From NCBI GenBank assembly GCA_017513185.1, contig JAFXGL010000015.1, positions 1 to 64,000 on the forward strand: a stretch of 64,000 bases of DNA, in the 5' to 3' direction. Under the pieces are notes generated by a model. That model saw only the letters and a list, made by a program, of their open reading frames with translations, was not told the origin of the DNA and did no database searches. The translations under genes were made by a program, and so were the position numbers. Positions 1 to 64,000 of this stretch are shown in pieces (within the stretch, counting starts at the first letter, position 1; the number at the start of each line of letters is the position of its first letter). The DNA is from Candidatus Saccharimonadota bacterium. GTDB lineage: Bacteria; Patescibacteriota; Saccharimonadia; Saccharimonadales; Saccharimonadaceae.

Positions 1-148
1 CACCCCTATAATTTTGACACATTTTACGCCCAATACTTCGCAAATGCGATTCGGGTAGCACCGGCCATCGATTTGCTCGTATGGGGAAAATGTCGTCAAA
101 ATTATCGGGAGCCCTGCGGATTAGGACTAAACCCCGAACAGGAGGTCT
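1..148. repeat. Foldback element E1 (left part cut by window edge)
   Basis: Imperfect palindrome. Arm ATAATTTTGAC at 8-18 pairs with GTCAAAATTAT at 95-105. Inside, GCAAA/TTTGC encloses a core that contains TTCGGGTAGCACCGGCCATC. The core and the 3' flank (CTGCGGATTAGGACTA, then CCCCGAAC) recur in the element at 58816-58978, where the arms have a different sequence but still pair. The 5' outer arm would lie before base 1. Function unknown. Confidence 0.75.
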
Positions 149-337
149 TTATTTTGGATATATAATATCTTCGTAATACATGTCTTTGATTTTTTGTTTT
201 AGTTCTTCTTTGCTCCATTTGTATTTTATACACATGTCATAGTAGAAGTTTTTTCGGGTTTCGCCTCGAACTGTTAAGAGTATCCTAAAATGGTCCCAAC
301 TGAGTTTTGGGCCTTGCCATTCTAAATCTGTCCGCAT
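149..337 (-). pseudogene. DUF1016/YhcG N-terminal domain remnant
   Basis: A 62-residue ORF reading LSWDHFRILLTV then RKNFYYDMCIKYKWSKEELK. This matches the start of the DUF1016 (YhcG) N-terminal domain, typically LSWSHY..LL followed by FY...I...WSVREL. Full proteins have over 300 residues and carry a C-terminal PDDEXK nuclease domain, which is absent here, so this is probably a truncated remnant, although it has an intact start and an AAGGAG ribosome-binding site. Its leader resembles the leader of the DGR accessory gene at 5398. A short functional protein cannot be excluded. Confidence 0.6.
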
Positions 338-629
338 TTTTAGCTCCTTTGTTTAGACTTATTAGGTCGTTCGTCCAAACTTACGAGCTGATACTTTTTA
401 AGTATAGCATACTAGACACTCAAACTAAAGTTTGATATGCTAGGCTCGGGATGCTTTAAAGTCCCGAGTTCTATTGTGAAAAAAATCTGATGTGGCTTGC
501 CACATCAAAAGTACTTTTGATTTCACTCTTATGTTGTTCTCGGAACTCGGGGCCTTAGGGCGTCCCTTTATGTTATTGTAACGAATTTTTGAGGCTAAAA
601 AAAATTTTTGACAATGCTAATGCTTTTTT
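338..629. other. Intergenic region with three stem-loops
   Basis: I see no gene. An inverted repeat at about 402-436 pairs TAGCATA/TATGCTA and TCAAACT/AGTTTGA. A hairpin CTCGGG...CCCGAG spans 446-469, and GATGTGG-cttg-CCACATC spans 491-508. The minus-strand leader of the YhcG remnant occupies about 340-395. Confidence 0.5.
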
Positions 630-1289
630 CTACACTTGAGGTGTAGCGCCGGGCTTGGTGTGAAAGAAGGAGAAGAGCTTGGGGGCGGCGGTTTTGTTGA
701 GGCTGATGAGGAGGTTGATGTAGGTGTTGACGCGGGTGATGGAGAGATCGTCGTCGAGCCAGAGAAGCAGGACTTCGTGGAACTGGGCGCAGAAGAATTG
801 GTAAAGGCCGGCGACGACTTGGTCGCCGTAGAGGCGCCAAGGCTCGGCGAGCAGGGGTTGGAGCGGAGCGAGGGCGGTGGCCCAGTAATTGGCGCTGCCA
901 AAGCGGCGGATGCAAAATTCGCTCTCGACCGGCGAGATGGTGAGGTATTTAAAAGTCCAAAAGAGGGCGGTGTCGAGAGAGTCGTGGAGGGGTTTGCTGG
1001 CGAGGTAGTCGGCGAGGCCGTCGATGAGATTTTTAGACGACCAGTAAAGCAGGGAATTGATGCCCATGAAATTGCCATAGAAAGTCTGGCGGGTGACGCC
1101 GGCCTGATTGGTGAGTTCGCGTAGTTCGGTGGGGATGTAATCGTCGCCGTATTTGTTCATGAGTTCGAGAAAGGCGGCTTCGCAGCGGACGAGAAGGCGG
1201 GGGGAAAGATTTTTATTGCGGCGCGAGTCGTCTACTAGGGCGAGCTCGTAGGGCCGAGAGAAAAGTTGTTTGTTTTGGTAATTATTCAT
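630..1289 (-). CDS. TetR-family transcriptional regulator next to the DGR target
   Basis: 219 residues. The N-terminal part carries a TetR-type helix-turn-helix (about residues 52-85: PTELRELTNQAGVTRQTFYG, followed by an aromatic-rich helix). The remaining all-helical region would be the ligand-binding and dimerisation domain, with no recognisable ligand signature. It is divergent from the DGR target gene, with a 123-bp gap that contains two copies of a TACAC-N5-GTGTA palindrome. A third copy overlaps the last codons of this gene. The arrangement suggests that it represses itself and the target (inference). Start chosen at the only ATG before the HTH. Confidence 0.85.
   Translation of the reverse strand: MNNYQNKQLFSRPYELALVDDSRRNKNLSPRLLVRCEAAFLELMNKYGDDYIPTELRELTNQAGVTRQTFYGNFMGINSLLYWSSKNLIDGLADYLASKPLHDSLDTALFWTFKYLTISPVESEFCIRRFGSANYWATALAPLQPLLAEPWRLYGDQVVAGLYQFFCAQFHEVLLLWLDDDLSITRVNTYINLLISLNKTAAPKLFSFFHTKPGATPQV
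631..645. promoter_or_regulatory. Operator-like palindrome at the 3' end of the TetR gene
   Basis: TACACTTGAGGTGTA, a perfect TACAC-N5-GTGTA inverted repeat that differs by one spacer base from the one at 1354-1368. It spans the last codons of the regulator, so it could be a secondary operator or a roadblock. Inferred from sequence only. Confidence 0.5.
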
Positions 1290-1317
1290 CTACTTTAACT
1301 ATAGCGAAATATAGCCG

Positions 1318-1332
1318 TAGACGTGGAGTGTA
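1318..1332. promoter_or_regulatory. Imperfect TetR operator copy
   Basis: TAGAC-GTGGA-GTGTA matches TACAC-N5-GTGTA with one mismatch. It lies in the promoter region of the regulator gene, 36 bp from the perfect copy at 1354, and is a candidate autoregulation site. Confidence 0.45.
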
Positions 1333-1353
1333 GAAAACATTTTAGTGAAAAAA

Positions 1354-1387
1354 TACACTTGACGTGTAAAATCCTAACGATTATAAT
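1354..1387 (+). promoter_or_regulatory. DGR target promoter with a TetR operator over the -35 box
   Basis: A sigma70-like promoter: TTGACG (1359-1364), a 17-bp spacer, TATAAT (1382-1387). The perfect palindrome TACACTTGACGTGTA (1354-1368) contains the whole -35 box, so repressor binding would block RNA polymerase. Transcription should start near 1394, about 20 nt before the ATG at 1413. The promoter and palindrome are seen directly; the repressor assignment is inferred from adjacency. Confidence 0.7.
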
Positions 1388-1412
1388 AATGCTTATGAAC
1401 ATAGGAGGACAA

Positions 1413-4400
1413 ATGAATACTAACCATAAGTTGGGCAGCGTCCGGGAACTGGCGCTGTTTGGTAGGCTGTTGCGAGGCTCGCTCATCGCGACGGCGGTTT
1501 TTGCGCTCGCGTTTGTCGTAGCGCCATATATAATGAGTGAGGTAAATGCGGCGAATAATGTTTCGTCGGTGATTACCTGGAGTGCAATAGACCTCACGCT
1601 AGACCCGGACGTGGTAGCGACGAGTGGTGCGGCGGACCCGGCGGCAGAGCAGGCGCTTTCTACGCATGGTGACGTGGAGTTTGGCGGGATTGTGCCGACA
1701 GCCAAAAATACCACGGCTGGCGACTACGGGACGCTAAAAGTAGAACGAAAAACCATCGGTGTAACCACGCGAGGAAAATATTACACCGTCTTCCTATCCA
1801 TGGAGGGGTCTAACCAAAACCTCAACTTGACTTATAATAATGCGACGGATACCAATGTAAAAATTGAAAAGACGAGCGGTACCTGGGCCAGCCCGAAGAC
1901 GCTGGCGCAAAACGGTACGAGCGGCTGGGGTTACATGGTGCCAGGGGCGACCACGAAAGATAGCAGTGGTAATGCGAGTCCCTTTGCTAGCTTGACGCGG
2001 TCGGGAGTGAGTTCGACGTTTAACGGGAAGCTAGACACGGCGCTATATAGAGCTGATGGTGTGGCCTATACGAGCAGTATTTGGGCGGCGGTGCCGGTAA
2101 GCACGAGTGCGCAGCAGATTTGGAAGAATACTACGGATGCAGGTGCGGGCTTCTCCGCGCAAGATACCTTTGATGTGTACTATGCGGTGAACGTAGATAC
2201 GGATGTCCTCTCGGGAACTTATCAAAACAATGTGGTCTACACAGCGTTGGCTAGTGCGGCAAGCCTAGACAACTATAGCACGAACCTGGTGCGGACGCTG
2301 AAATTCGGTGCGAGTGGCAATAGAGAAACATTATACTTTGACCTGGCACAGATTGGCACGCCGGTGACGGCAGACAAAATTGAGGTGAAGATGGTGCCGC
2401 ACAACGAAATGACCGCGAGCGGGGTAGACTTTGACCCGAGCAAGCTGAGCAGTGCGGTGCTGAGTGCGGCGCTGGAATGCGATGTGGATGAAAGTAGCTT
2501 TGAGACGGTGACGGCGACGCAAGATGGTCGCAGCGGAAGTACGAGCAAGATTGAGTGTGAACTACCGACCGGAACGGTGGCGGATGCTTTGGCTTCGACC
2601 AAGGGTGATGGCGCATACGACTTTATCTTGACGATTGACGGGTTGAACTATACTTACGTGAGCAAGATTAATGATGGTGCGGAGCCAGGGTTTGTATACG
2701 CGGGTCTGCAGAGTGCGGACGATACGGCAAATGCCAGCAAGTATGTGAAGAACATGCAGGAAATGACAGTAGGTGTGTGTGAAAATACTAACCGATGGGA
2801 TAATGGACTAGGTAGTGACGCGAAGCTTTATACTCCGACAGCGTCTAGTGGTCCGGCAGATGGCGGGACGCAGATTACGAGTGGGGTGACAATTGGCACG
2901 ACGGCGGATGGCGTAGGTAGCTTCGCGCTGAAAGATACGCGTGATGGCAAGAGGTATGTAGTGCGACGCTTGGCGGATGGGAATTGCTGGATGGCGCAGA
3001 ACCTCAACCTAGATTTGTACACGGGTATGACTCTCACAAGCGAGGACACGAACTTGACCAGTAGAGATAACTGGGTGTTGACGGATTCGGCTAGTAGTAA
3101 TAACGAAACGGCGATTTCTGCGGATACGAATGCGGCGTGGGTGGCGGACGCAGGTTCTATTTCTAGAGCTTGGCAGAGTAGCCACGGGGTGGGAACAGTG
3201 ACGTTGAAGAGATATACCTACAATGATGTGAGCGGGGAATGGGAGTCGAGCATTATTGCGCAGTGTACTGGTGGTACGCAGCAGGCTCCGTGTTATGCGT
3301 ATACTACGGGGAATACCTATTATAAGGATGTGGCTGGCGTAGAAACAGCAGTGACGACTGAAATAGCAAAGACCGATGGTTATACGAATACGGGTAGTGG
3401 TAATCCTGGTAGTCCGGTGCGCGGGTTTAACGCAGGGGCATACTATGGTAAAGTGACCTATCAAGTAAGAAAGGTGACAAACGCTCTCGGAAGTGCGTGG
3501 ACTTACAGCAACATTGGTTATTCTACAATTGATAGTAACGTGGTGGACAATAGCGCAACTTGTACTTTTGGCTTCTACGGTGACCACTTGCAAGGAAATA
3601 CCGCGTGTGTGTTGGAAACTTCTGGCGATACGATGTTGACACAGTTTGATAATATTGGCATGAATGGCTATGGTATGGGTGTGACGAAAATTACCAAGGC
3701 GGCTGATAATGCGACGGCGATTGATTTTATGAACAATACTGGTAATTTGACGGCGAATCAGATGGAACAGAACGGAAACGATACGGTGGTGTGGCCGTAT
3801 GCTACCAACGCCGGTGATTATCGCTGGCATAGGCAGGGTAGAGACGGCGTGCACGTACACGACTGGGGTCCGACGTATTATAATTATACGCAGACTAGCC
3901 CGACAACGGCACCGTCTTACACTGGTACTAACCAAGCCTGCGCGAACATTGGCACTACGCAAGGTACGTTGAAGCTAAGTGATACTACGCTGAGCTTTAC
4001 AAGCTGCATGGATGGAAGTGGTGCGAATGCGGAAGCGCTGGCGGATACGCGAGTGGATGGTAACTGGTATAACTGGTATGCGGCAGTGGCAGGTAGTTCT
4101 ATCTCGGACTTCAATAATGAAAATGCAGCAGATTCTATTTGCCCGAAGGGATGGGAATTACCGAAAGATTTGCCAGATGGCAATGCAAGTACGGCAAATA
4201 CGTTTAATCATGGCGATGTGATTTTCCCGAGCTTCTATACTTTGTTAACGAAGAAGACGAGCAAGCTTGCGACAGCGTTGAATATCAGCGAAACCGATGC
4301 AGCAAAGAGGACCTATTATCTGCCTAATAACTCTGATAGTGATTTGGATGCTACGAGAACGGATTATCCGTTACATGCCTTCCCGCTTTCCTACGTCCGT

Positions 4401-4589
4401 AGCGGCGACTACGCCTGGAACTCCGGCGGCCTGGCCAATCGCGGCGGCTACGGCTACTACTGGTCGGCAGCTACCTATAACGCTAACAGCAGTCGCTACC
4501 TCCGCTTCTACGCCTCGAACCTGTACCCCCGCTATGGGTACAACAAGGGCTACGGCTTCGCGGTGCGCTGTGTGGCGTCGTCAGTATAG
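1413..4589 (+). CDS. DGR target: membrane-anchored FISUMP/C-type-lectin-fold surface protein
   Basis: 1058 residues from the ATG at 1413, which follows an AGGAGG site; an upstream in-frame ATG at 1323 lies before the promoter. A signal or anchor helix spans about residues 20-45 (LLRGSLIATAVFALAFVVAP). A long Thr/Ser/Asn/Gly-rich extracellular part follows. From about residue 500 come FISUMP motifs (DTRDGKRYVVRRLADGNCWM..NLN), then ICPKGWELP near 907. The C-terminal region (992-1058) ends YGFAVRCVASSV and is the VR. This fold family (FGE/FISUMP, C-lectin-like) is the usual DGR target and displays variable residues for ligand binding. The protein probably faces outward and binds a cell or polymer (inference). 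No sortase motif is visible. Confidence 0.93.
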   Translation: MNTNHKLGSVRELALFGRLLRGSLIATAVFALAFVVAPYIMSEVNAANNVSSVITWSAIDLTLDPDVVATSGAADPAAEQALSTHGDVEFGGIVPTAKNTTAGDYGTLKVERKTIGVTTRGKYYTVFLSMEGSNQNLNLTYNNATDTNVKIEKTSGTWASPKTLAQNGTSGWGYMVPGATTKDSSGNASPFASLTRSGVSSTFNGKLDTALYRADGVAYTSSIWAAVPVSTSAQQIWKNTTDAGAGFSAQDTFDVYYAVNVDTDVLSGTYQNNVVYTALASAASLDNYSTNLVRTLKFGASGNRETLYFDLAQIGTPVTADKIEVKMVPHNEMTASGVDFDPSKLSSAVLSAALECDVDESSFETVTATQDGRSGSTSKIECELPTGTVADALASTKGDGAYDFILTIDGLNYTYVSKINDGAEPGFVYAGLQSADDTANASKYVKNMQEMTVGVCENTNRWDNGLGSDAKLYTPTASSGPADGGTQITSGVTIGTTADGVGSFALKDTRDGKRYVVRRLADGNCWMAQNLNLDLYTGMTLTSEDTNLTSRDNWVLTDSASSNNETAISADTNAAWVADAGSISRAWQSSHGVGTVTLKRYTYNDVSGEWESSIIAQCTGGTQQAPCYAYTTGNTYYKDVAGVETAVTTEIAKTDGYTNTGSGNPGSPVRGFNAGAYYGKVTYQVRKVTNALGSAWTYSNIGYSTIDSNVVDNSATCTFGFYGDHLQGNTACVLETSGDTMLTQFDNIGMNGYGMGVTKITKAADNATAIDFMNNTGNLTANQMEQNGNDTVVWPYATNAGDYRWHRQGRDGVHVHDWGPTYYNYTQTSPTTAPSYTGTNQACANIGTTQGTLKLSDTTLSFTSCMDGSGANAEALADTRVDGNWYNWYAAVAGSSISDFNNENAADSICPKGWELPKDLPDGNASTANTFNHGDVIFPSFYTLLTKKTSKLATALNISETDAAKRTYYLPNNSDSDLDATRTDYPLHAFPLSYVRSGDYAWNSGGLANRGGYGYYWSAATYNANSSRYLRFYASNLYPRYGYNKGYGFAVRCVASSV

Positions 4590-4640
4590 CTCCCCGCCCC
4601 CTCTCGGGGTCGGTTCCGGTCGGGTTCCGTTCCCCTAGGT
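4385..4640 (+). repeat. DGR variable repeat (VR)
   Basis: 256 bp aligned without gaps to 5016-5271 (offset 631). There are 16 mismatches, all at positions that are A in the template, between 4407 and 4550. They change 13 codons, all AAC/AAT in the template: to Tyr eight times, Ala twice, and Asp, Ser and Arg once each. After the stop codon (4587-4589) the copies stay identical to 4640, including a hairpin CCCCG/CGGGG at 4592-4609. The first difference after that is at 4641. Confidence 0.97.
4592..4609 (+). other. Stem-loop just after VR coding part
   Basis: CCCCG (4592-4596) pairs with CGGGG (4605-4609) across an 8-nt loop, 3 nt after the target stop codon. In characterised DGRs a hairpin or cruciform just 3' of VR promotes mutagenic homing. 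The same hairpin is present in the template copy (5223-5240). Confidence 0.55.
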
Positions 4641-5015
4641 TTCTGGAAACAGCGATTGGAGGCTGGGCGGGGAAGTACAACAAAAAAGTTCAAACAAAAA
4701 ACTAACCAATCCGGATGGGCCGGCGTGAGCCGGCCCGCCGTGAGGGGCAAACTAGAGAAGTCAGCTCTGGAGCTAAAAAAATTAGACCTAGAGCTGACGT
4801 CTCGAGTGGGACGTCTGTTCTAGACACGGAGCATCCTGCGACTACACACGCATGCTAGCTCCCCGCAAAAGAACTTAGAGAAACCAGGAGCCCACTCTTA
4901 TTTAGAGTACTGAAGGAGGCAGTATACTCCCTGTCTCCATGGCCGGTCCTTACGGGGATCGTCCTGAGTGAGAGGCTCCTTGGGCGGATTCACCGTCTGT
5001 TGCGATTTACGCCGG
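4641..5015 (+). ncRNA. Structured VR-TR spacer, probable 5' part of the TR RNA
   Basis: No gene is visible in these 375 bases. Stem-loops include GGGCCGG/CCGGCCC (4717-4736) and GTCAGCTCT/AGAGCTGAC (4760-4798), followed at once by GACGTC...GACGTC. GC-rich pairing continues to about 5000. I see no clear promoter, so the TR RNA may arise by read-through from the target gene or from a non-consensus promoter. The role as DGR template RNA leader is inferred from position. Confidence 0.45.
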
Positions 5016-5271
5016 GCTTTCCTACGTCCGTAGCGGCAACTACAACTGGAACTCCGGCGGCCTGAACAATCGCGGCGGCAACGGCAACTACTGGTCGGCA
5101 GCTACCTATAACGCTAACAACAGTCGCAACCTCAACTTCAACGCCTCGAACCTGAACCCCCGCAATGGGAACAACAAGGGCAACGGCTTCGCGGTGCGCT
5201 GTGTGGCGTCGTCAGTATAGCTCCCCGCCCCCTCTCGGGGTCGGTTCCGGTCGGGTTCCGTTCCCCTAGGT
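5016..5271 (+). repeat. DGR template repeat (TR)
   Basis: The non-coding donor copy of VR. In the VR frame it would read ..GNYNW.. to ..GNGFAVRC.., rich in AAC codons. AAY codons are favoured in DGR templates because adenine randomisation reaches many residues and never makes a stop. The pattern of A in TR against A/C/G/T in VR defines the reverse-transcriptase-driven mutagenesis direction. The TR lies between target and accessory genes and is followed within 15 nt by an intrinsic terminator. Confidence 0.97.
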
Positions 5272-5284
5272 CTCTCTGAGCGAG

Positions 5285-5313
5285 AAAAAGAGGGCTTGAA
5301 TGGCCCTCTTTTT
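5285..5313 (+). terminator. Intrinsic terminator after TR
   Basis: The stem AAAAAGAGGG/CCCTCTTTTT, with its T-tract, should end the TR transcript. It separates the template RNA from the accessory/RT mRNA. The -35 box of the next promoter (TTGAAT, 5296-5301) sits in its loop. Confidence 0.85.
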
Positions 5314-5325
5314 GTGTGATATAAT
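5296..5325 (+). promoter_or_regulatory. Promoter of the DGR accessory/RT operon
   Basis: TTGAAT (5296-5301), an 18-bp spacer, TATAAT (5320-5325). The predicted leader contains GTTTGAACGGACGACCTAA, closely matched by the leader of the YhcG remnant on the other strand (about 345-385), and ends with an AGGAG site before the ATG at 5398. Confidence 0.7.
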
Positions 5326-5397
5326 GGAGGAAGATTGGTTAGCCAATTATACGTTTGAACGGACGACCTAAAAAGTTCAACTATAAGAGGAGACCAA

Positions 5398-6192
5398 ATG
5401 AAGGAACAACTTTCTAAAGCTTCTAAGCAGAGCGCTCGTCAGAGGTACGATAAGCTTAAAGCGGAGGTAGCGAAGCTAGAGAAGCAGAATTTTTCTAGGA
5501 TTATCGCCTTTAGGAGCGGGGCGAGCGGGGAGTGGTATAAAATAGGGGGAAATTCGATGCTGATATATTATTATGAGGTATGTCAGAAGATTTTGAATGT
5601 GCGGCCAAATATCCAGGCGGACACGGATTTTTCTACGACGAATTTTGACGCGGGGGTGATATGCGTGCGGGGGCTGGACGTGCTGGAGAAGAGGCTGGTG
5701 CGGGCGGAAGTGCTGAAGGCGAAGCGAGTGGGGAAGAGCGGAGTGGTGGTGTTTGAGCTGAAGATTGCCGTGCCGGAGCCGGTGATGAAGCAGCTAAGAG
5801 ACGATACGCTGGAGATGCAGGAGCAGGCGCTGTCGGTGGTACGGCCGAAGGCGATGCTGGACCCGGAAGTGTATAATACGTTGCGGCATCTACAGAAGCG
5901 GACCTATGAGGAGGCGCGCAAGATGACGGACTATGAGCGGGCGTATGTGGGGCTGGAGGCGGCGCGGACGAGCCGAGAGATGACGGAAGTGTATTTTGCA
6001 ATGAATGTGGGGATGGAGGCGGACAGTGCAGTGGGGTGGAGGAAGATTTATGCGCTGGCGAATAAGTTGACATTTCTGCTAAACTTTATGACGGATCTGA
6101 AGATTGCGCCGGTGCAACCGCTGGCACGGCTGTGGGATGATTTGACGTCGCTGATAAGATATATAAAGAAAAATTATTTGATGGGAAAATAA
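5398..6192 (+). CDS. avd: DGR accessory protein, probable MutS-like (MSL) + Avd fusion
   Basis: 264 residues, twice the size of a typical Avd (about 110-130). The C-terminal half (about 160-264) is four predicted amphipathic helices (YNTLRHLQKRTYEEAR; YERAYVGLEAARTSREM; WRKIYALANKLTFLLNF; ARLWDDLTSLIRYIKK), like the four-helix Avd bundle that binds the RT and template RNA. The N-terminal half (about 15-120) is alpha/beta and resembles MutS domain I in layout (RYDKLKA.., an aromatic YYYEV segment, then LDVLEKRLVRAEVLKAKRV). MutS-like accessory genes are known in DGRs. The Avd part is well supported by context; the MSL part is inference. It is 22 nt upstream of the RT. Confidence 0.8.
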   Translation: MKEQLSKASKQSARQRYDKLKAEVAKLEKQNFSRIIAFRSGASGEWYKIGGNSMLIYYYEVCQKILNVRPNIQADTDFSTTNFDAGVICVRGLDVLEKRLVRAEVLKAKRVGKSGVVVFELKIAVPEPVMKQLRDDTLEMQEQALSVVRPKAMLDPEVYNTLRHLQKRTYEEARKMTDYERAYVGLEAARTSREMTEVYFAMNVGMEADSAVGWRKIYALANKLTFLLNFMTDLKIAPVQPLARLWDDLTSLIRYIKKNYLMGK

Positions 6193-6214
6193 TTAACAAA
6201 ATAAGGAGGAAAAA

Positions 6215-7315
6215 ATGGACGAAAACTTTAGAGGGTGGTTACTGACCGAGCTAGTGAAGGCGTATTTGGAAGCGAGGAAAGGAAAAAGACGGACGGGGGA
6301 CGAACATGTGTTTGAGATGAACGCGATGGAAAATTTGGTGAATTTGCGCGATTCGATAATGGCAAGGACATATGTGCCGAGTCGCGGGATTGCCTTTGTG
6401 ACGCGGAAGCCGGTGATACGAGAGATATTTGCGGCGCCGTTTAGGGATAGAGTGGTGCATCATTTCTTGTTTAACATGGTGGCGGGATGGTGGGACCGGC
6501 GGCTGATAGACGATTGTTATTCGTGCAGAGTGGGGAAGGGGACTTGGTATGGGGTGAAACGGATGGTGAAGCATATGCGGGCGGCGAGTGAGAATTATAC
6601 GGTGCCGACGTATGTGGTGAAGCTGGACATACGCGGGTATTTTATGTCACTAGATAGGCAGAGGCTGTTTGATAAGGTGGTGTGGGGGCTGGATAGGCAG
6701 TTTGCCTCTCGCGATGAATTGTATTGGACGCTGAGGTTTTTGTGGCGGCAGATTATCTTTGACGACCCAGTGAGGGGTGTGAAGCGGAAGGGAAGCCCAA
6801 GGGACTGGCGAGATTTGCCGAGGGCGAAGAGCCTGTTTTGCCAGCCGAAGGGGAAGGGAATAGTGATAGGTAATTTGTCTTCGCAGCTGCTGTCGAATAT
6901 ATATCTTTCTAGTCTGGACCGGTATGTGATGAACGAGTTGGGATATAAACATTATGGGAGATATGTAGATGATTTTTATTTCTTTGTGCAGGCGAAAGAT
7001 TTGCCGAAGGCACTGAAGGACGTTTTGAAGATAGAGGAGTTTTTGGCGGGGCTGGGGCTGACCCTACACCCGAACAAGCGGTATGTGCAGCCGATAGAGC
7101 GGGGCGTGGCGTTCCTGGGGACGCGGGTGTATCCGGGGCACGTGGTGGTGGGGGAGCGAGTGGAGGGGAATTTCCGGAAGTGTATACGGGATTTCCAGGC
7201 GGGGAATAAGGACGTGCAGTCAGTGGTGAGTTATCTCGGGTTTACGAAGAATTTGCAAGGCCGCAAATTTCTGAAAGATTTGTTTAGCGAGTGCGGGTGG
7301 GAGTATGAGATGTAA
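6215..7315 (+). CDS. DGR reverse transcriptase
   Basis: 366 residues. Motifs in order: IREIFAAPFRDRVVHH (motif 1); VVKLDIRGYFMSLDR with catalytic D138 (motif A); FCQPKGKGIVIGNLSSQLLSNIYL, the SQ-type motif 4 typical of DGR RTs in place of the retroviral QG; YVDDF at 250-254 (D252, D253, catalytic); GLTLHPNKRYVQPIERGVAFLG (motifs 6/7). There is no fused maturase, endonuclease or X domain, which rules out group II introns and retrons. It reverse-transcribes the TR RNA with adenine infidelity to make the cDNA that replaces VR. The ATG at 6215 follows AAGGAGG. Confidence 0.95.
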   Translation: MDENFRGWLLTELVKAYLEARKGKRRTGDEHVFEMNAMENLVNLRDSIMARTYVPSRGIAFVTRKPVIREIFAAPFRDRVVHHFLFNMVAGWWDRRLIDDCYSCRVGKGTWYGVKRMVKHMRAASENYTVPTYVVKLDIRGYFMSLDRQRLFDKVVWGLDRQFASRDELYWTLRFLWRQIIFDDPVRGVKRKGSPRDWRDLPRAKSLFCQPKGKGIVIGNLSSQLLSNIYLSSLDRYVMNELGYKHYGRYVDDFYFFVQAKDLPKALKDVLKIEEFLAGLGLTLHPNKRYVQPIERGVAFLGTRVYPGHVVVGERVEGNFRKCIRDFQAGNKDVQSVVSYLGFTKNLQGRKFLKDLFSECGWEYEM

Positions 7316-7527
7316 TGTTTATTATCATTATGTTTTGAGATGAAGAGCAGATGAGTTATAATTCAAATGTTGTTCGTTAAAATTTGGTTTTTGGGGTTTG
7401 GTGCGCTTCAACTGGGAGCTAAATTATGGTTCAAATTTTGGATTAAGGAGGCTTCCACTTTGAGAGCGCATTAAACGTGTTGCTAGTGCATAACGACGCT
7501 CTAGGGGGAATCAAGAAAGGAGACAAA
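7316..7527 (+). other. Intergenic/leader with stem-loops
   Basis: No ORF supported. AAAATTTG...CAAATTTT and GAGAGCG...CGCTCT can pair. TCCACTTTGAGAG (7455-7467) also occurs inside the RNA gene at 23047-23380. The region may be the leader of the short ORF at 7528. Confidence 0.35.
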
Positions 7528-7620
7528 TTGGGAGCAAAACTCACAATCACTGTCAAGTTTGGCGACAAACCCAAAGTGAGGGAACCCAAGACTAAAGTTA
7601 CCCTGGAACTTACGTTCTAG
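7528..7620 (+). CDS. Short ORF with TTG start, unknown function
   Basis: 30 residues (MGAKLTITVKFGDKPK... ending TKVTLELTF), mostly beta-prone and Lys-rich. The TTG start is preceded by a good AAAGGAGA site. Its last codons form one arm of a hairpin (GTTACCCTGGAAC/GTTCTAGGGTAAC, 7597-7626), followed by a terminator at 7636-7670. No family recognised. It could be a real microprotein or an attenuation peptide downstream of the DGR. Confidence 0.4.
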   Translation: MGAKLTITVKFGDKPKVREPKTKVTLELTF

Positions 7621-7635
7621 GGTAACCGACACACA

Positions 7636-7670
7636 AGAAGTGGAGCTTTCTAGCGGCTCTGCTTCTTTTT
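7636..7670 (+). terminator. Terminator after the short ORF
   Basis: AAGAAG-tg-GAGC pairs with GCTC-t-GCTTCTT and ends in TTTTT. It closes the DGR-side transcription unit before the cell-wall cluster. Confidence 0.75.
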
Positions 7671-7714
7671 ATATCTTTATTATAGCAAATTTGTATAAAA
7701 AATACAAGCTTTTT

Positions 7715-7810
7715 CCGGAGGCGAGAGACCGCCTCCGGCCAAGACAGTCTGCGGAATGCTCTTGGCAAGTCGGAGCGAAGCGGGGATTTGACTAGCGTGG
7801 AGCAGACCGT
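7715..7810. repeat. Dispersed repeat R, copy 1
   Basis: Hairpin CCGGAGGC-gagagacc-GCCTCCGG plus CCAAGACAG, identical over 33 bp to 41485-41517. A copy-specific stem follows (GTCTGC.../...GCAGAC), then CCGTTTT. It lies directly before the ftsI promoter. Confidence 0.75.
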
Positions 7811-7829
7811 TTTGTGATATAATATGCTT

Positions 7830-9572
7830 ATGGATGAGAAGCGTCTGAAGTTTTTGAAGATTATGCTTTACGTCGTGGCGGGGGTGATTGTGGGGCGGCT
7901 TTTCCAGATACAGATTTTGCAGAAGAATGAGTGGGTGGCAAAAGCGGAAGCGCAACATACCTTTGAGAATAAAATTCCGGCGAAGCGCGGAGAAATCTAC
8001 ATGATGGATGGAAGCGAAGCGGAGCCGGTAGTGATGAATGAACAAGTGTATACGGTGATAGTAGACCCGTTTGAAGCGGATGAGAGGAAGATAAAAGAAA
8101 CAATCTTTACGGAGGGAATGAAAAATTATCTGACGGTCGCTGAGGCGAACGAAGTGTTTGCGGATAAGACGCGGCGGTATTTTGTGGTGGCGAAAAATGT
8201 GCCACGAGAGCTGGCGCAGAAAATTCGTGAAGCAGAGCCGGGAGCAGTGTGGCTACGGGAAAATACCAAGCGAGTATATCCGGAAGGACAGCTAGCGGCG
8301 AGATTGCTAGGCTTTGTGAACGAGGATGGGGAGGGGCAATATGGTGTGGAAGCGGCACTGAACGAAGAGCTGTCCGGTAAAGACGGAATGCTGAAAACCG
8401 TAGCGGACGTGAACCACGTGGCGCTTTCTATCGGGAAAGACAATGTGAAGGTGCCGGCGGAAGATGGAAAAAACGTGGTGCTATCTATAGACAAAAATAT
8501 CCAGGCGGGGGTGGAGAAGATTTTGGCGCAGAAGATGGCGGAATTTGGGAAGGATCAGGCGTCGGCTCTGGTGATGGACCCGAGGGACGGGACGGTGCTA
8601 GCGATGGCGAATTTGCCGAGCTATGACCCGGCGAACTATGGCAACGTGGAGAGCGCAGAAGTGTATGTGAACCGAGTAACCAGTGACCCATATGAACCAG
8701 CGAGTGTGTGCAAGGGCTTTACCTTTGCGACAGGGATAGACCTGGGCGTGCTGACGCCGGAGACAGTATTTTATAATAATGGCTATGAAATGATAGACGG
8801 GTGGCAGATTAAAAACTCGACTTATGGGCGGAGTGATTTGCTGGGGCCGACGACAATACAAAATGCGTATAACTGGAGCCTGAACACGGGGAGCATCTAT
8901 GCATTGAAACTGCTGGGTGGAGACCCGAATCAAATCACGGTGAAGGGACGGAAGATATTATATGACTATTATGTGAACCATTTTGGGTTAGGGAAGCTGA
9001 CGGGGATAGAACTGTTTGAAGCGGAAGGGTTGATAAACGACCCGGAGGTGGGGGATGGACGCGACTCGATGTATGCCAACATGACGTTTGGGCAGAACTT
9101 GATGGTGACGATGATACAGGTGGCGAGCGGGTATAGCGCGCTGGTGAATGGCGGTGAGTACTATACGCCGACGGTGGTGAAGGGCTACATGGAAGACGGG
9201 AAGCTGGTAGAGAAGGAAAAGGCAGGGCCAGTGCGACGGGCGGTGAGTGAAGAGACGAGCACGACGATGCGACGAATGATGTGGGGGACGCGAGAGCTGA
9301 TGCGGGCGCAGGGAATTGACCGTGCGGGATATGACGTGGGCGGAAAGACGGGGACGGCGCAGGTGATTCGCGACGGTGCGTATTCGATGGATGAATGGGT
9401 GGCGACATATGTGGGATATGGTGGGGCGACTGGGCAGATGCCGCAGTATTTGATAATGGTGAGGATTTGGAAAGACGGGGAAACGACGGGTGCGGAGCAG
9501 TATGCACAGCCGGTGTTTAACGATATTTCTAACTTTATGATAGATTATTTAAAAATTAAGCCAGGAGTGTAG
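7830..9572 (+). CDS. ftsI: Penicillin-binding protein 2/FtsI-type transpeptidase
   Basis: Class B PBP that cross-links septal peptidoglycan. One N-terminal transmembrane helix, a dimerisation/pedestal domain, then the transpeptidase domain. Counting from the ATG at 7824, the motifs are S294-V-C-K297 (in YEPASVCK, catalytic Ser), S352-L-N354 and K508-T-G510. The TATAAT at 7818-7823 abuts that ATG, so I prefer the ATG at 7830, which gives a leaderless mRNA. It heads a cluster with mraY, ftsW, murG and an ftsQ-like gene. The Val-Cys inside the SxxK motif is less usual than Thr-Phe/Met. Confidence 0.93.
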   Translation: MDEKRLKFLKIMLYVVAGVIVGRLFQIQILQKNEWVAKAEAQHTFENKIPAKRGEIYMMDGSEAEPVVMNEQVYTVIVDPFEADERKIKETIFTEGMKNYLTVAEANEVFADKTRRYFVVAKNVPRELAQKIREAEPGAVWLRENTKRVYPEGQLAARLLGFVNEDGEGQYGVEAALNEELSGKDGMLKTVADVNHVALSIGKDNVKVPAEDGKNVVLSIDKNIQAGVEKILAQKMAEFGKDQASALVMDPRDGTVLAMANLPSYDPANYGNVESAEVYVNRVTSDPYEPASVCKGFTFATGIDLGVLTPETVFYNNGYEMIDGWQIKNSTYGRSDLLGPTTIQNAYNWSLNTGSIYALKLLGGDPNQITVKGRKILYDYYVNHFGLGKLTGIELFEAEGLINDPEVGDGRDSMYANMTFGQNLMVTMIQVASGYSALVNGGEYYTPTVVKGYMEDGKLVEKEKAGPVRRAVSEETSTTMRRMMWGTRELMRAQGIDRAGYDVGGKTGTAQVIRDGAYSMDEWVATYVGYGGATGQMPQYLIMVRIWKDGETTGAEQYAQPVFNDISNFMIDYLKIKPGV

Positions 9573-9586
9573 TAAAATAGAGAGGT

Positions 9587-10618
9587 ATGTGGAAAATAGA
9601 AATTAACAACGAAATGTTTTATGGGCTAATATTGACGTTGGGCGCATTTTTGCTTTCGATGTTTTTGACGCCGGTATATACATATTTTGCATACAAATAT
9701 AAGTTTTGGAAAAAGCAGAAAAAGACGACGGCGCAGGGGGAGGCGTTGCCGATTATGACGAAGCTGCACGCGCATAAGTTCAAACGGCACTTCCCGACGA
9801 TGGCGGGGATTATCGGCGTGGTGGTGGTGACGCTAGTGACGCTAATTTGCAATCTAGACCGTGGGCAGACGTGGTTGCCACTGGCAGGCTTTCTCGGTGG
9901 GGCGGCGGTAGGATTTATTGACGATTTAATTAACGTGTTTGGCAGCGGGGAAGGGGCGGCCGGGTTGCGCGCAGGCTCGAAGCTGCTGCTGATATCTATC
10001 GTAGGGGCGGTGCTGGGATGGTTCTTTGCGGTGAAGCTAGGATGGACGGAGGTGATGATACCGTTTGTGGGGAGCGTGGAGATTGGCGTGGTGGGGATGA
10101 TTGCGCTGTTTACCTTTGCGGTGGTGGCGACGGGGAATGCCACGAATATTTCTGACGGGCTGGACGGGCTGGCCGGGGGGCTGATGATGCTAGCCTATGG
10201 CGCATATGGGGTGATAGCGCTGTTCCAGGGGCAGTGGATGTTGTTTGGCTTTTGTATGACGGTGGTGGGGTGGCTACTTTCCTATGTGTGGTTTAACGTG
10301 CCGCCGGCGAGGTTTATGATGGGGGACACGGGCTCGTTTGCGCTAGGCGCGGGCTTGGGTGTAGTGGCGATGATGACGAATGCATTTTTGCTGTTGCCGG
10401 TGATTGGGGTGATGCTGGTGGTGGAGGCGGGGTCTTCGCTGTTGCAGATGGCTTCGAAAAAGTTCTTCCACCGCAAGATATTTATTTCTGCGCCGATACA
10501 TCATCATTACGAAGCGAAGGGGTGGGGGGAAGCGAAAATCGTGATGAGATTTTGGGTGTTGGCCGGTATTGCCGCAGTGCTTGGGATGTTTATCGCTTCT
10601 GCTTGCGGGATTGCATAA
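9587..10618 (+). CDS. mraY: Phospho-N-acetylmuramoyl-pentapeptide transferase
   Basis: Makes lipid I from UDP-MurNAc-pentapeptide and undecaprenyl phosphate in the membrane. 343 residues, about ten transmembrane helices. Signature motifs: FIDDLIN (D112-D113), NATNISDGLDGLAGG (around D190) and GDTGSFALG (D247), plus the HHHYEAKGW loop. It starts 15 nt after ftsI. Its last codons lie in the left arm of foldback E7. Confidence 0.96.
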   Translation: MWKIEINNEMFYGLILTLGAFLLSMFLTPVYTYFAYKYKFWKKQKKTTAQGEALPIMTKLHAHKFKRHFPTMAGIIGVVVVTLVTLICNLDRGQTWLPLAGFLGGAAVGFIDDLINVFGSGEGAAGLRAGSKLLLISIVGAVLGWFFAVKLGWTEVMIPFVGSVEIGVVGMIALFTFAVVATGNATNISDGLDGLAGGLMMLAYGAYGVIALFQGQWMLFGFCMTVVGWLLSYVWFNVPPARFMMGDTGSFALGAGLGVVAMMTNAFLLLPVIGVMLVVEAGSSLLQMASKKFFHRKIFISAPIHHHYEAKGWGEAKIVMRFWVLAGIAAVLGMFIASACGIA

Positions 10619-10727
10619 TTCGGGATATTTCTTCGTCAAAGCCTCCGTTGCTCATTCGACGTACCATTAAGTACGTCTCGTTCCGCTACTCAGCTTTTCC
10701 TTGAACTATCTCCGAATTCTGCAATCC
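10608..10727. repeat. Foldback element E7 between mraY and ftsW
   Basis: GGATTGCATAATTCGGGATA (10608-10627) pairs imperfectly with the arm at 10707-10727. An inner hairpin is GACGTAC-cattaa-GTACGTC (10658-10677). The left arm includes the mraY stop codon. No T-tract, so it is not a classical terminator. Confidence 0.65.
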
Positions 10728-10759
10728 TCAATCTAATATATGATATAATTATAAGCATA

Positions 10760-11971
10760 ATGCGTAAACATCGCGGTGATAGAATTATTCTGTTTACAAC
10801 ATTTATTTTGTTAATTGCGGGGCTGATTATTATTTATGCGATTGGGCCGATGCGGGCGAATTTTTTGAATGCCGCATACGGGGGTGATATTTCTGAAAAT
10901 CATTTTTTCATAAGACAGCTGGTGAATGTGATTTTGTCTATCGCGGCGTTTGTAGTGGCGGTGAAGCTGCCTTATGAGACGACGAAAAAGCTGGGGAAAT
11001 GGATATTGCTGGCCGGGATAGTGCTGAGTGTGGCACTATTGGTGTTGGCGAAGACAGGGTCTTCACTCGCTAAGTGTGAACTGGGGGCGTGCCGATGGAT
11101 AAACATCGGGAGCTTTGGTAGTTTACAGCCGGCGGAGTTTTTGAAGCTGGGGTTGCTGCTGTATTTATCGCAGTTGGCGGCGAGCCGGAAAGCGGATGGA
11201 ACACTGAACAAGAGTGACTTTTGGCTGCCGGCGGGAGTGGCGAGCGTGATTTCTTTGGCGCTGGTGGTGGTAGTGCAGAAAGACCTGGGGACGGGGGTGG
11301 TGATAATTGCGATAATTCTCGCTACGATTTTTGCGAGCGGGGTGGAAATGAAAAAGTTTGCGCTGGTGATGGGGGCGATACTGGTGGCAGCGGTGGGGGT
11401 GATTGTGACGAGTCCGCACCGGGTGGAGCGGGTGCGTACGTTTATTAACGGTGATGGAGCGGATACGTATCATATTGAGAATGCGATGATTGCTATCGGT
11501 ACTGGTGGGCTGACGGGCGTGGGGGTAGGGAACAGCGTGCAGGCGACTGGGTATTTGCCGGAGAGTATTAACGACTCGGTGTTTGCGGTGATGGGGGAGA
11601 CGTTTGGATTCTTAGGCCTGACGGCCGTGGTGGTGATATTTGTGGTGATGCTGACGAGGATTATGCGAGTGGCGGAACTGGCGGCGACAGAAGAGCAGCG
11701 ACTGGTGGCAGTGGGGGTGTTTGCGTGGGTTGCGGTGCAGATGGCGGTGAACATTATGGCGATGACGGGGCTGATACCGCTGACGGGGATTACGTTGCCG
11801 CTGCTATCTTATGGCGGGACGAGTATGATGTTTGTGGCAGTGGCGCTAGGTGTGAGTTATCAGCTTTCGTGCTATACTAAAAGGGAAAAAGAACTCGCGC
11901 AGAAAAAGTTTTCTAGCGGACATTTGAAGAAGAGGAGGCTGAATGAAAATTCTAGTAGTAGGCGGCGGTAG
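10760..11971 (+). CDS. ftsW: SEDS-family lipid II polymerase/division protein
   Basis: 403 residues, about ten transmembrane helices. The SEDS signature IPLTGITLPLLSYGGTSM is near residue 345, with VVQKDLGTGVV and a periplasmic GDGADTYHIENAMIAIGTGG loop. Polymerises glycan strands with its partner PBP (ftsI upstream). The TATAAT at 10744-10749 lies 10 nt before the ATG, so the leader is nearly absent. The 3' end overlaps murG by 29 nt. A basic C-terminal tail (KKRRLNENSSSRRR) is cytoplasmic. Confidence 0.95.
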   Translation: MRKHRGDRIILFTTFILLIAGLIIIYAIGPMRANFLNAAYGGDISENHFFIRQLVNVILSIAAFVVAVKLPYETTKKLGKWILLAGIVLSVALLVLAKTGSSLAKCELGACRWINIGSFGSLQPAEFLKLGLLLYLSQLAASRKADGTLNKSDFWLPAGVASVISLALVVVVQKDLGTGVVIIAIILATIFASGVEMKKFALVMGAILVAAVGVIVTSPHRVERVRTFINGDGADTYHIENAMIAIGTGGLTGVGVGNSVQATGYLPESINDSVFAVMGETFGFLGLTAVVVIFVVMLTRIMRVAELAATEEQRLVAVGVFAWVAVQMAVNIMAMTGLIPLTGITLPLLSYGGTSMMFVAVALGVSYQLSCYTKREKELAQKKFSSGHLKKRRLNENSSSRRR

Positions 11972-13154
11972 CGGCGGACATATCACGCCGGCGATTGCGG
12001 TGGTGCGCGAGATTTTGGCGCTGAAGCCGAGGGCGCGGGTGGAATTTTGGACAGATAGGAAATATTATAAAAATGTAGTAAAGCTGACGGTGCTAGGGAA
12101 GGGGGACATTCCGATGAAGGTGCGGAAGGTGTGCTCGGGGAAGTTTCGCCGGTATGCGGGGTGGAGCTTGAAAGATTATTTTGTGGCGTGGCGGGTGACG
12201 CTGGTGGATTTGATATTTAAGAACATATTAGGATTTTTTGGATTTTTGGCGGGGGTGGTGCAGAGTTTTTGCCGGCTGGTCGCTAAAAAAGAGCGGCCGG
12301 ACGTGATATTTTTGAAGGGCGGATTTGTGGGGCTGCCGGTGGGGATAGTGGCGAAGTGGCTGAAAATTCCGTATGTGATACACGAGAGCGATGCGACACC
12401 AGGACTAGCGAATAGGATTTTGATGAAGCGGGCCAGTAAGGTGGCGATGGGGGCGAAGTTCGACTCAGATGTGCCGGGTAGGGAAAAGTGGGTGTGGACG
12501 GGGACGCCGATACGTGAAGAGTTCCGGAAGGTGTCAGCGAGCAGGGAAGGAAGCCTGAAGAAAGCGTTCGGTTTTTGTTCTGATAAGCCGTTGGTGGTGG
12601 TGACGGGCGGAAGCCAGGGGGCGAAGCACATCAACGAAGCGGTGGCGAAAGAGCTACCGGAGATGCTGAAATTTGCGGAAGTGGGGCTGGTAGCTGGGAG
12701 GAAGTGCTATGAAGAGATGACGGAGCTGAAGAAGTATGAGGACTGGGAGGATGGGAAGCTTACGAGCGGATTCCGGATGTGGGAGTTTAACTCGAACATG
12801 GCGGAGCTGCTAGGCGCGGCGGACATTGTGGTGTCGCGAGCGGGGGCGACGACAATAGCGGAGCTGGCGAGCCTGGCTAAGGCGGTGATTTTGGTGCCGT
12901 TTGGCGAGCTGCCGGGGGCGCATCAAACGAAGAATGCGGAGAGGCTGGCGGAGCTAGGCGCGGCGAGGATGATTGACGATGCGAAGCTGGTGGCTAAACC
13001 GGCGCTATTACTAGAGGAGGTGCGGGAGCTAACGAGAAGGCCGGCGGAGCGCAAGAAGTTGGCGGAGAAGCTGCATGAGGAGGCGAAGCTGGATTCGGCG
13101 AAGCAACTGGCGGAAATAGTACTAAACGTGGGCACAAAAGATGCAGGCAGGTAA
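11943..13154 (+). CDS. murG: UDP-GlcNAc:lipid I N-acetylglucosaminyltransferase
   Basis: Converts lipid I to lipid II at the inner face of the membrane. GT28 fold: GGGSGGHITPAIAVV at the N-terminus, IPYVIHESDATPGLANR in the middle, GGSQGAKHINEA at the start of the C-domain, and SRAGATTIAEL plus LPGAHQTKNA for the UDP-GlcNAc site. 403 residues, longer than the usual ~360 because of an insert around residues 60-95. The ATG follows GAGG within the ftsW 3' end. Confidence 0.95.
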   Translation: MKILVVGGGSGGHITPAIAVVREILALKPRARVEFWTDRKYYKNVVKLTVLGKGDIPMKVRKVCSGKFRRYAGWSLKDYFVAWRVTLVDLIFKNILGFFGFLAGVVQSFCRLVAKKERPDVIFLKGGFVGLPVGIVAKWLKIPYVIHESDATPGLANRILMKRASKVAMGAKFDSDVPGREKWVWTGTPIREEFRKVSASREGSLKKAFGFCSDKPLVVVTGGSQGAKHINEAVAKELPEMLKFAEVGLVAGRKCYEEMTELKKYEDWEDGKLTSGFRMWEFNSNMAELLGAADIVVSRAGATTIAELASLAKAVILVPFGELPGAHQTKNAERLAELGAARMIDDAKLVAKPALLLEEVRELTRRPAERKKLAEKLHEEAKLDSAKQLAEIVLNVGTKDAGR

Positions 13155-13695
13155 GACGATAGCAGCGAAACGGGAGCGAGTGGCGCCCGACAGCGAACGC
13201 GAGCGGGTGCGACGCGTGATTCATCGGAAGAAGATTTTGGCGATGGTGGGGGTGATATTATTTGCAGGGTTGCTGATATTTTTGGCAGTGAAAGCGTTTC
13301 AAGAGTGGGTGAAGTGGGCGACCAATAGGGAAGAGGTGGTGATAGTGGAGCGGGAGCCGAGCGTGGAGGTGATTGACGAGAGAACAGGGAAGGTGTTTGA
13401 CGGGAGCGAGGAGAGGAAGCTGAGTGCGAAGATGAAGGAGTATATTGCAAACCTGGAGGAAGAAATGGTGGCGCAGGGGCGTAAGGTAACGCGAGCGCGA
13501 ATACCGGCGGATAAAATTCGTGAGGTGGATGTGGAGGTGGAAGGTTTTACTGGAGTGATAAAAGTGTCTACAGATAGAAATCCGGCGGTGTCGGCGGAGG
13601 ATGCGGCGCGGATGCTGAAGTATCTGGAGGGGCAGGGAATTAGTGAAGTTACATATGTAGACGTGAGGGTTGAGAGAAAGGGATACTGGAAATAA
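13141..13695 (+). CDS. ftsQ: FtsQ/DivIB-like membrane protein
   Basis: 184 residues: a basic cytoplasmic N-terminus, one transmembrane helix (about 38-57, ILAMVGVILFAGLLIFLAV), then an extracytoplasmic part that ends YVDVRVERKGYWK. That ending resembles the terminal strand of FtsQ proteins (Y-I-D-L-R...YYK). Its place after murG (14-nt overlap) supports a division role. A POTRA domain is not convincing and the protein is short, so it may be a reduced FtsQ or another divisome factor. Confidence 0.55.
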   Translation: MQAGKTIAAKRERVAPDSERERVRRVIHRKKILAMVGVILFAGLLIFLAVKAFQEWVKWATNREEVVIVEREPSVEVIDERTGKVFDGSEERKLSAKMKEYIANLEEEMVAQGRKVTRARIPADKIREVDVEVEGFTGVIKVSTDRNPAVSAEDAARMLKYLEGQGISEVTYVDVRVERKGYWK

Positions 13696-13762
13696 TTTGG
13701 ATTTTATGTTATAATATAGTAACAATTGTTCTTTAAGAGCCAGCTAGTAAGGAGGAAGAGAA

Positions 13763-14110
13763 ATGGATTTTTGGACGGTCTTTGCAGGAATTGCTTGGGT
13801 GTTTGGTATTGGGTTGATAGCGTGGGTTGCGTTTTATGCGATCGTGTCCACGAAACGGCACGATTTGGAGGTAGCAGCGGATCTGGAGTATGAAGAGATG
13901 GAGGCGCAACGACGACTGTTGTCGGAGAGTACGGTTTCTTTTACGAGGCGAAATGTTTTGACGTCTGAAATGGAGCAAAAGCGGCGTAATAGACTATCTA
14001 CGGACGCGGGCAGGGAAATACTACGACTGGAAAGCCGGGGAAGACTAGTGTTTATACTAGGGGCGTTTGTGGGCGTAGTGGTGTTGATTGTGTATTTGAA
14101 GGTGAACTGA
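13763..14110 (+). CDS. Small two-helix membrane protein, unknown
   Basis: 115 residues. Helix 1 spans about 6-28 (FAGIAWVFGIGLIAWVAFYAIV), followed by a charged segment (30-90) and helix 2 at 93-112 (LVFILGAFVGVVVLIVYL). Own promoter (TATAAT near 13711) and an AAGGAGG site before the ATG. It ends with TGA, evidence that TGA is a stop here. No family recognised. Confidence 0.7.
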   Translation: MDFWTVFAGIAWVFGIGLIAWVAFYAIVSTKRHDLEVAADLEYEEMEAQRRLLSESTVSFTRRNVLTSEMEQKRRNRLSTDAGREILRLESRGRLVFILGAFVGVVVLIVYLKVN

Positions 14111-14134
14111 AGCTAGCTGGTGAAAATTGTGAAG

Positions 14135-14158
14135 CTCCGGGCGAACCCGGGGTTTTTC
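14135..14158 (+). terminator. Intrinsic terminator
   Basis: CTCCGGG-cgaa-CCCGGGG followed by TTTTT, ending the ftsI-to-14110 transcript. Confidence 0.85.
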
Positions 14159-14177
14159 TTTGTTTCTTATATTTCCC

Positions 14178-14440
14178 TATTTTGTTCGGTTTTTGTTCAA
14201 GGCGAAAATGAAATTTTGGAATTGAGAGTTTTGGGAAGTTGAGTGGGAGTGGTGTGGGAGGGTGAGAAAGCGGGGAAGGAGGGGAATTGGCGGATTTGGG
14301 CGAATTTGGGCGGGTGTTCGGGAAAAGCCGCTGAAAGCCGAACAAGCCCGAACGACCGAACAAAATCTGAAAAAAGTTTTCCATCCGACGGCCATTCCAA
14401 AGCCAAGTCGGTGGAAAACTTTTTGGGCAAAGGCGCCTCT
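14178..14440. other. Intergenic foldback-rich sequence
   Basis: No gene. TTTTGTTCGG (14180-14189) pairs with CCGAACAAAA (14356-14365). A compact foldback AAAAAGTTTTCC/GGAAAACTTTTT at 14371-14424 has an inner CCGAC/GTCGG. A G-rich purine tract lies between. Confidence 0.5.
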
Positions 14441-14442
14441 TA

Positions 14443-14606
14443 GTTCGCCTCTTGTCCTGGTCCTCGGCTCGCGACGTCGGCGTTACAACATATCAGTCTA
14501 GCTCGCCCTCGATCGTCGGGCAGTAGCGCCTTGACTACTCGGGCTCGCTAGTGAATGTTGTAATAGCCGACAGTCGGCGCCTGCGGAATCGGACAAGTAG
14601 GCGAAC
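14443..14606. repeat. Foldback element E3
   Basis: Outer arms GTTCGCCTCTTGTCC (14443-14457) and GGACAAGTAGGCGAAC (14591-14606). Inner arms GTCGGC-g-TTACAACAT (14476-14491) and ATGTTGTAA-ta-GCCGAC (14555-14571). It shares CAGTCTAGCTCGC and CGCTAGTGAATGTTG with E5, and the TCC-TGGTCCTCG and CTGCGGA flanks with E6. The arms differ from those copies but stay complementary. Confidence 0.75.
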
Positions 14607-14730
14607 AAAGAGTCGCCCCATGGCCTTTCTTCCTTATTAGATGATAAAAGTATCGTCTAATAAGCATAAGTGGAATGTCTTAAAAGAGTTATTGTGCGAC
14701 ATTAAAACTGTGCGGAAAAGTGGGTGCGCG

Positions 14731-14755
14731 AAAAAGCCCGAACGTGGGTTCGGGC
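14731..14755 (-). terminator. Terminator for the 51-residue ORF
   Basis: On the minus strand GCCCGAAC-ccac-GTTCGGGC is followed by TTTTT, 15 nt after the stop codon of the small gene at 14770-14925. Confidence 0.85.
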
Positions 14756-14769
14756 GAGTGGTGAGTAGT

Positions 14770-14925
14770 TTATTTCCTGGTTTTGGTTTGGGTTTTGGTG
14801 AGTTTTTCTAAAAGGTCGTTTTGTTTTTCGACGACTCGCTCGAGCCTTTCAAGAGTTTCGCGGATGGTGCGAAGTTCGCCGAGTTTGGTACCTGGGGCGC
14901 CAGAGGGGGTGTAGGTTAGAGGCAT
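14770..14925 (-). CDS. Small coiled-coil-like protein, unknown
   Basis: 51 residues: MPLTYTPSGAPGTKLGELRT, then a heptad-like helix ETLERLERVVEKQNDLLEKL and a basic tail. An AAGGAG site precedes the ATG and a strong terminator follows the TAA, so a real short gene is likely. The helix could drive oligomerisation. Function unknown. Confidence 0.6.
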   Translation of the reverse strand: MPLTYTPSGAPGTKLGELRTIRETLERLERVVEKQNDLLEKLTKTQTKTRK

Positions 14926-15005
14926 ATCTGTTTTCTCCTTAATTCCCTCTTATTATATAACAGGGGCGGAATAGAGGTAAAGCATGAACAAAATTAAGGA
15001 ATAGA

Positions 15006-15026
15006 AAAACGCCTCCGGAGAGGCGT
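15006..15026 (-). terminator. Terminator of the ATPase/DUF218 unit
   Basis: Minus strand CGCCTC-tccg-GAGGCG then TTTTTC, just after the DUF218 stop codon at 15045. Confidence 0.8.
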
Positions 15027-15044
15027 GGGGAGAGGGAGGGGCGG

Positions 15045-15644
15045 TTAGATTTTGTGGGTGAGGCGGTGCTGGATGATGCGGATGAGTTCCTTTGCGACGA
15101 GGCGGCGGCCCTCTTGGCTGTGCCGCCAAGAGTGGACTTCGCAGCTGGGGTAGGGACAGCCGAACCAGTAGACGTTGACCATCATGTTGGGGAAGGACTT
15201 GAGCTGATTTCTCAGTAGCGCGATGGAGCGCTTGAGGTGAAAGTTGCTCGTGACGATGATGAGGTTGAAGCACGTCGTCGTGCCTTCTTCGTAGATGTAG
15301 GTCAGAGCCTTGAGGGTGTTGCGCATATTTTCCAGGGTGTTGGTGGATTTTGCCTCGATGATAATGTCGTTTTCGGGGACGCCATCTCGCAAAATCTCTT
15401 CTTTGAGGGCTTCGGCCTCGGGGAGGTCGCAGCGTTCTGTGAAGGGGCCGATGCCGCCAGAGACGATAATCTTGTCGGCAATTCCCTGTTTGTAGAGGCG
15501 GGCGCCGATTTCGACGCGACCTTCTATGCCGCCAAGAACGAGGGCGTAGGTTTCAAAGTGGGATGTCCTGTGGTCTGGAAGAGATTGTTTGTCGCTCGTG
15601 AAAACAGCGTGAGTGTAGAGGCTTTTCAGGGGTGGGGGACTAAT
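15045..15644 (-). CDS. DUF218 (YdcF/ElyC-like) protein with no standard start codon
   Basis: The open frame covers a whole DUF218 domain: ALVLGGIEGRVEIGARLYKQG, DKIIVSGGIG, PEAEALKEEILRDGVPENDI, then EAKSTNTLENM and IIVTSNFHLKRSIALLR. The family is often membrane-linked and tied to envelope polysaccharide metabolism. The first TTG (15392) would delete half the domain, and no ATG, GTG or TTG lies upstream before the in-frame stop at 15693. The ATT at 15644, 8 nt after the ATPase stop, is a candidate start; otherwise the 5' end is damaged. Confidence 0.65.
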   Translation of the reverse strand: MSPPPLKSLYTHAVFTSDKQSLPDHRTSHFETYALVLGGIEGRVEIGARLYKQGIADKIIVSGGIGPFTERCDLPEAEALKEEILRDGVPENDIIIEAKSTNTLENMRNTLKALTYIYEEGTTTCFNLIIVTSNFHLKRSIALLRNQLKSFPNMMVNVYWFGCPYPSCEVHSWRHSQEGRRLVAKELIRIIQHRLTHKI

Positions 15645-15652
15645 GCGAACGT

Positions 15653-18406
15653 CTAGTTGTCTTTGGTTTCTTCGAGGAGGCGACCGAGGTCTTTAAGAGT
15701 GGGGCGGTCGGATTTGTCTTCGGCGGTGTTGGGGGAGATTTTTTGAGCACGGAAAGCCTGTTCAGGGGTCTGAGGCTTTTTGTGCTTGGTGTGTTTGCTC
15801 TTTTTGCGGTATTGGTTGTTTTCGTAAGAGGTCTTTTGGGCGGTCTGGGCGGACTTTTCCCCGGCGGCTTCGGGTTTGAAAGATTTGGACTCCATGATTT
15901 TGGAGGATTGGAACATGAATTCAGCACCAGAGTAGTCATCTTGAGCTATTCCCTGTCGGCCGGAGTCGGAGAGTTCTTTTTTGTATTTTTCGGAGGCTTC
16001 GATGGTTTCACGGATTTCGTCCTCGACGACAGAGCGCGGGCGAGAGTATTGTTCGCGAGAGGACTCGATAATGGCCTCGAGGTTATCAGAGGGGGGATTA
16101 GGGATGGATAGAGTGGTAGCAGAGAAGGCAGGAACCTTTTCGCCGTTGATAATCATGGAGATGATGAAGTTGCGGTTGGCCATCTGGATGAGGTCGGAGC
16201 CTTCGAAGGTGGGCTCAAACTGCTTGACGAGGAGAGGAGCGTCGTCGGCGGAGACGCGGAAGGAGATGGTGGTGCCGACGTTGCCGAAGACGGCGTCGCG
16301 TACGGAGTCGGTCATTTGGGCGATATATTGGTTAGCGACGGTGAGGTTGAGGCCGTATTTGCGAGCCTCGGAGAGAATGACGGCGAAGGAGTCGGTGGCG
16401 AAGTTTTGGAACTCGTCAACGTAGAGGTAGAATGGACGGCGGTCTTTTACGTCGGGAATGTCGGAGCGGGACATGGCGGCGAGCTGGACCTTGGTGACAA
16501 GGAAGGCGCCGAGGATGCCGGCGTTGTCTTCGCCGATGAGGCCCTTAGACAGATTGACAACGAGGATTTTGCCTTCGTCCATGATCTTGCGAACGTCGAA
16601 GGAGGATTTGGGCTGGCCGATGATATTGCGAATAATCGGGTTGGCGGTGAAGGCGCCGACCTTGTTCAAAACTGGGGCAATGGATTCGGTGACTTGTTTG
16701 TCGCCCCAGGTACCGAACTCTTGTTTCCAGAACTGGAGGACGGTAACGTCTTTGCAATAGTCGAGAGTTTCTTTGCGGAAGTCTTTATCGGTGAGCATGC
16801 GGGAGATGTCTAGAAGGGTGGTCTCGGGGCGGTCGAGGAGGGCCAGGAGGGTGTAGCGGAGAATGTGCTCGAGGCGAGGACCCCAAGATTCACCGAACAT
16901 GCGCTTGAGGACACCGATGACCTCGGAGCTGACGTTGGGTTTGCGTGCTGGGTCGGAGAGTTCAAGAGGGTTGAAAGCGACAGGGTGAGCGGTGTCGGCG
17001 GGGTTGAAATAGACAACGTCTTTAATGCGGGATTCGGGGATGAAGCGAAGATTATTGATGGCAAAGTCGCCGTGAGGATCGATGATGCAGTAGCCTTGAT
17101 TATAGAAAATGTCAGAGAGGGCGAAAAGCTCAAGAAGGCCGGATTTACCAGCGCCGGTTTGACCGATGATATAGACGTGGCGGGAGCGGTCACGGCGGAG
17201 GAGACCAAATTGGTGATTGATACCGCGGAAATTGGTGAGACCAAAGGCGGAGATGTTTTCGTCTTCGGCGGGATTGCCAGTGAGGACGGGGAGCTTGGCG
17301 GGGGGCTCGGCGGTCTTAGATGCAGCCCAGACGATATTAGGCGTCTCTACGGAAGTGTGAGGGAGGTGGTAGACGGAGGCGAGTTCGGAGATGTTCAAGA
17401 TGAAGCCGTTGTCGGTGAATTGGCGGAGTTTGTAGCTGTCGAGGGCGGTGGGCTCGAAGGTGGAGCCTTCGACTTTGAAACCGTTGAGGTTGGTGGAGTT
17501 GAACTGTTTGAAGGTACCGACGAGGGCCTGCATGTTGAGCTTGGCATTGATTTCGTCGGCGCCGAGGTAGGCGAGACGAATCTTGACTTCGTAGCCGAGC
17601 TTGGTGGCCTTTTCTTCGGCTTTGGCGATGCGAGTCTTGTCGCGTTCGGAGATTTCTACGGGCTTTGATTCCCCGCCAACGCCACCCTCGGGCGGTTTCC
17701 AGAGCGCGGCGAAAATTTGCGCGAGCCATTTGAGGTCGAAACCGGTGCCAAAGAGGCCGGTGCTGCCACCGCTCTTAATACGGTTAATCCATTTGTCGGT
17801 GGTGCTCTTATGCCAATCGTCGGCTATCGGGCGAGTGAGGATTTGAATCCAGAGCTCTTCCCCGAGGTCTGCATCAAGCTTGGCCAGGGTGCCGGTGATG
17901 CCGGCGAGAGGGTCGACCTCGAAAGAGTCGAAGGTCTTAATAGGGAGAGCGGAATCTTCGGTGAGGGTGAGCTCGGACGAGTAGACAATGGGGTGTTTGT
18001 GGCGGTTGTCGACGTAATCCTCGCTCATTTTGTGGATTTGGACGGTGGGGTATTGAGAGTAAATCTGACCTTCGACGAAGGACTGGAGGATTTTGGGAAC
18101 CCAAACGTAGAAGCGAATCTGACCCTTGGTGGAGACAATCTCGAAACTTAAATGTTCCTGGACGCCGCCGGAGCTTTTGAGCTCGTTTTTGTCTCTTAAA
18201 ATGCCGTGGAGGGAGGCGAAGAGCTGTTCTGCGGCGAGCTCCTTTTTGTCGTTGGTGCGAGGGATTTCTAGCATCAACAAAACAGAGTCGACATTCAAAA
18301 CTTGAAGGCGGTTGGCTTTTTTGTAGTTGCGGTAAGTGAGGTAGGCGAAAAGGCCGACAAGCGGAATCCAGACGAAAGGAGAAAGAATAATGCTTATGAG
18401 TGACAT
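15653..18406 (-). CDS. Membrane-anchored TraG/VirB4-like ATPase (type IV secretion type)
   Basis: 917 residues. An N-terminal transmembrane helix (4-26), a cytoplasmic region to about 400, then a RecA-like motor domain: Walker A GQTGAGKSGLLEL (about 408-416), IIDPHGDFA, Walker B FYLYVDEFQNFA (about 659), and a C-terminal Q-motif-like LTVANQYIAQM. The C-terminal 150 residues are charged and disordered. Related proteins couple DNA or protein substrates to secretion channels; in CPR they are widespread and may serve DNA uptake, pili or secretion. No pilin or VirB6/8 partners are in the window. Confidence 0.85.
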   Translation of the reverse strand: MSLISIILSPFVWIPLVGLFAYLTYRNYKKANRLQVLNVDSVLLMLEIPRTNDKKELAAEQLFASLHGILRDKNELKSSGGVQEHLSFEIVSTKGQIRFYVWVPKILQSFVEGQIYSQYPTVQIHKMSEDYVDNRHKHPIVYSSELTLTEDSALPIKTFDSFEVDPLAGITGTLAKLDADLGEELWIQILTRPIADDWHKSTTDKWINRIKSGGSTGLFGTGFDLKWLAQIFAALWKPPEGGVGGESKPVEISERDKTRIAKAEEKATKLGYEVKIRLAYLGADEINAKLNMQALVGTFKQFNSTNLNGFKVEGSTFEPTALDSYKLRQFTDNGFILNISELASVYHLPHTSVETPNIVWAASKTAEPPAKLPVLTGNPAEDENISAFGLTNFRGINHQFGLLRRDRSRHVYIIGQTGAGKSGLLELFALSDIFYNQGYCIIDPHGDFAINNLRFIPESRIKDVVYFNPADTAHPVAFNPLELSDPARKPNVSSEVIGVLKRMFGESWGPRLEHILRYTLLALLDRPETTLLDISRMLTDKDFRKETLDYCKDVTVLQFWKQEFGTWGDKQVTESIAPVLNKVGAFTANPIIRNIIGQPKSSFDVRKIMDEGKILVVNLSKGLIGEDNAGILGAFLVTKVQLAAMSRSDIPDVKDRRPFYLYVDEFQNFATDSFAVILSEARKYGLNLTVANQYIAQMTDSVRDAVFGNVGTTISFRVSADDAPLLVKQFEPTFEGSDLIQMANRNFIISMIINGEKVPAFSATTLSIPNPPSDNLEAIIESSREQYSRPRSVVEDEIRETIEASEKYKKELSDSGRQGIAQDDYSGAEFMFQSSKIMESKSFKPEAAGEKSAQTAQKTSYENNQYRKKSKHTKHKKPQTPEQAFRAQKISPNTAEDKSDRPTLKDLGRLLEETKDN

Positions 18407-18434
18407 TTATTATATTTTACCATATTTGGTAAAA

Positions 18435-19463
18435 TTACGCGAGCGTAAACGCGTTTTTGTCGACTTTTTTGAAGAGTTTTTTGTTCTGGAGATTGAGGAG
18501 AATGGTAGTTTCTTTGACTTTGCGGGATTCCATGACGCGGGCGACGATTTCTTCGCGGGAGAGAGGCCTATCCGCTTCTTCGAGAACGGCGGTGATGATT
18601 TCTGAGACAGTTCCCTTTTTGTAGCCCCAAGTATCGAGGGCGTAGATGCCACGGCCGATGAGGACGAAACGCGGGTCTTTGATGAGTTCGTTGTGAATGG
18701 CCTGAGTGGTGACGTTTTTGCGCTTAAAATTGCTGTCGGCGATGGCGGCGGCGATGTCATTGAAGTGCATCGGCTCTTTTTTGGATTCGAGGATGACGTA
18801 GATTTTGTCACGGATGTTTTTGGGGTTGACAGCCGGCCACTTAGCGAGGCCCCAGAGGCCGTTTAAGGTGGCGAGCTGTTTGGAAACGCTAGCGACGGCG
18901 GCAATTTGAGACGGGTGTTCGTAGGTGAGCTGAGCGTCGAGTTCGTCGAGGGTCATGGGAGACTTGTGTTCTTTGATGAGCTTGACGATGGTGTCGACTT
19001 TGGCGCGGAGGGCTTTTTCGTCACCGACGTCGGAGATGGCGACGGCGTTGAAATATTTGTCGTTTTCGGTGACGACGGTGAGGTTGGAGGAGATATCAGC
19101 GAGGAAGCTCAAGGAAGCACGGTCGGCATTGGTGGCTTTGTCACCAAAAATTTTCTCGGCGAGAGTGGTAACCCTGGCGACACGGCCAAGCTCGGCGAGA
19201 TTACGAATGATGAGTTTTTCGGCGGCGGGGAGATTAGGAATCTTGCCCTGAGAAGCAGCAATGCGGAGACGGACGAGGATGACTTTTTCCAATTGGCGAA
19301 CGCGTTCCCTGGTAACGGAGAGAGTTTCTCCGATTTGTTCAAGGGTCTCTTTTTGCCCGCAGAGTCCAAAACGTTTCTCAACGATTTTGCGCTCGCGGTC
19401 TTGGTCGATAATACTGAGACTACCTTTGATCGCTTGCGCGACCAGGTCGGCGTTTTGTTCCAT
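18435..19463 (-). CDS. Sigma70 region-4 / HARE-HTH transcription factor
   Basis: 342 residues. The N-terminal 75 carry a sigma region 4 HTH (RFGLCGQKETLEQIGETLSVTRERVRQLE). The C-terminal half has a HARE-HTH-like domain (MHFNDIAAAIA... DPRFVLIGRGIYALDTWG), the winged helix found in the RNA polymerase delta subunit, and a final HTH-like segment. No sigma region 2 is present, so it is not a full sigma factor. Probably an RNAP-associated regulator. Own promoter at 19520-19548. Confidence 0.8.
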   Translation of the reverse strand: MEQNADLVAQAIKGSLSIIDQDRERKIVEKRFGLCGQKETLEQIGETLSVTRERVRQLEKVILVRLRIAASQGKIPNLPAAEKLIIRNLAELGRVARVTTLAEKIFGDKATNADRASLSFLADISSNLTVVTENDKYFNAVAISDVGDEKALRAKVDTIVKLIKEHKSPMTLDELDAQLTYEHPSQIAAVASVSKQLATLNGLWGLAKWPAVNPKNIRDKIYVILESKKEPMHFNDIAAAIADSNFKRKNVTTQAIHNELIKDPRFVLIGRGIYALDTWGYKKGTVSEIITAVLEEADRPLSREEIVARVMESRKVKETTILLNLQNKKLFKKVDKNAFTLA

Positions 19464-19519
19464 TGGATATTTCCTTATTGTCCACCCCGGTTAATAAATA
19501 ATTATTGAAACTTAAATAT

Positions 19520-19548
19520 AATATAACATAAATTAGTAATAGTGTCAA
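19520..19548 (-). promoter_or_regulatory. Promoter of the sigma4/HARE gene
   Basis: Minus strand TTGACA (19548-19543), a 17-bp spacer, TATATT (19525-19520), leaving a leader of about 50 nt before the start at 19463. The rest of 19464-19637 is AT-rich without a gene. Confidence 0.7.
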
Positions 19549-19637
19549 CTAATTTGTGCTGATTTAAGGTACATTTTTCTCTTTCAAATTATTGTAGCAC
19601 AATTTTTACAAAATGTGCAAGAAAATTATAAAAAAGT

Positions 19638-21977
19638 TTACTTTTTTGCGGTTTGTTTCTTTTTGCTTGTGCTTTTTTTGGTTTTCTTGGATGCTTTTTT
19701 GAGAGCGGTGGCGCCAGGAAGGGCTTTGGTGCCGAACTTTTTGAGGAGCATATCTTCGGCTTGTTTTTTGGTGATTTTTTTCGCGTCGGTATCTTTAGGG
19801 ATTTTGACGTTGTTGCGACGGCCGCAACCTTTGATGTAGGGGCCGTAGGCGCCGTTTACTATCATGATGCCATTACCAAAATCTTTGATGATGCTCTTTA
19901 GTTTGGCGTCGTAGAGGACTTGAGCGTCGGCGAAGGCAATGGTATAGGGGTCTTTGCCTTTTAGTGGGATGTTGTATTTGCCGGCTTTGAGGTAGGGGCC
20001 GAAGGGGCCGGAAGCGGCAATGAGCTCGGTGCCGTCTTTGGTGGTGCCGAGGCTGCGCGGGAGAGTGGGGAGGGCGAGCTGCTTTAAGGCGTCTTCCAAG
20101 GTGACGGTTTTAACGGTCTTGCCCTTAGGAAGAGGAACGAAGCGAGGCTTCTGCCCACAGTCTTTTTCGTTAAGTCCTAGTTGGATGAAGCCGCCGTTTT
20201 TGCCGATTTTAGCGAAGATGGGCTTGCCGGTGGCGGGATCTTGGCCTAACTCGGTGGCGGAGTTGTAACGGTCGATGAAGGAGGAGTGGTCGACGAGCTC
20301 GGAGAAGGGGGTGTAAAAGTCGCGGAGCATTTTGACGCGGTCGAGCTTTTGCTCGGCGATTTTGTCGAGCTTAGTTTCTACGTCGGCGGTGAAGCCGTAG
20401 TCGACGATTTGGTCGAAGTGGTCGGTGAGAAAGTCGGAGACGAGTTCGCCGATGGGGGTGGGGAGAAGCTTGCCTTTGGTGGCGCCGGATTTTTCTTCAA
20501 CTGTTGTATTTTTTACAACATTATTTTCGAGAACGAGTTCGATGACTTTGCGGTTTTTCCCTTCGGATTCGCCTTTTTTGACGTAGCCGCGGGACTGGAT
20601 GGCGGTCATGATACTGGCGTAGGTGGACGGGCGGCCGATGCCGAGCTCTTCGAGCTTTTTGACGAGGGAGCCCTCGGTGTAGCGGGCGGGCGGTTTGGCG
20701 AAGGTTTGGCGGGCGGTGATTTTGAGGGCGTTGACAATGTCGCCTTTGGCGAGAGTGGGGAGTTCGAGGTCTTTTTGTTTGCCGTAGACCTTGAGAAAGC
20801 CGTCGAAGATGACGATTTCTCCCTGGGCTTTGAAGAGTTTATCGGGGGCTTTGTCGGGCTTTAGAGTGACGGTGGTCTTGGCAACCTTGGCATTGGCCAT
20901 TTGGGTGGCGAGAGTGCGGGCGCGAATAAGCTTGTAGAGCTTGCGCTCGTAATCGTTGGCGCCAGCGACGTCGACTTCAATGTGGGTGGGGCGGATGGCC
21001 TCGTGAGCCTCCTGGGCGCCGGCGGATTTGGTTTTGAAGTGGCGGACGTGGAGGTATTGTTTGCCGTAGGTGGATTCGATGTAGGCGGCCATGGCAACGA
21101 TGGCTTGCTTTGATAGGTTGAGCGAGTCGGTGCGGTGGTAGGTGATGTGGCCGGCCTGGTAGAGGCCCTGGGCGGCGCGCATGGTGGTACTGGAGCTGAA
21201 GCCAAGGCGGGAGTTGGCCTCAATCTGGAGGGCGGCGGTGGCAAAGGGGACGGGATTAGGCTTTAGAGCTTCGGATTTGTCGATTTTATCGACGGTGAAC
21301 CTAGCTCCGTTTAAGGTGTCTAGGAGATTTTTGGCGGTTTCTTCGGTCTCCGGAGAGTGCTTGTCTAGGGTGGCGAGAAAGTCGTGGCCGCGGTCGCCCT
21401 TGAAGGTGCCGGTGACTTTGAAGGAGAATTTTTCTTTGGTGTGCTCGATTTCTCGTTCTTTTTCTACAATGAGACGGAGGGCCGGAGACTGGACGCGGCC
21501 GGCGGAGATGGCGCCGGGGACTTTGCGGCGGACGACGCCGGAGAGATCGAAGCCGACGAGCATGTCGAGAGTTTGGCGGGCCTGTTGGCTTTGAACCATG
21601 GCCATGTCGACGGTTCTCGGGTGTTTAATGGCTTCTTCTAGAGCGGGTTTGGTGATTTCGTGGAAGGTGATGCGGTGGGTGGATTCGGGGAGGTTTAGGA
21701 CCTGCAAGAGGTGCCAAGAGATGGATTCGCCTTCGCGGTCTTCATCGGTCGCGAGCCAGACGGTGTCGGCTTCTTTGACGGCTTTTTTGAGTTCGCGGAC
21801 GACTTTGGTGTGGCCGGGGTCGATCTCGTAAGTGACGGAGAAGTTGTTTTTGATGTCTACTTTGGTGTCTTTTCTAATGTGGCCGACGCTTGAGAGGACA
21901 TGAAAATCATGGCCTAAGTATTTTTCGATAGTTTTGGCCTTAGCGGGAGACTCGACGATGACGAGGTTTTTAGACAT
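19638..21977 (-). CDS. topA: DNA topoisomerase I
   Basis: Type IA topoisomerase that relaxes negative supercoils. TOPRIM domain at the N-terminus (MSKNLVIVESPAKAKTIEKYLG; ATDEDREGESISWHL), active-site Tyr in ITYHRTDSLNLS, and the PSTYASIM motif. The C-terminus lacks Cys4 zinc ribbons and instead has topoisomerase C-repeats (GPFGPYLKAGKYNIPL; GAYGPYIKGCGRRNNVKIP) and a Lys-rich tail. I start at the ATG at 21977: the minus-strand TATTAT ends 6 nt upstream, giving a leaderless mRNA, and the upstream MCYYNL codons would precede the transcript. Confidence 0.95.
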   Translation of the reverse strand: MSKNLVIVESPAKAKTIEKYLGHDFHVLSSVGHIRKDTKVDIKNNFSVTYEIDPGHTKVVRELKKAVKEADTVWLATDEDREGESISWHLLQVLNLPESTHRITFHEITKPALEEAIKHPRTVDMAMVQSQQARQTLDMLVGFDLSGVVRRKVPGAISAGRVQSPALRLIVEKEREIEHTKEKFSFKVTGTFKGDRGHDFLATLDKHSPETEETAKNLLDTLNGARFTVDKIDKSEALKPNPVPFATAALQIEANSRLGFSSSTTMRAAQGLYQAGHITYHRTDSLNLSKQAIVAMAAYIESTYGKQYLHVRHFKTKSAGAQEAHEAIRPTHIEVDVAGANDYERKLYKLIRARTLATQMANAKVAKTTVTLKPDKAPDKLFKAQGEIVIFDGFLKVYGKQKDLELPTLAKGDIVNALKITARQTFAKPPARYTEGSLVKKLEELGIGRPSTYASIMTAIQSRGYVKKGESEGKNRKVIELVLENNVVKNTTVEEKSGATKGKLLPTPIGELVSDFLTDHFDQIVDYGFTADVETKLDKIAEQKLDRVKMLRDFYTPFSELVDHSSFIDRYNSATELGQDPATGKPIFAKIGKNGGFIQLGLNEKDCGQKPRFVPLPKGKTVKTVTLEDALKQLALPTLPRSLGTTKDGTELIAASGPFGPYLKAGKYNIPLKGKDPYTIAFADAQVLYDAKLKSIIKDFGNGIMIVNGAYGPYIKGCGRRNNVKIPKDTDAKKITKKQAEDMLLKKFGTKALPGATALKKASKKTKKSTSKKKQTAKK

Positions 21978-22005
21978 GAGGTTATAATAACACAAAAACT
22001 ATAAA

Positions 22006-22116
22006 GTTGACAATCCATGTTTGTTCGACACGGGTCGCGACGGCCCGTCGTTACGGGCGTCGCGCCCTATCGCTCGCTCGTAAGCTGCGCAATGTCTCAC
22101 AAACAGAATTGTCAAC
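22006..22116. repeat. Foldback element E4 between dprA and topA
   Basis: GTTGACAAT (22006-22014) pairs with ATTGTCAAC (22108-22116), with TTTGT/ACAAA inside and an inner GC-rich hairpin GCGACG-gCCCGT/ACGGGc-GTCGC. It ends exactly before the dprA stop codon (22117-22119). It carries CGCTCGCT, as in E5. Confidence 0.65.
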
Positions 22117-22992
22117 TTAATTTAGTGTCCAGTAGTTAGCGCCTAGTGATTTTACGACGCCTTTGATCTCTAACATTGTGATGGTTTGGTTGAACGTTAC
22201 TACATCTAGGTCTAATTTTTCTATAATTAAATCTCCGTCATGATATCCATTTGCCAAAAGTTGTAGTACGTTTCTTTCTTCATTTGTGTCTGCGAATAGG
22301 GAGATTTGTTCTAGGCGAGATTGTTTGTTTTTCTTTGTACTAGGAAATAAGTATTTTAGAAAGTCATCTATGCCGAGGTATGGGTTAGCCCCTGAGGCTA
22401 GCAATCTATTGCATCCCTGGCTAGTTTGCTTGTTAATGTCTCCCGGTACCGCGAAGAGGTCTTTGCCTTGATTGAGGGCGTGAGAGGCGGTGTTTAAGCT
22501 GCCTGAGCGTTCCCTGGCCTCTACCACAACTACTGCGTCTGCCAATCCTGAAATGAGACGGTTTCTTTCTAGGAAAGAGTAGCGATAATCTAATTTATCG
22601 CCCAAGTGATATTCGCTAGCGACTACCCCGCCGCGTTCGACGATTTTTTCTGCGAGCGGAATGTGGGCGGAGGGGTGGATTTTTTCGATTTCGGTGCCGA
22701 GGATGGCGATGGTGGTGCCGCCGCCGTCGAGGCACCCCTTGGCGGCGATGGAGTCGATGCCGTAGGCGAGGCCGGAAACGACGATAATTCCCTTTTCTCC
22801 GAGGGCTTTAGCGAGGTTGTAGGCGATTTCTTCGCCATATTTGCTGTTTTTGCGGGCGCCGACGATGGCGACGGTTTTGATGCGTTTTTCTGGCCATTTG
22901 CCGTAATAATACAATAATTTAGGCTTAAGCGCAATGGTGTCTAACACTTGGGTATATTCGGTGTCTAGAGGTCGGATTTCGTTGATTTTCAT
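22117..22992 (-). CDS. dprA: DNA processing protein A
   Basis: Loads RecA on incoming single-stranded DNA in natural transformation. Rossmann fold: KTVAIVGARKNSKYGEEIAYNLA, IIVVSGLAYGIDSIAAKGCL, TIAILGTEIEKIHPSAH, and NRLISGLADAVVVVEARERSGSLNTA. A short winged-helix-like C-terminus follows. 291 residues, slightly short. Base composition changes inside the gene: 22117-22620 is less skewed and more AT-rich than about 22625-22900. Confidence 0.93.
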   Translation of the reverse strand: MKINEIRPLDTEYTQVLDTIALKPKLLYYYGKWPEKRIKTVAIVGARKNSKYGEEIAYNLAKALGEKGIIVVSGLAYGIDSIAAKGCLDGGGTTIAILGTEIEKIHPSAHIPLAEKIVERGGVVASEYHLGDKLDYRYSFLERNRLISGLADAVVVVEARERSGSLNTASHALNQGKDLFAVPGDINKQTSQGCNRLLASGANPYLGIDDFLKYLFPSTKKNKQSRLEQISLFADTNEERNVLQLLANGYHDGDLIIEKLDLDVVTFNQTITMLEIKGVVKSLGANYWTLN

Positions 22993-23011
22993 AAAAAATG
23001 TGAAAAAAGTG

Positions 23012-23040
23012 TTGACTTTTTCTGCTTAAAGTGATATAAT
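23012..23040 (+). promoter_or_regulatory. Strong promoter of the RNA gene
   Basis: TTGACT (23012-23017), a 17-bp spacer, TATAAT (23035-23040). Transcription should start near 23047. It diverges from dprA. Confidence 0.85.
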
Positions 23041-23046
23041 GGTCAC

Positions 23047-23380
23047 AAGTTGGGGTTGCATAGGCCCCAAACTGTACCTAAATAAACTATAACAGATGTT
23101 ACGCTATTAGTGTAACAGAAGTTGCGTGCTTTTGAAACCCCTCGGACTTTTAATTTCTTCTTCAATGGTTTTAAGTCTTATAAGTATTACCTCCACTTTG
23201 AGAGGACCTTCGAAGGCATAGCAACCCCCATAACCGGCGGGCCCCAATTTTGTGTGAGGTGGGTCGCGCTTCCGGGGCTTCCCCCGGTATCAAATCGAAG
23301 CGTTGTGGGGTGCATAAAGTACCCTCGGTGTAGAATAGGTGATGCCCACCCTTACCTATTCTACATTGAGGGTATTTTTA
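23047..23380 (+). ncRNA. Unassigned structured RNA gene, about 330 nt
   Basis: A near-consensus promoter, no convincing ORF, and a very strong terminator. The 5' hairpin TTGGGG-ttgcata-gGCCCCAA has an alternative partner: GGGGTTGC can also pair with GCAACCCC near 23219. Other stems: CCTC-cactttga-GAGG, CCGGGG-ctt-CCCCGG, CGCTTC/GAAGCG. I looked for tmRNA (tRNA-like ends, CCA), RNase P (conserved core) and SRP RNA (GGAA loop) signatures and found none. A 6S-like role is possible but unproven. Confidence 0.6.
23320..23380. terminator. Long bidirectional terminator
   Basis: TACCCTC plus TGTAGAATAGGT pair with ACCTATTCTACA plus GAGGGTA, followed by TTTTTA. It ends the RNA gene on the plus strand and abuts the pth stop codon at 23378. 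Confidence 0.88.
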
Positions 23381-23890
23381 TTGTGCGAGTTTTTGGGAAA
23401 TCTGTTTTAAGATTTCTGGGAGCTGTTGTTTTTCTGCGTCGGTGAAGCGACTCAGGACAAAGTCGACGTCGCCGATTTTCTGGCGGAGTTCGTCGTTGCC
23501 GGTGCCAAGGCGGAGGCGGGGGAAGTTTTCTGTGCCGAGGTGGGCGATGACGGACTTGAGGCCGTTGTTGCCGCCGGCGGAGCCGGATTGTCTCTCGCGG
23601 ATGGTGCCAAATTGTAGGTTGAAATCGTCGCAGACGCACAGAATGTTTTCTGGCGGGATTTTGTAGAAGTCGGCAAAGGCGCGGACGCTTTGGCCGATGT
23701 CGTTGTAGAAAGTTTGGGGCTTGATAAAAATGGTGTCGCCTTGTTTTTTGTAGATGGCGTTAAATTTTTCGTGAGGCTCCCATTCTAAGTTGTTGATTTT
23801 GAAGTAAAAATCTAGGGCGAGGAAGCCGAAGTTGTGGCGCGTAAAATTGTACTGGCTGCCAGGGTTGCCAAAGGCGACAATGAGTTTCAT
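23378..23890 (-). CDS. pth: Peptidyl-tRNA hydrolase
   Basis: Recycles peptidyl-tRNA. 170 residues with FGNPGSQYNFTRHNFGFLALD at the N-terminus (catalytic His in TRHNFG), IKPQTFYNDIG, and CVCDDFNLQFGTIRERQSGSAGGNNGLKSVI. The usual LPxG...R segment is varied (FGTIRERQSGSAGG). TATAAT lies 6 nt before the ATG, a leaderless start. Confidence 0.93.
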   Translation of the reverse strand: MKLIVAFGNPGSQYNFTRHNFGFLALDFYFKINNLEWEPHEKFNAIYKKQGDTIFIKPQTFYNDIGQSVRAFADFYKIPPENILCVCDDFNLQFGTIRERQSGSAGGNNGLKSVIAHLGTENFPRLRLGTGNDELRQKIGDVDFVLSRFTDAEKQQLPEILKQISQKLAQ

Positions 23891-23913
23891 GGGTATATTA
23901 TAACACGCGGACG

Positions 23914-25101
23914 TTAGTCGCGGGAGAAGAGGTCGCGAGTATAAACTTTCTTTTTGACGTCTTTGAGGTCGTCGGTGATGCGGTTGGCAAGGATGATGGA
24001 GCAGCTGTCTTTGAAGCTGGTGAGGTCGCTGGTGACTGGGGCGCCATTGAATTCAGGGTCATTTAGAGCGGGTTCGTAGATAAGGACGTCTTTGCCTTCG
24101 GCGAGGAGGTGCTTGATGATGTCTTGGATGGCGGAGGCGCGGAAGTTGTCGGAGTCGGATTTCATGGTGAGGCGGTAGATGCCTACGACGTCGGGGTTTT
24201 TGGCGATGACGTCATCAGCGATGAACCTTTTGCGGGTGTCGTTGGACTTGACGATGGCTTCGATGAGGTTTTGCGGGACGGTTTTGTAGTTGGCCAGGAG
24301 CTGTTTGGTGTCTTTGGGGAGGCAGTAGCCGCCATAGCCGAAGGAGGGGTTGTTGTAGTGAGTGCCGATGCGCGGGTCAAGGCAGACTCCGTCGATGATG
24401 CTTTTGGTGTCGAGGCCTTTGGCGGTGGCGTAAGTGTCGAGTTCGTTGAAGTAGGCAACGCGGAGGGCGAGGTAAGTATTAGCGAAGAGCTTGACGGCCT
24501 CGGCTTCGGTGCTGTTCATGAAGAGGACGGGAGTGTCTTTTTTCTCGCAAGCGTCAAGGAGGAGGCTGGCGAAGGTTTTGGCCTGTTTTGTATCGCTGCC
24601 GACGATGATGCGGGAGGGGTAGAGGTTGTCGTAGAGGGCTTTGCCTTCGCGGAGGAATTCGGGGGAGAAAAAGATGTTCTCTATGTCATATTTTTCTTTG
24701 ACGCTGTCAATGTAGCCAACAGGGATGGTGGATTTGACGACCATGGTGATTTTATGGTCTTTGTCTAGGCTTAAGACCTTTTCTATAATGTCTTCGACGG
24801 AAGAAGTGTCGAAGAAGTTTTGCTTTTCGTCGTAGTTAGTGGGAGTGGAGATGATGACGAAGTCGGCATTTTTAAAGGCTTCTTCGTAGTCGAGAGTGGC
24901 TTTTAGGTTGAGCTGGCGCTTGCCGTCCTTGGCTTCGGCGAAGAATTTTTCGATGTATTCATCTTGGATGGGGGAGATGAAGCTGTTGATCATCCGGACT
25001 TTTTCGGGGATGATGTCGAGCGCGATGACTTCGTGGTTTTGGCTTAAAAGAGTGGCGAGCGAGAGGCCGACGTAGCCCGTGCCGGCGATGGCGATTTTCA
25101 T
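23914..25101 (-). CDS. ugd: UDP-glucose/GDP-mannose 6-dehydrogenase family
   Basis: Oxidises a nucleotide sugar to the uronate (UDP-Glc to UDP-GlcA likely). 395 residues: NAD site [49 protein letters not shown], and the active-site Cys in [16 protein letters not shown]. The product would feed the epimerase encoded upstream (25172-26227) for the EPS pathway. The short [17 protein letters not shown]-domain resembles streptococcal HasB/Ugd forms. Confidence 0.92.
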
Positions 25102-25171
25102 GTGATAATTCCCTGTTAGGTTTTTAAAATAGTTGATTTTATATTACACTATTTTGGGTGATTTGTCAATT

Positions 25172-26227
25172 TTAAGCGGAGTAGTAAGATTTGTACCATT
25201 CGGCGAATTTGCGGAGACCTTCGCGGAGCGGCGTGTGGGGTTTGAAGCCAAAATCTTTTTCTAGAGGAGTGGTGTCGGCGTAGGTGACGGGGACGTCGCC
25301 GGGTTGCATGGGGACGAGCTCTTTGTGGGCTTCAAAGTCGTAATCTTTGGGTAGGACGTCGGCGCGGATGAGTTCTTCTTGAAGGATTTGAACGAAGTCG
25401 AGAAGGTTTTCTGGGCTGGAGTTGCCGATGTTGTAGACTTTGTAAGGTGGAAGCGGAAGGCCGTCTTTGCCAGTTTGTTTGGCTGGGGCTTTGGCCATGA
25501 CGCGAATGACGCCTTCGACGATGTCGTCGAAGTAGGTGAAGTCGCGCTGGCAGTGGCCGTAGTTGAAGATTTAGATGGTCTCGCCCTTGATGAGCTGATT
25601 AGTGAAGCCGAAGTAGGCCATTTCGGGGCGGCCGGCGGGGCCGTAGACGGTGAAGAAACGGAGGCCGGTAGAGGGGATGTCGTAGAGTTTAGAGTAGGCG
25701 TGGGCGAGGAGTTCGTTGCTCTTTTTGGTGGCGGCGTAGAGGGAGACGGGGTTATCGACTTTGTCGTCGGTGCTGAAGGGGATTTTGGTGTTGCCGCCGT
25801 AGACGGAGCTGCTGGAGGCGTAGACGAGGTGTTCGGGGGTGTGGTGGCGGCAGGCTTCGAGGATGTTGTAGAAGCCGATGAGGTTGGATTCGATGTAGGC
25901 GTCTGGGTGGTCGATACTGTAGCGAACGCCGGCTTGGGCGGCGAGGTTGACGACGATGTCAGGCTGGTATTGGGCAAACAGTTGGTCGATGGCGGATTTG
26001 TCGGCGAGGTTGCCTTTGATGAAGGTGAAGTTTTTGAAGCCTTTGAGTTCATTGAGGCGGGAAGTTTTGAGATTGGGGTCGTAGTAAGAGTTGAGGCTGT
26101 CGAAACCGATGATTTTAGCGTCGGGATTTTCTGCGCAGAGGCGCTTGGCGAGGTAGCTGCCGATGAAACCGGCCGCGCCGGTGACGAGGATGGTTTTGTG
26201 GTTGAAGAGATTGGTGGTTGAGTTCAT
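25172..26227 (-). pseudogene. UDP-glucuronate 4-epimerase-like gene interrupted by one TAA
   Basis: The frame would give a 351-residue extended SDR epimerase: TGAAGFIGSYLAKRL (NAD), SSSSVYGG and YAATKKSNELLAHAY (catalytic Y-x3-K), RFFTVYGPAGRPEMA. The frame is interrupted by TAA (coding strand) at 25571-25573, between GETI and IFNYGHCQRDFTYFDDIVEG. The reading frame is otherwise intact, so a single substitution (for example AAA to TAA) explains it. Either a recent loss in this strain or a sequence error. It has a leaderless start (TATAAT, 7 nt, ATG) and is the natural partner of the ugd downstream. Confidence 0.85.
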
Positions 26228-26286
26228 TTTGGTATATTATAACAGATATTGGTGGTGTAGGAAAGCGTGAGGGAGATGAGAATGGG

Positions 26287-26334
26287 TTAGGGGCGTTTGA
26301 GTTTTTTGAACGAGAGGACGGAGAGCAGTAATGA
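26287..26334 (-). pseudogene. wzx 3'-end remnant 1
   Basis: On the minus strand it reads SLLLSVLSFKKLKRP-stop, parallel to SSLLNLSRLKNLKRP-stop at 27325 and SSLLNLSRLKKLRTK-stop at 29385. A short leftover of a polysaccharide flippase C-terminus. Its small size makes this the weakest of the three. Confidence 0.45.
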
Positions 26335-26450
26335 AGTTCGACAAGTGTGATATAATTAGGCGAGGGTTCTTTAACGATAATCATTTCGCCAAACTTTGTT
26401 TGGCTTGGTTCGCATATTCGATGTTAAGTCTAATTATGAATGGAGGACGG

Positions 26451-26543
26451 ATGGGTGATGCTGCTTGGGGACTAGGTGGGATTATTATTGATTTAATGAA
26501 GACAAAAATTCAAAAGTTAATCAAAAAGAGCTTGGCGAAGTGA
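26451..26543 (+). CDS. Possible 30-residue amphipathic peptide
   Basis: MGDAAWGLGGIIIDLMKTKI then QKLIKKSLAK, with GGAGG just upstream. A hydrophobic N-terminal half and a cationic amphipathic C-terminal half, as in leaderless bacteriocins or type I toxins. No homology can be claimed. The frame is open further upstream (26331). Confidence 0.25.
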   Translation: MGDAAWGLGGIIIDLMKTKIQKLIKKSLAK

Positions 26544-26589
26544 TTATTCGTGACAACGTTGGAGTTGTGGAAAAAACTGTGGAAAATTA

Positions 26590-26618
26590 TTGACTTAACT
26601 CTGTAAAACACTTATAAT
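26590..26618 (+). promoter_or_regulatory. Promoter of the 38-residue ORF transcript
   Basis: TTGACT (26590-26595), a 17-bp spacer, TATAAT (26613-26618). It drives a leader of about 228 nt. Confidence 0.8.
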
Positions 26619-26624
26619 TAAATT

Positions 26625-26852
26625 GTTCGGTTTTGATGGCCGAAGGTACTGTAAAATGCTTTTCGTTCTGCGTCAACATAAGGCTAGTGTCTTCGGGTGG
26701 TTTTATGCTGGTGCAGAATGTTTCGTCGGTAAGATGTACGTTGGTGGGATTATAACTAGATAGCTCCTGGGTGACGAACATTCGAAAATGAAACCGAAGC
26801 GTCAGGCTACTGGGTCAAGCCCAGAGTGAACCTTAAAATTACGGAGGTACCT
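26625..26852 (+). ncRNA. Long structured 5' leader
   Basis: The predicted transcript starts with a hairpin TTCGG-ttttgatgg-CCGAA followed by GGTAC. Further in, TTCTGC/GCAGAA encloses CATAA/TTATG. The length and structure ahead of a tiny ORF suggest a cis-regulatory RNA or an RNA that works by itself. The same hairpin-plus-GGTAC start is seen at 28724. Confidence 0.45.
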
Positions 26853-26969
26853 ATGCTAATTTTTAGGTACTCGTTCACCGATAGGAACGGCGTAGTGCAT
26901 CGGGCAAAGCCTGGTCACCCATTCCCTATTTGGGTGGACGAAGAAGACCCGGATTTGTCCGAGTCTTAA
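26853..26969 (+). CDS. Small protein of 38 residues, unknown
   Basis: MLIFRYSFTDRNGVVHRAKP, then GHPFPIWVDEEDPDLSES. ACGGAGG lies 7 nt before the ATG. It has its own promoter and terminator, so it is likely a real monocistronic gene. Acidic C-terminus, no membrane segment, no family recognised. Confidence 0.55.
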   Translation: MLIFRYSFTDRNGVVHRAKPGHPFPIWVDEEDPDLSES

Positions 26970-27013
26970 TCAATGCATCTAGCTAGGATTTTTTGAAGAT
27001 GTTTCTAGCTAGG

Positions 27014-27052
27014 CGAAGCCGTGTAGTTTCTAGCGCCACACGGCTTTGTTTT
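27014..27052 (+). terminator. Terminator of the small-ORF transcript
   Basis: AAGCCGTGT/ACACGGCTT stem with a long loop, then TTTTTTT. Confidence 0.85.
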
Positions 27053-27324
27053 TTTGGGATAAAACACAAAGCCCTGCGTCGTTAGATGCATAGAGATTCT
27101 ACATTATTGTTTTCAGTTTATCAATCATAAGCGTTATGGTTATATTGTAACACGCCATGGACGGTATTTGCAATGTTTTTCTAAATTGGAATGATGATGT
27201 CGCACTGTTGAAAGTTGTAAATACAATAGAGGATAAGATTGGGCGAGGCGGGAGTGGAAGCGGGATGAGGATGGGGTGCGAGGAAAGAGGGGTGAGGAGA
27301 AGAAGGAGGGGGAGGGAGGTGAGG
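27053..27324. other. Intergenic, purine-rich tract
   Basis: No gene supported. From about 27238 to 27324 the plus strand is almost pure G/A (GGGAGGGAGG type). A similar tract follows wzx remnant 3 at 29286-29380, which suggests a shared ancestral 3' flank. Confidence 0.5.
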
Positions 27325-27422
27325 TTAGGGGCGTTTTAGGTTTTTGAGGCGGGAGAGGTTGAGTAGGGAGGAGATGCAGTGGAAGTTGAGGAGGGAGTAG
27401 GTGGCGATGTCGGCGAGGAGCT
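27325..27422 (-). pseudogene. wzx 3'-end remnant 2
   Basis: The minus strand reads LLADIATYSLLNFHCISSLL then NLSRLKNLKRP-stop. It is nearly parallel to the tail at 29385-29637 (LLAGVTIYSLLNFRYISSLL, NLSRLKKLRTK-stop), and the DNA also aligns. It has no start and ends abruptly at 27422, where the accessory insert begins. Confidence 0.75.
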
Positions 27423-27475
27423 AAGAACGAAGATACTCAACATCACAATGAAGAGCAGGGTACGAAAAGAAAGGT

Positions 27476-27877
27476 TTAGAGATTAAACAGACTTGCTACG
27501 TCTGAGTAGTGCGCTTTTATGATATTTTTCCATTCCTGCGTTTCATTTTTGGCAGGAATATCATTTTTGGAGTACACTAAGAGTATTCTAACTATGTTCA
27601 AATCGTCATCTATCGCCAAAATGCATCTATTTCCAGATGCTTTTGGAGAAATTTTTATACCAAAAATTGCAAAATCTAGTTTGGCCAGTCGGTGATTTTC
27701 CGCGATGGATATTAAATCTGCACGCTTGGTAAGTAGCATATTATCGATATGCTCGCACATGAATATAATATCATCCTGAGTCTGATTCCATTTCGACTTG
27801 TACTTTTTTTCAAATGTTTTGATAAAATGTCGTTTGGTGAAATTTTCAAAAATGACTTTATACTTGTGCTGGCCCAT
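27476..27877 (-). CDS. Toxin candidate paired with a Panacea antitoxin
   Basis: 133 residues. RHFIKTFEKKYKSKWNQTQDDIIFMCE, then SPKASGNRCILAIDDDLNIVRILLVYSKNDIP. This layout (FIKxFxKKY..W..T near the start, SGNR.., strand ending YSK) resembles small RelE/ParE-like toxins. It overlaps the 3' end of the XRE/Panacea gene by 20 nt, the usual antitoxin-toxin coupling. The RelE-like fold is inference; the pairing is strongly suggested by context. Confidence 0.65.
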   Translation of the reverse strand: MGQHKYKVIFENFTKRHFIKTFEKKYKSKWNQTQDDIIFMCEHIDNMLLTKRADLISIAENHRLAKLDFAIFGIKISPKASGNRCILAIDDDLNIVRILLVYSKNDIPAKNETQEWKNIIKAHYSDVASLFNL

Positions 27878-28580
27878 ATATTTTGCTCGGTTCTTCCTGG
27901 AATATCAGGCTATATGGAATTATTTCGCCATCTAGACAGATTTGCCATGGTAGTTGTTCGTGCGTGAAGTTTACTATATCTTCGGTTGATTTACCTTGCC
28001 AAGCTTTGCAAACTTTTTTAATTAGGGAGAGTTCCTTTTCGGAAAGTTTACTTGTTGGAGCTTCTTTTTCTATTAACGAGAACATAATGGCCTTGCCGCT
28101 CGGCTCGCGTTTGACGATTCCGTCATCTTCCATTTCGTCTAACGCGCGGAAGTAAACGTCGGCTACTGGGCCGCGTGGAAGTTTGCGATAAGTCATGCCG
28201 GACATTGGTCTAGAGTTTTCGTAATACCAAATGAAATCTGCTAGATAGACAAGCTTAGCAAGTTTAGTTTTTGTGATTTTTCGATCCTCTTTATCTGCGC
28301 CGTAGCGTATGGCATTTAATATGATTTGTTTGTATTTGTCAGTGGAGGCTGTGACGTCGGAAAAAACAGACGAACCGTCTGAGATTCCGAGAATATCGTC
28401 GATTCCTACGCGAAGAATAGATGCTAGCGTCTCTGCTTGACTAACGGTCAGCTCCTTTTTGCCGGCTTCAATATTGATATAAGTAGGGCGGCTGATGCCT
28501 AGGGCTTTAGCAATTTGCTCTTGGGAGCACCCACGAGCTTGCCTAGCTTGCAATAGATGATTTGATATTTGCCCACTCAT
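27858..28580 (-). CDS. Antitoxin: XRE HTH + Panacea (DUF4065) domain
   Basis: 240 residues. XRE-type HTH at 1-65 (LLQARQARGCSQEQIAKALGISRPTYINIEAGKKELT). A Panacea/DUF4065 (SocA-like) domain follows, about 85-230: KTKLAKLVYLADFIWYYENSRPMSGMTYRKLPRGPVADV. Panacea domains are known hyper-promiscuous antitoxin modules that neutralise unrelated toxins. The HTH probably represses its own operon; a TATAAT lies about 27 bp upstream of the start. Confidence 0.85.
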   Translation of the reverse strand: MSGQISNHLLQARQARGCSQEQIAKALGISRPTYINIEAGKKELTVSQAETLASILRVGIDDILGISDGSSVFSDVTASTDKYKQIILNAIRYGADKEDRKITKTKLAKLVYLADFIWYYENSRPMSGMTYRKLPRGPVADVYFRALDEMEDDGIVKREPSGKAIMFSLIEKEAPTSKLSEKELSLIKKVCKAWQGKSTEDIVNFTHEQLPWQICLDGEIIPYSLIFQEEPSKIYGPAQV

Positions 28581-28689
28581 ATGTATGACCTTTCGTTAAG
28601 TAAGTTATCTTTATTATATCACAGCCAGTCTAAAAAGCAATAGTTTTTACAGTTGTTGTTAATTATTTTTACATTTTTGCTTTTTACTA

Positions 28690-28717
28690 TTGACAATTGT
28701 TTTTTGTGTGCGATAAT
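28690..28717 (+). promoter_or_regulatory. Promoter of the HNH gene
   Basis: TTGACA (28690-28695), a 16-bp spacer, GATAAT (28712-28717). The roughly 150-nt leader begins with CGGGTC-cggaat-GACCCG then AAGGTAC, and a second hairpin GAGGGCACC-cctaGGTGTCTC. Confidence 0.75.
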
Positions 28718-28873
28718 GATATTATCGGGTCCGGAATGACCCGAAGGTACGAAAGAGGGCACCCCTAGGTGTCTCTTCGATAAAAATATATGCAGTACTT
28801 TTATTCTCTTATAGTACCACGAAATAATAATTAAGTCCATGAACGAAGAGATGGGATTAAAGGAGATTCTTTT

Positions 28874-29104
28874 ATGGCTTTTTCGGAAGATATAAAAGAT
28901 CAAGCATTCAGACGCGCAGGCGGAAAATGTGAACGGTGCGGCAAGGTGTGCCGCCGAGTATTAACTGATTATGGATATACGTATCCGGGGTTTGAGTTTC
29001 ATCACAAAACTTCAGCCCAAGCCGGAGGAAGTGATGGACTCAGTAACTGTGAATTTCTGTGCGCGGCTTGTCATGAGGGGACGTTGTCCTACGGGAGGCA
29101 TTAG
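28874..29104 (+). CDS. Small HNH-type protein
   Basis: 76 residues with an HNH/zinc pattern: CERCGKVC (Cys pair), FEFHHKTSAQAGGSDGLSN (His-His and Asn), LCAACHEG (second Cys pair and His). Small stand-alone HNH nucleases occur in phages and mobile elements. An AAGGAG site precedes the ATG. It sits in the accessory insert between wzx remnants. Confidence 0.8.
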   Translation: MAFSEDIKDQAFRRAGGKCERCGKVCRRVLTDYGYTYPGFEFHHKTSAQAGGSDGLSNCEFLCAACHEGTLSYGRH

Positions 29105-29108
29105 CGCG

Positions 29109-29231
29109 ATGGAGGAGCTGACTTTAAAACATAAAGAAGTTCGTGCTTTGGAGAGGATTGCCGATGAGCTGTCAAAAATCAACTCAAGGCTTGCGTCGTT
29201 AGAAATTTATTGCTTACAGAAATGCAACTAG
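29109..29231 (+). CDS. Small helical protein after the HNH gene, unknown
   Basis: 40 residues: MEELTLKHKEVRALERIADE then LSKINSRLASLEIYCLQKCN, one probable coiled-coil helix. It starts 4 nt after the HNH stop, so translational coupling is plausible. It ends just before a terminator. The ribosome-binding site is weak. Confidence 0.4.
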   Translation: MEELTLKHKEVRALERIADELSKINSRLASLEIYCLQKCN

Positions 29232-29240
29232 TTTCGGAAG

Positions 29241-29265
29241 GCGTCGCCGTAAGGCGACGCTTTTT
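29241..29265 (+). terminator. Terminator of the HNH unit
   Basis: GCGTCGCC-gtaa-GGCGACGC followed by TTTTT. Confidence 0.88.
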
Positions 29266-29384
29266 GGTTGGGGTAATAGATAAGAAGGTTGGAGGAAGTG
29301 GATGGCGTGGAGGGAGTGGATGGAGCGGAGGAAGGAGCGGGTGGAGCGGAAGATGGGAAGAGGAAAGTGGGAGAAGGATGGTGG

Positions 29385-29637
29385 CTATTTTGTTCTGAGT
29401 TTTTTGAGGCGGGAGAGGTTGAGGAGGGAGGAGATGTAGCGGAAGTTGAGGAGGGAGTAGATGGTGACGCCGGCAAGGAGCTGGGTGAGGAGGCGGGTGA
29501 AAGCAGGAAGGTTAACGAGGTTAAGCGGGTAGATGACGCCGAGCATGATTATGGCTTTGATGAGGAAGGGGAGAGACTGCTTGAGGTATTGGCGGATTGG
29601 GAGTTCTTTGCGGAAGAAGAGGTGGTTTGAGAGTGGA
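29385..29637 (-). pseudogene. wzx 3'-end remnant 3 (about 83 codons)
   Basis: Minus-strand frame without a start: SPLSNHLFFRKELPIRQYLK..., then hydrophobic segments AIIMLGVIYPLNLVNL and LLAGVTIYSLLNFRYISSLL, ending RLKKLRTK-stop. This is the typical last two helices of a Wzx/MATE-type flippase. It abuts the stop codon of the intact wzx (29640), so a new cassette seems to have replaced the rest of the resident gene. Confidence 0.8.
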
Positions 29638-29639
29638 GA

Positions 29640-30911
29640 TTAGGACTTGAGAAAACGTTTGAACTTTTTGAAGTCGCGGGGTTTGACGAGAATGACGTCG
29701 GTGATTTTAACGTGATAGTATTTTAAGTATAGCAGTAAGAATATGAGGCCGGTGCCGCTGTAGGAAGCGACGGAGGCGATGGCGGCGCCGTAAATGCCGC
29801 TGGTCGGAATGACAAAGTAGTTGACGACGATGTTGATAATGACGCCGGCGAGGAGTGTGTAGAAATATTGTTTGGATTTGCCGTCGCTAATGAAAAGGCG
29901 GCCAATGATTTTGTAGTATACGATACTATAGATGCCGGCGAACAGAATCATGGTGATATGGAAAGCTTCAGTGTATTCTTCGCCGAATAGTATAGTGAAA
30001 AGTTGTTCGCCGAGTATAAAGAGAGTGAGGAATGCGAAGATTACGAATGAGGAGGAGCAACGTAGTGAGAAATTGACCGTGTCCAGTGAGTTGTCCTTGG
30101 CGGTGCGTTTTTGGACGACGTCTTTGAAAATGTCAGGAATGACCCAAATATATTCAGCGATGGAGAGGCCGAGGGAATAGACGCCAATTGCGCTGAAATC
30201 GATTGAATAAGCATTAAGCATGACTATGTCGACCTTGTAGTTTAATATGATGAGAAGGCCTGAGAGCATTGGTAGGATTCCCTCTTTTGTGATCTGTAGA
30301 TAATATTTTCTATATTGTCTTAGAAATAGTTTGAGGTAGTTTATTTTTGTGGCGTAAAGTAAAATGATAGTAATGTCTTTAATGAGGTAAATGATAAGTG
30401 CTGTGGCGAGATCGCGTTTGAGGAGTAAGAAGGTTGCGATTGTCAGTAGACAGTTTAATGAAGAAATTACGAAAATTACAAAGGTATTTCTTTTAATATT
30501 TTCGACTAGGTTGATGTAGCGGAATTGCAGGGCGAGAGTTGAAACTATCGAAACTATGCATACGTATGTGACGGTGACGTCGAAATTTGTGAGGACGATG
30601 ATGCCTAAAGATATTAAGGAAAAGATAATGAATTGAATGAGGGCAAGGGAGATAAAGATTTCGTAACAGTTTTCGATGTTTTTTCTTTTGAAGTGTGGGT
30701 AGATGGTGGAAAGACCGAACTGAAGAATTGCTGATGCAATTGTAACGTAGTTAATGATTGAAGAGTACTGTCCTTTCAGCTCGGCACCAAGAAATCGGTT
30801 GAGGAAGATGAGCGAGATAAACCCAAAAACCATGATGAAGAATTTGCTACACAATGAAAGGAAGTAGTCGTTTGAAAACAGTTTGCTGAATTTGGATTTT
30901 GGGTTTTTCAT
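29640..30911 (-). CDS. wzx: Polysaccharide repeat-unit flippase (Wzx family)
   Basis: 423 residues, 12-14 predicted transmembrane helices, polysaccharide-synthesis (PST) type. It flips undecaprenyl-PP-linked repeat units to the outer face for Wzy. It overlaps the pyruvyltransferase gene by 4 nt. Lower GC and weaker strand skew than housekeeping neighbours suggest recent transfer. The Lys/Arg-rich end (RDFKKFKRFLKS) is cytoplasmic. Confidence 0.9.
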   Translation of the reverse strand: MKNPKSKFSKLFSNDYFLSLCSKFFIMVFGFISLIFLNRFLGAELKGQYSSIINYVTIASAILQFGLSTIYPHFKRKNIENCYEIFISLALIQFIIFSLISLGIIVLTNFDVTVTYVCIVSIVSTLALQFRYINLVENIKRNTFVIFVISSLNCLLTIATFLLLKRDLATALIIYLIKDITIILLYATKINYLKLFLRQYRKYYLQITKEGILPMLSGLLIILNYKVDIVMLNAYSIDFSAIGVYSLGLSIAEYIWVIPDIFKDVVQKRTAKDNSLDTVNFSLRCSSSFVIFAFLTLFILGEQLFTILFGEEYTEAFHITMILFAGIYSIVYYKIIGRLFISDGKSKQYFYTLLAGVIINIVVNYFVIPTSGIYGAAIASVASYSGTGLIFLLLYLKYYHVKITDVILVKPRDFKKFKRFLKS

Positions 30912-32014
30912 GCTAGGCTCCTTGCGGTAACTGTGGCTATTGCTGGTGTGCCTTCAGAAAATCGTCTAAAATAAGTCTGTTTTTTTTTGGCAGCCTTAAA
31001 AATAGAGTTATCCAATGAAATTGGCTGAAAGTCAAGAGCTGATAGTTTTCTGTAAGTTTCGCGGGGTTTGATGGTGGAAAGCAAAGAAGTCCATCTCTCG
31101 CGGCCGATTAATTTGTAAAACTTGACGGATTTTGGATGGCTGGCAACGGAAATGACTTCTTTGTTGTATTTTGTGGAGACAATGCCGACGTGCAGTTTGT
31201 CGGTAACGACGGCGTCGACATTTTTAAGAACTTTTGATAAGTACCATGGGCCTTGATAGAAACAGAGGCGGTTGTTGGGGTTGTCCAATTCGTCGAATAA
31301 TGTTTTGGCGCGTTCTTTTTGTGTGTCGCGGTTTTGGTCGCAACCGATGATATAGATGACGTTGCGATTCGACTGAAACTTTTTCAAATCAGCAACAACA
31401 TTATTCATACCACTGTTATTGTTTTTGGTGGTCAGATGCAGAAAGATGATTTTTTCTTGTTTATTTTTTTGCAAGAGGCTGCGAACGTCGATATTTTTGA
31501 TAGGAAAATCGTTTTCTTTGACTCCCATGATCCAGTCGGGATTAACTTCAATTTTATTTTTAACGTGGATTTTTTCTAGGAAGGTTTTAGACTCATCGTT
31601 GCGGACGGAAACTTTTTCGGCACCGTTGAAGATCTTTTTGAGTAAGATTCGGTTGGGTGGGAAAGAAATTGGACCGGCTTCGATGCCGACTATGATGTAA
31701 GGGATCTTTCTTTTATAAACTTTGTAAGCGGGGAGGGTGTGCTTGACTAAGCAGCGCAAATTCCAAAGAAGTCTTCTTTTGGCGGGCTCGCCGAAGTAGC
31801 CACCGCCGGCAAAGATTACTAAGTCAGCAGATTCTATAGCTTCCTTTTTATTTTTTCGATTCACTTTGCAGTATTTGTCGTATGACGCGTCGACGTCGGC
31901 GGAATACCAATTAATGTTTTTATATTTTTCGACGTCTTGTTCGACGACGTAGTAAAGCAGGAAGTCGCCGTAGTTGTCGTTCATGAATGAACCGTGTATG
32001 TAGAGGTTTTTCAT
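30908..32014 (-). CDS. Polysaccharide pyruvyl transferase family protein
   Basis: 368 residues. GSFMNDNYGDFLLYYVV (family N-terminal G-N-x-GD), SADLVIFAGGGYFGEPAKRR, SVRNDESKTFLEKI, and a C-terminal DAVVTDKLHVGIVSTKYNKEVISV (D-K-LHxGI). CsaB/WcaK-like enzymes move pyruvate from PEP to a sugar as a ketal, adding negative charge to the polymer. Overlaps both neighbours by 4 nt. Confidence 0.88.
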   Translation of the reverse strand: MKNLYIHGSFMNDNYGDFLLYYVVEQDVEKYKNINWYSADVDASYDKYCKVNRKNKKEAIESADLVIFAGGGYFGEPAKRRLLWNLRCLVKHTLPAYKVYKRKIPYIIVGIEAGPISFPPNRILLKKIFNGAEKVSVRNDESKTFLEKIHVKNKIEVNPDWIMGVKENDFPIKNIDVRSLLQKNKQEKIIFLHLTTKNNNSGMNNVVADLKKFQSNRNVIYIIGCDQNRDTQKERAKTLFDELDNPNNRLCFYQGPWYLSKVLKNVDAVVTDKLHVGIVSTKYNKEVISVASHPKSVKFYKLIGRERWTSLLSTIKPRETYRKLSALDFQPISLDNSIFKAAKKKQTYFRRFSEGTPAIATVTARSLA

Positions 32015-33336
32015 ATAGTTGTCCTTTCTGATATTGCTAATTTTTCCGTTTCTTGATGAATCCTATTGGAGAAGAATTTGCTAATATAGTAGCCTACGAG
32101 CGGGACGAATAGCGCCGTTCGGAAGAAGGCGGTCGGATAATATACGAACCAGCGGATGGAAAAAATGGTTAGAGTAATTTTGAAAATGTCACAGAGTTTT
32201 GAGTTGTGTGAAAAAACATAATTGATGATTCTGCCGATGATGATAGCGAAAATAATAACGCCGATAAAACCGCCCCAGAAGTAGAAATAATTAGAGGAGA
32301 GTCCGCCGCCTTTATTAAGAAAGCCGGCAGCGTCTGCCATCACGGTCAGATTATATTTGTTGCTGCCGCCAGTGATGAACGACGAAGCATAATTCAACAT
32401 GTGCGTTAGTCTTTGGCCGGTCGATAAACTGAGCCCATATCTCAAGATTTGGGTTCCGCCATAGAATGAGTAAGAAATTGTATTGACAAATAAACCACGA
32501 CTGAGGGTTTCTTGTAGTGTGCTGGCACTGAATAAGTCACCTGTATTTCGGAAGATGTCGATTATATTGGCGGACAGAATTCCTAGGAAGCCGACTATAA
32601 GAACGTATTTCATTTTTATGTTGTTTTTGCTGTTTAGAATGAGCATAGCTAAAATCATGGGGAAACAAGATGACCTATCGCCAAAAAGTAACCCTTGTGA
32701 ACAGTATAAAATGGCATAAATAATCAGGAAAATTTTGAAGGCTTTATTGTTTTTGGTATATTGCCAAGCGAAAATGAAGACGATTAATGCGTATTCATAT
32801 ATGACGTTAGTGTTTGATGCGTACGACCCGATAGTGCCTCGATCGAATCCGAAAATAAGAGCATACAGAAGAATTAGTACGCAACCGACTATCATAACCG
32901 GAACGTATTTGCTTTTGGCAATACTTTCTGATGGGGCTTTTTCGGCGGTGATAGTTTCCTTTTCTTTAATGCGGATTTTTCCTATCGATAGCGACAGGAT
33001 GGAGAGAAAGAGCAAAAAGTTTTTGGCGTTTACGATATTTGATTCTGTATTGATGAGCGGAATTTGCCAGTTGAAAGCAGTACTTTGGGTATTCAAGCAA
33101 ACGGAATAGGCAAAAGAAATGCTGATTAGCGTCAAAATTCCAATTAGGAGAGTAATTGCGCCGCTTTTGCGATATTTGAATATCATGTATAGCGAGGTGA
33201 GAATAATTAAGATTCCGATAAACGGTAGAGAGCTTACGCTATTTTCTAAAAAGATGATGGCAAAAATACTGACGATGGTCGAGACAATATCTACAATCGG
33301 CAAATTTATCTTTCTCTTAGGCTGTTTTGCGTTCAT
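32011..33336 (-). CDS. wzy: O-antigen/EPS polymerase (Wzy-like)
   Basis: 441 residues, about 12 transmembrane helices and a large loop (about 270-350: GDLFSASTLQETLSRGLF...GGTQILRYGLSLSTGQRLT) as in O-antigen polysaccharide polymerases. Assigned from topology and its place between wzx, GTs and the pyruvyltransferase; sequence is poorly conserved in this family. Confidence 0.75.
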   Translation of the reverse strand: MNAKQPKRKINLPIVDIVSTIVSIFAIIFLENSVSSLPFIGILIILTSLYMIFKYRKSGAITLLIGILTLISISFAYSVCLNTQSTAFNWQIPLINTESNIVNAKNFLLFLSILSLSIGKIRIKEKETITAEKAPSESIAKSKYVPVMIVGCVLILLYALIFGFDRGTIGSYASNTNVIYEYALIVFIFAWQYTKNNKAFKIFLIIYAILYCSQGLLFGDRSSCFPMILAMLILNSKNNIKMKYVLIVGFLGILSANIIDIFRNTGDLFSASTLQETLSRGLFVNTISYSFYGGTQILRYGLSLSTGQRLTHMLNYASSFITGGSNKYNLTVMADAAGFLNKGGGLSSNYFYFWGGFIGVIIFAIIIGRIINYVFSHNSKLCDIFKITLTIFSIRWFVYYPTAFFRTALFVPLVGYYISKFFSNRIHQETEKLAISERTTI

Positions 33337-34526
33337 TTTGCCTCCGCTAGATTGTAGAGTTTTTGATAGAAGCTGGTTCGCTTGCTGGTCAGGAACTTGC
33401 TGGCGTATTTTAGAGATTTTTCGTAGTTTGCCGTGCTAACTAGGCAACATTTGTCCCAATCGTTAATTAATTCTATAATTTTGTCAGCATAACCTTTGGC
33501 GTCTGCGTAGTTGATGAGAAAATTAGCATCTAATAATTCCGGAATCCCGTCGACTGGACTAGAAATGCAAACCAAGCCCTGCGACATAGCTTCGATAACT
33601 GTTCTCGGTAATCCTTCGGATTGGGTCGGGAAGACAAAAAGGTGCGATTTTCTTAATTCTTTTAGAATGGTGGGTTTGTCTTTGATGAGGCCCTTGAAAT
33701 GTACGATGTTTTCTATGTTGCATTTTTCTGCTAATTCTTTGAATTCTGCTCTTTTTTCGCCGTCGCCAATAAAAGTGACGTCGATATTGTAACCTTTTTC
33801 TGAGACTATCCTTGCCGCTTTGATTAAAACATCTTGTCCTTTTCGGTATGAGTCCATGTAGCCAGTGTGTATAATATGGAAGCATTTTGGCTTTGAGTTT
33901 TTGCTCCAATTTTGTTGGTGATACATTTTTTCTTCCAGATCTATGGACGAATATGAACTTGTGAAGTACTTTTTATTGTGCGGGTTTAAAGTGGCTTGGC
34001 ACGGATATCTTTCTTGCAATATATGTTCAGTAACGTAAGAAACACCGTCGGCTTTTAGGCACATTTTTTTAGCTTTCTTGTCGATGATTTTGTTGAGCAT
34101 ATCTTTCACGACGCCGTCGCCGTCGAACATTTTGTCGGAAGCCATCATAAACTCCAATGCTAGTGGTTTCTTTTGGCGTAAAACTTCTTTGTAGGTAAAA
34201 AGAGATAAATGTGTAGGGGCTCTATATATGACACAGTCGACTTTGCGCGTTTGCTCGCGAATTATTCGTTTGAGTTTGAGAAGATTAATTAGTAACCCTT
34301 TTGCGCCTTTAAAATCTGGCATTGGTGCGAATTTAATATGTTCGCCACTGACCAATAATTTTTTGTCTTTTATTTTGCGTACGATTTGAGTTCTTCCAGC
34401 CAAGATAATCTCGTCGAAGACTTTTAAATATCTTTGTAAATAATTGTAATCAACAACTCGGTCACACCAAATGTTGCCGGTTATATCTTTTGTGAAGTGA
34501 TTTTCTAAAACGATCAGGGCCTTCAT
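33333..34526 (-). CDS. Glycosyltransferase family 4
   Basis: 397 residues, GT-B fold. The C-domain has HTGYMDSYRKGQDVLIKAARI, IDVTFIGDGEKRAEF, and the nucleotide-sugar motif HLFVFPTQSEGLPRTVIEAMSQGLVCISSPVDGIPELL (E-x7-E). It adds a sugar to the lipid-linked repeat unit. Donor unknown. Confidence 0.9.
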   Translation of the reverse strand: MKALIVLENHFTKDITGNIWCDRVVDYNYLQRYLKVFDEIILAGRTQIVRKIKDKKLLVSGEHIKFAPMPDFKGAKGLLINLLKLKRIIREQTRKVDCVIYRAPTHLSLFTYKEVLRQKKPLALEFMMASDKMFDGDGVVKDMLNKIIDKKAKKMCLKADGVSYVTEHILQERYPCQATLNPHNKKYFTSSYSSIDLEEKMYHQQNWSKNSKPKCFHIIHTGYMDSYRKGQDVLIKAARIVSEKGYNIDVTFIGDGEKRAEFKELAEKCNIENIVHFKGLIKDKPTILKELRKSHLFVFPTQSEGLPRTVIEAMSQGLVCISSPVDGIPELLDANFLINYADAKGYADKIIELINDWDKCCLVSTANYEKSLKYASKFLTSKRTSFYQKLYNLAEAK

Positions 34527-35371
34527 CTTTTCCCCGCTTTCATGCCGAAATAACGGGCGGACATGTCGAATGGATAGCGGAAGAGGAGGGCGAAGCGTTT
34601 TTCTTCGAGAATTCTTTTGAGGATGTATTTGGCAAGTTTGGCGCCACTGTCGGTGGTGCCGTATTGGTCGAGATAGCTATTTTGCTTGAAGAATTGACCA
34701 GTGAGTTTGTAACGGTCGTAGATTTGTTTGAGAGTGAAGTCGTGGGAGTGGTAGACGACGGAGTTAGCGCAGTATTTGATTTTGTGGCCGCTCGTGATGA
34801 TTTTGTGGGCGATATACATGTCTTCTGAGATGGGGAGATTTTTGTGGTCGTAGCCATTGAGCTTTTTGAATGTCTTGGCATCGATGGCGCTGGCGGCGTC
34901 GGAGAAGAAGAAAGTTTTAAGCCCGAGCTTTTTAATATCTTGTTTGCTTTTGATGATGTTTTTTGCGGGGTAGTTTGATTCGCGAGTGTATTTTTCGATG
35001 TTGTTATATTTGGTGAGCTGACGAGAGTAGGTTGCAACGACGTTGCCTTTGATGTCCTTTGTGAGATTGTGAAGCCATAGACTGTCTTCGATGACGATGT
35101 CTTGAGTGATGAAGACGATGATGTCGGATTTTGCTTGCATAGCGGCGTTTTCGCGAGTGAGGCTATGGGAGAAGTCGGATTTTTTAATTTTTTTGTAGCC
35201 GAGTTTATTTTTAATGAGAAATTTTTCGGTGTCGTCTTCGCTGTCGGTCAGTAGGTATTTTATTTCGTTGATTTTAACTTTTTTTTGAGAGTGGAGAGAA
35301 CCGTGCAACTGTTCGATACAATCGGCGGCATTATAAAGTGGGCAGATGATGGTGATACTTTTCGGTACCAT
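34523..35371 (-). CDS. Glycosyltransferase family 2
   Basis: 282 residues, GT-A fold: SITIICPLYNAADCIEQLHGSL, YLLTDSEDDTEKFL (DxD region), ENAAMQAKSDIIVFITQDIVIED, and SEDMYIAHKIITSGHKIKYC. Resembles rhamnosyltransferase-type GT2 enzymes. Overlaps the GT4 gene by 4 nt. Confidence 0.88.
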   Translation of the reverse strand: MVPKSITIICPLYNAADCIEQLHGSLHSQKKVKINEIKYLLTDSEDDTEKFLIKNKLGYKKIKKSDFSHSLTRENAAMQAKSDIIVFITQDIVIEDSLWLHNLTKDIKGNVVATYSRQLTKYNNIEKYTRESNYPAKNIIKSKQDIKKLGLKTFFFSDAASAIDAKTFKKLNGYDHKNLPISEDMYIAHKIITSGHKIKYCANSVVYHSHDFTLKQIYDRYKLTGQFFKQNSYLDQYGTTDSGAKLAKYILKRILEEKRFALLFRYPFDMSARYFGMKAGKR

Positions 35372-35384
35372 TTTAGTGCCTTTT

Positions 35385-36110
35385 CTAATCTGCTCCGTTT
35401 GTAGAGAGGACGCTTTTGAAGGTGCGGAAGAAGATGGCGAGGTCGAAGCCTAGCGAAGCGTTCTCGGCGTAAAAGTTTTCGAGCTGGATGCGGTCGTCGA
35501 AGCCGATGTTGGAGCGGCCGGAGACCTGCCAGTAGCCGGTGATGCCGGGTTTGATGGAAATGAGGTTTTCGTAAATATGGTCGGCGATGTCGTCTTTTTC
35601 ACGAGGGAGGAAGGGACGGTTGCCGACGATGGACATGTCGCCCTTTAAAACGTTGAAGAATTGGGGGAATTCATCGAGAGAAGTTTTACGAAGGAATTTG
35701 CCGACTTTGCTGATGCGCGGGTCGTTTTTTAGTTTGCGGTATTTTTGCCATTCGGCGGCGTAGGATTCGTTTTCTAGAAGCTCGACGAGGCGAAGATCAG
35801 CGTCTTTGACCATGGTGCGGAATTTGTAGAAGTTAAATTCCCTACCGTTCTTTCCGATGCGTTTTTGGACGAAGAAGATGGAGCCGAAGTCGCCAGTTAG
35901 GACGTAAGCGAGTTTAATAAAAACGGCGAGGGGGGGGGTTATTAGGCAGCCGATGAGGCCGAAGACGAGGTCGAAGGAGCGTTTGATGATTCTATAAGTG
36001 AGTTTGGAGAGCTTGGATTTGACTTTTACGTCGGAAAGTGTTCCGGCTAATGCGGAATCGGACGTGCGTAAAATAGTTTGCTCTTCAGCAATCAATACTC
36101 CTTGACTCAT
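35385..36110 (-). CDS. Priming sugar-phosphate transferase (WbaP/bacterial sugar transferase)
   Basis: 241 residues. A membrane helix RSFDLVFGLIGCLITPPLAV, then GSIFFVQKRIGKNGREFNFYKFRTMVKDAD, KTSLDEFPQFFNVLKGDMSIVGNRP, and KPGITGYWQVSGRSNIGFDDRI: the conserved catalytic core that moves a sugar-1-phosphate to undecaprenyl phosphate. First gene of the overlapping EPS run (35385 down to 29640), so it probably starts both the operon and the pathway. Confidence 0.94.
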   Translation of the reverse strand: MSQGVLIAEEQTILRTSDSALAGTLSDVKVKSKLSKLTYRIIKRSFDLVFGLIGCLITPPLAVFIKLAYVLTGDFGSIFFVQKRIGKNGREFNFYKFRTMVKDADLRLVELLENESYAAEWQKYRKLKNDPRISKVGKFLRKTSLDEFPQFFNVLKGDMSIVGNRPFLPREKDDIADHIYENLISIKPGITGYWQVSGRSNIGFDDRIQLENFYAENASLGFDLAIFFRTFKSVLSTNGAD

Positions 36111-36182
36111 ATTGAGGTCATTTTAGCATAAACTTGCTTTTACGGCAAGCATATGCTCTTATAATAATATGGTATAGTGTGG

Positions 36183-36188
36183 TATAAT
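36183..36188 (+). promoter_or_regulatory. -10 box giving a leaderless rarA mRNA
   Basis: TATAAT ends 7 nt before the ATG at 36196, so the transcript should begin at or next to that ATG. The upstream in-frame ATG (36187) would lie inside the promoter. Confidence 0.6.
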
Positions 36189-36195
36189 GTGTGGT

Positions 36196-37386
36196 ATGAA
36201 TAGAGTGCCGTTAGCGGAGAGGATGCGTCCGCAAAGTTTAGACGAAGTCGTCGGGCAGGACGAGATTATTGGGGAGGGCAAGATTTTGACGGAAATCCTC
36301 AAGAAGGGGGAGCCGGTGAACCTCATTTTTTGGGGGCCGCCAGGGACGGGCAAGACGACTATGGCGAAGATTCTCGCGAAGGAATATAAGGCGGATTTTG
36401 TGGAGATTTCTGCCGTGACGAGCGGGAAGAAAGACATTGAGCAGGTTGTTGAGCGGGCGAAGGTGAACTGGAACCTGAAGACGCGGACGGTCCTGTTTGT
36501 GGACGAAATCCATAGGTTTAACAAGGCGCAGCAGGATGCGTTTTTGCCGCATGTGGAGAGCGGACTTATCATCCTGATTGGAGCGACGACGGAGAATCCG
36601 AGCTTTGAGGTGATTTCTCCGCTTTTGTCCCGTTCGCGCGTGGTGGTGGTGTCGCCACTGTCTAAAGATGCCATCAAGAAGGTGATAAAGCGGGCAGCGA
36701 AGGTGGAGGGGGTGGAGAAGAAGCTGACGAAAGACGCTGTGGATTATCTCGCGGAGCTGAGCGGTGGGGATGCAAGGAGTGCGCTCGGGGATTTGGAGCT
36801 AGCAATGAGTCTGGCGAAGGGTAAGATAGATGTGGAGACGGTGAAGATAGCGGCAGGTAAGAAGGTGCCGGGGTATGATAAGAAGGGTGATGCACACTAT
36901 GATAATATTTCTGCGTTTATCAAAAGTATGCGTGGCTCGGATGTGGATGCGGCGCTGTACTATCTAGCGCGGATGGTGGAGGCGGGGGAGGATCCGAAGT
37001 TTATTGCGAGAAGAATGGTGATATTTGCAAGCGAAGATATAGGCCTGGCCGGGAACGGGGCGCTGAGCCTCGCTACGGCGTGTTTCCAGGCGGTGGAGCG
37101 AGTTGGGATGCCGGAGAGCGGGCTGATACTTGCGCATACGTGTATTGCACTGTCTAAGAGTAAGAAGAGCCGAGACTGTGCGGATGCGTGGTATGCGGCG
37201 CAAGATTTAGCGAAGAAGTCGATGGGGCTGCCGGTGCCGACGTGGCTTAGGAATGCGCCAACGAAGCTGATGAAGGAGCTCGGGTTTGGCGAAGGGCAGA
37301 AGTGGGAAAGTGGGTTTCATCTCGATAAGAATTATTTGCCGGATGAGATAAAAGACTCGAAAATTTTCGGAAACGCAAAAAAGTAG
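36196..37386 (+). CDS. rarA: Replication-associated recombination protein A (RarA/MgsA)
   Basis: AAA+ clamp-loader-like ATPase acting at stalled forks. PLAERMRPQSLDEVVGQDEI at the start, Walker A WGPPGTGKTT, Walker B VLFVDEIHRFNKAQQDAFLP, sensor GATTENPSFEVISPLLSRSRV, and a C-terminal tetramerisation domain (DKKGDAHYDNISAFIKSMRGSDVDAALYYLARMV). Length as expected. Its last codons form part of foldback E2. Confidence 0.95.
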   Translation: MNRVPLAERMRPQSLDEVVGQDEIIGEGKILTEILKKGEPVNLIFWGPPGTGKTTMAKILAKEYKADFVEISAVTSGKKDIEQVVERAKVNWNLKTRTVLFVDEIHRFNKAQQDAFLPHVESGLIILIGATTENPSFEVISPLLSRSRVVVVSPLSKDAIKKVIKRAAKVEGVEKKLTKDAVDYLAELSGGDARSALGDLELAMSLAKGKIDVETVKIAAGKKVPGYDKKGDAHYDNISAFIKSMRGSDVDAALYYLARMVEAGEDPKFIARRMVIFASEDIGLAGNGALSLATACFQAVERVGMPESGLILAHTCIALSKSKKSRDCADAWYAAQDLAKKSMGLPVPTWLRNAPTKLMKELGFGEGQKWESGFHLDKNYLPDEIKDSKIFGNAKK

Positions 37387-37543
37387 GTTACGCATCTTTT
37401 GAGATAGAAATTTTTAGTCAAGAATTATTTTTGGTTAAATCTGTTCCTGTGGCGCGGATGGGACGCGTACTCGGAACGACTAAACCAAAAATAATTCATT
37501 GTAAAAATTTTTTATTATCTCAAAAGATGGTAACCTACTTTGT
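37380..37543. repeat. Foldback E2 between convergent rarA and ppa
   Basis: Arms AAAGTAGGTTAC...CATCTTTTGAGATA and TATCTCAAAAGATG...GTAACCTACTTT include both stop codons. Pairing continues with ATTTTT/AAAAAT, GAATTATTTTTGGTT/AACCAAAAATAATTC and GTTCC/GGAAC around a loop of about 25 nt, roughly 150 nt in all. It probably serves as a bidirectional terminator. Confidence 0.75.
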
Positions 37544-38176
37544 TGCGCTGTTCCAGGCTTTTTTGGCTTCTTTGGCGAAGTTCTTGGCGGCGACTTTAGC
37601 GTCTTCGGCGATGTCTTTGAGTTCTTCGCGGGCCTTTAGTTCGGGGTGAGCTTCGACGTAGCGGTTGATGGAGGCGGCGATGACTTTTTTTGCGGTCTTG
37701 ACGTCGGCGAATTCTTTGACTTCGGTGGTGCCGGGTTTTTTCAGGTCTTTGTAGTGGTTGAAGTGGAAGCGGATTTGTTCGATGAGCTGTTTTGGCAAGT
37801 CTTCGAGAGTCTGGTATTTGTCGCCGTTGTTGCGGTCGTCTTCGGGAACGACGATGATTTTGTCGTCGACTTCGCCACCGTCGACGAATTTCATGACGCC
37901 GAGGATGCGGGTTTTGAGCCAGATGCCAGTCGTGAGCGGCTGGTCGGTGATGACGAGGGCGTCGAGTTCGTCGCCGTCTTCGTCGATGGTCTGCGGAATG
38001 AAGCCGTAGTTACAAGGTTTCGCGAAAGCGATGGGTTCAACGCGGTCAAGCATGAAGCAGGCGTGTTCGCGGTCCCATTCAATCTTGTGGTTGCTGCCAG
38101 TGGGGATTTCGATGACGACGTTGAGTTCGCCTTTTTCGTAATCGCCCGGGGTTAGAACTTTATTAAAATCTGCCAT
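37535..38176 (-). CDS. ppa: Inorganic pyrophosphatase (family I)
   Basis: 213 residues. Hydrolyses PPi. VVIEIPTGSNHKIEWDRE, CNYGFIPQTIDEDGDELDALVI (D-x-D-x-x-D metal motif), EVDDKIIVVPEDD, FHFNHYKDLKKPGTTEVKEF. The C-terminus has an Ala/Lys-rich helix beyond the core (175-213). AAGGAG site before the ATG. Confidence 0.95.
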   Translation of the reverse strand: MADFNKVLTPGDYEKGELNVVIEIPTGSNHKIEWDREHACFMLDRVEPIAFAKPCNYGFIPQTIDEDGDELDALVITDQPLTTGIWLKTRILGVMKFVDGGEVDDKIIVVPEDDRNNGDKYQTLEDLPKQLIEQIRFHFNHYKDLKKPGTTEVKEFADVKTAKKVIAASINRYVEAHPELKAREELKDIAEDAKVAAKNFAKEAKKAWNSATK

Positions 38177-38211
38177 AGAAAATAACTCCTTTTGTTATGA
38201 TATATATTATA

Positions 38212-39516
38212 CTACAATTCTTCAGGGTTGATGCGGATTTGAGAGGCGGTGTCGCGGTCGCGGACGGTGACGGTGCCGTCTTCAAGCGTGTCGAAGTCTA
38301 TCACGATGCACTTTGGGGTGCCGATTTCGTCCTGTTTTTTGTAGCGTTTGCCGATGTTGCCAGAGTCGTCCCAGGTGACGAAGGTGTATTTGGCCTTTAG
38401 GAGGTCGTAGACTTCTTTGGCTTTTTGGACGAGCTCGGGTTTGTTCTTGAGTAGGGGGCTGACGCAGAATTTGTATGGGGCGAGGTTTGCGGGCAAGTGC
38501 AGGATGCCCTTTTCTTCGTCCCAGCTGTCGGCAAGGACGGCGAGGAAGAGGCGTTCGACGCCGATAGATGGCTCGATAACGTGTGGGACGAAGGTTTCGC
38601 CAGTCTGTTTGTCACGGTATTCCATAGATTTGCCGGATTCGCGCGCGATGTTTTGAAGGTCGAAGTCAGTGCGGTAGGCGAGGCCCATCAATTCTTCTTC
38701 CCCGCCGGGGTATTGGTACATGAAGTCTACGGTGCGCTTAGAGTAGTGAGCGCGGTCTTTTTCTGCGACCTCGAGGTGGTTAATCTTGCTCATGGAGAGA
38801 CCTATTTCTTTTTCTAGGAAGGTGTCGGTTTCTTTGAGGAGCTGCTCAAACTCGGTCTCCCAGGTGCTGGGGTGGACGAAGTATTCAATCTCCATTTGAG
38901 TGCATTCGCGGTCGCGCAGGATGAAGTCGCGCGGGGAGATTTCGTTCCGGAAAGCCTTTCCCTGCTGGGCGAGGCCGAAGGGGATGGAGGGGTAGAGAGA
39001 GTCGACGACGTTTTTGTAGTTGACGAAGATGCCCTGAGCAGTCTCGGGCCGAAGGTAGGCGGCGGATTCTTCCCCGTCGACGGGGCCGACGTGGGTCTTG
39101 AACATCATGTTGAACATGCGGATGGGGCCCCAAGTTTCTTGGCCGCAGGTGGGGCATTTGACGCCGAGGCGGGCGAATTCGTCGTCAGTGACGTGTTCGT
39201 TTAGACCTTTGGCGAGTTTGTCGGCGCGGAAGCGGCCGTGGCAAGCTTTGCATTCAATCAAAGGGTCGGCGAAGGTGGCGGTGTGGCCGGAGGCAAGCCA
39301 GGTGCGCGGGTTCATGATGATGTCGGCGTCGACACCGTAGATGTCGTCGCGCCTATCTACCCAGTAGGACCACCAAGTGTCCATGAGGTTTTTCTTGAGC
39401 ATGACGCCGAGCGGGCCGAAGTCCCAAGTGCCAGCGAAGCCGCCGTAGACGTCGGAGCCGGGGTAAATGAAGCCCCGTCTTTTGCATAAGCTAACAATAG
39501 AATCTAAACTTGACAT
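38212..39516 (-). CDS. glyQS: Glycyl-tRNA synthetase (alpha2 type)
   Basis: 434 residues, class II: RRGFIYPGSDVYGGFAGTWDFGPLGVMLKKNL at the start, a CKACHGRF...CPTCGQETWG zinc motif, RPETAQGIFVNYKNV (motif 2 region), REISPRDFILRDRECTQMEIEYF-like segment, EPSIGVERLFLAVL (motif 3), and an anticodon-binding domain ending CIVIDFDTLEDGTVTVRDRDT. TAAAAT lies 6 nt before the ATG, a leaderless start. Confidence 0.96.
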   Translation of the reverse strand: MSSLDSIVSLCKRRGFIYPGSDVYGGFAGTWDFGPLGVMLKKNLMDTWWSYWVDRRDDIYGVDADIIMNPRTWLASGHTATFADPLIECKACHGRFRADKLAKGLNEHVTDDEFARLGVKCPTCGQETWGPIRMFNMMFKTHVGPVDGEESAAYLRPETAQGIFVNYKNVVDSLYPSIPFGLAQQGKAFRNEISPRDFILRDRECTQMEIEYFVHPSTWETEFEQLLKETDTFLEKEIGLSMSKINHLEVAEKDRAHYSKRTVDFMYQYPGGEEELMGLAYRTDFDLQNIARESGKSMEYRDKQTGETFVPHVIEPSIGVERLFLAVLADSWDEEKGILHLPANLAPYKFCVSPLLKNKPELVQKAKEVYDLLKAKYTFVTWDDSGNIGKRYKKQDEIGTPKCIVIDFDTLEDGTVTVRDRDTASQIRINPEEL

Positions 39517-39525
39517 ATCTATATT

Positions 39526-40218
39526 TTATTCCTTATTTATCATTTTGGCAATGTAGAGAATGGTGGGCAGATGCGGAGCGATGTCTTTGACGCGCGAAGT
39601 GGTCTTTAAAGTGTTGCTGAGCATGAGACGCATGAGCTTGATTTCTTCGGCGCTGACGTTGCCGCCGAGCTGTTCGCGCAGAGCGGACTCGGTGCTGTCC
39701 CAAACGTAAGTTTTGAACGAGTCGAGGTCGTGACCGTCGGTGTCTTTTATGAGGTTGATTTGTTCGCCGTTGGTCTTGGCGAGGTTGAACCAAAACCAGG
39801 TTTCGACGAGCTCTGGGTTGACGCCGGCGTCGAGGGCGGCGAGGATTTGGTGGAGTAGGTCGAAGTATTCGGGGCCGGTGGAAGTTTCTGCGAAGCGGGC
39901 GAGCTTTTTCATGAGGCGGCCGGCGAGCTCGAGCTCGGGGAGCTTGTAGACGATTTGGTCGTAATGTTCGAGCATCTTGGCGGAGGTGAGGACGCAGAGC
40001 TTGTTGTTTAGACCTTTGTGGAGGGTGATGTCGGAGACGGTGAAGAGTTCGACAGCGCCGGCGAGCTTGGACTTTTCTTTGCGAACGCCTTTGGCGATGG
40101 CGGCGATGACGCCCTGCTCGGTGAGGAAGTTGATGACGCGGTCGGCCTCGCCAAAGTTGGTGCGACGCAAGACAATGGCTTTGGTGCGAATGTCGTTATT
40201 TGACGAGTCTGTGGACAT
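39526..40218 (-). CDS. recO: DNA repair protein RecO
   Basis: 230 residues. The N-terminal OB-fold (TKAIVLRRTNFGEADRVINFLTEQGVIAAIAKGVRKEKSKLAG) and helical C-domain match RecO, which loads RecA with RecR. The zinc-binding cysteines of some RecO proteins are missing. It overlaps the response-regulator 3' end by 23 nt. Confidence 0.9.
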   Translation of the reverse strand: MSTDSSNNDIRTKAIVLRRTNFGEADRVINFLTEQGVIAAIAKGVRKEKSKLAGAVELFTVSDITLHKGLNNKLCVLTSAKMLEHYDQIVYKLPELELAGRLMKKLARFAETSTGPEYFDLLHQILAALDAGVNPELVETWFWFNLAKTNGEQINLIKDTDGHDLDSFKTYVWDSTESALREQLGGNVSAEEIKLMRLMLSNTLKTTSRVKDIAPHLPTILYIAKMINKE

Positions 40219-40570
40219 AGTCGGTGACCTCCGAAGGTTTCATAGTTTCTTTATTTAGTATACCCTTAATTCCGTAAATTGACAAATCGGTTTCGGGCAG
40301 GCTGAGGCTGGTGACGAGGACGACGGGAATCTTGGCGGTGTCGGGGTAAGACGTGAGTTCGTTGAGGAAGGTGAAGCCGTCAGCGCCGGGGAGAAGGATG
40401 TCGAGAAAAATGAGAGAGGGCAGTTTGTCGAGGCAGTTCATGGCGTCCAAGGCGTTTTTAAATTTTTTAATTTCTAAATTTTCGATATCTTTTTTAATGG
40501 CTAATTCTATGCAATCGGCGAACATTTCGTCGTCGTCAATGATGTAGATGGTTTTGGAGTTTCTAGGCAT
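40196..40570 (-). CDS. Single-domain response regulator (CheY-like)
   Basis: 124 residues: acidic pocket YIIDDDEMFAD, phospho-acceptor Asp in SLIFLDILLPGADGF, Thr/Ser in VVLVTSLS, Lys in GILNKET. No output domain, so it signals by protein contact. It overlaps the upstream histidine kinase by 8 nt, which marks its partner. Confidence 0.9.
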   Translation of the reverse strand: MPRNSKTIYIIDDDEMFADCIELAIKKDIENLEIKKFKNALDAMNCLDKLPSLIFLDILLPGADGFTFLNELTSYPDTAKIPVVLVTSLSLPETDLSIYGIKGILNKETMKPSEVTDYVHRLVK

Positions 40571-41252
40571 CGAAAAGAGTTCCTTGGTGGGAGACGGGGA
40601 GCTCGACGAAGAAGGAGGTGCCGTCGTGGTGGCGGATGGCGCCGATGTCGGCGTGCATGTATTTGGCGAATTTGGTGGCGATGTAAAGGCCGAGGCCGGA
40701 AGAGTCAGGGCGGAAGGAGATGCCGACTGGAGAGGTTAGGCTGTCGCCAGTGAGTTTGTCATAGATGTCTTTGGGGAGGGCGGGGCCGAAGTCGCGCACG
40801 GAGATGCGGACTCTTTCCCTGCTGCCGGTGACGGCGAGCTTGGTGGCGGAGCCTTGATCGGCGTATTTGATGGCGTTGACGCAGAAGTTGTAGATGATGG
40901 AGCCGAGGAGTTCGCGGTTGGCGACGACGAGGCGGTCTTTGTTGGTGTAGCGGATTTGGAGGTGTTTTTGATTGAAGCGAAAGAGGTATTTTAGCTCGCC
41001 GACAACTTCTTCGCAGAGGCCGCGGACGGCGATGGGTTCCATCTCGAAGAGGCCGTCTTCGAGGCGGGCGATTTTGGCGAGGTCGTTGACTTGGCGCATG
41101 GCGCGGTCGGAGACGGAGATGAGTTTTTGCTGGTATTCGGTGGTAGTTACGGGGTTGTCTGGGTCGAGGGCGAGGGCAAGTTGGCGCATCAAAGCGAGGG
41201 GCGCTTTGAGTTCGTGCGCCGCGACAAAAATTGAGTTGTTTACCTCCTGCAT
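40563..41252 (-). CDS. Soluble sensor histidine kinase
   Basis: From the Met at 41252 it has 229 residues: H-box FVAAHELKAPLALM close to the N-terminus, N-box YNFCVNAIKYA, G1 VRDFGPALPKDI, G2 SSGLGLYIATKFAKYM. No transmembrane or sensor domain, so input must come from a partner. A TATAAT (41265-41260) lies 7 nt before this ATG, favouring it over the upstream ATG at 41288. Confidence 0.85.
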   Translation of the reverse strand: MQEVNNSIFVAAHELKAPLALMRQLALALDPDNPVTTTEYQQKLISVSDRAMRQVNDLAKIARLEDGLFEMEPIAVRGLCEEVVGELKYLFRFNQKHLQIRYTNKDRLVVANRELLGSIIYNFCVNAIKYADQGSATKLAVTGSRERVRISVRDFGPALPKDIYDKLTGDSLTSPVGISFRPDSSGLGLYIATKFAKYMHADIGAIRHHDGTSFFVELPVSHQGTLFDA

Positions 41253-41287
41253 AGAATAGATTATACCATAGGTTGCTTTGTTTTTCA

Positions 41288-41451
41288 TTTGTTCTTTTTC
41301 GGACGGCCTCGCTCGCGCGATTATAAAAACTACAACATGTCAGTCTAGCTCGCGAAATGCGCTTCGGGTAGCACCGGCCATCGATTTCGCTCGCTAGTGA
41401 ATGTTGTAGTTTTTATATCGGCTCCTCGGGATATTGTCCGAAAAAGACAAA
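41288..41451. repeat. Foldback element E5
   Basis: Outer arms 41288-41304 (TTTGTTCTTTTTCGGAC) and 41436-41451. Inner arms ATAAAAACTACAACAT (41323-41338) and ATGTTGTAGTTTTTAT (41401-41416). Innermost GCGAAA/TTTCGC encloses the core TTCGGGTAGCACCGGCCATC shared with E1 and E6. Confidence 0.8.
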
Positions 41452-41484
41452 TCGAAAAAAGCAACGAACGCAATAATTTGAAAT

Positions 41485-41564
41485 CCGGAGGCGAGAGACC
41501 GCCTCCGGCCAAGACAGCGAGCGGCGATTGCTGGCGCGTTAGCGCCAGAGATCGCACGAGCCGT
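41485..41564. repeat. Dispersed repeat R, copy 2
   Basis: Its first 33 bp are identical to 7715-7747 (CCGGAGGC hairpin plus CCAAGACAG). The following stem is different (GCGATtGCTGGCGC/GCGCCAGagATCGC), then CCGTTTT as in copy 1. It ends next to the clpP stop codon. Confidence 0.75.
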
Positions 41565-41565
41565 T

Positions 41566-42165
41566 TTATTTGATGATCTTGTCGATGATGCCGTAATCTA
41601 AAGCTTCTTCGGCGGACATCCAGTGGTCGCGATCCATGTCTTTTTCTACTTGTTTCAGGTCTTTGCCGGTGTTTTTGGCGAAGATTTCCGCGAGGCGTTT
41701 TTTGAGGAAGACGCCTTCTTTTAGCATGATTTCTTGGTCGGTGATTTTGCCTTCGGTGCCGGAGGAGGGCTGATGAATCATGATGCGGGAGTTGGGCAAG
41801 CAGTAGCGGTGGCCTTTGGCGCCGGAGCTTAGAAGCATGGCGCCCATGGAAGCCTGGAGGCCGATGCCGATGGTCTCAACGTCGGGCTCGACGAAGTTCA
41901 TGGTGTCGATAATGGCGAGGCCGTCGTAGACGGAGCCGCCGGGGGAGTTGATGTAGAGTTTGATGGGTTTTTTCGGGTCTTCGTGAGCGAGGAAGAGGAG
42001 CTGGGCGACGACGAGGTTGGCCGTGTGAGAGTTGACGTCTTCGCCGAGGAAGATGATGCGGTCGTTTAAGAGCCTAGAGTAGATGTCGTAGGCGCGTTCG
42101 CCGCGGGAAGTTTCTTCGACGACGGTGGGGACGAGGTAATTTTTTGGGGTTTTGGTGGTATTCAT
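41566..42165 (-). CDS. clpP: ATP-dependent Clp protease proteolytic subunit
   Basis: 199 residues. Catalytic triad visible: S106 (LQASMGAML), H131 ([10 protein letters not shown]), D180 ([13 protein letters not shown]). Forms the two-ring chamber fed by ClpC encoded nearby (43177-45660). The 12-nt gap to the upstream HELLH gene suggests one operon clpC - HELLH protein - clpP. Confidence 0.96.
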
Positions 42166-42176
42166 GGGAATCCTTT

Positions 42177-43184
42177 CTATTCTTCTATGGTTTGAACGGG
42201 AGCGTTAGAGTTGATGAGATTTTGGAGGTCGGAAGAGCGGGCGATGGAGGAGTTGTAAGTGTCGGCCTTTTGGTTGTATTTATCGATGAGAGCGTTGATA
42301 GCGGTGTTTTCTACGTTGATGGTTTGTTGCTCGAGGACGAGTTCGGCGCGGCGGGAGGTGAAGGCGTAGTTTGACGTGAAGCAGCCGGCGGTGTCGGCGC
42401 AGCGATTAAATTCGTCGACTTTGGCGTCGAAATCTTTGAGCTTGGCGTCGAGAGCTTCACTGCGGGAGGAAATTTCTTTTTCTAGAGTTTCGAGCTCTTT
42501 TTTGAGGGTGGTGATTTGCTCGGTGAGCTCGTTGAAAGGTTTGATATAAGAGTCGTAAAAGGCGACGACGGCGTCTTGGTCGACGAAGTATTTGGCGTAG
42601 TGAGATTCTAGCTTTTCTGGGAGGTCTTTGACCTGGGTGGCGAGGCGGACGTAGAGTTCGCCGATACGCTCGTCATCGGGGTAGGCTTCGATGGTTTCTT
42701 GCATTTCTGGGTGCTTGGCGTAGGTGGATTCGAGGAGGGGGACAAGCTCGGACTTTTCTAGGCCGGTGAGGCGGGCCCAGACGGCGTGGAGAAGTTCGTG
42801 GGCGGCGGTGGACTCGCGGATGCCGGTGAGGCGGTCATCCTCGACGTTATAGACATAGACGCGGTCGCCGGTGTAGCAACCGAGGACGGAGACGGCTTCG
42901 TCGTGAGACTCGCAGGAGGAGTTAAAATCGTCGCGGCTGGCGAGGATGGCGTGAGTGGCGCGGAAAATGCGGCTGCCCTCAGTGGTGAGGTTTAATGAGT
43001 TTTGGACCTCGAGCATGGCGGGAGTGGGGTTGTAGCCGATGCCTTTAAACCAGTCGATGACGGCGGTTTTGTTGAGGAGGAAAAAGACCAGTAAAATAAC
43101 GATAATAACAGGGGCGATGAGCCAGAGTTTGCGTGATTTTTGCGCGGTTTTGGAACGCGCTCCGTTCATAGTGGTTTTATTCAT
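42177..43184 (-). CDS. Membrane-anchored protein with a HELLH metallopeptidase-like motif and coiled coil
   Basis: 335 residues. One N-terminal transmembrane helix (23-41, [18 protein letters not shown]). Outside: [17 protein letters not shown], an HExxH zinc signature at about 128-132, with acidic segments [19 protein letters not shown] after it that may supply a third ligand. The C-terminal half (220-320) is coiled coil ([20 protein letters not shown]). It overlaps clpC by 8 nt and precedes clpP, hinting at a proteolysis or envelope quality-control role. Protease activity is inferred from the motif only. Confidence 0.7.
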
Positions 43185-45660
43185 GTTCTGTCTTTAATTT
43201 TAACATATTTTTGCTGACGGTGACGACGGCGATGTCGCCTTTTTTGAGGGTGCCTTTGATGATAGCCTCAGAGAGCAGGGATTCCAGGTAATCTTCGATA
43301 GCGCGACGTAGGGGTCTCGCGCCGTTTTTGGGGTCGAAGCCGCGGGAGATGAGGAAGTGTTTGACCCCATCGTCTATGCGGAAGCCAAGGTTTTTGGCGG
43401 CGAGGCGCTTCTTGAGGTCGGCGATGAGGTTGTCGAAGATTTTTTCGACGTTTTGTTCGGTGAGCGGATGGAAGACGAGGATGGAGTCGAGACGGTTGAT
43501 GAGCTCTGGGCGCATGGCTTTTTTGAGAGCGCGCATGGCGTAGGTTTTGGATTCTTCGTATTCGCGTTCGAGCTCTTTTTTGGTCTTTTTGCCGGTGCGT
43601 TTTTCTGCGAAGCCAAAGGAATCGTCGCGGTAAGCGTCGTTGGCACCGAGGTTGCTTGTTAGAATGACGATGGTGTTGTTGAATTTGATTTTATTACCTT
43701 GGCCGTCGGTCAGAATGCCGTCTTCTAAGATCTGGAGGAGCATGTTGAAGACGTCGGGGTGGGCTTTTTCGATTTCGTCGAAGAGGACAACGGAGTATGG
43801 GCGGCGACGGACGGACTCGGTGAGTTTACCGCCGTCGTCGTAGCCGACGTAGCCGGCGGGGGCGCCTACTAAGCGAGAGACGTTATGCTTTTCGCCAAAT
43901 TCGGACATGTCGATTTTGATGAGAGCGTTGTCGCCACCGAAGACTTCGCGTGCGATGACGCGGGCGAGCTCGGTTTTGCCGACGCCGGTGGGGCCCATGA
44001 AGAGGAAGGAGCCGATGGGGCGATTCCCGTTGGTGATGCCGGAGCGACCGCGACGGATGGCCTTGGCAACAGATTTGACGGCTTCGTCTTGGCCGATGAC
44101 GGATTTTTTGAGGTGAGTTTCGAGGTTGGCGAGGAGTTCGAGTTCGCTGCCGTGGACTTTGCTGACAGGAATGCCAGTTTTGAGGGAGATGGCGGTGGCA
44201 AGGTTTTCTTCGGTCAAGACCGGGGTGTCTTCTTCTTTAATGCCCTTTTTCTCTAAATCTTTGATTTTGGCTTTGGTCTGTTCGACCTGGGTTTTGAATT
44301 CGGCGGCGTGTTCATAATCGTTCTTTTCGGCGGCGGCTTCCATTTTGTCTTCGTATTCGCCGAGCTGGATTTTGAGTTTCTTTAGTTCCCCACCGCCTTT
44401 TTTGTCGGCTTCGACTTTGGCGATGGCGGAGGCTTCGTCGATAACGTCGATGACTTTGTCGGGCATGAAGCGGTCGTTGATGTAGCGAGAGGACATGGTG
44501 ATGGCGGTCTCGAGAATTTCGTCGGGGATGGTGACGTTGTGGTGTTTTTCGTAGTGGGATTTGATGCCCTTTAAGATGCGGAGAGTGACGCCGGGGGCAG
44601 GCTCTTCGACGAGGACGGTCTGGAAGCGCCGGGAGAGGGCTTTGTCTTTTTCGATAGATTTACGATATTCGTCGAGGGTGGTGGCGCCAATGAGACGGAT
44701 TTTGCCGCGGGCGAGGGCGGGCTTTAAAATGTTGGCGGCGTCCATGGAGCCTTCACCGGAGCCGGCGCCGCTGAGCAAGTGGAGCTCGTCGATGAAGAGG
44801 ATGATGGAATCGTCGGATGCGGCTTCGTCCACGATGCCTTTGATGCGTTCCTCGAATTCGCCGCGATATTTGGTGCCGGCGACGAGGGAGCTTAGGTCTA
44901 CCTGATAGATGTGTTTGCCGATGAGGAGAGAGGGGACTTCGTTTTTGACGACCTTTTGAGCTAGGCCTTCGACGATGGCGGTCTTGCCGACGCCGGCTTC
45001 GCCGATGAGTACGGGGTTGCTCTTGGTGCGGCGGCAGAGGACGGTGATGGTGCGTTCGATTTCTTTGTCGCGACCTATCACGTTGTCGAGTTTGCCGGTG
45101 CGGGCCATCTCGGTGAGGTCGGCGCCGTAGCGGGAGAGCCATTTGAGCGGAGATTTGCGGGCGTATTTTTGTTTTTCTTTGCTAAACTTGTATTCTTCGA
45201 CTTGTTTGTCGACGAGATCTTCGATTTCTTCGGCGAGCTTGTCGAGGTCGACGTTTAGCTTTTCTAGGAGGGCGGCGGCGTTGGAGTTGCCTTGATTGAT
45301 GAGGGCGTAGAGGAGATGTTCAGTGCCGATGATCTCGAGGCCTTCGTCACGGACGAAGTTCTTGGCCATCTGAAGGGTGAGGATGGTAGACTCGGAAAGA
45401 GACATCATGGCCATTTGACCGTCGTTACGGACATCGGTGGCGGGTTTGCCTAGGGCCTTTTCTGCCTCGTCGAGGTGGACGTTCCAGGCGGAGAGAAGGC
45501 GGGCGCCCTCTGAGGCGTCTTGAGCCAAGATGCCGAGGAGTAAATATTCGGTGCCCATGTAGCCGTTGTTGTATTTTTTAGAGTAGAGGTCGGCTTTTTG
45601 TAGAGAAAAGCGGGCGTTTTCTGAAAGTTGGTGCATTATTTCGGAGAAGTCGTCTTGCAT
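43177..45660 (-). CDS. clpC: AAA+ unfoldase ClpC
   Basis: 827 residues. Double Clp-N repeat (1-145), AAA-1 with [15 protein letters not shown] and DEAHLL-like [20 protein letters not shown], a middle region with a UVR-like segment ([21 protein letters not shown]), AAA-2 with [15 protein letters not shown] and [15 protein letters not shown], and a C-terminal D2-small domain. Unfolds substrates for ClpP. A CIRCE-like operator overlaps its promoter and the start is leaderless (TATAAT, 7 nt, ATG). Confidence 0.96.
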
Positions 45661-45682
45661 ATGTTCTATTATATATGAAAAA

Positions 45683-45709
45683 TTAGCACTGTCAAGTGAC
45701 GAGTGCTAA
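45683..45709. promoter_or_regulatory. CIRCE-like HrcA operator upstream of clpC
   Basis: TTAGCACTG-N9-GAGTGCTAA, one mismatch from the CIRCE consensus (TTAGCACTC-N9-GAGTGCTAA). On the minus strand it overlaps the -35 (TTGACA) of a promoter whose TATAAT lies just before clpC. This indicates heat-shock control by an HrcA repressor, which is not in this window. Confidence 0.85.
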
Positions 45710-45724
45710 TTTTTGTGATTTTAT

Positions 45725-47296
45725 TTAGTTCTCTGAGGTGTAGAACTTAACGCCGGAGTAGGTGTAGTAGTCGTATTTGCCGTCGTCGGTGCTGACGGTG
45801 AAGTAATTGGCGTAGAAGGAGTTGACGTTGACGTGTTCGAGGAGAACTTTTTTGTTGGCGACATCGATGACGTCGTAATCGCTGCTGCCGTATTTGCCGG
45901 TCCAGATGTTGTGGTCGACGGCGGCGGAGCGGTAGTAGGTGCTTTCGTATTTGGCCTCGGTGACAGGCTCGCCTTTTTCGTTGGCGATGGCGTACTTATC
46001 GTCTTTAGTCTTGAGTTCGTAGCCGCCTTCATCGCGGTAGATGCGCTCGTAGGTGTCGGCCGTGAGACGGTTACCGGCGGTGTCGATGAGGTAATATTCG
46101 TCTTCTTCGTCGGCGACCACGGCGTGGTGGAATTTGTTGAAGAGAGACCAGATTTCTTTGTATTCGTGATTAATGGCGACGTTGCCGTCGAGGTTGTAGA
46201 ACATGGCTTTGCCATCGTTGGTGATGCCATAGAGGTCGTCGTAGAGGACGCCGGATTCGATATCGGCATCTTGGTCGAAGGTTTTGATGACGGCGCCGTT
46301 ACGGACGATGTCGACGTTGCCATCATCGTTTTTGACAGCGTAGTTGTTTTGGTCTTTGAGAGCGAGGTAGGCGCTGACACGTTTGGCGACGGTGTAGTCG
46401 GGGTTTAAGATGGCGAGCTCGGAGTAGGATTCGTAACCGATGAGGTAGTCAAGGATGGTGAAGGCGTAGTATTTGCAATCGCTGAGGTCGTAGACGAGGC
46501 CGCTGCTGGTGACGAGCTTGTATTTGGACTCGTCGGCTTCGTTTTGAAGGAGGATTTGGGTGCGGTTGTCGGTGACACCTTCAAAGGTATAGCGGGAGTC
46601 TTCAAAAGAGGCGAGGACTTTGGCTTCGCGGGTGTCGAAGATGAGGTTGAAATTATTATAGTAGAAAAGACCGAAGTCGTTGTTGACGGCGAGCTGGGCT
46701 TCGTCGACGTCTTCGGCCTTCGGGAAGGTGCCTAGGTGGGCGCCAGAGAAGGTGAAGAGGTCGTAGACGCCTGCGGACTCAACAAGGGCGAAGGCGCTGG
46801 AGGAGCCGGCGGAAGTGATGCTCAAATCTTCGCCAACCATGATATCTCTACCGGTGCCGGTGAGGACGTGGTATTGCTTGGTGTTGCCGTCTTGGGCGAG
46901 GAAGAGACCGCCTCGGGCTTCAATGCTGCCGTAGCGGCCAAATGGGACGGTGATGGCGCCGTCGTCACGGATGATGCCAACTTGGCCGTCGCGTTTGACG
47001 TAGGCGTAGCCGGCGATGAAGTCGGACTTGGACTCGTAGGTGTCTTCAGTGAGGCGTTTGCCGTCGGCGTTCCAGAGGGTGTATTTGCCGCCGTCGCTAA
47101 TGAAGAAGGAGCTAGAGTAGCTGAGCTTGGCCTTGGGGTCGTCTGGGGCGGCTTTGGGCCGGAAAAGGAAGTAGCCGACGATAATGACGGCGAAGAGAGC
47201 GGCGCCGATGAGGCCGAAGATAAGGCCTTTTTTAGAGTGTTTTTGTTTTGGGTTTTCGGTTTTTTCTACTTTTTCGGTAGATTGTTTTTCTGCCAT
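45725..47296 (-). CDS. Membrane-anchored WG-repeat-like beta protein
   Basis: 523 residues. Transmembrane helix at about 25-45 (GLIFGLIGAALFAVIIVGYFLF), then many 30-45-residue units such as YTLWNADGKRLTEDTYES and GYAYVKRDGQVGIIRDDGAITVPFGRYGSIEA, typical of WG/KWG repeats that form an extracytoplasmic beta-propeller-like fold. Probable ligand- or protein-binding scaffold at the cell surface. Separate promoter (TATAAT) and an AGGAG site. Confidence 0.75.
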   Translation of the reverse strand: MAEKQSTEKVEKTENPKQKHSKKGLIFGLIGAALFAVIIVGYFLFRPKAAPDDPKAKLSYSSSFFISDGGKYTLWNADGKRLTEDTYESKSDFIAGYAYVKRDGQVGIIRDDGAITVPFGRYGSIEARGGLFLAQDGNTKQYHVLTGTGRDIMVGEDLSITSAGSSSAFALVESAGVYDLFTFSGAHLGTFPKAEDVDEAQLAVNNDFGLFYYNNFNLIFDTREAKVLASFEDSRYTFEGVTDNRTQILLQNEADESKYKLVTSSGLVYDLSDCKYYAFTILDYLIGYESYSELAILNPDYTVAKRVSAYLALKDQNNYAVKNDDGNVDIVRNGAVIKTFDQDADIESGVLYDDLYGITNDGKAMFYNLDGNVAINHEYKEIWSLFNKFHHAVVADEEDEYYLIDTAGNRLTADTYERIYRDEGGYELKTKDDKYAIANEKGEPVTEAKYESTYYRSAAVDHNIWTGKYGSSDYDVIDVANKKVLLEHVNVNSFYANYFTVSTDDGKYDYYTYSGVKFYTSEN

Positions 47297-47346
47297 AAAA
47301 ACTCCTATTTAGTTAGCTTGATTATAGCATAAATTTTAGCGATAAA

Positions 47347-47371
47347 AAATGCCCCGCTTGTATAAGCGGGG
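47347..47371 (-). terminator. Terminator after the 227-residue gene
   Basis: Minus strand GCCCCGCTT-ata-CAAGCGGGGC then ATTTTTT. Confidence 0.88.
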
Positions 47372-47385
47372 CGGGGAGGGAGGGG

Positions 47386-48069
47386 TTATAAGGCACCGTC
47401 ATAGAATTTGCCGGTGTCTTCTTGGATGTCCAGGAAACGGGGCTGGTCGCGAAGCATCCTGCTGATGTCGTAAACGTTGTCGTAGTATTCTTCATATCCG
47501 ACACGCATGAAAACGGTGAGTAGGCACTTGTACCAGGCGGCGGTCTCGAGGTTGTAGCGACTGATGCTGTGTGCTCGGTCGCTCATGATGTCAAAGAACG
47601 CTTTGTTGAGAAGGCCGATGCGACGGATGTTGTCGTAGGTGCTCAGAGGGTGTTCCTTCAGGAAGTGGACGATGGTGTCCTGTCCGTAGGTCCAGGTGTA
47701 GGTCGTGACCGTGTCATTTTTGGACGTGACGGTGTCCCGAAGGTCAATCTCCTTGAGGTGGACGGTGACGTCGCCGTTTTTGGCGATGTCAACCCTCCAG
47801 TCGTAACCAAACTTGTCTTTTTCTTTGACTCTAGGTTGGCGACTAATGCTGGCGTCGCTACCTTTTGAGAAATCGTTGATTAAAGGCATAGTGAGTAGCT
47901 CCTCTCTGCTGTTGTCGGCGTGGATTTTGTAATTGCCAGTCTCAAAGAGGCTGAGCAATTCGCGGTGATGTTTCTCCGGGTCTGCCATAATCTCGACGAT
48001 GGTCATGAGACGCGATTCGGGGATTCCTGACAAACTTTGCTGGAAAATGTCTTTGAGTTCCTTGTCCAT
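47386..48069 (-). CDS. Unknown soluble protein, 227 residues
   Basis: No domain recognised. Acidic N-terminus, a central beta-rich stretch (YDWRVDIAKNGDVTVHLKEIDLRD), and a helical C-terminal half rich in Tyr/Trp (LETAAWYKCLLTVFMRVGYEEYYDNVYDI). AAGGAGG site before the ATG. It follows the 107-residue gene by 39 nt, probably co-transcribed from the promoter at 48517-48545. Confidence 0.75.
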   Translation of the reverse strand: MDKELKDIFQQSLSGIPESRLMTIVEIMADPEKHHRELLSLFETGNYKIHADNSREELLTMPLINDFSKGSDASISRQPRVKEKDKFGYDWRVDIAKNGDVTVHLKEIDLRDTVTSKNDTVTTYTWTYGQDTIVHFLKEHPLSTYDNIRRIGLLNKAFFDIMSDRAHSISRYNLETAAWYKCLLTVFMRVGYEEYYDNVYDISRMLRDQPRFLDIQEDTGKFYDGAL

Positions 48070-48108
48070 GGGGACGCCTCCTTAAGTATTTTTGGTCTTA
48101 CCATGCTG

Positions 48109-48432
48109 TTACCATTCTGGAAAGATAGCCAATTTGGCACGGTCGGTAGTCCCCATAAAATCCCTGAGGAGCTTGCAGTAGAAGTCCCAGAATTTCTGGC
48201 CTGCGTGATAGCAGTACAGAAGCGGGTCTTCGGTGATTTTTTCGAGGTAGCGGTGGCGCGTTCTCGCGGTTTCATTGATAGTGGCGCCGTTCCGGATGGA
48301 TTCGGCGTCTTTTTCGGCGAATTCGGCGAGGATGTCTTCTAAGCAGAACGGTTGTTCGGCCCAAAAGTCATCAGCGCTGTTTTCAGCTTCTTCAAACAAA
48401 TTTTCTTCGTAGTGTTCAGAATACAAACTCAT
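48109..48432 (-). CDS. Unknown acidic protein, 107 residues
   Basis: Glu/Asp-rich helical protein (EEAENSADDFWAEQPFCLEDIL; RHRYLEKITEDPLLYCYHAG). First gene of a two-gene unit. Upstream is a perfect promoter TTGACA-17-TATAAT and a leader with TGGGAGGGGA (48490-48481), also found upstream of the gene at 57017. AGGAGG-like site before the ATG. Confidence 0.7.
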   Translation of the reverse strand: MSLYSEHYEENLFEEAENSADDFWAEQPFCLEDILAEFAEKDAESIRNGATINETARTRHRYLEKITEDPLLYCYHAGQKFWDFYCKLLRDFMGTTDRAKLAIFPEW

Positions 48433-48516
48433 TTTTTAATTCCTCCCAAATTTTTTAGGTACTTTCGCTTTTTTTTGGTCTCCCCTCCCAAGAAGCCGGT
48501 TAGCGAATATGACCTT

Positions 48517-48545
48517 ATTATAGCACAAACGGTTTATTTTGTCAA
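48517..48545 (-). promoter_or_regulatory. Consensus promoter of the 107/227-residue unit
   Basis: Minus strand TTGACA (48545-48540), a 17-bp spacer, TATAAT (48522-48517), then an 80-nt leader. Much closer to consensus than most housekeeping promoters here. Confidence 0.8.
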
Positions 48546-48546
48546 G

Positions 48547-48571
48547 AAAAAAGCCCCGAAATGGGGCTTTT
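48547..48571 (-). terminator. fusA terminator
   Basis: Minus strand AAAAGCCCC-attt-CGGGGCTTTTTT type hairpin 16 nt after the fusA stop. Confidence 0.88.
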
Positions 48572-48586
48572 GTCAATTTTTAGAGG

Positions 48587-50686
48587 TTATTTGCTGTTGC
48601 GCTTCTCTATGATTTCCTGTGCGACGTTGGGTGGGACTTCCTCGTAAGCGAAGAGTTCCATCGTCGAAGCGGCGCGACCTTGGCTCATGCTACGCAAATC
48701 AGAAGTGTAGCCGAAGAGGTTGGCCAGCGGGCAGAAGGCGCGGATGACCTTGGTGCCGCCAGGCAAATCTTCCATTTCGTCGATGCGGCCACGGCGAGAG
48801 TTGATGTCGCCGATGACGTCACCCATGAAGTCCTCAGGGGTCGTGATTTCCATCTTCATGACTGGCTCAAGGAGAACTGGGTTAGCCTTTTTGATACCTT
48901 CGCGAGTGGCAAGGGCGCCAGCGAGGGTGAAGGCGAGCTCCGACGAGTCGACATCGTGGTAGGAACCGTCGTAAAGAGTGGCTTTGACGTCGACGACTGG
49001 GTAGCCGGCGATGACGCCGCCGTTGAGGGTGTCTTCGATACCCTTTTGGACAGGCTTGCGGTATTCTTGTGGGACGACGCCGCCTTTGATTTGGTCGATA
49101 AACTCGAAGCCTTTGCCGGGCTCGTTTGGCTCAAACTTAACCCAAACGTCACCGTATTGACCACGGCCACCGGACTGCTTGATGTGTTTACCCTGGGCTT
49201 CGGCGGTGCCGCGGATGGTTTCGCGGTAGGCGACTTGTGGAGCGCCAGTGTTGGCTTCGACGCCGTGTTCACGCTTGAGGCGGTCGATGATGATTTCGAG
49301 GTGGAGCTCACCCATGCCGGAGATGATAGTCTGACCGGTTTCTTCGTCGGTGTGGACGCGGAAAGTCGGGTCTTCCTCGGCGAGTTTGCTGAGGCCGATG
49401 CCCATCTTTTCTTGGTCAGCCTTGGTCTTTGGCTCGACGGCGATAGAGACAGGGGGATCGGGGAATTCGATGGACTCGAGGCGAATCGGATGGGCGGGGT
49501 CGCAGATGGTGGTGCCGGTGGTGCAGTCTTTGAGACCGACGACAGCGGCGATATCACCAGCGCCGACGGAAGAGATTTCTTCGCGCTTGTCTGCGAACAT
49601 ACGGACGATGCGGCCGACACGTTCTTTGTTGCCGGTCGAGGCGTTGAGGATGAAGGAGCCGGTTTCGAGCTTGCCGGAGTAGACGCGGATGAAGATGAGC
49701 TTGCCGACGAATGGGTCGGTAGCAATCTTGAAAGCGAGGGCGCAGAGAGGCTCTTTGTCATCGGCTTTGCGAACTTCTTCGTCGCCGGACTTCGGGTTGT
49801 GGCCGACAGTCTGGCCTTGGTCGCGGTCAAGCGGAGAAGGGAGGTAGTCGGTGACGAGGTCGAGAACTTTTTCAACGATGACGCCACGGCCGTCACCACC
49901 GGTGACGAGGTAGAAGTCACCTTCGAGGACGCGCTTTCTTAAAGCGGCTTTGAGTTCTTCGGTTGAGATGGCTTCTTCGCCACCTTCGAAGAATTTTTCC
50001 ATGAGTTTTTCGTCGGCAGAGACGGCTTCCTCAACGAGGACAGCGCGAGCGTTTTTGGCTTTTTCTACCATGTCTTCTGGAATCTCACCGACGGTGAGCT
50101 CGTGGTCGGCGTAATCTTTGTAGGTGTAAGCCTTCATGTCGACGAGGTCGACGACGCCACAGATGTCTTTTTCGAAGCCAATCGGGAGGTGAATAGCAAC
50201 GGCGTTTTTGCTCAAGCGTTTGTGAATGCTGTCGAGAGATTTGTAGAAGTCGCCACCGATTTGGTTGATTTTGTTGACGAAGCAGATGCGAGGAACGCCG
50301 TATTTAGTGGCTTGACGCCAGACGGTTTCGGACTGAGCTTCGACGCCCATTTTGCCATCGAAGACGACGACGGCACCGTCGAGGACACGGAGGGAGCGTT
50401 CGACCTCAGCGGTGAAGTCGATGTGGCCTGGGGTGTCGATGATGTTGATTTTGTGGCCTTTCCAGTAGGCGGTGACAGCGGCGGAGGTGATAGTAATGCC
50501 GCGTTCCTTTTCCTGTTCCATCCAGTCGGTGGTGGCGCCACCGGTGTCGCCTTTGACGAGGTCGATTTTGTGTTTGAGACCGGTGCGGTAAAGAATAGCC
50601 TCAGAGGTCGTGGTTTTTCCCGCGTCGATGTGGGCGATGATGCCGATGTTGCGGAATTTTGATAGGTCTTTGACTGTTTCAGCCAT
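48587..50686 (-). CDS. fusA: Elongation factor G
   Basis: 699 residues. GTPase that drives ribosomal translocation. G1 AHIDAGKTT (18-26), G2 RGITITSAAV, G3 DTPGHID, G4 NKINQ (variant of NKxD), domains II-V complete to YEEVPPNVAQEIIEKRNSK. Solitary gene with its own terminator rather than in the usual rpsL-rpsG-fusA-tuf string. Confidence 0.97.
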   Translation of the reverse strand: MAETVKDLSKFRNIGIIAHIDAGKTTTSEAILYRTGLKHKIDLVKGDTGGATTDWMEQEKERGITITSAAVTAYWKGHKINIIDTPGHIDFTAEVERSLRVLDGAVVVFDGKMGVEAQSETVWRQATKYGVPRICFVNKINQIGGDFYKSLDSIHKRLSKNAVAIHLPIGFEKDICGVVDLVDMKAYTYKDYADHELTVGEIPEDMVEKAKNARAVLVEEAVSADEKLMEKFFEGGEEAISTEELKAALRKRVLEGDFYLVTGGDGRGVIVEKVLDLVTDYLPSPLDRDQGQTVGHNPKSGDEEVRKADDKEPLCALAFKIATDPFVGKLIFIRVYSGKLETGSFILNASTGNKERVGRIVRMFADKREEISSVGAGDIAAVVGLKDCTTGTTICDPAHPIRLESIEFPDPPVSIAVEPKTKADQEKMGIGLSKLAEEDPTFRVHTDEETGQTIISGMGELHLEIIIDRLKREHGVEANTGAPQVAYRETIRGTAEAQGKHIKQSGGRGQYGDVWVKFEPNEPGKGFEFIDQIKGGVVPQEYRKPVQKGIEDTLNGGVIAGYPVVDVKATLYDGSYHDVDSSELAFTLAGALATREGIKKANPVLLEPVMKMEITTPEDFMGDVIGDINSRRGRIDEMEDLPGGTKVIRAFCPLANLFGYTSDLRSMSQGRAASTMELFAYEEVPPNVAQEIIEKRNSK

Positions 50687-50771
50687 GATATTCCTTTATT
50701 AAAATTTTTTAGACAATAAAATAAAAGTTCAAGAGATATAATAGCATAAAATTGGGGAGAAATAAAGGGGT

Positions 50772-51845
50772 TTATTTGTTTTCGATGGCTTCTAATCCGG
50801 GCAAGGTGTTTCCGGAGAGGAACTCGAGAGCGGCGCCGCCGCCAGTGGAAAGTAAAGTGAACTTTAGCTTGTCGTCCTCTTTCATCAGTTCTTCGGCGAA
50901 GGCGGTGGTGTCGCCGCCGAGGATGATGGACTCGATGTTAGGGTTTTCGCCGAGGGTTTTTAGGAAGATGGTCGAGGCGGTTGCGAAAGCGACGTCTTCG
51001 GCCTTGCCGAGAAGGCCGTTCCAGATGACGGTTTTTGATGCTTTGGCGGTCTCGACGAATTTGGCGGTGGAGACGGGGCCGCAGTCGAGCTTGTTGCCTT
51101 CGCCGTCTTCGTCGAAATCTTCGGCGATGTAGATGTTGCTGGCGGGCTGGACGGCACCGTCGGCGGCGATTTTGCCACCGATGCAGATTTGGTCGGCCTT
51201 GTTTTTGAATGCGTCAATCAAAGGAGCTTTGTCGTCAACTTTGGCGCCGCCAAGCATGAGCATGAGGGGCTTTTTGGGGCTACTGAGGAGCTTTTCGAGG
51301 CTGGTGATTTCTTTTTCGAGCAGGAGGCCGGCGTAAACCGGGAGGTTTTTGCTGATGGCGGAGGTGGAGGCGTGGGCGCGGTGAATGACAGCGAAGCCAT
51401 CTTGGACGAAGACGGTGGCGCCGGTGGTGTCGATGATTTCGCTGGCGAAAGATTCGCTATTGGCCTCTTCGCCGGGGTAGAAGCGGAGGTTTTCGAGGAG
51501 GAGGACGCCACCTTTTTTGAGGTTTTTAACGGCATCTTCGACGTCAGGGCCGGAGACGTCATCGACAAAATCGACCTGGACGCCGGGGAGAAGCTCGGCG
51601 AGCTTCATGGCGACGGGCTTTAGGCTTAATTCTTTGACTTTTTTACCTTCGGGGCGGCCGAGGTGGGAGATGAGGATGATTTTTTTGGCGCCTTTCTCTC
51701 GGAGATAGTTGATGGTGGGAAGGCTGGCGCGGATGCGGAAGTCACTTTCTACTTCGCCGTCTTTTAGGGGGACGTTGTAATCGGTGCGGACGAGGACGAT
51801 TTGGTCGCGGACTTTGGTGTCTTTTACGGTCAATTTATTTTCCAT
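50772..51845 (-). CDS. pgk: Phosphoglycerate kinase
   Basis: 357 residues, shorter than the usual 390-415. N-domain VRTDYNVPLKDG, SHLGRPEG, ENLRFYPGEEAN. C-domain MLMLGGAKVDDKAPLI, and the nucleotide loop near LGGDTTAFAEEL with a STGGGAALEFLSG end. Makes ATP in glycolysis. Next to pyk, with a 20-nt gap. Confidence 0.95.
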   Translation of the reverse strand: MENKLTVKDTKVRDQIVLVRTDYNVPLKDGEVESDFRIRASLPTINYLREKGAKKIILISHLGRPEGKKVKELSLKPVAMKLAELLPGVQVDFVDDVSGPDVEDAVKNLKKGGVLLLENLRFYPGEEANSESFASEIIDTTGATVFVQDGFAVIHRAHASTSAISKNLPVYAGLLLEKEITSLEKLLSSPKKPLMLMLGGAKVDDKAPLIDAFKNKADQICIGGKIAADGAVQPASNIYIAEDFDEDGEGNKLDCGPVSTAKFVETAKASKTVIWNGLLGKAEDVAFATASTIFLKTLGENPNIESIILGGDTTAFAEELMKEDDKLKFTLLSTGGGAALEFLSGNTLPGLEAIENK

Positions 51846-51865
51846 GGGATGTGTAGGCTCCTATA

Positions 51866-53299
51866 TTAAATGTAACGAATTTTAATGGTGTCGGTACCGT
51901 GGTCGATGCCGTGGGCGCCAGAGATGACGACGGCGAGAAGCTCGGTCTTGCCTTCTTCGGGCTTGAGGTAGCCGGAGTTTTTAAGTTCGCGAGCGAGGTC
52001 GATGCCGTAATCATCTGTGTAAGGGCGGACGAAGGAGGCGTTGGCGTAAGTGAGGGCGAGCTGGGAGGCAACGCGAGAGTTGCTGGTGACGGAGATAATG
52101 GGGACGTTGGGGCGTTCGGCGGCGAGGGAGGCGGCGGTGGCGCCGGAGTGAGTTTGGCAGATGATGACGTCGGCTTCGATTTTTTCGGCGAGGCGGGCGA
52201 CGGCGCTACTGATAGCGTCGTAAATCTTGATGTCGGTAGCGGTCTCTTCTTCGGCGGGGGCAATCTTGGTGTGATTCTGAGTGTAGAGGATGACCTTTTT
52301 CATGGCTTTAACGGCCTCTAGGGGGTATTTGCCATTGGCGGTCTCGTCGCTGAGCATGACGGCGTCGGCGCCCTGAATGACGGCGTTGGCGACGTCGCTA
52401 ACTTCGGCGCGGGTGGGTTCGGGGTTATCTACCATTGACCCCATCATTTGGGTGGCGACGATGCAAAGCTTGCTGTGTTTGCGGCAGAGGGCGATGAGCT
52501 TGCGCTGGACGATTGGGACGACCTCGGCACCCGCTTCGACAGCCATGTCACCACGGGCGACCATGATGCCGTCGCTAGCCTCTACGATGGCTTCGAGGGT
52601 TTCGTCGGTCTCTATGGCTTTTTTGGTTTCTATCTTGGCGATAATCTGGGCAGAAGAGCCGTGGGAGAGTAAAATCTGGCGGAGCTTGTCGATGTCTTCG
52701 GCCTTTTGGACGAAGGAGAGGGCGACGTAGTCAAAATCTCGTGCGGCGCCGAACTCGATGTCGGCCATGTCTTTGTCGGTAATGATGTCGCCGCCAAAGT
52801 CGGTGTCGGGGAGGTTGAGGCCTTTTTTGCTCATGAGGTAGCCGTCATTTTCTACCTTGATGGTGATGGCGGTTTTAGATGGAATATCAGTGACGGTGGA
52901 ACGGATTTTGCCATCAAAGAGAAAGAGAGGTTCGCCGATTTTGACCTTTTCGGCGAGGTTATACTGGACGGGGAGGATCTTGCCGCCGTCGTGCTGCTCT
53001 AGAGAGCAGTCGAGGGTGAGCTCGTCGCCAGCCTTGACGTCGAGGTGATTACCCTTAAGCTCGCCGAGGCGAATCTTGGGACCCTGGAGGTCTTGGACGA
53101 TAGCCACAGAGCGGCCTTTTTTGGCGGCGGCGTTTCTAATCCATGAGATTTGCTCGTCGCGCTCGAGGTAATTGCCATGGGAAAAGTTCAATCTACAGCC
53201 ATTGACGCCGGCCATGATAAGATCGGTGACGGCCTCTTCGGACATAACGGCGGGGCCGATGGTCGCCAGGATTTTGGTACGTTTGAATAATTTGCTCAT
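51866..53299 (-). CDS. pyk: Pyruvate kinase
   Basis: 477 residues. LATIGPAVMSEEAV, CRLNFSHGNY, LQGPKIRLGE, IIAKIETKKAIE, GIMVARGDMAVEAG (active-site region), VATQMMGSMVDNPEPTRAEVSDVANAVIQGADAVMLSDETANGKYP, and a full C-domain. Final ATP step of glycolysis; with pgk it implies fermentative energy metabolism. A -10-like TACCAT lies 6 nt before the ATG, so probably leaderless. Confidence 0.96.
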   Translation of the reverse strand: MSKLFKRTKILATIGPAVMSEEAVTDLIMAGVNGCRLNFSHGNYLERDEQISWIRNAAAKKGRSVAIVQDLQGPKIRLGELKGNHLDVKAGDELTLDCSLEQHDGGKILPVQYNLAEKVKIGEPLFLFDGKIRSTVTDIPSKTAITIKVENDGYLMSKKGLNLPDTDFGGDIITDKDMADIEFGAARDFDYVALSFVQKAEDIDKLRQILLSHGSSAQIIAKIETKKAIETDETLEAIVEASDGIMVARGDMAVEAGAEVVPIVQRKLIALCRKHSKLCIVATQMMGSMVDNPEPTRAEVSDVANAVIQGADAVMLSDETANGKYPLEAVKAMKKVILYTQNHTKIAPAEEETATDIKIYDAISSAVARLAEKIEADVIICQTHSGATAASLAAERPNVPIISVTSNSRVASQLALTYANASFVRPYTDDYGIDLARELKNSGYLKPEEGKTELLAVVISGAHGIDHGTDTIKIRYI

Positions 53300-53356
53300 A
53301 CTTTAATGGTAGCATAAAAGTTTGTGAAATTGTAGCGCTTATGTTAAAATTACAAT

Positions 53357-53821
53357 ATGGCAAAACTGACGACCAAGATGAACGCGAAAATTCGCAAGCG
53401 CAGCGACCCAGTGGTGGCGCGACGGTTTGTGACGATTGGCGTGCTGGTGTCGGCGGTGATGGTGGGGGTGTCGCTGTTTGTGACGGTGTATTTTGACCCA
53501 GAAAAGGTGGCGCAGCGGAAGTTTGAGGAGTTAGCGACGACGTATTATGAAGATTATTATTACGATAAGTTTATGAGCGAGATTGACCCGGAGCTGAAGG
53601 AGAAGAAACTGGAGGTGTTTGAGCAGACGGGTTTCCAGCCAGTGTTGCTTCGGCAGCTGTTGTTGTATCAGAATGGAAAGTATGCGAGCTATAAGGGGTA
53701 TTTTGAGAGAGATGGGTTTAGCTGTGACAAGAACAAGACCAGTGCGAAGTTTTACCCGGTGGCGCCGTATGGGAAGACAGACTATACGGTGAAGTATGAG
53801 TATAGTTGTGCGAAAGAGTAG
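53357..53821 (+). CDS. Small membrane-anchored protein, unknown
   Basis: 154 residues: a basic N-terminus, one transmembrane helix (about 25-46, FVTIGVLVSAVMVGVSLFVTVYF), and a Tyr-rich exterior domain with two cysteines near the C-terminus (FSCDKN...YEYSCAKE) that could form a disulfide. A TAAAAT ends 8 nt before the ATG (leaderless). No family recognised. Confidence 0.75.
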   Translation: MAKLTTKMNAKIRKRSDPVVARRFVTIGVLVSAVMVGVSLFVTVYFDPEKVAQRKFEELATTYYEDYYYDKFMSEIDPELKEKKLEVFEQTGFQPVLLRQLLLYQNGKYASYKGYFERDGFSCDKNKTSAKFYPVAPYGKTDYTVKYEYSCAKE

Positions 53822-53843
53822 AAAAAGCCGCCCGTAGAGGGCG
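53822..53843 (-). terminator. Terminator of the 206-residue gene
   Basis: Minus strand CCGCCC-tctac-GGGCGG then CTTTTT. Confidence 0.8.
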
Positions 53844-53849
53844 GTGAGT

Positions 53850-54470
53850 TTAACGTCTTTCTTTTTTGAGATAGACGCGGGAGTCGACGATGTCGTAGGA
53901 GTCGGGTTCGACGGAGAGTTTTATCTCTTCGATGATGAAGCGGGAGTCAGACTGGCGATTTTGCAAAGTGGTGTTGACTGTGCGGATGACTTCCGTGATG
54001 TAGGAGGTCGTGCCGGTGGAGCTGCTGACGTGAAGGCTGGGGCTCTGGGGAACGTCGAAGAGGAAACGTCCGTGGTTAGTGAGGAAGACTTCGCTACCGA
54101 GGATGGCCAGGACGAGGTTTTTGGGGTCGATGACGATGTTGTCGTCGTCGAGGATAACTACGTTGGTCTTGTTGAGGTATTTTTTGGCGATTTTGGGGTT
54201 GGTGACGATGGCGTCGTCAGTGATGTCTTCAAACATAGCCCTCTGGCGAAGGTCGTCGAACAGTTCGGACTTTGAGGGTGCCGTGACGGAAGCGTCGAGG
54301 CGGGCGATTTCGCAGATGCGCAGGTTGTAGTGGCGCAAGGGGACCGACTCGCTGTTTTTGCCAATGAGAATGATTTTTGGTGGGACTTGAGTTTTGTGGA
54401 AGACCCAGTTGATGTGCTTGACGTAGTCTTTGTACTTGAGGCGTTCGCGGAGTTCTTCGGTGGTGGACAT
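53850..54470 (-). CDS. Unknown protein, 206 residues
   Basis: No domain recognised. N-terminal helix with basic residues, a beta strand IILIGKNS, a central alpha/beta segment (TNVVILDDDNIVIDPKNLVLAILGSEVFL), and a C-terminal strand-rich end. GGGAGGG site directly before the ATG. Solitary unit between a membrane gene and the tRNAs. Confidence 0.65.
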   Translation of the reverse strand: MSTTEELRERLKYKDYVKHINWVFHKTQVPPKIILIGKNSESVPLRHYNLRICEIARLDASVTAPSKSELFDDLRQRAMFEDITDDAIVTNPKIAKKYLNKTNVVILDDDNIVIDPKNLVLAILGSEVFLTNHGRFLFDVPQSPSLHVSSSTGTTSYITEVIRTVNTTLQNRQSDSRFIIEEIKLSVEPDSYDIVDSRVYLKKERR

Positions 54471-54612
54471 AGTTTACCCTCCCTGTAAAAATACTTGCCA
54501 TAGAATGGCATCGCGGTATATTATAGCATAGTTTGGTGGTTTTGGCTAGGGGAGTAGGAGGTGGAGTGCGTCCTTGCAATTGGGAAGGAAGTTTGGTATA
54601 ATGAGGAGGTAT

Positions 54613-54687
54613 GGTCTCGTAGTATAACGGTCAGTACAACGGGTTTTCATCCCGTCAATAGGAGTTCGACTCTCCTCGAGATCACCA
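54613..54687 (+). tRNA. tRNA-Glu (UUC)
   Basis: Acceptor GGTCTCG/CGAGATC, anticodon stem ACGGG/CCCGT with loop TTTTCAT (anticodon TTC), T arm GGAG-TTCGACT-CTCC, encoded CCA. Confidence 0.95.
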
Positions 54688-54701
54688 TTTTTTAGGAAAG
54701 T

Positions 54702-54778
54702 GGTTCCGTCGTCTAGTGGTCTAGGACGTCTGGTTCTCATCCAGAAAATCGCGGGTTCGACTCCCGCCGGAATCACCA
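54702..54778 (+). tRNA. tRNA-Glu (CUC)
   Basis: Acceptor GGTTCCG/CGGAATC, anticodon stem TCTGG/CCAGA with loop TTCTCAT (anticodon CTC), T arm GCGGG-TTCGACT-CCCGC, encoded CCA. It lies 14 nt after tRNA-Glu(UUC). The accessory island starts at its 3' end. Confidence 0.95.
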
Positions 54779-54814
54779 ATTGATAGACGCGCAGAAATGT
54801 GGCGTTATTTTTTT

Positions 54815-54905
54815 TATTTGTATTCTACACCGGCGCCGTAATAAGAAGCGGGGATGGCGGAAATCCAGGTTTGGCCTGGGACTAGGTTGATTTCTGCGCC
54901 AATTC
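54815..54905 (-). pseudogene. DUF3048 C-terminal remnant
   Basis: The minus strand reads GAEINLVPGQTWISAIPASY then YGAGVEYK-stop, parallel to GAEVKLVPGKTWISAIPASYGGSVQY-stop of the intact DUF3048 gene at 57469. Only about 30 codons remain. It marks a duplication or recombination scar between the tRNA genes and the island. Confidence 0.8.
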
Positions 54906-54945
54906 AGAACGGTTATGGTAAAAGTGCCTGGAAATTCGGCACTCA

Positions 54946-54972
54946 AGAAAAAGCGCCCCTCGTGTGGGACGC
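54946..54972 (-). terminator. Terminator after the 38-residue ORF
   Basis: Minus strand GCGTCCC-acacgag-GGGCGC followed by TTTTTC. Confidence 0.75.
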
Positions 54973-54989
54973 TTGTAGATATAGGATAT

Positions 54990-55106
54990 TTAACAATCGG
55001 TATAACAAGGAACACGAATTCCGTCACGAGGCTCGCTATTAGTCATCAGGTGGGGATAACCGCATACCTTGCATTTAAATGTGTATCCTGCAGCGGTACG
55101 GCTCAT
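54990..55106 (-). CDS. Small zinc-ribbon-like protein
   Basis: 38 residues: MSRTAAGYTFKCKVCGYPHL with CKVC, then MTNSEPRDGIRVPCYTDC with two more Cys, a possible four-Cys zinc site. A GGGAG site precedes the ATG and a terminator follows. No family recognised; typical of mobile-element cargo. Confidence 0.45.
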   Translation of the reverse strand: MSRTAAGYTFKCKVCGYPHLMTNSEPRDGIRVPCYTDC

Positions 55107-55121
55107 TATTAATCACTCCCT

Positions 55122-55214
55122 TCATAAATATAGTAAATTGGAGGCCCTGGAGCGGCGTTCCACCCAAAGGCCTCCGGAATGGGATAATTGAGGGCCCTGA
55201 TATGGCTGTCCCAT
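55122..55214 (-). CDS. Possible 30-residue ORF
   Basis: MGQPYQGPQLSHSGGLWVER then RSRASNLLYL. It lies in line with the neighbouring short minus-strand ORFs, with GGGGG upstream. Weak evidence. Confidence 0.2.
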   Translation of the reverse strand: MGQPYQGPQLSHSGGLWVERRSRASNLLYL

Positions 55215-55257
55215 AGCAAGGCCCCCGGGAGTTGGACGGGCTCACCACCCGCCTTGC

Positions 55258-55389
55258 TTATGCGATCGCTTCGACATTGAAGTCAGCTCGGTAATATGAT
55301 TCAAACCAGTTACACCGGCCCCGAGCACGAAACGCATAATCGAATGCACCGGGAGATGCCGAACATTCCCAGCCACCCTCTTTATGCAT
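55258..55389 (-). CDS. Small protein of 43 residues, unknown
   Basis: MHKEGGWECSASPGAFDYAF then RARGRCNWFESYYRADFNVEAIA. Aromatic-rich with two Cys. It starts 29 nt after the Lar-like gene's stop, so a polycistronic unit is likely. No clear ribosome-binding site. Confidence 0.35.
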   Translation of the reverse strand: MHKEGGWECSASPGAFDYAFRARGRCNWFESYYRADFNVEAIA

Positions 55390-55418
55390 AAGGGGCGATC
55401 CCCATATACATCATGGTG

Positions 55419-55649
55419 TCAATCAGGTTTCTCAAATACGAGTTTCCCGTCAAACACTTTTGCTCGGTTCCATAGCTCAGTTGCTTCTTCGTCAGTTTCG
55501 GCATAGATTGTTACGCGACGTCCGAGTCCACAGTCCGTTTTCTCGGCGTGTCTGGCCCAGTAAATATCAATCTGCATTCTGTCCAGCATGATCTTCTTTC
55601 CGCAAAAAGGACATGGGTTTATCGATTTTTCAGACAACAAGGGTAACAC
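55419..55649 (-). CDS. Lar-like restriction-alleviation family protein
   Basis: 76 residues. INPCPFCGKKIMLDRM has the N-terminal PCPFCG zinc half, and the end ETDEEATELWNRA matches the conserved D-x-EEAxxxWN of the Lar/phage zinc-ribbon family. The second CxxC is not preserved (DCGLGRR), so zinc binding may be altered. Lar proteins modulate type I restriction in phage settings; here the role is inferred only. Confidence 0.55.
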   Translation of the reverse strand: MLPLLSEKSINPCPFCGKKIMLDRMQIDIYWARHAEKTDCGLGRRVTIYAETDEEATELWNRAKVFDGKLVFEKPD

Positions 55650-55807
55650 TTCCTTTCAATCAAAATATCCTGTTTTGTAAAGAACTCTTCATTTAAGCCG
55701 CTCATATTATACCATATTCTGGTAATTCATGCTATAATAGACCTCAAGAGTTTCTCTGAACAAATCGATAATTCAGAACACTTTGCACATTAAAAGGAGA
55801 TGATTTT
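55650..55807. promoter_or_regulatory. Divergent promoter region of the island
   Basis: A minus-strand TATAAT (about 55713-55708) serves the Lar-like unit, and a plus-strand TATAAT (about 55732-55737, in TGCTATAATAG) serves the small-ORF run starting at 55808. Confidence 0.55.
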
Positions 55808-56020
55808 ATGTCCAAATTCAAGGTTAAATCAGAAATTGCAACTTTTCCAACAACGCCAAGTTCTTCGCAACGAAACACTCCGGTCGTAAAACGACAGGGC
55901 CCCATCCCCTCGGAAGTAAAGGTCGACCATGACTGCCTAACCGCTATCAAGAAAAACTCCGTAGCAACAAAACGTATATTACCGTGTTTGAATCAAGAGA
56001 TTAAGGAGGAAGAGCAATGA
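55808..56020 (+). CDS. Small protein, 70 residues, unknown
   Basis: Ser/Thr/Pro/Lys-rich, probably disordered (EIATFPTTPSSSQRNTPVVK). AAAGGAGA site before the ATG. The last codons overlap the next ORF by 4 nt. First of three short genes in one unit. Confidence 0.5.
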   Translation: MSKFKVKSEIATFPTTPSSSQRNTPVVKRQGPIPSEVKVDHDCLTAIKKNSVATKRILPCLNQEIKEEEQ

Positions 56021-56244
56021 GCCGTACTATGCAACTTAAAAGGCTAAAATATCCAGAGCCGCAACGTCAGCAGATTACTGAAGGCTCTGGGGGAAGAACC
56101 CTAAAAGTAAATTGCCAAATGCGCATTATCGTTGACGATACCTGGCTGAAAGAAGTAGAAAAGTGGTCTCGTTATAATCGGGCAAGAAGATTGGCCGACG
56201 AAGAGGCCAGCATAGCTTTTGCCGATACGCAAATTGCAAGGTGA
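56017..56244 (+). CDS. Small basic protein, 75 residues, unknown
   Basis: MSRTMQLKRLKYPEPQRQQI at the start, then RIIVDDTWLKEVEKWSRYNRARRLADEEASI, a charged helix. An AAGGAGG site lies inside the upstream gene and the 4-nt overlap supports coupling. Confidence 0.5.
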   Translation: MSRTMQLKRLKYPEPQRQQITEGSGGRTLKVNCQMRIIVDDTWLKEVEKWSRYNRARRLADEEASIAFADTQIAR

Positions 56245-56257
56245 AGGAGGATCATTC

Positions 56258-56377
56258 ATGTTTCTGGACGTCCTATTAAAACTTCTGGTCATTTTTGGCA
56301 CGATTGCGATATGTGGCGCTCTTTGTGGATTAACTTGCTACATCGTAGCAATCCTCAGGGAAAAAAGAGACGCTTAA
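56258..56377 (+). CDS. Small single-helix membrane protein
   Basis: 39 residues: MFLDVLLKLLVIFGTIAICG then ALCGLTCYIVAILREKRDA, one transmembrane helix with a basic C-terminus. GAAGGAGG site before the ATG. Holin- or toxin-like size and topology, but no family recognised. Confidence 0.5.
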   Translation: MFLDVLLKLLVIFGTIAICGALCGLTCYIVAILREKRDA

Positions 56378-56398
56378 GCAATAAATCATCCTATTATC

Positions 56399-56420
56399 AC
56401 CTCCCTTCAGGGAGGTTTTT
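56399..56420 (+). terminator. Terminator of the small-ORF run
   Basis: ACCTCCC-ttca-GGGAGGT followed by TTTT. Confidence 0.85.
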
Positions 56421-56489
56421 AAATAAAAAAGGAAGCCCTCACGCTCGGCACATACTGCGCCCTGCAAGGACTTCGATACCACAATTTTA

Positions 56490-56888
56490 TCAAACTAAAG
56501 CGGAAATGTCAACGATCCCGCCCCTCTTGGTAATGAACAACATCTTCTTAATCTGGGGTTGTTTACGGAATTGGTTCACGAGAAATCTGCGAATTTTATC
56601 GTCCCTCGTTTTCTTGATACGGGAAGAATCAATTATGATGTTCCCGGATTGCCTAGTAGCATCTTTGAGCTTGTGCTCCAATGTATTAGGATTAAATGAT
56701 TCAGGAGATTTGATTTCGTAATCGATGCCGTCAAGCTTTATATCAGCTGTCCGTAAATGATTCTCCGGCAGAAACTCGATATTATGACCAGCCATTGCTA
56801 AGATCTTTGCAACACGTAGCTCATGAGGCCAAGGTTGTCGTCCTGGCGGTATGTATATGCCTCGTTTCTTTGATTCTTCTTCAATCAT
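56490..56888 (-). CDS. Orphan CdiA-CT-like nuclease domain protein
   Basis: 132 residues. WPHELRVAKILAMAGHNIEFLPE, then TADIKLDGIDYEIKSPESFN, with a PDDEXK-like D...E-x-K core, then KLKDATRQSGNIIIDSSRIK and a C-terminal strand. This matches the tRNA-nuclease C-terminal domain of some CdiA toxins, often found as stand-alone genes in mobile elements. No immunity gene is obvious next to it. Predicted to cut tRNA (family knowledge); activity not shown by sequence alone. Confidence 0.7.
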   Translation of the reverse strand: MIEEESKKRGIYIPPGRQPWPHELRVAKILAMAGHNIEFLPENHLRTADIKLDGIDYEIKSPESFNPNTLEHKLKDATRQSGNIIIDSSRIKKTRDDKIRRFLVNQFRKQPQIKKMLFITKRGGIVDISALV

Positions 56889-56961
56889 CTTACGTCCAAT
56901 TATAGCATGTATTTGCCTAAAAAAATAGCAAAATAACAGATATGAACGGCGTGACGCATTG

Positions 56962-56983
56962 AAAAAGCCCCGCGGGGCGGGGC
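56962..56983 (-). terminator. Terminator of the gene at 57017
   Basis: Minus strand GCCCCGC-cccg-CGGGGC then TTTTTC. Confidence 0.85.
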
Positions 56984-57016
56984 GAGTAGGGAGGTGGTTG
57001 GCGCAGTGGCGTAGGA

Positions 57017-57382
57017 TTAGACGAGGTAGACTTCGGCGGTGTTGTAGTGCGTTTCTGGTGGGGAGAAAACGACGACGGCACCGTCGAGCGGACGGGAAAG
57101 CCGAGAGACCATGATGCCGCCCCGGCCCAGTCTGGGCTGGCCGGAATCGGGCGTGACGATGTTCTCTGTCGGGATGCCGTATGCTCTGCCGTCGGCTTCG
57201 CTGGTGACGATGACCATAACGTCGGGCGCGAGATGCTCGAGCAGGCTGGTGTGAGCCCCTGGGTAGATGGTGGCGATGCTGCCGGCAACATCATAAAAGC
57301 TGATGCTGTGGGCAGTGAGGTTGATGGCGCGGTTGAAAACTATATGCTGGCGCTGTCCTAGTGAACTCCAATCGTGAACCAC
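57017..57382 (-). CDS. Unknown protein, about 121 residues, GTG start
   Basis: No family recognised. Beta-rich: HDWSSLGQRQHIVFNRAINL, VMVIVTSEADGRAYGIPTENIV, GGIMVSRLSRPLDGAVVVFSP. I choose the GTG at 57382, 11 nt after AAGGAG; an earlier GTG (57394) overlaps that site. Promoter TTGACT-17-TATAAT upstream, and a leader hairpin TTGTCTT/AAGACAA with GGGAGGGG in the loop. Confidence 0.6.
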   Translation of the reverse strand: MVHDWSSLGQRQHIVFNRAINLTAHSISFYDVAGSIATIYPGAHTSLLEHLAPDVMVIVTSEADGRAYGIPTENIVTPDSGQPRLGRGGIMVSRLSRPLDGAVVVFSPPETHYNTAEVYLV

Positions 57383-57468
57383 GGTAAAAATCACTCCTTT
57401 GTAAGAAACTTTGTCTTATCCCCTCCCAAAAGACAATATTATCATTATATCACGATTGTGTTTAAAAG

Positions 57469-58761
57469 TCAATACTGGACGGAGCCACCATAGCTAGCAG
57501 GGATGGCGGAAATCCAGGTCTTGCCAGGGACGAGCTTGACCTCGGCGCCGCTGGCGTCTTTGAAGGAAATCTGAGAGTCTTTGCTGGGCTTTTCCCAAGT
57601 GCCTTTGATGACGATGCCGTTTTGGAAGATGTAGGCGTCGCCGGCGCCGATGGTGGAGATGTCTTCGTGGTAGTTGTCGTAGGAGGCCTTGCGCTCCTGG
57701 ACGAGCATACCGATGACGACGGAAGCGGTGATTTGGGTTTCTTCGCAGACGAGCTCGGGGGTGAGTTCGCCGGTCTTGCCAGTGCAGTCGTAGCTGGTGT
57801 GGGCGGCGCCGGTCTCGTAAGAGCGTTTGTAGGTATTAGTGGTGGCGTCGTAATCGTAAACGGGGTTGAAATTGGGCATGGCGCCGATGCGCATGGTGAT
57901 GTGGGTGACCTTGGGAGCGAGAGCGTCGGTGTCTTTGGTGGAGGGCTGGTCAATCTTGAGGCGTTCTTCGGCCTGGACGTCGATTTTGTTGCGGGCGGCC
58001 TGGGGTGGAGTGAAGCGGGCGAAGGAGCGGACGTCGGAGGAGAGATAGCCGTTGATGGTGCTGTGGCCGTTTAGGTATTCGTTGCTGGTGAAAAGGTTGT
58101 TCCAGAGGCGCTGGACGGTGTAGTTGGTGCTGGAGCGCCACATGAAAGAGTAGTTTTCTGAGAGGTCGCGGACGCCGTATTCTTTGACGGCTTTAAGAGC
58201 CTCTTCGGAGCCACCGGCGTGAACGACGGTGCAGTCGAAGGGGACGTCCCAGTTGAGATAGTAGAGACGGAGCGAGCGAATGGGGCCGATGACGGCGGGC
58301 GGGTCTTGGAAGATGGCGGCGAAGCGGGTGATGCCGGACTCAGCGATGGCTTCAAAGACGACCTTGGCGTCCTGCAGACCGACCTGGGGGCGGGCGCCGT
58401 CGACGCCGTTGGGAATCTGTACGCAGTAGGTGGGGCGAGAGATGGCGGATTCGTCGGCGACTTCTTCGCCGGAGAGACGAGAGTAGTAGTGGGGGGTGTC
58501 GGGCTCTTCTTCGGTCTTGGTGGGGATGGGGTCGATGGTTTCTTCCGGTGGTGTTTCGACGGAGGCTTCTTCGGCGGGTTTGTTCAAAAAGAGGAAGTAG
58601 GCAGCGAGACCGCCGCCAATCAGAACGAAGGCGACAATGGAGAGGGTGATGATGAGAGCTTTTTTGGACTGTTTTTCTTCGGGGGTTTCTTTGGGGAGCT
58701 CGAGGTGTTCGACGCGGGATTTGGCCATTTTTTTGGCGAGCTCTTCAGGACTATCTTGCAT
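57469..58761 (-). CDS. DUF3048 (YerB-like) membrane-anchored protein
   Basis: 430 residues. Transmembrane helix at about 33-53 (ALIITLSIVAFVLIGGGLAAYFLFL), an acidic linker, then the DUF3048 region: RPTYCVQIPNGVDGARPQVGLQDAKVVFEAIAESGITRFAAIFQD, IGPIRSLRLYYLNWD, VVHAGGSEEALKAV, and a C-terminal domain ending PGKTWISAIPAS. Function in the envelope is unknown; the family includes B. subtilis YerB. Leaderless start (TATAAT, 6 nt, ATG). Confidence 0.88.
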   Translation of the reverse strand: MQDSPEELAKKMAKSRVEHLELPKETPEEKQSKKALIITLSIVAFVLIGGGLAAYFLFLNKPAEEASVETPPEETIDPIPTKTEEEPDTPHYYSRLSGEEVADESAISRPTYCVQIPNGVDGARPQVGLQDAKVVFEAIAESGITRFAAIFQDPPAVIGPIRSLRLYYLNWDVPFDCTVVHAGGSEEALKAVKEYGVRDLSENYSFMWRSSTNYTVQRLWNNLFTSNEYLNGHSTINGYLSSDVRSFARFTPPQAARNKIDVQAEERLKIDQPSTKDTDALAPKVTHITMRIGAMPNFNPVYDYDATTNTYKRSYETGAAHTSYDCTGKTGELTPELVCEETQITASVVIGMLVQERKASYDNYHEDISTIGAGDAYIFQNGIVIKGTWEKPSKDSQISFKDASGAEVKLVPGKTWISAIPASYGGSVQY

Positions 58762-58815
58762 ATGCTTATTATAGCATATTTATTAAGAAAAACACGACAG
58801 AAGTAGTGCCTTTCC

Positions 58816-58978
58816 GTTCGGGTTTCGTCCAGGTCCTCGTCGGACCCTATAAAAATAACACATTTTCGCTCAATACTCGCGAATGCGCTTCGGGTAACAC
58901 CGGCCATCGATTCGCTTCGTATGAGGAAAATGTTGTTATTTTTATCGGGCGACTGCGGATTAGGACTAGACCCCGAAC
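58816..58978. repeat. Foldback element E6
   Basis: Outer arms GTTCGGG-tttCGTCC (58816-58830) and GGACtaga-CCCGAAC (58963-58978). Inner arms ATAAAAATAAC (58849-58859) and GTTATTTTTAT (58935-58945). Innermost GCGAA/TTCGC encloses the TTCGGGTAACACCGGCCATC core. It ends next to the gltX stop codon. Confidence 0.8.
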
Positions 58979-58987
58979 AGAAAACCA

Positions 58988-60442
58988 CTACTGGTTATCC
59001 AGTGATAATGCCTCTTTAACTCGATTTAATCTAGATAAAACTACGTTTTTGCCTAAGACATTCAAAGTTAAATCTAATGCTGGCGAAAAAGGAGCGAAAG
59101 AAATCGATAATCTTATTAAAGAAAATAGTTCTGCTGGTTTTCTGTTTGTCTTAACCAGTAAATCATTCAAAACTTCTTTTATCGAATCACTATTCCAATC
59201 CGCTATTTTTTCTAGAGCTTCGATGGAGACGTTTAACAGGTCTACGAGCTCTCGTTCGGAGAGTTTTTTCAGGAATTTGTTGGCGAGGAGCTGTTCGGTG
59301 TCGAAGGTGGGGTCGGCGAAGAAGTAACCGGTCATTTCGCGGAGGTCGGAGAGGGTCTTGAGGCGGTCGTAGATGATGGCGAGAACTTGTTTTTTGTAAT
59401 CGTCACTGAAATTGGCTGCGCTGTCGGGCCAGAAGCCAGCAGTGCGGGGGTAGAAGGTGTCAATTCCCTGTTCGTCGACGAGTTTGCGAATCCATTGGCC
59501 GTTCATCCAGAGGAGTTTGACTTCGTCGTAGCGGGCGCCGGAGTTTTGAATGCGGTCGAGACTGAACTTTTTGATGAGCTCGTCTTTGGTGTAGATTTCT
59601 TGTTCGGTGCCGTCGTTCCAGCCGAGGCAGGCGAGGTAGTTGAGCATGGCTTCGGGGAGGACGCCGTCTTTTCTGTATTCGGTGACGGATTTGGCGCCGT
59701 CGCGTTTGCCAAGTTTTTTATTTCCTGTCGGGGCGAGGATGTGGGGGAGGGAGACGAGGAGAGGCTGGTCGATGCCGAAGGCTTCGTAGAGAGCGAGGTA
59801 GTTGGGGGTGCTAGAAAGGTATTCGACGCCGCGGGCAACCATGTTGATGCCCATGAGGAAATCGTCGACGATGTGGGCGAAGTTGTAGGTGGGGAGGCCG
59901 TCTTTTTTAATTAGAATGATGTCGTCTTGGACTTCGGGGCCGGCGTGGAGGTCACCCATGACTTCGTCGTGCCAGTTTCTAGGCTTTGGGTCGGCTTTGA
60001 AGCGGATAGGCATGCCAGGCTGCCAGTCGGGAGTGGTCTCGGGGCGGTGGTTACGGTATAAATAAGGGATTTTTTTGGCATTGTCGGCGTCGCGGTAGCC
60101 TTGGATAGTGTCGGAGTCAGTGGGGTCGGCGTAGGCGCGGCCCTTTTCGATGAGCTTTTTGGCCCAGTCGAGGTAGAGGTCTTTGCGCTGAGTTTGGAAG
60201 TAAGGGGCGTGGGGGCCGCCAATTTCGGGGCCTTCGTCCCATTCGAGGCCGAGCCACTTTAGAGTGTCCATGATGAGGTCGGTGGCGCCTTCGACGTAGC
60301 GGGCTTGGTCGGTGTCTTCAATCCGTAGGATGAATTTTCCGTCGGATTGTTTCGCGGCTAGGTATGGATAAATAGCGCTACGGACATTGCCGATGTGAAT
60401 GTAGCCCGTGGGCGAGGGTGCAAAACGAGTGATGATTTTCAT
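58988..60442 (-). CDS. gltX: Glutamyl-tRNA synthetase
   Basis: 484 residues, class I: HIGH-type FAPSPTGYIHIGNVRSAIYPYLAAK, RIEDTDQARYVEGA, KKDGLPTYNFAHIVDDFLMGI, KMSKS-type KKLGKRDGAKSV, then the helical anticodon domain. It charges the tRNA-Glu pair at 54613-54778. The last 75 codons (58988-59220) are markedly more AT-rich and less skewed than the rest. Leaderless start. Confidence 0.96.
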   Translation of the reverse strand: MKIITRFAPSPTGYIHIGNVRSAIYPYLAAKQSDGKFILRIEDTDQARYVEGATDLIMDTLKWLGLEWDEGPEIGGPHAPYFQTQRKDLYLDWAKKLIEKGRAYADPTDSDTIQGYRDADNAKKIPYLYRNHRPETTPDWQPGMPIRFKADPKPRNWHDEVMGDLHAGPEVQDDIILIKKDGLPTYNFAHIVDDFLMGINMVARGVEYLSSTPNYLALYEAFGIDQPLLVSLPHILAPTGNKKLGKRDGAKSVTEYRKDGVLPEAMLNYLACLGWNDGTEQEIYTKDELIKKFSLDRIQNSGARYDEVKLLWMNGQWIRKLVDEQGIDTFYPRTAGFWPDSAANFSDDYKKQVLAIIYDRLKTLSDLREMTGYFFADPTFDTEQLLANKFLKKLSERELVDLLNVSIEALEKIADWNSDSIKEVLNDLLVKTNRKPAELFSLIRLSISFAPFSPALDLTLNVLGKNVVLSRLNRVKEALSLDNQ

Positions 60443-60460
60443 GGTCTAATTATATAATAA

Positions 60461-61348
60461 TTAGAGACTTGTGACAATGGATTTAATCTGTTTCTTGGTG
60501 AGGTTGTTGCCGGAGGCTTGGATTTTGTAGAGGATGTTGCCGTTAATCCAGGTGGCATTGCTGCCGGAGATGAAGATGGTGATGCCCTGTTCGCGGACGG
60601 AGGTGTAATTATTGCCCCAGGTAGACTTGACGTAGGAGGCCTCGAGAGTTTCGTTGTCCCAGGAGGTCTTTTCTTCGCTCAAGGTGAAGGAGCCGGACTC
60701 GGAATCGTTAAAGGTCATGGAGATTTTCTTGTCTTCGGAAACGATGTCGGATAAAGAGTAGCCGCGGGGGATGTAGGTGGGGTAAGTGGCATCGATGCCG
60801 GACTGCATGGCGGCGACACGGACGGAGATGTCTGGGGTGTTGACGGAGACAAAGTAGCCGACGATGCCAACGGCGAGGGCGGCGCAGCCAAAGGCTAGAA
60901 GGAGCTTCTTGGCGCCGAGGGTGCGTTTGGTGGAGATGCCTTTTTTGTTGCCGGAGTCGGCGTCCATGGAGGCGACGGACTTTAATGCGGACTTTACTGC
61001 GCTGTCTTTAACCTTGGTGGCCTTTTCTGCTTTGGGGGAGGTGATGAGGTTTCTCTCGATGGTGGCGGAGAGAGGGCGAGGTGTGGAGGTGGGGGCAGCC
61101 GGAGTGGCGGCGGCTTCGCGCAAGGTCTTGCCGGCCTTGAGGGCGGCGAGGCGTTCGCGGTTAATCTTGTCGGCGAGGGCCTGGCGACGCTTCAAATCAT
61201 CGGCGCGGCGCTTGGCGACGGAGTCGACAGCAGCGACCTTTTCTGGCTTTTTGACGTACTTTCTGTTTAAAGTAGTCGAGCGCTGGACGCGACGATGTGA
61301 CGCGGAGCTAGAGATGCTGGTGTGGTCGACTGGGTTATCGTTTTCCAT
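60461..61348 (-). CDS. DUF4367-like membrane-anchored protein
   Basis: 295 residues. A long basic, disordered cytoplasmic part (1-145), one transmembrane helix (about 148-168, LLLAFGCAALAVGIVGYFVSV), and an external domain YPTYIPRGYSLSDIVSEDKKISMTF...FTLSEEKTSWDNETLEASYV...ISGSNATWINGNILYKI, typical of DUF4367. Role unknown, perhaps envelope stress sensing. TATATT lies 6 nt before the ATG (leaderless). Confidence 0.8.
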   Translation of the reverse strand: MENDNPVDHTSISSSASHRRVQRSTTLNRKYVKKPEKVAAVDSVAKRRADDLKRRQALADKINRERLAALKAGKTLREAAATPAAPTSTPRPLSATIERNLITSPKAEKATKVKDSAVKSALKSVASMDADSGNKKGISTKRTLGAKKLLLAFGCAALAVGIVGYFVSVNTPDISVRVAAMQSGIDATYPTYIPRGYSLSDIVSEDKKISMTFNDSESGSFTLSEEKTSWDNETLEASYVKSTWGNNYTSVREQGITIFISGSNATWINGNILYKIQASGNNLTKKQIKSIVTSL

Positions 61349-61474
61349 GATTAAAATATATACCTCGCTTGTTATAATTCTTATATCTATAATAATTTAA
61401 GCGGAATAGAAAAGCAAGAGCTATTTTTAAAAAAATTTTTATGGTATAATTTGTGCATATATAATATATAGTTT

Positions 61475-62980
61475 ATGGACGAACAAGAGAAGATAGACCG
61501 TAGAGCTCACGTGCGTTTGATTGCGACGGAGGTGTTGATGTTTTTGGCGGTGCTGGCGTTGGTGGGGTTTTTGACGCTGGTGGTGATGGGATATTCGCTT
61601 AATCTGAGGGGGCTGTCGGGGGGCGGTGAGGTGGTGGAACGATCGGGGCTGGTGCAGATTTCTAGTGTGCCGACGGGGGCGACGATATATATTGACGGCG
61701 AGGCGCCGCTGCTGCTTTCTACCAATGCCAGCCGGACGATGCTGGCCGGTGAGCATGAGATTTCTTTGGAGAGAGACGGGTTTCTTGGCTGGAAGAAGAC
61801 GATACGAGTGACGGAGGGGATGGTGTATCGGCTGAACTATCCGCGGCTGGTTAAGACCGAGCGGGAGACGGAGGAGGTGTTTGAGTTTGAGAAGGCGGAG
61901 GTGGAGCTCTTGAAGGTGCCGGAGAAGTATGCGATGGGGGAGGGGGCGATAAAGTCTGAAGGGGTGAAGCTCGCGAGTGTGTCGCCGAACCATGAGCTGA
62001 TGGCGGTGCTGATGGGGTCGAGCTTGTATATAACGAATCTGAATGAGAATAAGCCGGAGCTGAAGCTGGTGGAGCTGGTGGATGCGGAGGGGAAGGCGGT
62101 GGCCATTAAGACGATGCAGAAGGTGGCATGGAGTGGTAATAGCGAGCGGATGTTGGCGCTGGTGAATGAGAAGTGGGTGGTGATGAACGTGAAGAATGCG
62201 AAGGAAACAGTGTGGCTGGGTGAAATTTTGGCTGAACGGAGCGCGTTCGAAAAGCGCGACGAAATTACTATTAAAGATGTGAAATTTGAGAGTGAAGCGG
62301 GGGAGCGGCTGCTGATTTTGAGTGAGAAAAAGGCGCTGTTTGAGGTGAATGTGCGGGATAAAAAGGTGAGCGAGGCGCTGATGGCAGAGGTGGCGAGCTT
62401 TGATAATGATGGAGAGAGAGTGGTGTTTTTGAGTGAGGAGGGGAAGCTGATGGCGTATCGCGTGGGGGAGGGAGAGGGGCACCTGATAATAGAGGCGACG
62501 AAGGGGGCGAAGTTTGCGACGGAGCGGTATTTCCAGGAGAGTTATGTGGGAGTGGTGGAGAGCGGTAAGTTTGTGGTGTACCGAAAGACGGGGTGGCCGA
62601 TGGCGGATGAGGAGATGGAAGAGGTGTTTTCTGAGGAGGTGGGGTTTGAAGTGAGCGCGGTGAAAAAGCGCGGGAAAGGGATGGTGTTTGAGCTGGTGGG
62701 AACGGAGGGGGAGGATAAGGTGTTTGATATAGAGGCGATGGCGCTGACTCCGGTGGATGCGACGAATACGGCGTGGGTGGATGAGTATTTGCGCTATAAG
62801 TTGAAGGATGGGAAGCTCTCCGTGATGGATTATGATGGGTTAAATGAGCGGGAGCTGGTGCTTACTGGAGTGCGCTCGGGGCGAACAGTGACGATTTCTG
62901 GAAATAATCGATGGTTGTATTATTTTATGAGTGCTGATAAAGAGGGGGTGGAGAAGCTGGTAAGAGAGAGGGTGCTTTAG
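61475..62980 (+). CDS. PEGA-domain membrane protein
   Basis: 501 residues. One transmembrane helix (about 13-37, TEVLMFLAVLALVGFLTLVVMGYSL), then a PEGA domain (about 52-122: LVQISSVPTGATIYIDGEAP...AGEHEISLERDGFLGWKKTIRV). The C-terminal 350 residues form repeated beta units like a propeller (VSPNHELMAVLMGSSLYIT; VAWSGNSERMLALVNEKWVV). PEGA domains are surface-layer-like modules. Leaderless: TATAAT just upstream of the ATG. Confidence 0.85.
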   Translation: MDEQEKIDRRAHVRLIATEVLMFLAVLALVGFLTLVVMGYSLNLRGLSGGGEVVERSGLVQISSVPTGATIYIDGEAPLLLSTNASRTMLAGEHEISLERDGFLGWKKTIRVTEGMVYRLNYPRLVKTERETEEVFEFEKAEVELLKVPEKYAMGEGAIKSEGVKLASVSPNHELMAVLMGSSLYITNLNENKPELKLVELVDAEGKAVAIKTMQKVAWSGNSERMLALVNEKWVVMNVKNAKETVWLGEILAERSAFEKRDEITIKDVKFESEAGERLLILSEKKALFEVNVRDKKVSEALMAEVASFDNDGERVVFLSEEGKLMAYRVGEGEGHLIIEATKGAKFATERYFQESYVGVVESGKFVVYRKTGWPMADEEMEEVFSEEVGFEVSAVKKRGKGMVFELVGTEGEDKVFDIEAMALTPVDATNTAWVDEYLRYKLKDGKLSVMDYDGLNERELVLTGVRSGRTVTISGNNRWLYYFMSADKEGVEKLVRERVL

Positions 62981-62992
62981 AGCGTTCTAGAG

Positions 62993-63022
62993 AAAAAATA
63001 GCCCCGCTTGGGGAAGCGGGGC
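62993..63022 (-). terminator. Terminator of the 204-residue gene
   Basis: Minus strand GCCCCGCTT-cccc-AAGCGGGGC then TATTTTTT. Confidence 0.88.
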
Positions 63023-63038
63023 TGGGGGTAGGGAGGTG

Positions 63039-63653
63039 TTACGGGAACTGCGGGTCAATGTTGCCGGCGTCGGGGCCGGTCAGGGGGTTTTCTACGCATT
63101 CGTAGAAGAACTGGGAATTCAAGGACGGCTGGACAAAATCACTGCCGGAGAATTCGTAGTGGTCCTGACACCAGTTGGGAATCGGAAGCGCATCGATGTC
63201 TCTTTCATCGAGATTGCTGACATAAATGTCGTATTCGTCGATGGAGCGGAAATGCAGCGTCCGGTCGTGTTTGAGATCGATGATGTAGATGCCGTCGGGG
63301 TCGAGGTCGGGAATACGAACGGCGATGCAGGGCTGTTCTGTGGCCAAGAGGTCCAGAACGGCGAACTCGGCGTTGTCCGTGCGGAAGAGGTTCCAACCTT
63401 TAGCGGTGGAGCTAATCAGCAAGCAGCTCGGGACGATGTATTCCTTGCTCGGGATTTCTTCAGCGGTTTTGCGCTCGCGGAAGAAGGTCCGGCCAGAGCG
63501 GCCAAAGACGTAGATGGCTTCGTTGGTGTTCCTTTCGCCATAGTGTTCCAGGGTCATTCCAATCGGGAAAGCATTGCCATCATGTTCTAACATGAAGGTG
63601 GGGTTCGGGGCCGTAGTAACGTCTACTTTCAGGTTTCCGTAAATCGTACGCAT
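63039..63653 (-). CDS. Unknown protein, 204 residues
   Basis: No domain recognised. Mixed alpha/beta with motifs such as AIYVFGRSGRTFFRERKTAEE and CIAVRIPDLDPDGIYIIDLKHDRTL. AAAGGAGG site before the ATG. Preceded by a perfect promoter TTGACA-17-TATAAT (63755-63726 region) and a leader with TGGGAGGGAG. Solitary unit with its own terminator. Confidence 0.65.
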   Translation of the reverse strand: MRTIYGNLKVDVTTAPNPTFMLEHDGNAFPIGMTLEHYGERNTNEAIYVFGRSGRTFFRERKTAEEIPSKEYIVPSCLLISSTAKGWNLFRTDNAEFAVLDLLATEQPCIAVRIPDLDPDGIYIIDLKHDRTLHFRSIDEYDIYVSNLDERDIDALPIPNWCQDHYEFSGSDFVQPSLNSQFFYECVENPLTGPDAGNIDPQFP

Positions 63654-63765
63654 TGTAACGTACCTCCTTTAAATATACTTCTCTAGCTTCCTCCCTCCCA
63701 GGATTTGCCAAAGATGCTTTCATTATAGCATAACCTTTACGAAATGTCAATAGTGTGGTATAAAA

Positions 63766-63795
63766 AAATCACCTCTGTTTTATAGAGGTGATTTT
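63766..63795. terminator. Bidirectional terminator between rpsH and the 204-residue gene's promoter
   Basis: AAATCACCTCT-gttttat-AGAGGTGATTT flanked by A and T runs, 8 nt after the rpsH stop. Confidence 0.85.
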
Positions 63796-63802
63796 TATTT
63801 AT

Positions 63803-64000
63803 TTACCAGACCTTGACGAGGAGTTCTCCGCCGAGGCGGTTTTTGACGGCGTCGCGGCCGGTCATGATGCCCTTGCTCGTAGAGACGAGGACGATACCGC
63901 GGCCAGATTTGACCTTCGGGATTTCGCTGGCGGCGACGTAGACGCGGCGGCCAGGCTTACTTACTTTGTCGATTTCGTGGATGGCAGCAATTTTGCCTTC
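63803..64000 (-). CDS. rpsH: 30S ribosomal protein S8, C-terminal part
   Basis: The last 65 residues: EGKIAAIHEIDKVSKPGRRV, then YVAASEIPKVKSGRGIVLVSTSKGIMTGRDAV and the end GGELLVKVW. Matches S8, including the GxGIxxxSTSKGxM motif that contacts 16S rRNA. The 5' end lies beyond base 64000. A terminator right after the stop suggests S8 ends a ribosomal transcript here, whereas rplF usually follows. Confidence 0.95.
   Translation of the reverse strand, partial: EGKIAAIHEIDKVSKPGRRVYVAASEIPKVKSGRGIVLVSTSKGIMTGRDAVKNRLGGELLVKVW

Follow-up and report, generated by a model that had tools for sequence, protein, structure and literature searches.

A complete diversity-generating retroelement (DGR) lies in the window, by which we mean the whole stretch of 64,000 nucleotides that was analysed. 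Its target gene, variable repeat (VR), template repeat (TR), accessory gene and reverse transcriptase (RT) gene were all found on this stretch of the contig, in agreement with the preliminary description, and their positions are collected in Table 1.

Table 1. Features of the DGR locus, in window coordinates.
Feature	Position	Strand	Basis
Target gene (1058 aa) with a C-terminal variable domain of FISUMP type	1413..4589	+	ORF; PF09603 and TIGR02145 above cut-off; start from P0012
N-terminal hydrophobic segment + VNA, signal peptide or N-terminal anchor	1479..1550	+	sequence; hydropathy
First FISUMP stretch, residues 506-541	2928..3035	+	TIGR02145 best stretch
Second FISUMP stretch, residues 951-1054, most VR codons inside	4263..4574	+	PF09603 best stretch
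Variable repeat (VR)	4385..4640	+	repeat + adenine-only mismatches; differs in P0012; reaches 51 nt past stop
Structured leader, likely 5' part of template RNA	4641..5015	+	fold z -4.9; conserved with L084, short match in G003
Template repeat (TR)	5016..5271	+	repeat + adenine-only mismatches; 19 AAC/AAT codons
Terminator-like hairpin, begins 12 nt past TR	5283..5315	+	fold z -5.8
Promoter-like TTGAAT-18-TATAAT, TG before, overlaps terminator-like hairpin	5296..5325	+	pattern scan
Accessory protein (264 aa), predicted alpha/beta domain at the N-terminus (~1-150) + helical bundle, Avd fold (151-264)	5398..6192	+	
DGR reverse transcriptase, 366 aa	6215..7315	+	Pfam RVT_1, PHROG, motifs
RT motif IGNLSSQ	6866..6886	+	sequence, alignment
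RT catalytic YVDD	6962..6973	+	sequence, alignment

The two repeats were detected independently as a direct repeat of 260 bases (4385-4644 and 5016-5275). VR and TR align without gaps over 256 positions, and each of the 16 mismatches sits at one of the 52 adenines that TR has there (hypergeometric chance 1e-12). There are eight A>T, five A>G and three A>C changes. They alter 13 codons, every one of them AAC or AAT in TR, whose AA codons consist of 19 AAC/AAT and one AAG. Recomputation thus returned the same gapless alignment, mismatches and codons as had been described before. VR comprises the last 67 codons of the target and its stop codon (4587-4589), that is, the C-terminal end of the ORF. 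Its identity with TR persists for 51 bases beyond the stop codon, and the first non-adenine mismatch is the very next base (4641/5272).

The RT was matched by Pfam RVT_1 (E 3.4e-8) and by the PHROG reverse transcriptase (E 1.8e-76). The SQ-type motif 4 and the YVDD motif noted earlier were located in it, and all 15 aligned RTs, the window's included, share IGNLxSQ (x = S or T) as well as YVDD without change. The SQ motif is a mark of DGR RTs, according to Schillinger et al. 2012 (PMC3521204). DGR-type RTs are common in the genus: RT matches occurred in 98 of 175 genomes, in 55 of these 98 more than once, although some of the multiples come from a single RT split into two parts; the best match is weak in three of the 98.

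The target scored 37.0 bits against PF09603 (cut-off 33.9) and 50.2 bits against TIGR02145 (cut-off 41.65), so that both curated cut-offs are exceeded and its description as a FISUMP protein stands. It probably begins at the ATG of position 1413 and not at the GTG at 1323 given in the ORF list, because the database protein P0012 begins at the same residue. A long insert splits the two FISUMP stretches. No Pfam family matched the N-terminal part at E <= 10, and no relative of the target was found among PDB sequences at E <= 1. The variable domain may have the C-type lectin fold of the preliminary description, but the model of the full-length protein was poor (mean pLDDT 57), and fold searches with it gave no usable C-terminal match, the rows listed covering other parts. 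In a set of 45 target proteins, picked from 62 target ORFs and database proteins, 34 had a FISUMP match; of the 62 ORFs, 43 are full and longer than 200 aa, and 40 of these 43 full-length targets carry an N-terminal hydrophobic segment. The count of signal peptide motifs was scarcely above shuffles. The target is predicted to be exported. The preliminary description went further and had it anchored in the membrane, but the single N-terminal hydrophobic segment, followed by VNA, may equally well be a cleavable signal peptide.

If exported, the target might expose its variable FISUMP domain to the surroundings and bind ligands there, on a partner cell or elsewhere; a host-binding adhesin, as in the preliminary description, would be one case. 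The source bacterium is tiny and likely a Saccharibacterium from an animal gut. The reading of it as an epibiont rests on the relatives of the locus, the named ones among the best 80 of at least 513 places being all Saccharibacteria, and on what is generally known of that group. The locus may bear on how very small, host-dependent bacteria recognise their partner cells. There is a substantial chance, somewhat below even, that the DGR works to an end other than holding a host cell, the variable protein evading phages or binding debris, sugars or sister cells, and being perhaps secreted or fibre-forming and not anchored.

Database copies of the target allowed VR to be compared directly. All 991 residues outside VR are identical between P0012 and the target. 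Within VR, all 47 codons that do not start with AA are unchanged, while 15 of the 20 AA codons differ, each in a way that adenine mutation of TR can reach. The genome contains another DGR, whose target showed the same pattern against P0016, with 878 identical residues outside VR and differences at template-adenine codons only. These comparisons are at the protein level and concern two loci of one genome, with one database protein per locus; three of the four database proteins found for the window's target were aligned, and four of the 34 found for the target of the second DGR. Because the differences are confined to template-adenine codons while 991 and 878 residues beyond VR are identical, the changes in VR are recent relative to any change elsewhere in the proteins. 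Hence VR at the two loci checked was neither identical between strains nor variable beyond template adenines, either of which the preliminary description had regarded as fatal to its claim.

This pattern bears on two other explanations. The DGR could be a relic whose past mutagenesis produced the TR-VR differences and whose VR is now fixed. Present and past activity are indistinguishable from a single genome, but the confinement of the differences from P0012 and P0016 to template-adenine codons and the intact RT motifs make a relic very improbable. That VR variation stems from ordinary recombination among paralogous target genes and not from a DGR is scarcely credible: the targets are large and modular, and recombination may act on the target gene, since another database protein (P0014) matches it closely in some parts and diverges in others, but a TR probe of the own genome, which is ~99% complete, matched only TR, the present VR and the TR of the other DGR, and P0012 has the codon pattern expected of mutated template adenines.

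We are therefore highly confident in reading the locus as a complete and likely active DGR, in which the RT, with a partner of predicted Avd fold, would copy the adenine-rich TR and err at adenines, and the mutated copy would take the place of the corresponding end of the target gene. TR may be made as an RNA of its own, consisting of leader, TR and terminator, which would recruit the RT and the accessory protein. The cDNA would then enter VR, guided by the identical stretch beyond the stop codon. Since two close copies of the target differ nowhere but at programmed positions, and the genome has another locus of this kind, VR sequence can be compared directly with the range of ligands and of partners.

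The surroundings of TR are consistent with a separate template RNA. For the leader, the alignment energy lay far under that of column shuffles (z -8.7, 0/100). The 11 compensating pairs were reached by six of 100 shuffles, which is marginal, so the claim made here for the leader is one of structure and not of covariation. A search of Rfam gave nothing relevant. A family-wide RNA was ruled out, as the leader matched only one other locus (L084) among 82 and three of 172 genus genomes, its own included. In L084 a hairpin stands at the same place after TR with a different sequence; a pattern scan around TR listed no terminator, the hairpin of the window included. Another hairpin, after the stop codon of the target, was rejected, since neither of the two sequences folds more stably there than its shuffles (z -0.24 and -1.0). 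Two promoter-like sites were found in 4500-5500 against 0.4 expected, and the one in Table 1 probably drives the accessory and RT genes.

The accessory protein was studied with 53 sequences picked from 78 accessory ORFs and database proteins. In a fold search with its predicted structure, the C-terminal half matched the four-helix-bundle fold of Avd. The Avd/S23 family was absent from its matches in Pfam (E <= 1) and NCBIfam, and from the 25 families listed for the 53 relatives. The protein is thus predicted to be Avd-like by fold and not a member of the family by sequence. The N-terminal domain was barely probed by the fold search, the listed rows being filled by the helical half.

A MutS-like type of DGR accessory protein exists. 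When the N-terminal domain was compared with MutS_I by hhalign, nine MutS sequences gave a weak, collinear match (P 0.0085, probability 4.7%, 81 columns), and a single E. coli sequence gave a probability of 0.95%. One of the 53 relatives matched PF01624 (E 0.041). MutS_V had no match in any of 60 genus genomes, and MutS_I none above the cut-off (six of the 60 had weaker matches); for each, 11 of 14 control genomes were positive. It is conceivable, albeit unlikely, that in this genus, which would have lost MutS, the accessory protein carries a captured mismatch-recognition module resembling MutS domain I fused to a bundle like that of Avd, and that it binds the adenine-mismatched cDNA:VR duplex and steers which strand is kept. 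If so, a MutS-like/Avd-like fusion would make mismatch handling part of the retroelement. No literature was found that pairs DGRs with "MutS-like", or with MutS and HRDC.

DGRs are already known in the bacterial group of Saccharibacteria, and Paul et al. 2017 reportedly deal with those of Patescibacteria/CPR. In the accessible parts of the literature on Saccharibacteria/TM7 with DGRs or retroelements, no account of the present locus was found; Paul et al. 2017 and Wu et al. 2018 might hold one. A viral origin was considered and rejected, with no match in phage records and none in viral contigs, the latter in a search that reaches close relatives.

Among known systems, the DGR of Bordetella phage BPP-1 (in part after PMC12875486) is alike in its RT and Avd partner (here a predicted fold), in a TR close to the RT gene, in changing the C-terminus of its target specifically at adenines and in having its parts on one strand. 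Unlike that phage element, the DGR of the window is likely chromosomal, in a genome of the Saccharibacteria type. Its accessory protein has an extra N-terminal domain and is encoded between TR and RT, whereas avd of BPP-1 precedes TR. In BPP-1, cDNA is primed by a structured spacer downstream of the TR-RNA; here, by contrast, a terminator-like hairpin follows TR closely and the long structured region is found upstream of TR. The DGRs of Patescibacteria/CPR in clade 2 of Roux et al. 2021 (PMC8144416) are likewise cell-encoded and belong to bacteria with small genomes. Their targets typically have no recognisable transmembrane or other conserved domain, unlike the targets here with their frequent hydrophobic segments and FISUMP matches, although clade 2 membership of our RTs is not assumed. 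The Fib_succ_major (FISUMP) DGR targets of human microbiomes (Ye 2014, PMC4159848) are alike in that a protein predicted to be exported has FISUMP at its C-terminus, where it is probably the part that is diversified. The example given there carries an Mfa2 domain and is predicted to be a lipoprotein, whereas in the window's target FISUMP is split and the remainder is without a Pfam family.

The strand layout sets the window apart from its relatives. Of 82 loci scanned, 17 had no TR/VR pair, several of them at contig ends. Among the 65 loci with a pair, TR lies opposite the RT strand in 63, and in 50 only TR is inverted, with VR on the strand of the RT; the window is the sole locus with all parts on one strand. 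On the RT tree, the window and the two relatives closest to it have three different layouts. A pair was kept only if >=80% of its mismatches were on A, so that the tally of 1366/1414 mismatches on A is partly by construction. Opposite strands of RT and TR are also found in the inverted DGRs of Shewanella, Vibrio and Photobacterium, of which Schillinger et al. 2012 (PMC3521204) describe three cases and speak of a rare event; there TR, VR and target together lie opposite the RT. In contrast, most loci here invert TR alone, and the DGR of the window is not inverted. TR moves around the RT genes of this family, which uncouples its expression from that of the RT, and the varied layouts are natural variants for studying how template RNA is read. 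The pairs of three loci (L112, L144 and L155) are of 100 bases or fewer. In L112 the asparagine-rich copy lies downstream of the RT on the minus strand, and TR and VR had been swapped in the pair survey; all seven mismatches of this pair are at A, whichever copy is read as TR.

The DGR of the window is real and complete, as the preliminary description proposed, and direct comparative evidence indicates that its diversification is recent and restricted to template adenines. DGRs are already known in this bacterial group; what is new is that the comparative evidence comes from two loci of one genome. VR and TR were again found to align without gaps, and all 16 mismatches (8 A>T, 5 A>G and 3 A>C) fall on the 52 adenines of the 256-base TR, a placement with a chance probability of 1e-12. 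The 13 altered AAC/AAT codons described earlier were also recovered, eight of which now encode tyrosine. Mutated at its adenines, an AAC codon can yield 15 residues and no stop codon. The VR/TR identity extends 51 bases beyond the target stop codon to position 4640, and the very next base is the first mismatch off an adenine.

If this interpretation holds, VR should differ between strains, and only at template adenines. A search of 5.8 billion proteins, with the C-terminal end of the target as query, gave P0012, a database protein identical to the target at 991/991 residues outside VR. Inside VR, all 37 adenine-free codons and all 10 codons that contain adenine without starting with AA are unchanged, while 15 of the 20 codons starting with AA differ (Fisher P 1e-29). 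Every P0012 residue at the AA codons can be obtained from the window TR by adenine changes alone. The same comparison was made for a second DGR, which belongs to a second RT on a different contig of the same genome. Its target and the database protein P0016 share 878/878 residues outside VR; 12 VR codons differ, each with a template adenine. Apart from P0012 and P0016, these searches gave no near-identical relatives. Among the more distant ones, P0013 and P0014 were set against the window TR, and P0017, P0018 and P0020 against the TR of the second DGR; each has some VR residues that cannot be reached from that TR, which would be expected if every species carries a TR of its own.

Parts of the two DGRs, with positions in the window or in survey locus L024
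Feature	Location	Remark
Main DGR	1413-7315	same strand, in order: target, VR, spacer, TR, accessory, RT
Target gene	within 1413-7315	1058 aa
VR	4385-4640	
Spacer VR-TR		375 bases
TR	5016-5271	
Accessory gene	within 1413-7315	264 aa
Reverse transcriptase	within 1413-7315	366 aa
Second DGR, complete	L024:8882-14026 (G000:C11)	TR on the strand opposite RT and target
Second DGR target	L024 8882-11713	
Second DGR accessory	L024 11818-12639	
Second DGR RT	L024 12621-13772	
Second DGR TR	directly after RT	strand opposite RT

The source genome comprises 755,095 bases in 16 contigs and is 99% complete; the window covers bases 1 to 64,000 of a contig 73,852 bases long. We surveyed 82 loci: the best 80 of 513 places related to the RT, the window and the second DGR. 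The titles of those best 80 all name either Candidatus Saccharibacteria or Candidatus Nanosyncoccus alces, and many of the closest relatives among them come from ruminant digestive tracts. Judged by these relatives, the window too is likely from a Saccharibacterium. A template/variable pair was detected in 65 of the 82 loci; the pair scan found none in the other 17. A base-bias filter (at least 8 mismatches, at least 80% of them on one base) was passed for A by 64/82 loci and for C or G by 2/82, and the result for T mirrors that for A because both strands were read. Of the 1414 mismatches in the 65 pairs, 1366 lie at A, a proportion to which the filter itself contributes. In two of the 17 pairless loci, L095 and L128, the RT is followed by an asparagine-rich copy that resembles a template, and no VR was found inside the locus. 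At L132:2900-5300, three successive variable-domain-like reading frames have different residues at the same sites; these are possibly several targets of one DGR.

A further new point is that the position of TR is labile across the surveyed family. TR alone lies opposite the target and RT in 50 of the 65 pairs, and TR and target both lie opposite the RT in 13. Of the two other pairs, that of L135 has the TR, but not the target, on the strand of the RT, and the window is the sole locus in which all parts share a strand. With the two copies of L112 exchanged, an inverted TR always lies at most 384 bases after the RT in this set. In L029, outside the 65 pairs, TR and the accessory gene point away from each other, and opposite TR lies a near-copy of it; 25 of the 36 mismatches between the two copies, counted over 261 bases without trimming, are at A. 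The window, L084 and L029 group together in the RT tree (support 100/96) and have three layouts among them; the five layouts in all require 12 changes on the tree. These layouts make it very likely that TR is transcribed on its own in most surveyed loci. The second DGR and that of L029 each lie next to genes that we take to encode a UvrD-like helicase and a MurA-like protein that includes an HTH part. Inverted DGRs are called rare in a statement by Schillinger et al. 2012 (PMC3521204).

A structured leader before TR is also new. This leader (4641-5016) folds far better than its shuffles (z -4.9, 0/100) and is conserved in L084; another genome of the genus (G003), whose RT is 64% identical to that of the window, shares a 37-base core. 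The window-L084 consensus, from two sequences, has 72 pairs, 11 changed on both sides and none broken; 0/100 column shuffles reached its energy and 6/100 its 11 both-side changes. A hairpin (5283-5315, z -5.8) starts 12 bases past TR, and L084 has one of different sequence at the equivalent place (z -4.6). A simple terminator scan around TR listed none, and a promoter-like site overlaps the hairpin and precedes the accessory gene. In the account of BPP-1, the Bordetella phage DGR, the structured, priming RNA part is located after TR (PMC12875486), whereas the window has short room after TR and its structured part before it.

In the window target, FISUMP matches at residues 506-541 (TIGR02145) and 951-1054 (PF09603) are separated by a long insert. 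PF09603 matched 34/45 scanned targets. Among the 43 targets that are full-length and longer than 200 aa, 40 have a hydrophobic segment within the first ~80 residues and one has it elsewhere. The surveyed targets thus differ from those of CPR clade 2, in which, according to Roux et al. 2021 (PMC8144416), conserved domains, transmembrane or other, are typically not recognisable. FISUMP was already known as a DGR target (Ye 2014, PMC4159848). In a low-confidence model, residues 50-281 weakly resemble fibre subunits. An adhesin role of the target is reasonable to infer. Also new is the accessory protein, for which modelling predicts an Avd fold joined to a further domain.

MutS_V matched 0/60 genus genomes, and MutS_I likewise gave 0/60 above the cut-off; each was positive in 11/14 control genomes. 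The genus therefore likely lacks MutS-type mismatch repair, and if so, DGR mismatches would stay uncorrected.

Around the main DGR, a candidate TetR-like regulator (630-1289, minus strand; Pfam score below cut-off) lies upstream of the target. Cell-wall and division type genes follow at 7824-13154, presumably including MraY, FtsW and MurG; the transpeptidase was confirmed by Pfam. The 18-base motif TTTGRACGRACGACCTAA occurs at 5354-5371 (+), 5' of the accessory and RT genes, and reversed at 362-379 (-), 5' of a 62-aa ORF with a DUF1016_N match. At G000:C6:14490-14507 there is a third copy, which has 2 mismatches. At least 2 matches with at most 3 mismatches arose in 10/100 window shuffles, both window copies being exact; the motif is possibly a shared regulatory site.
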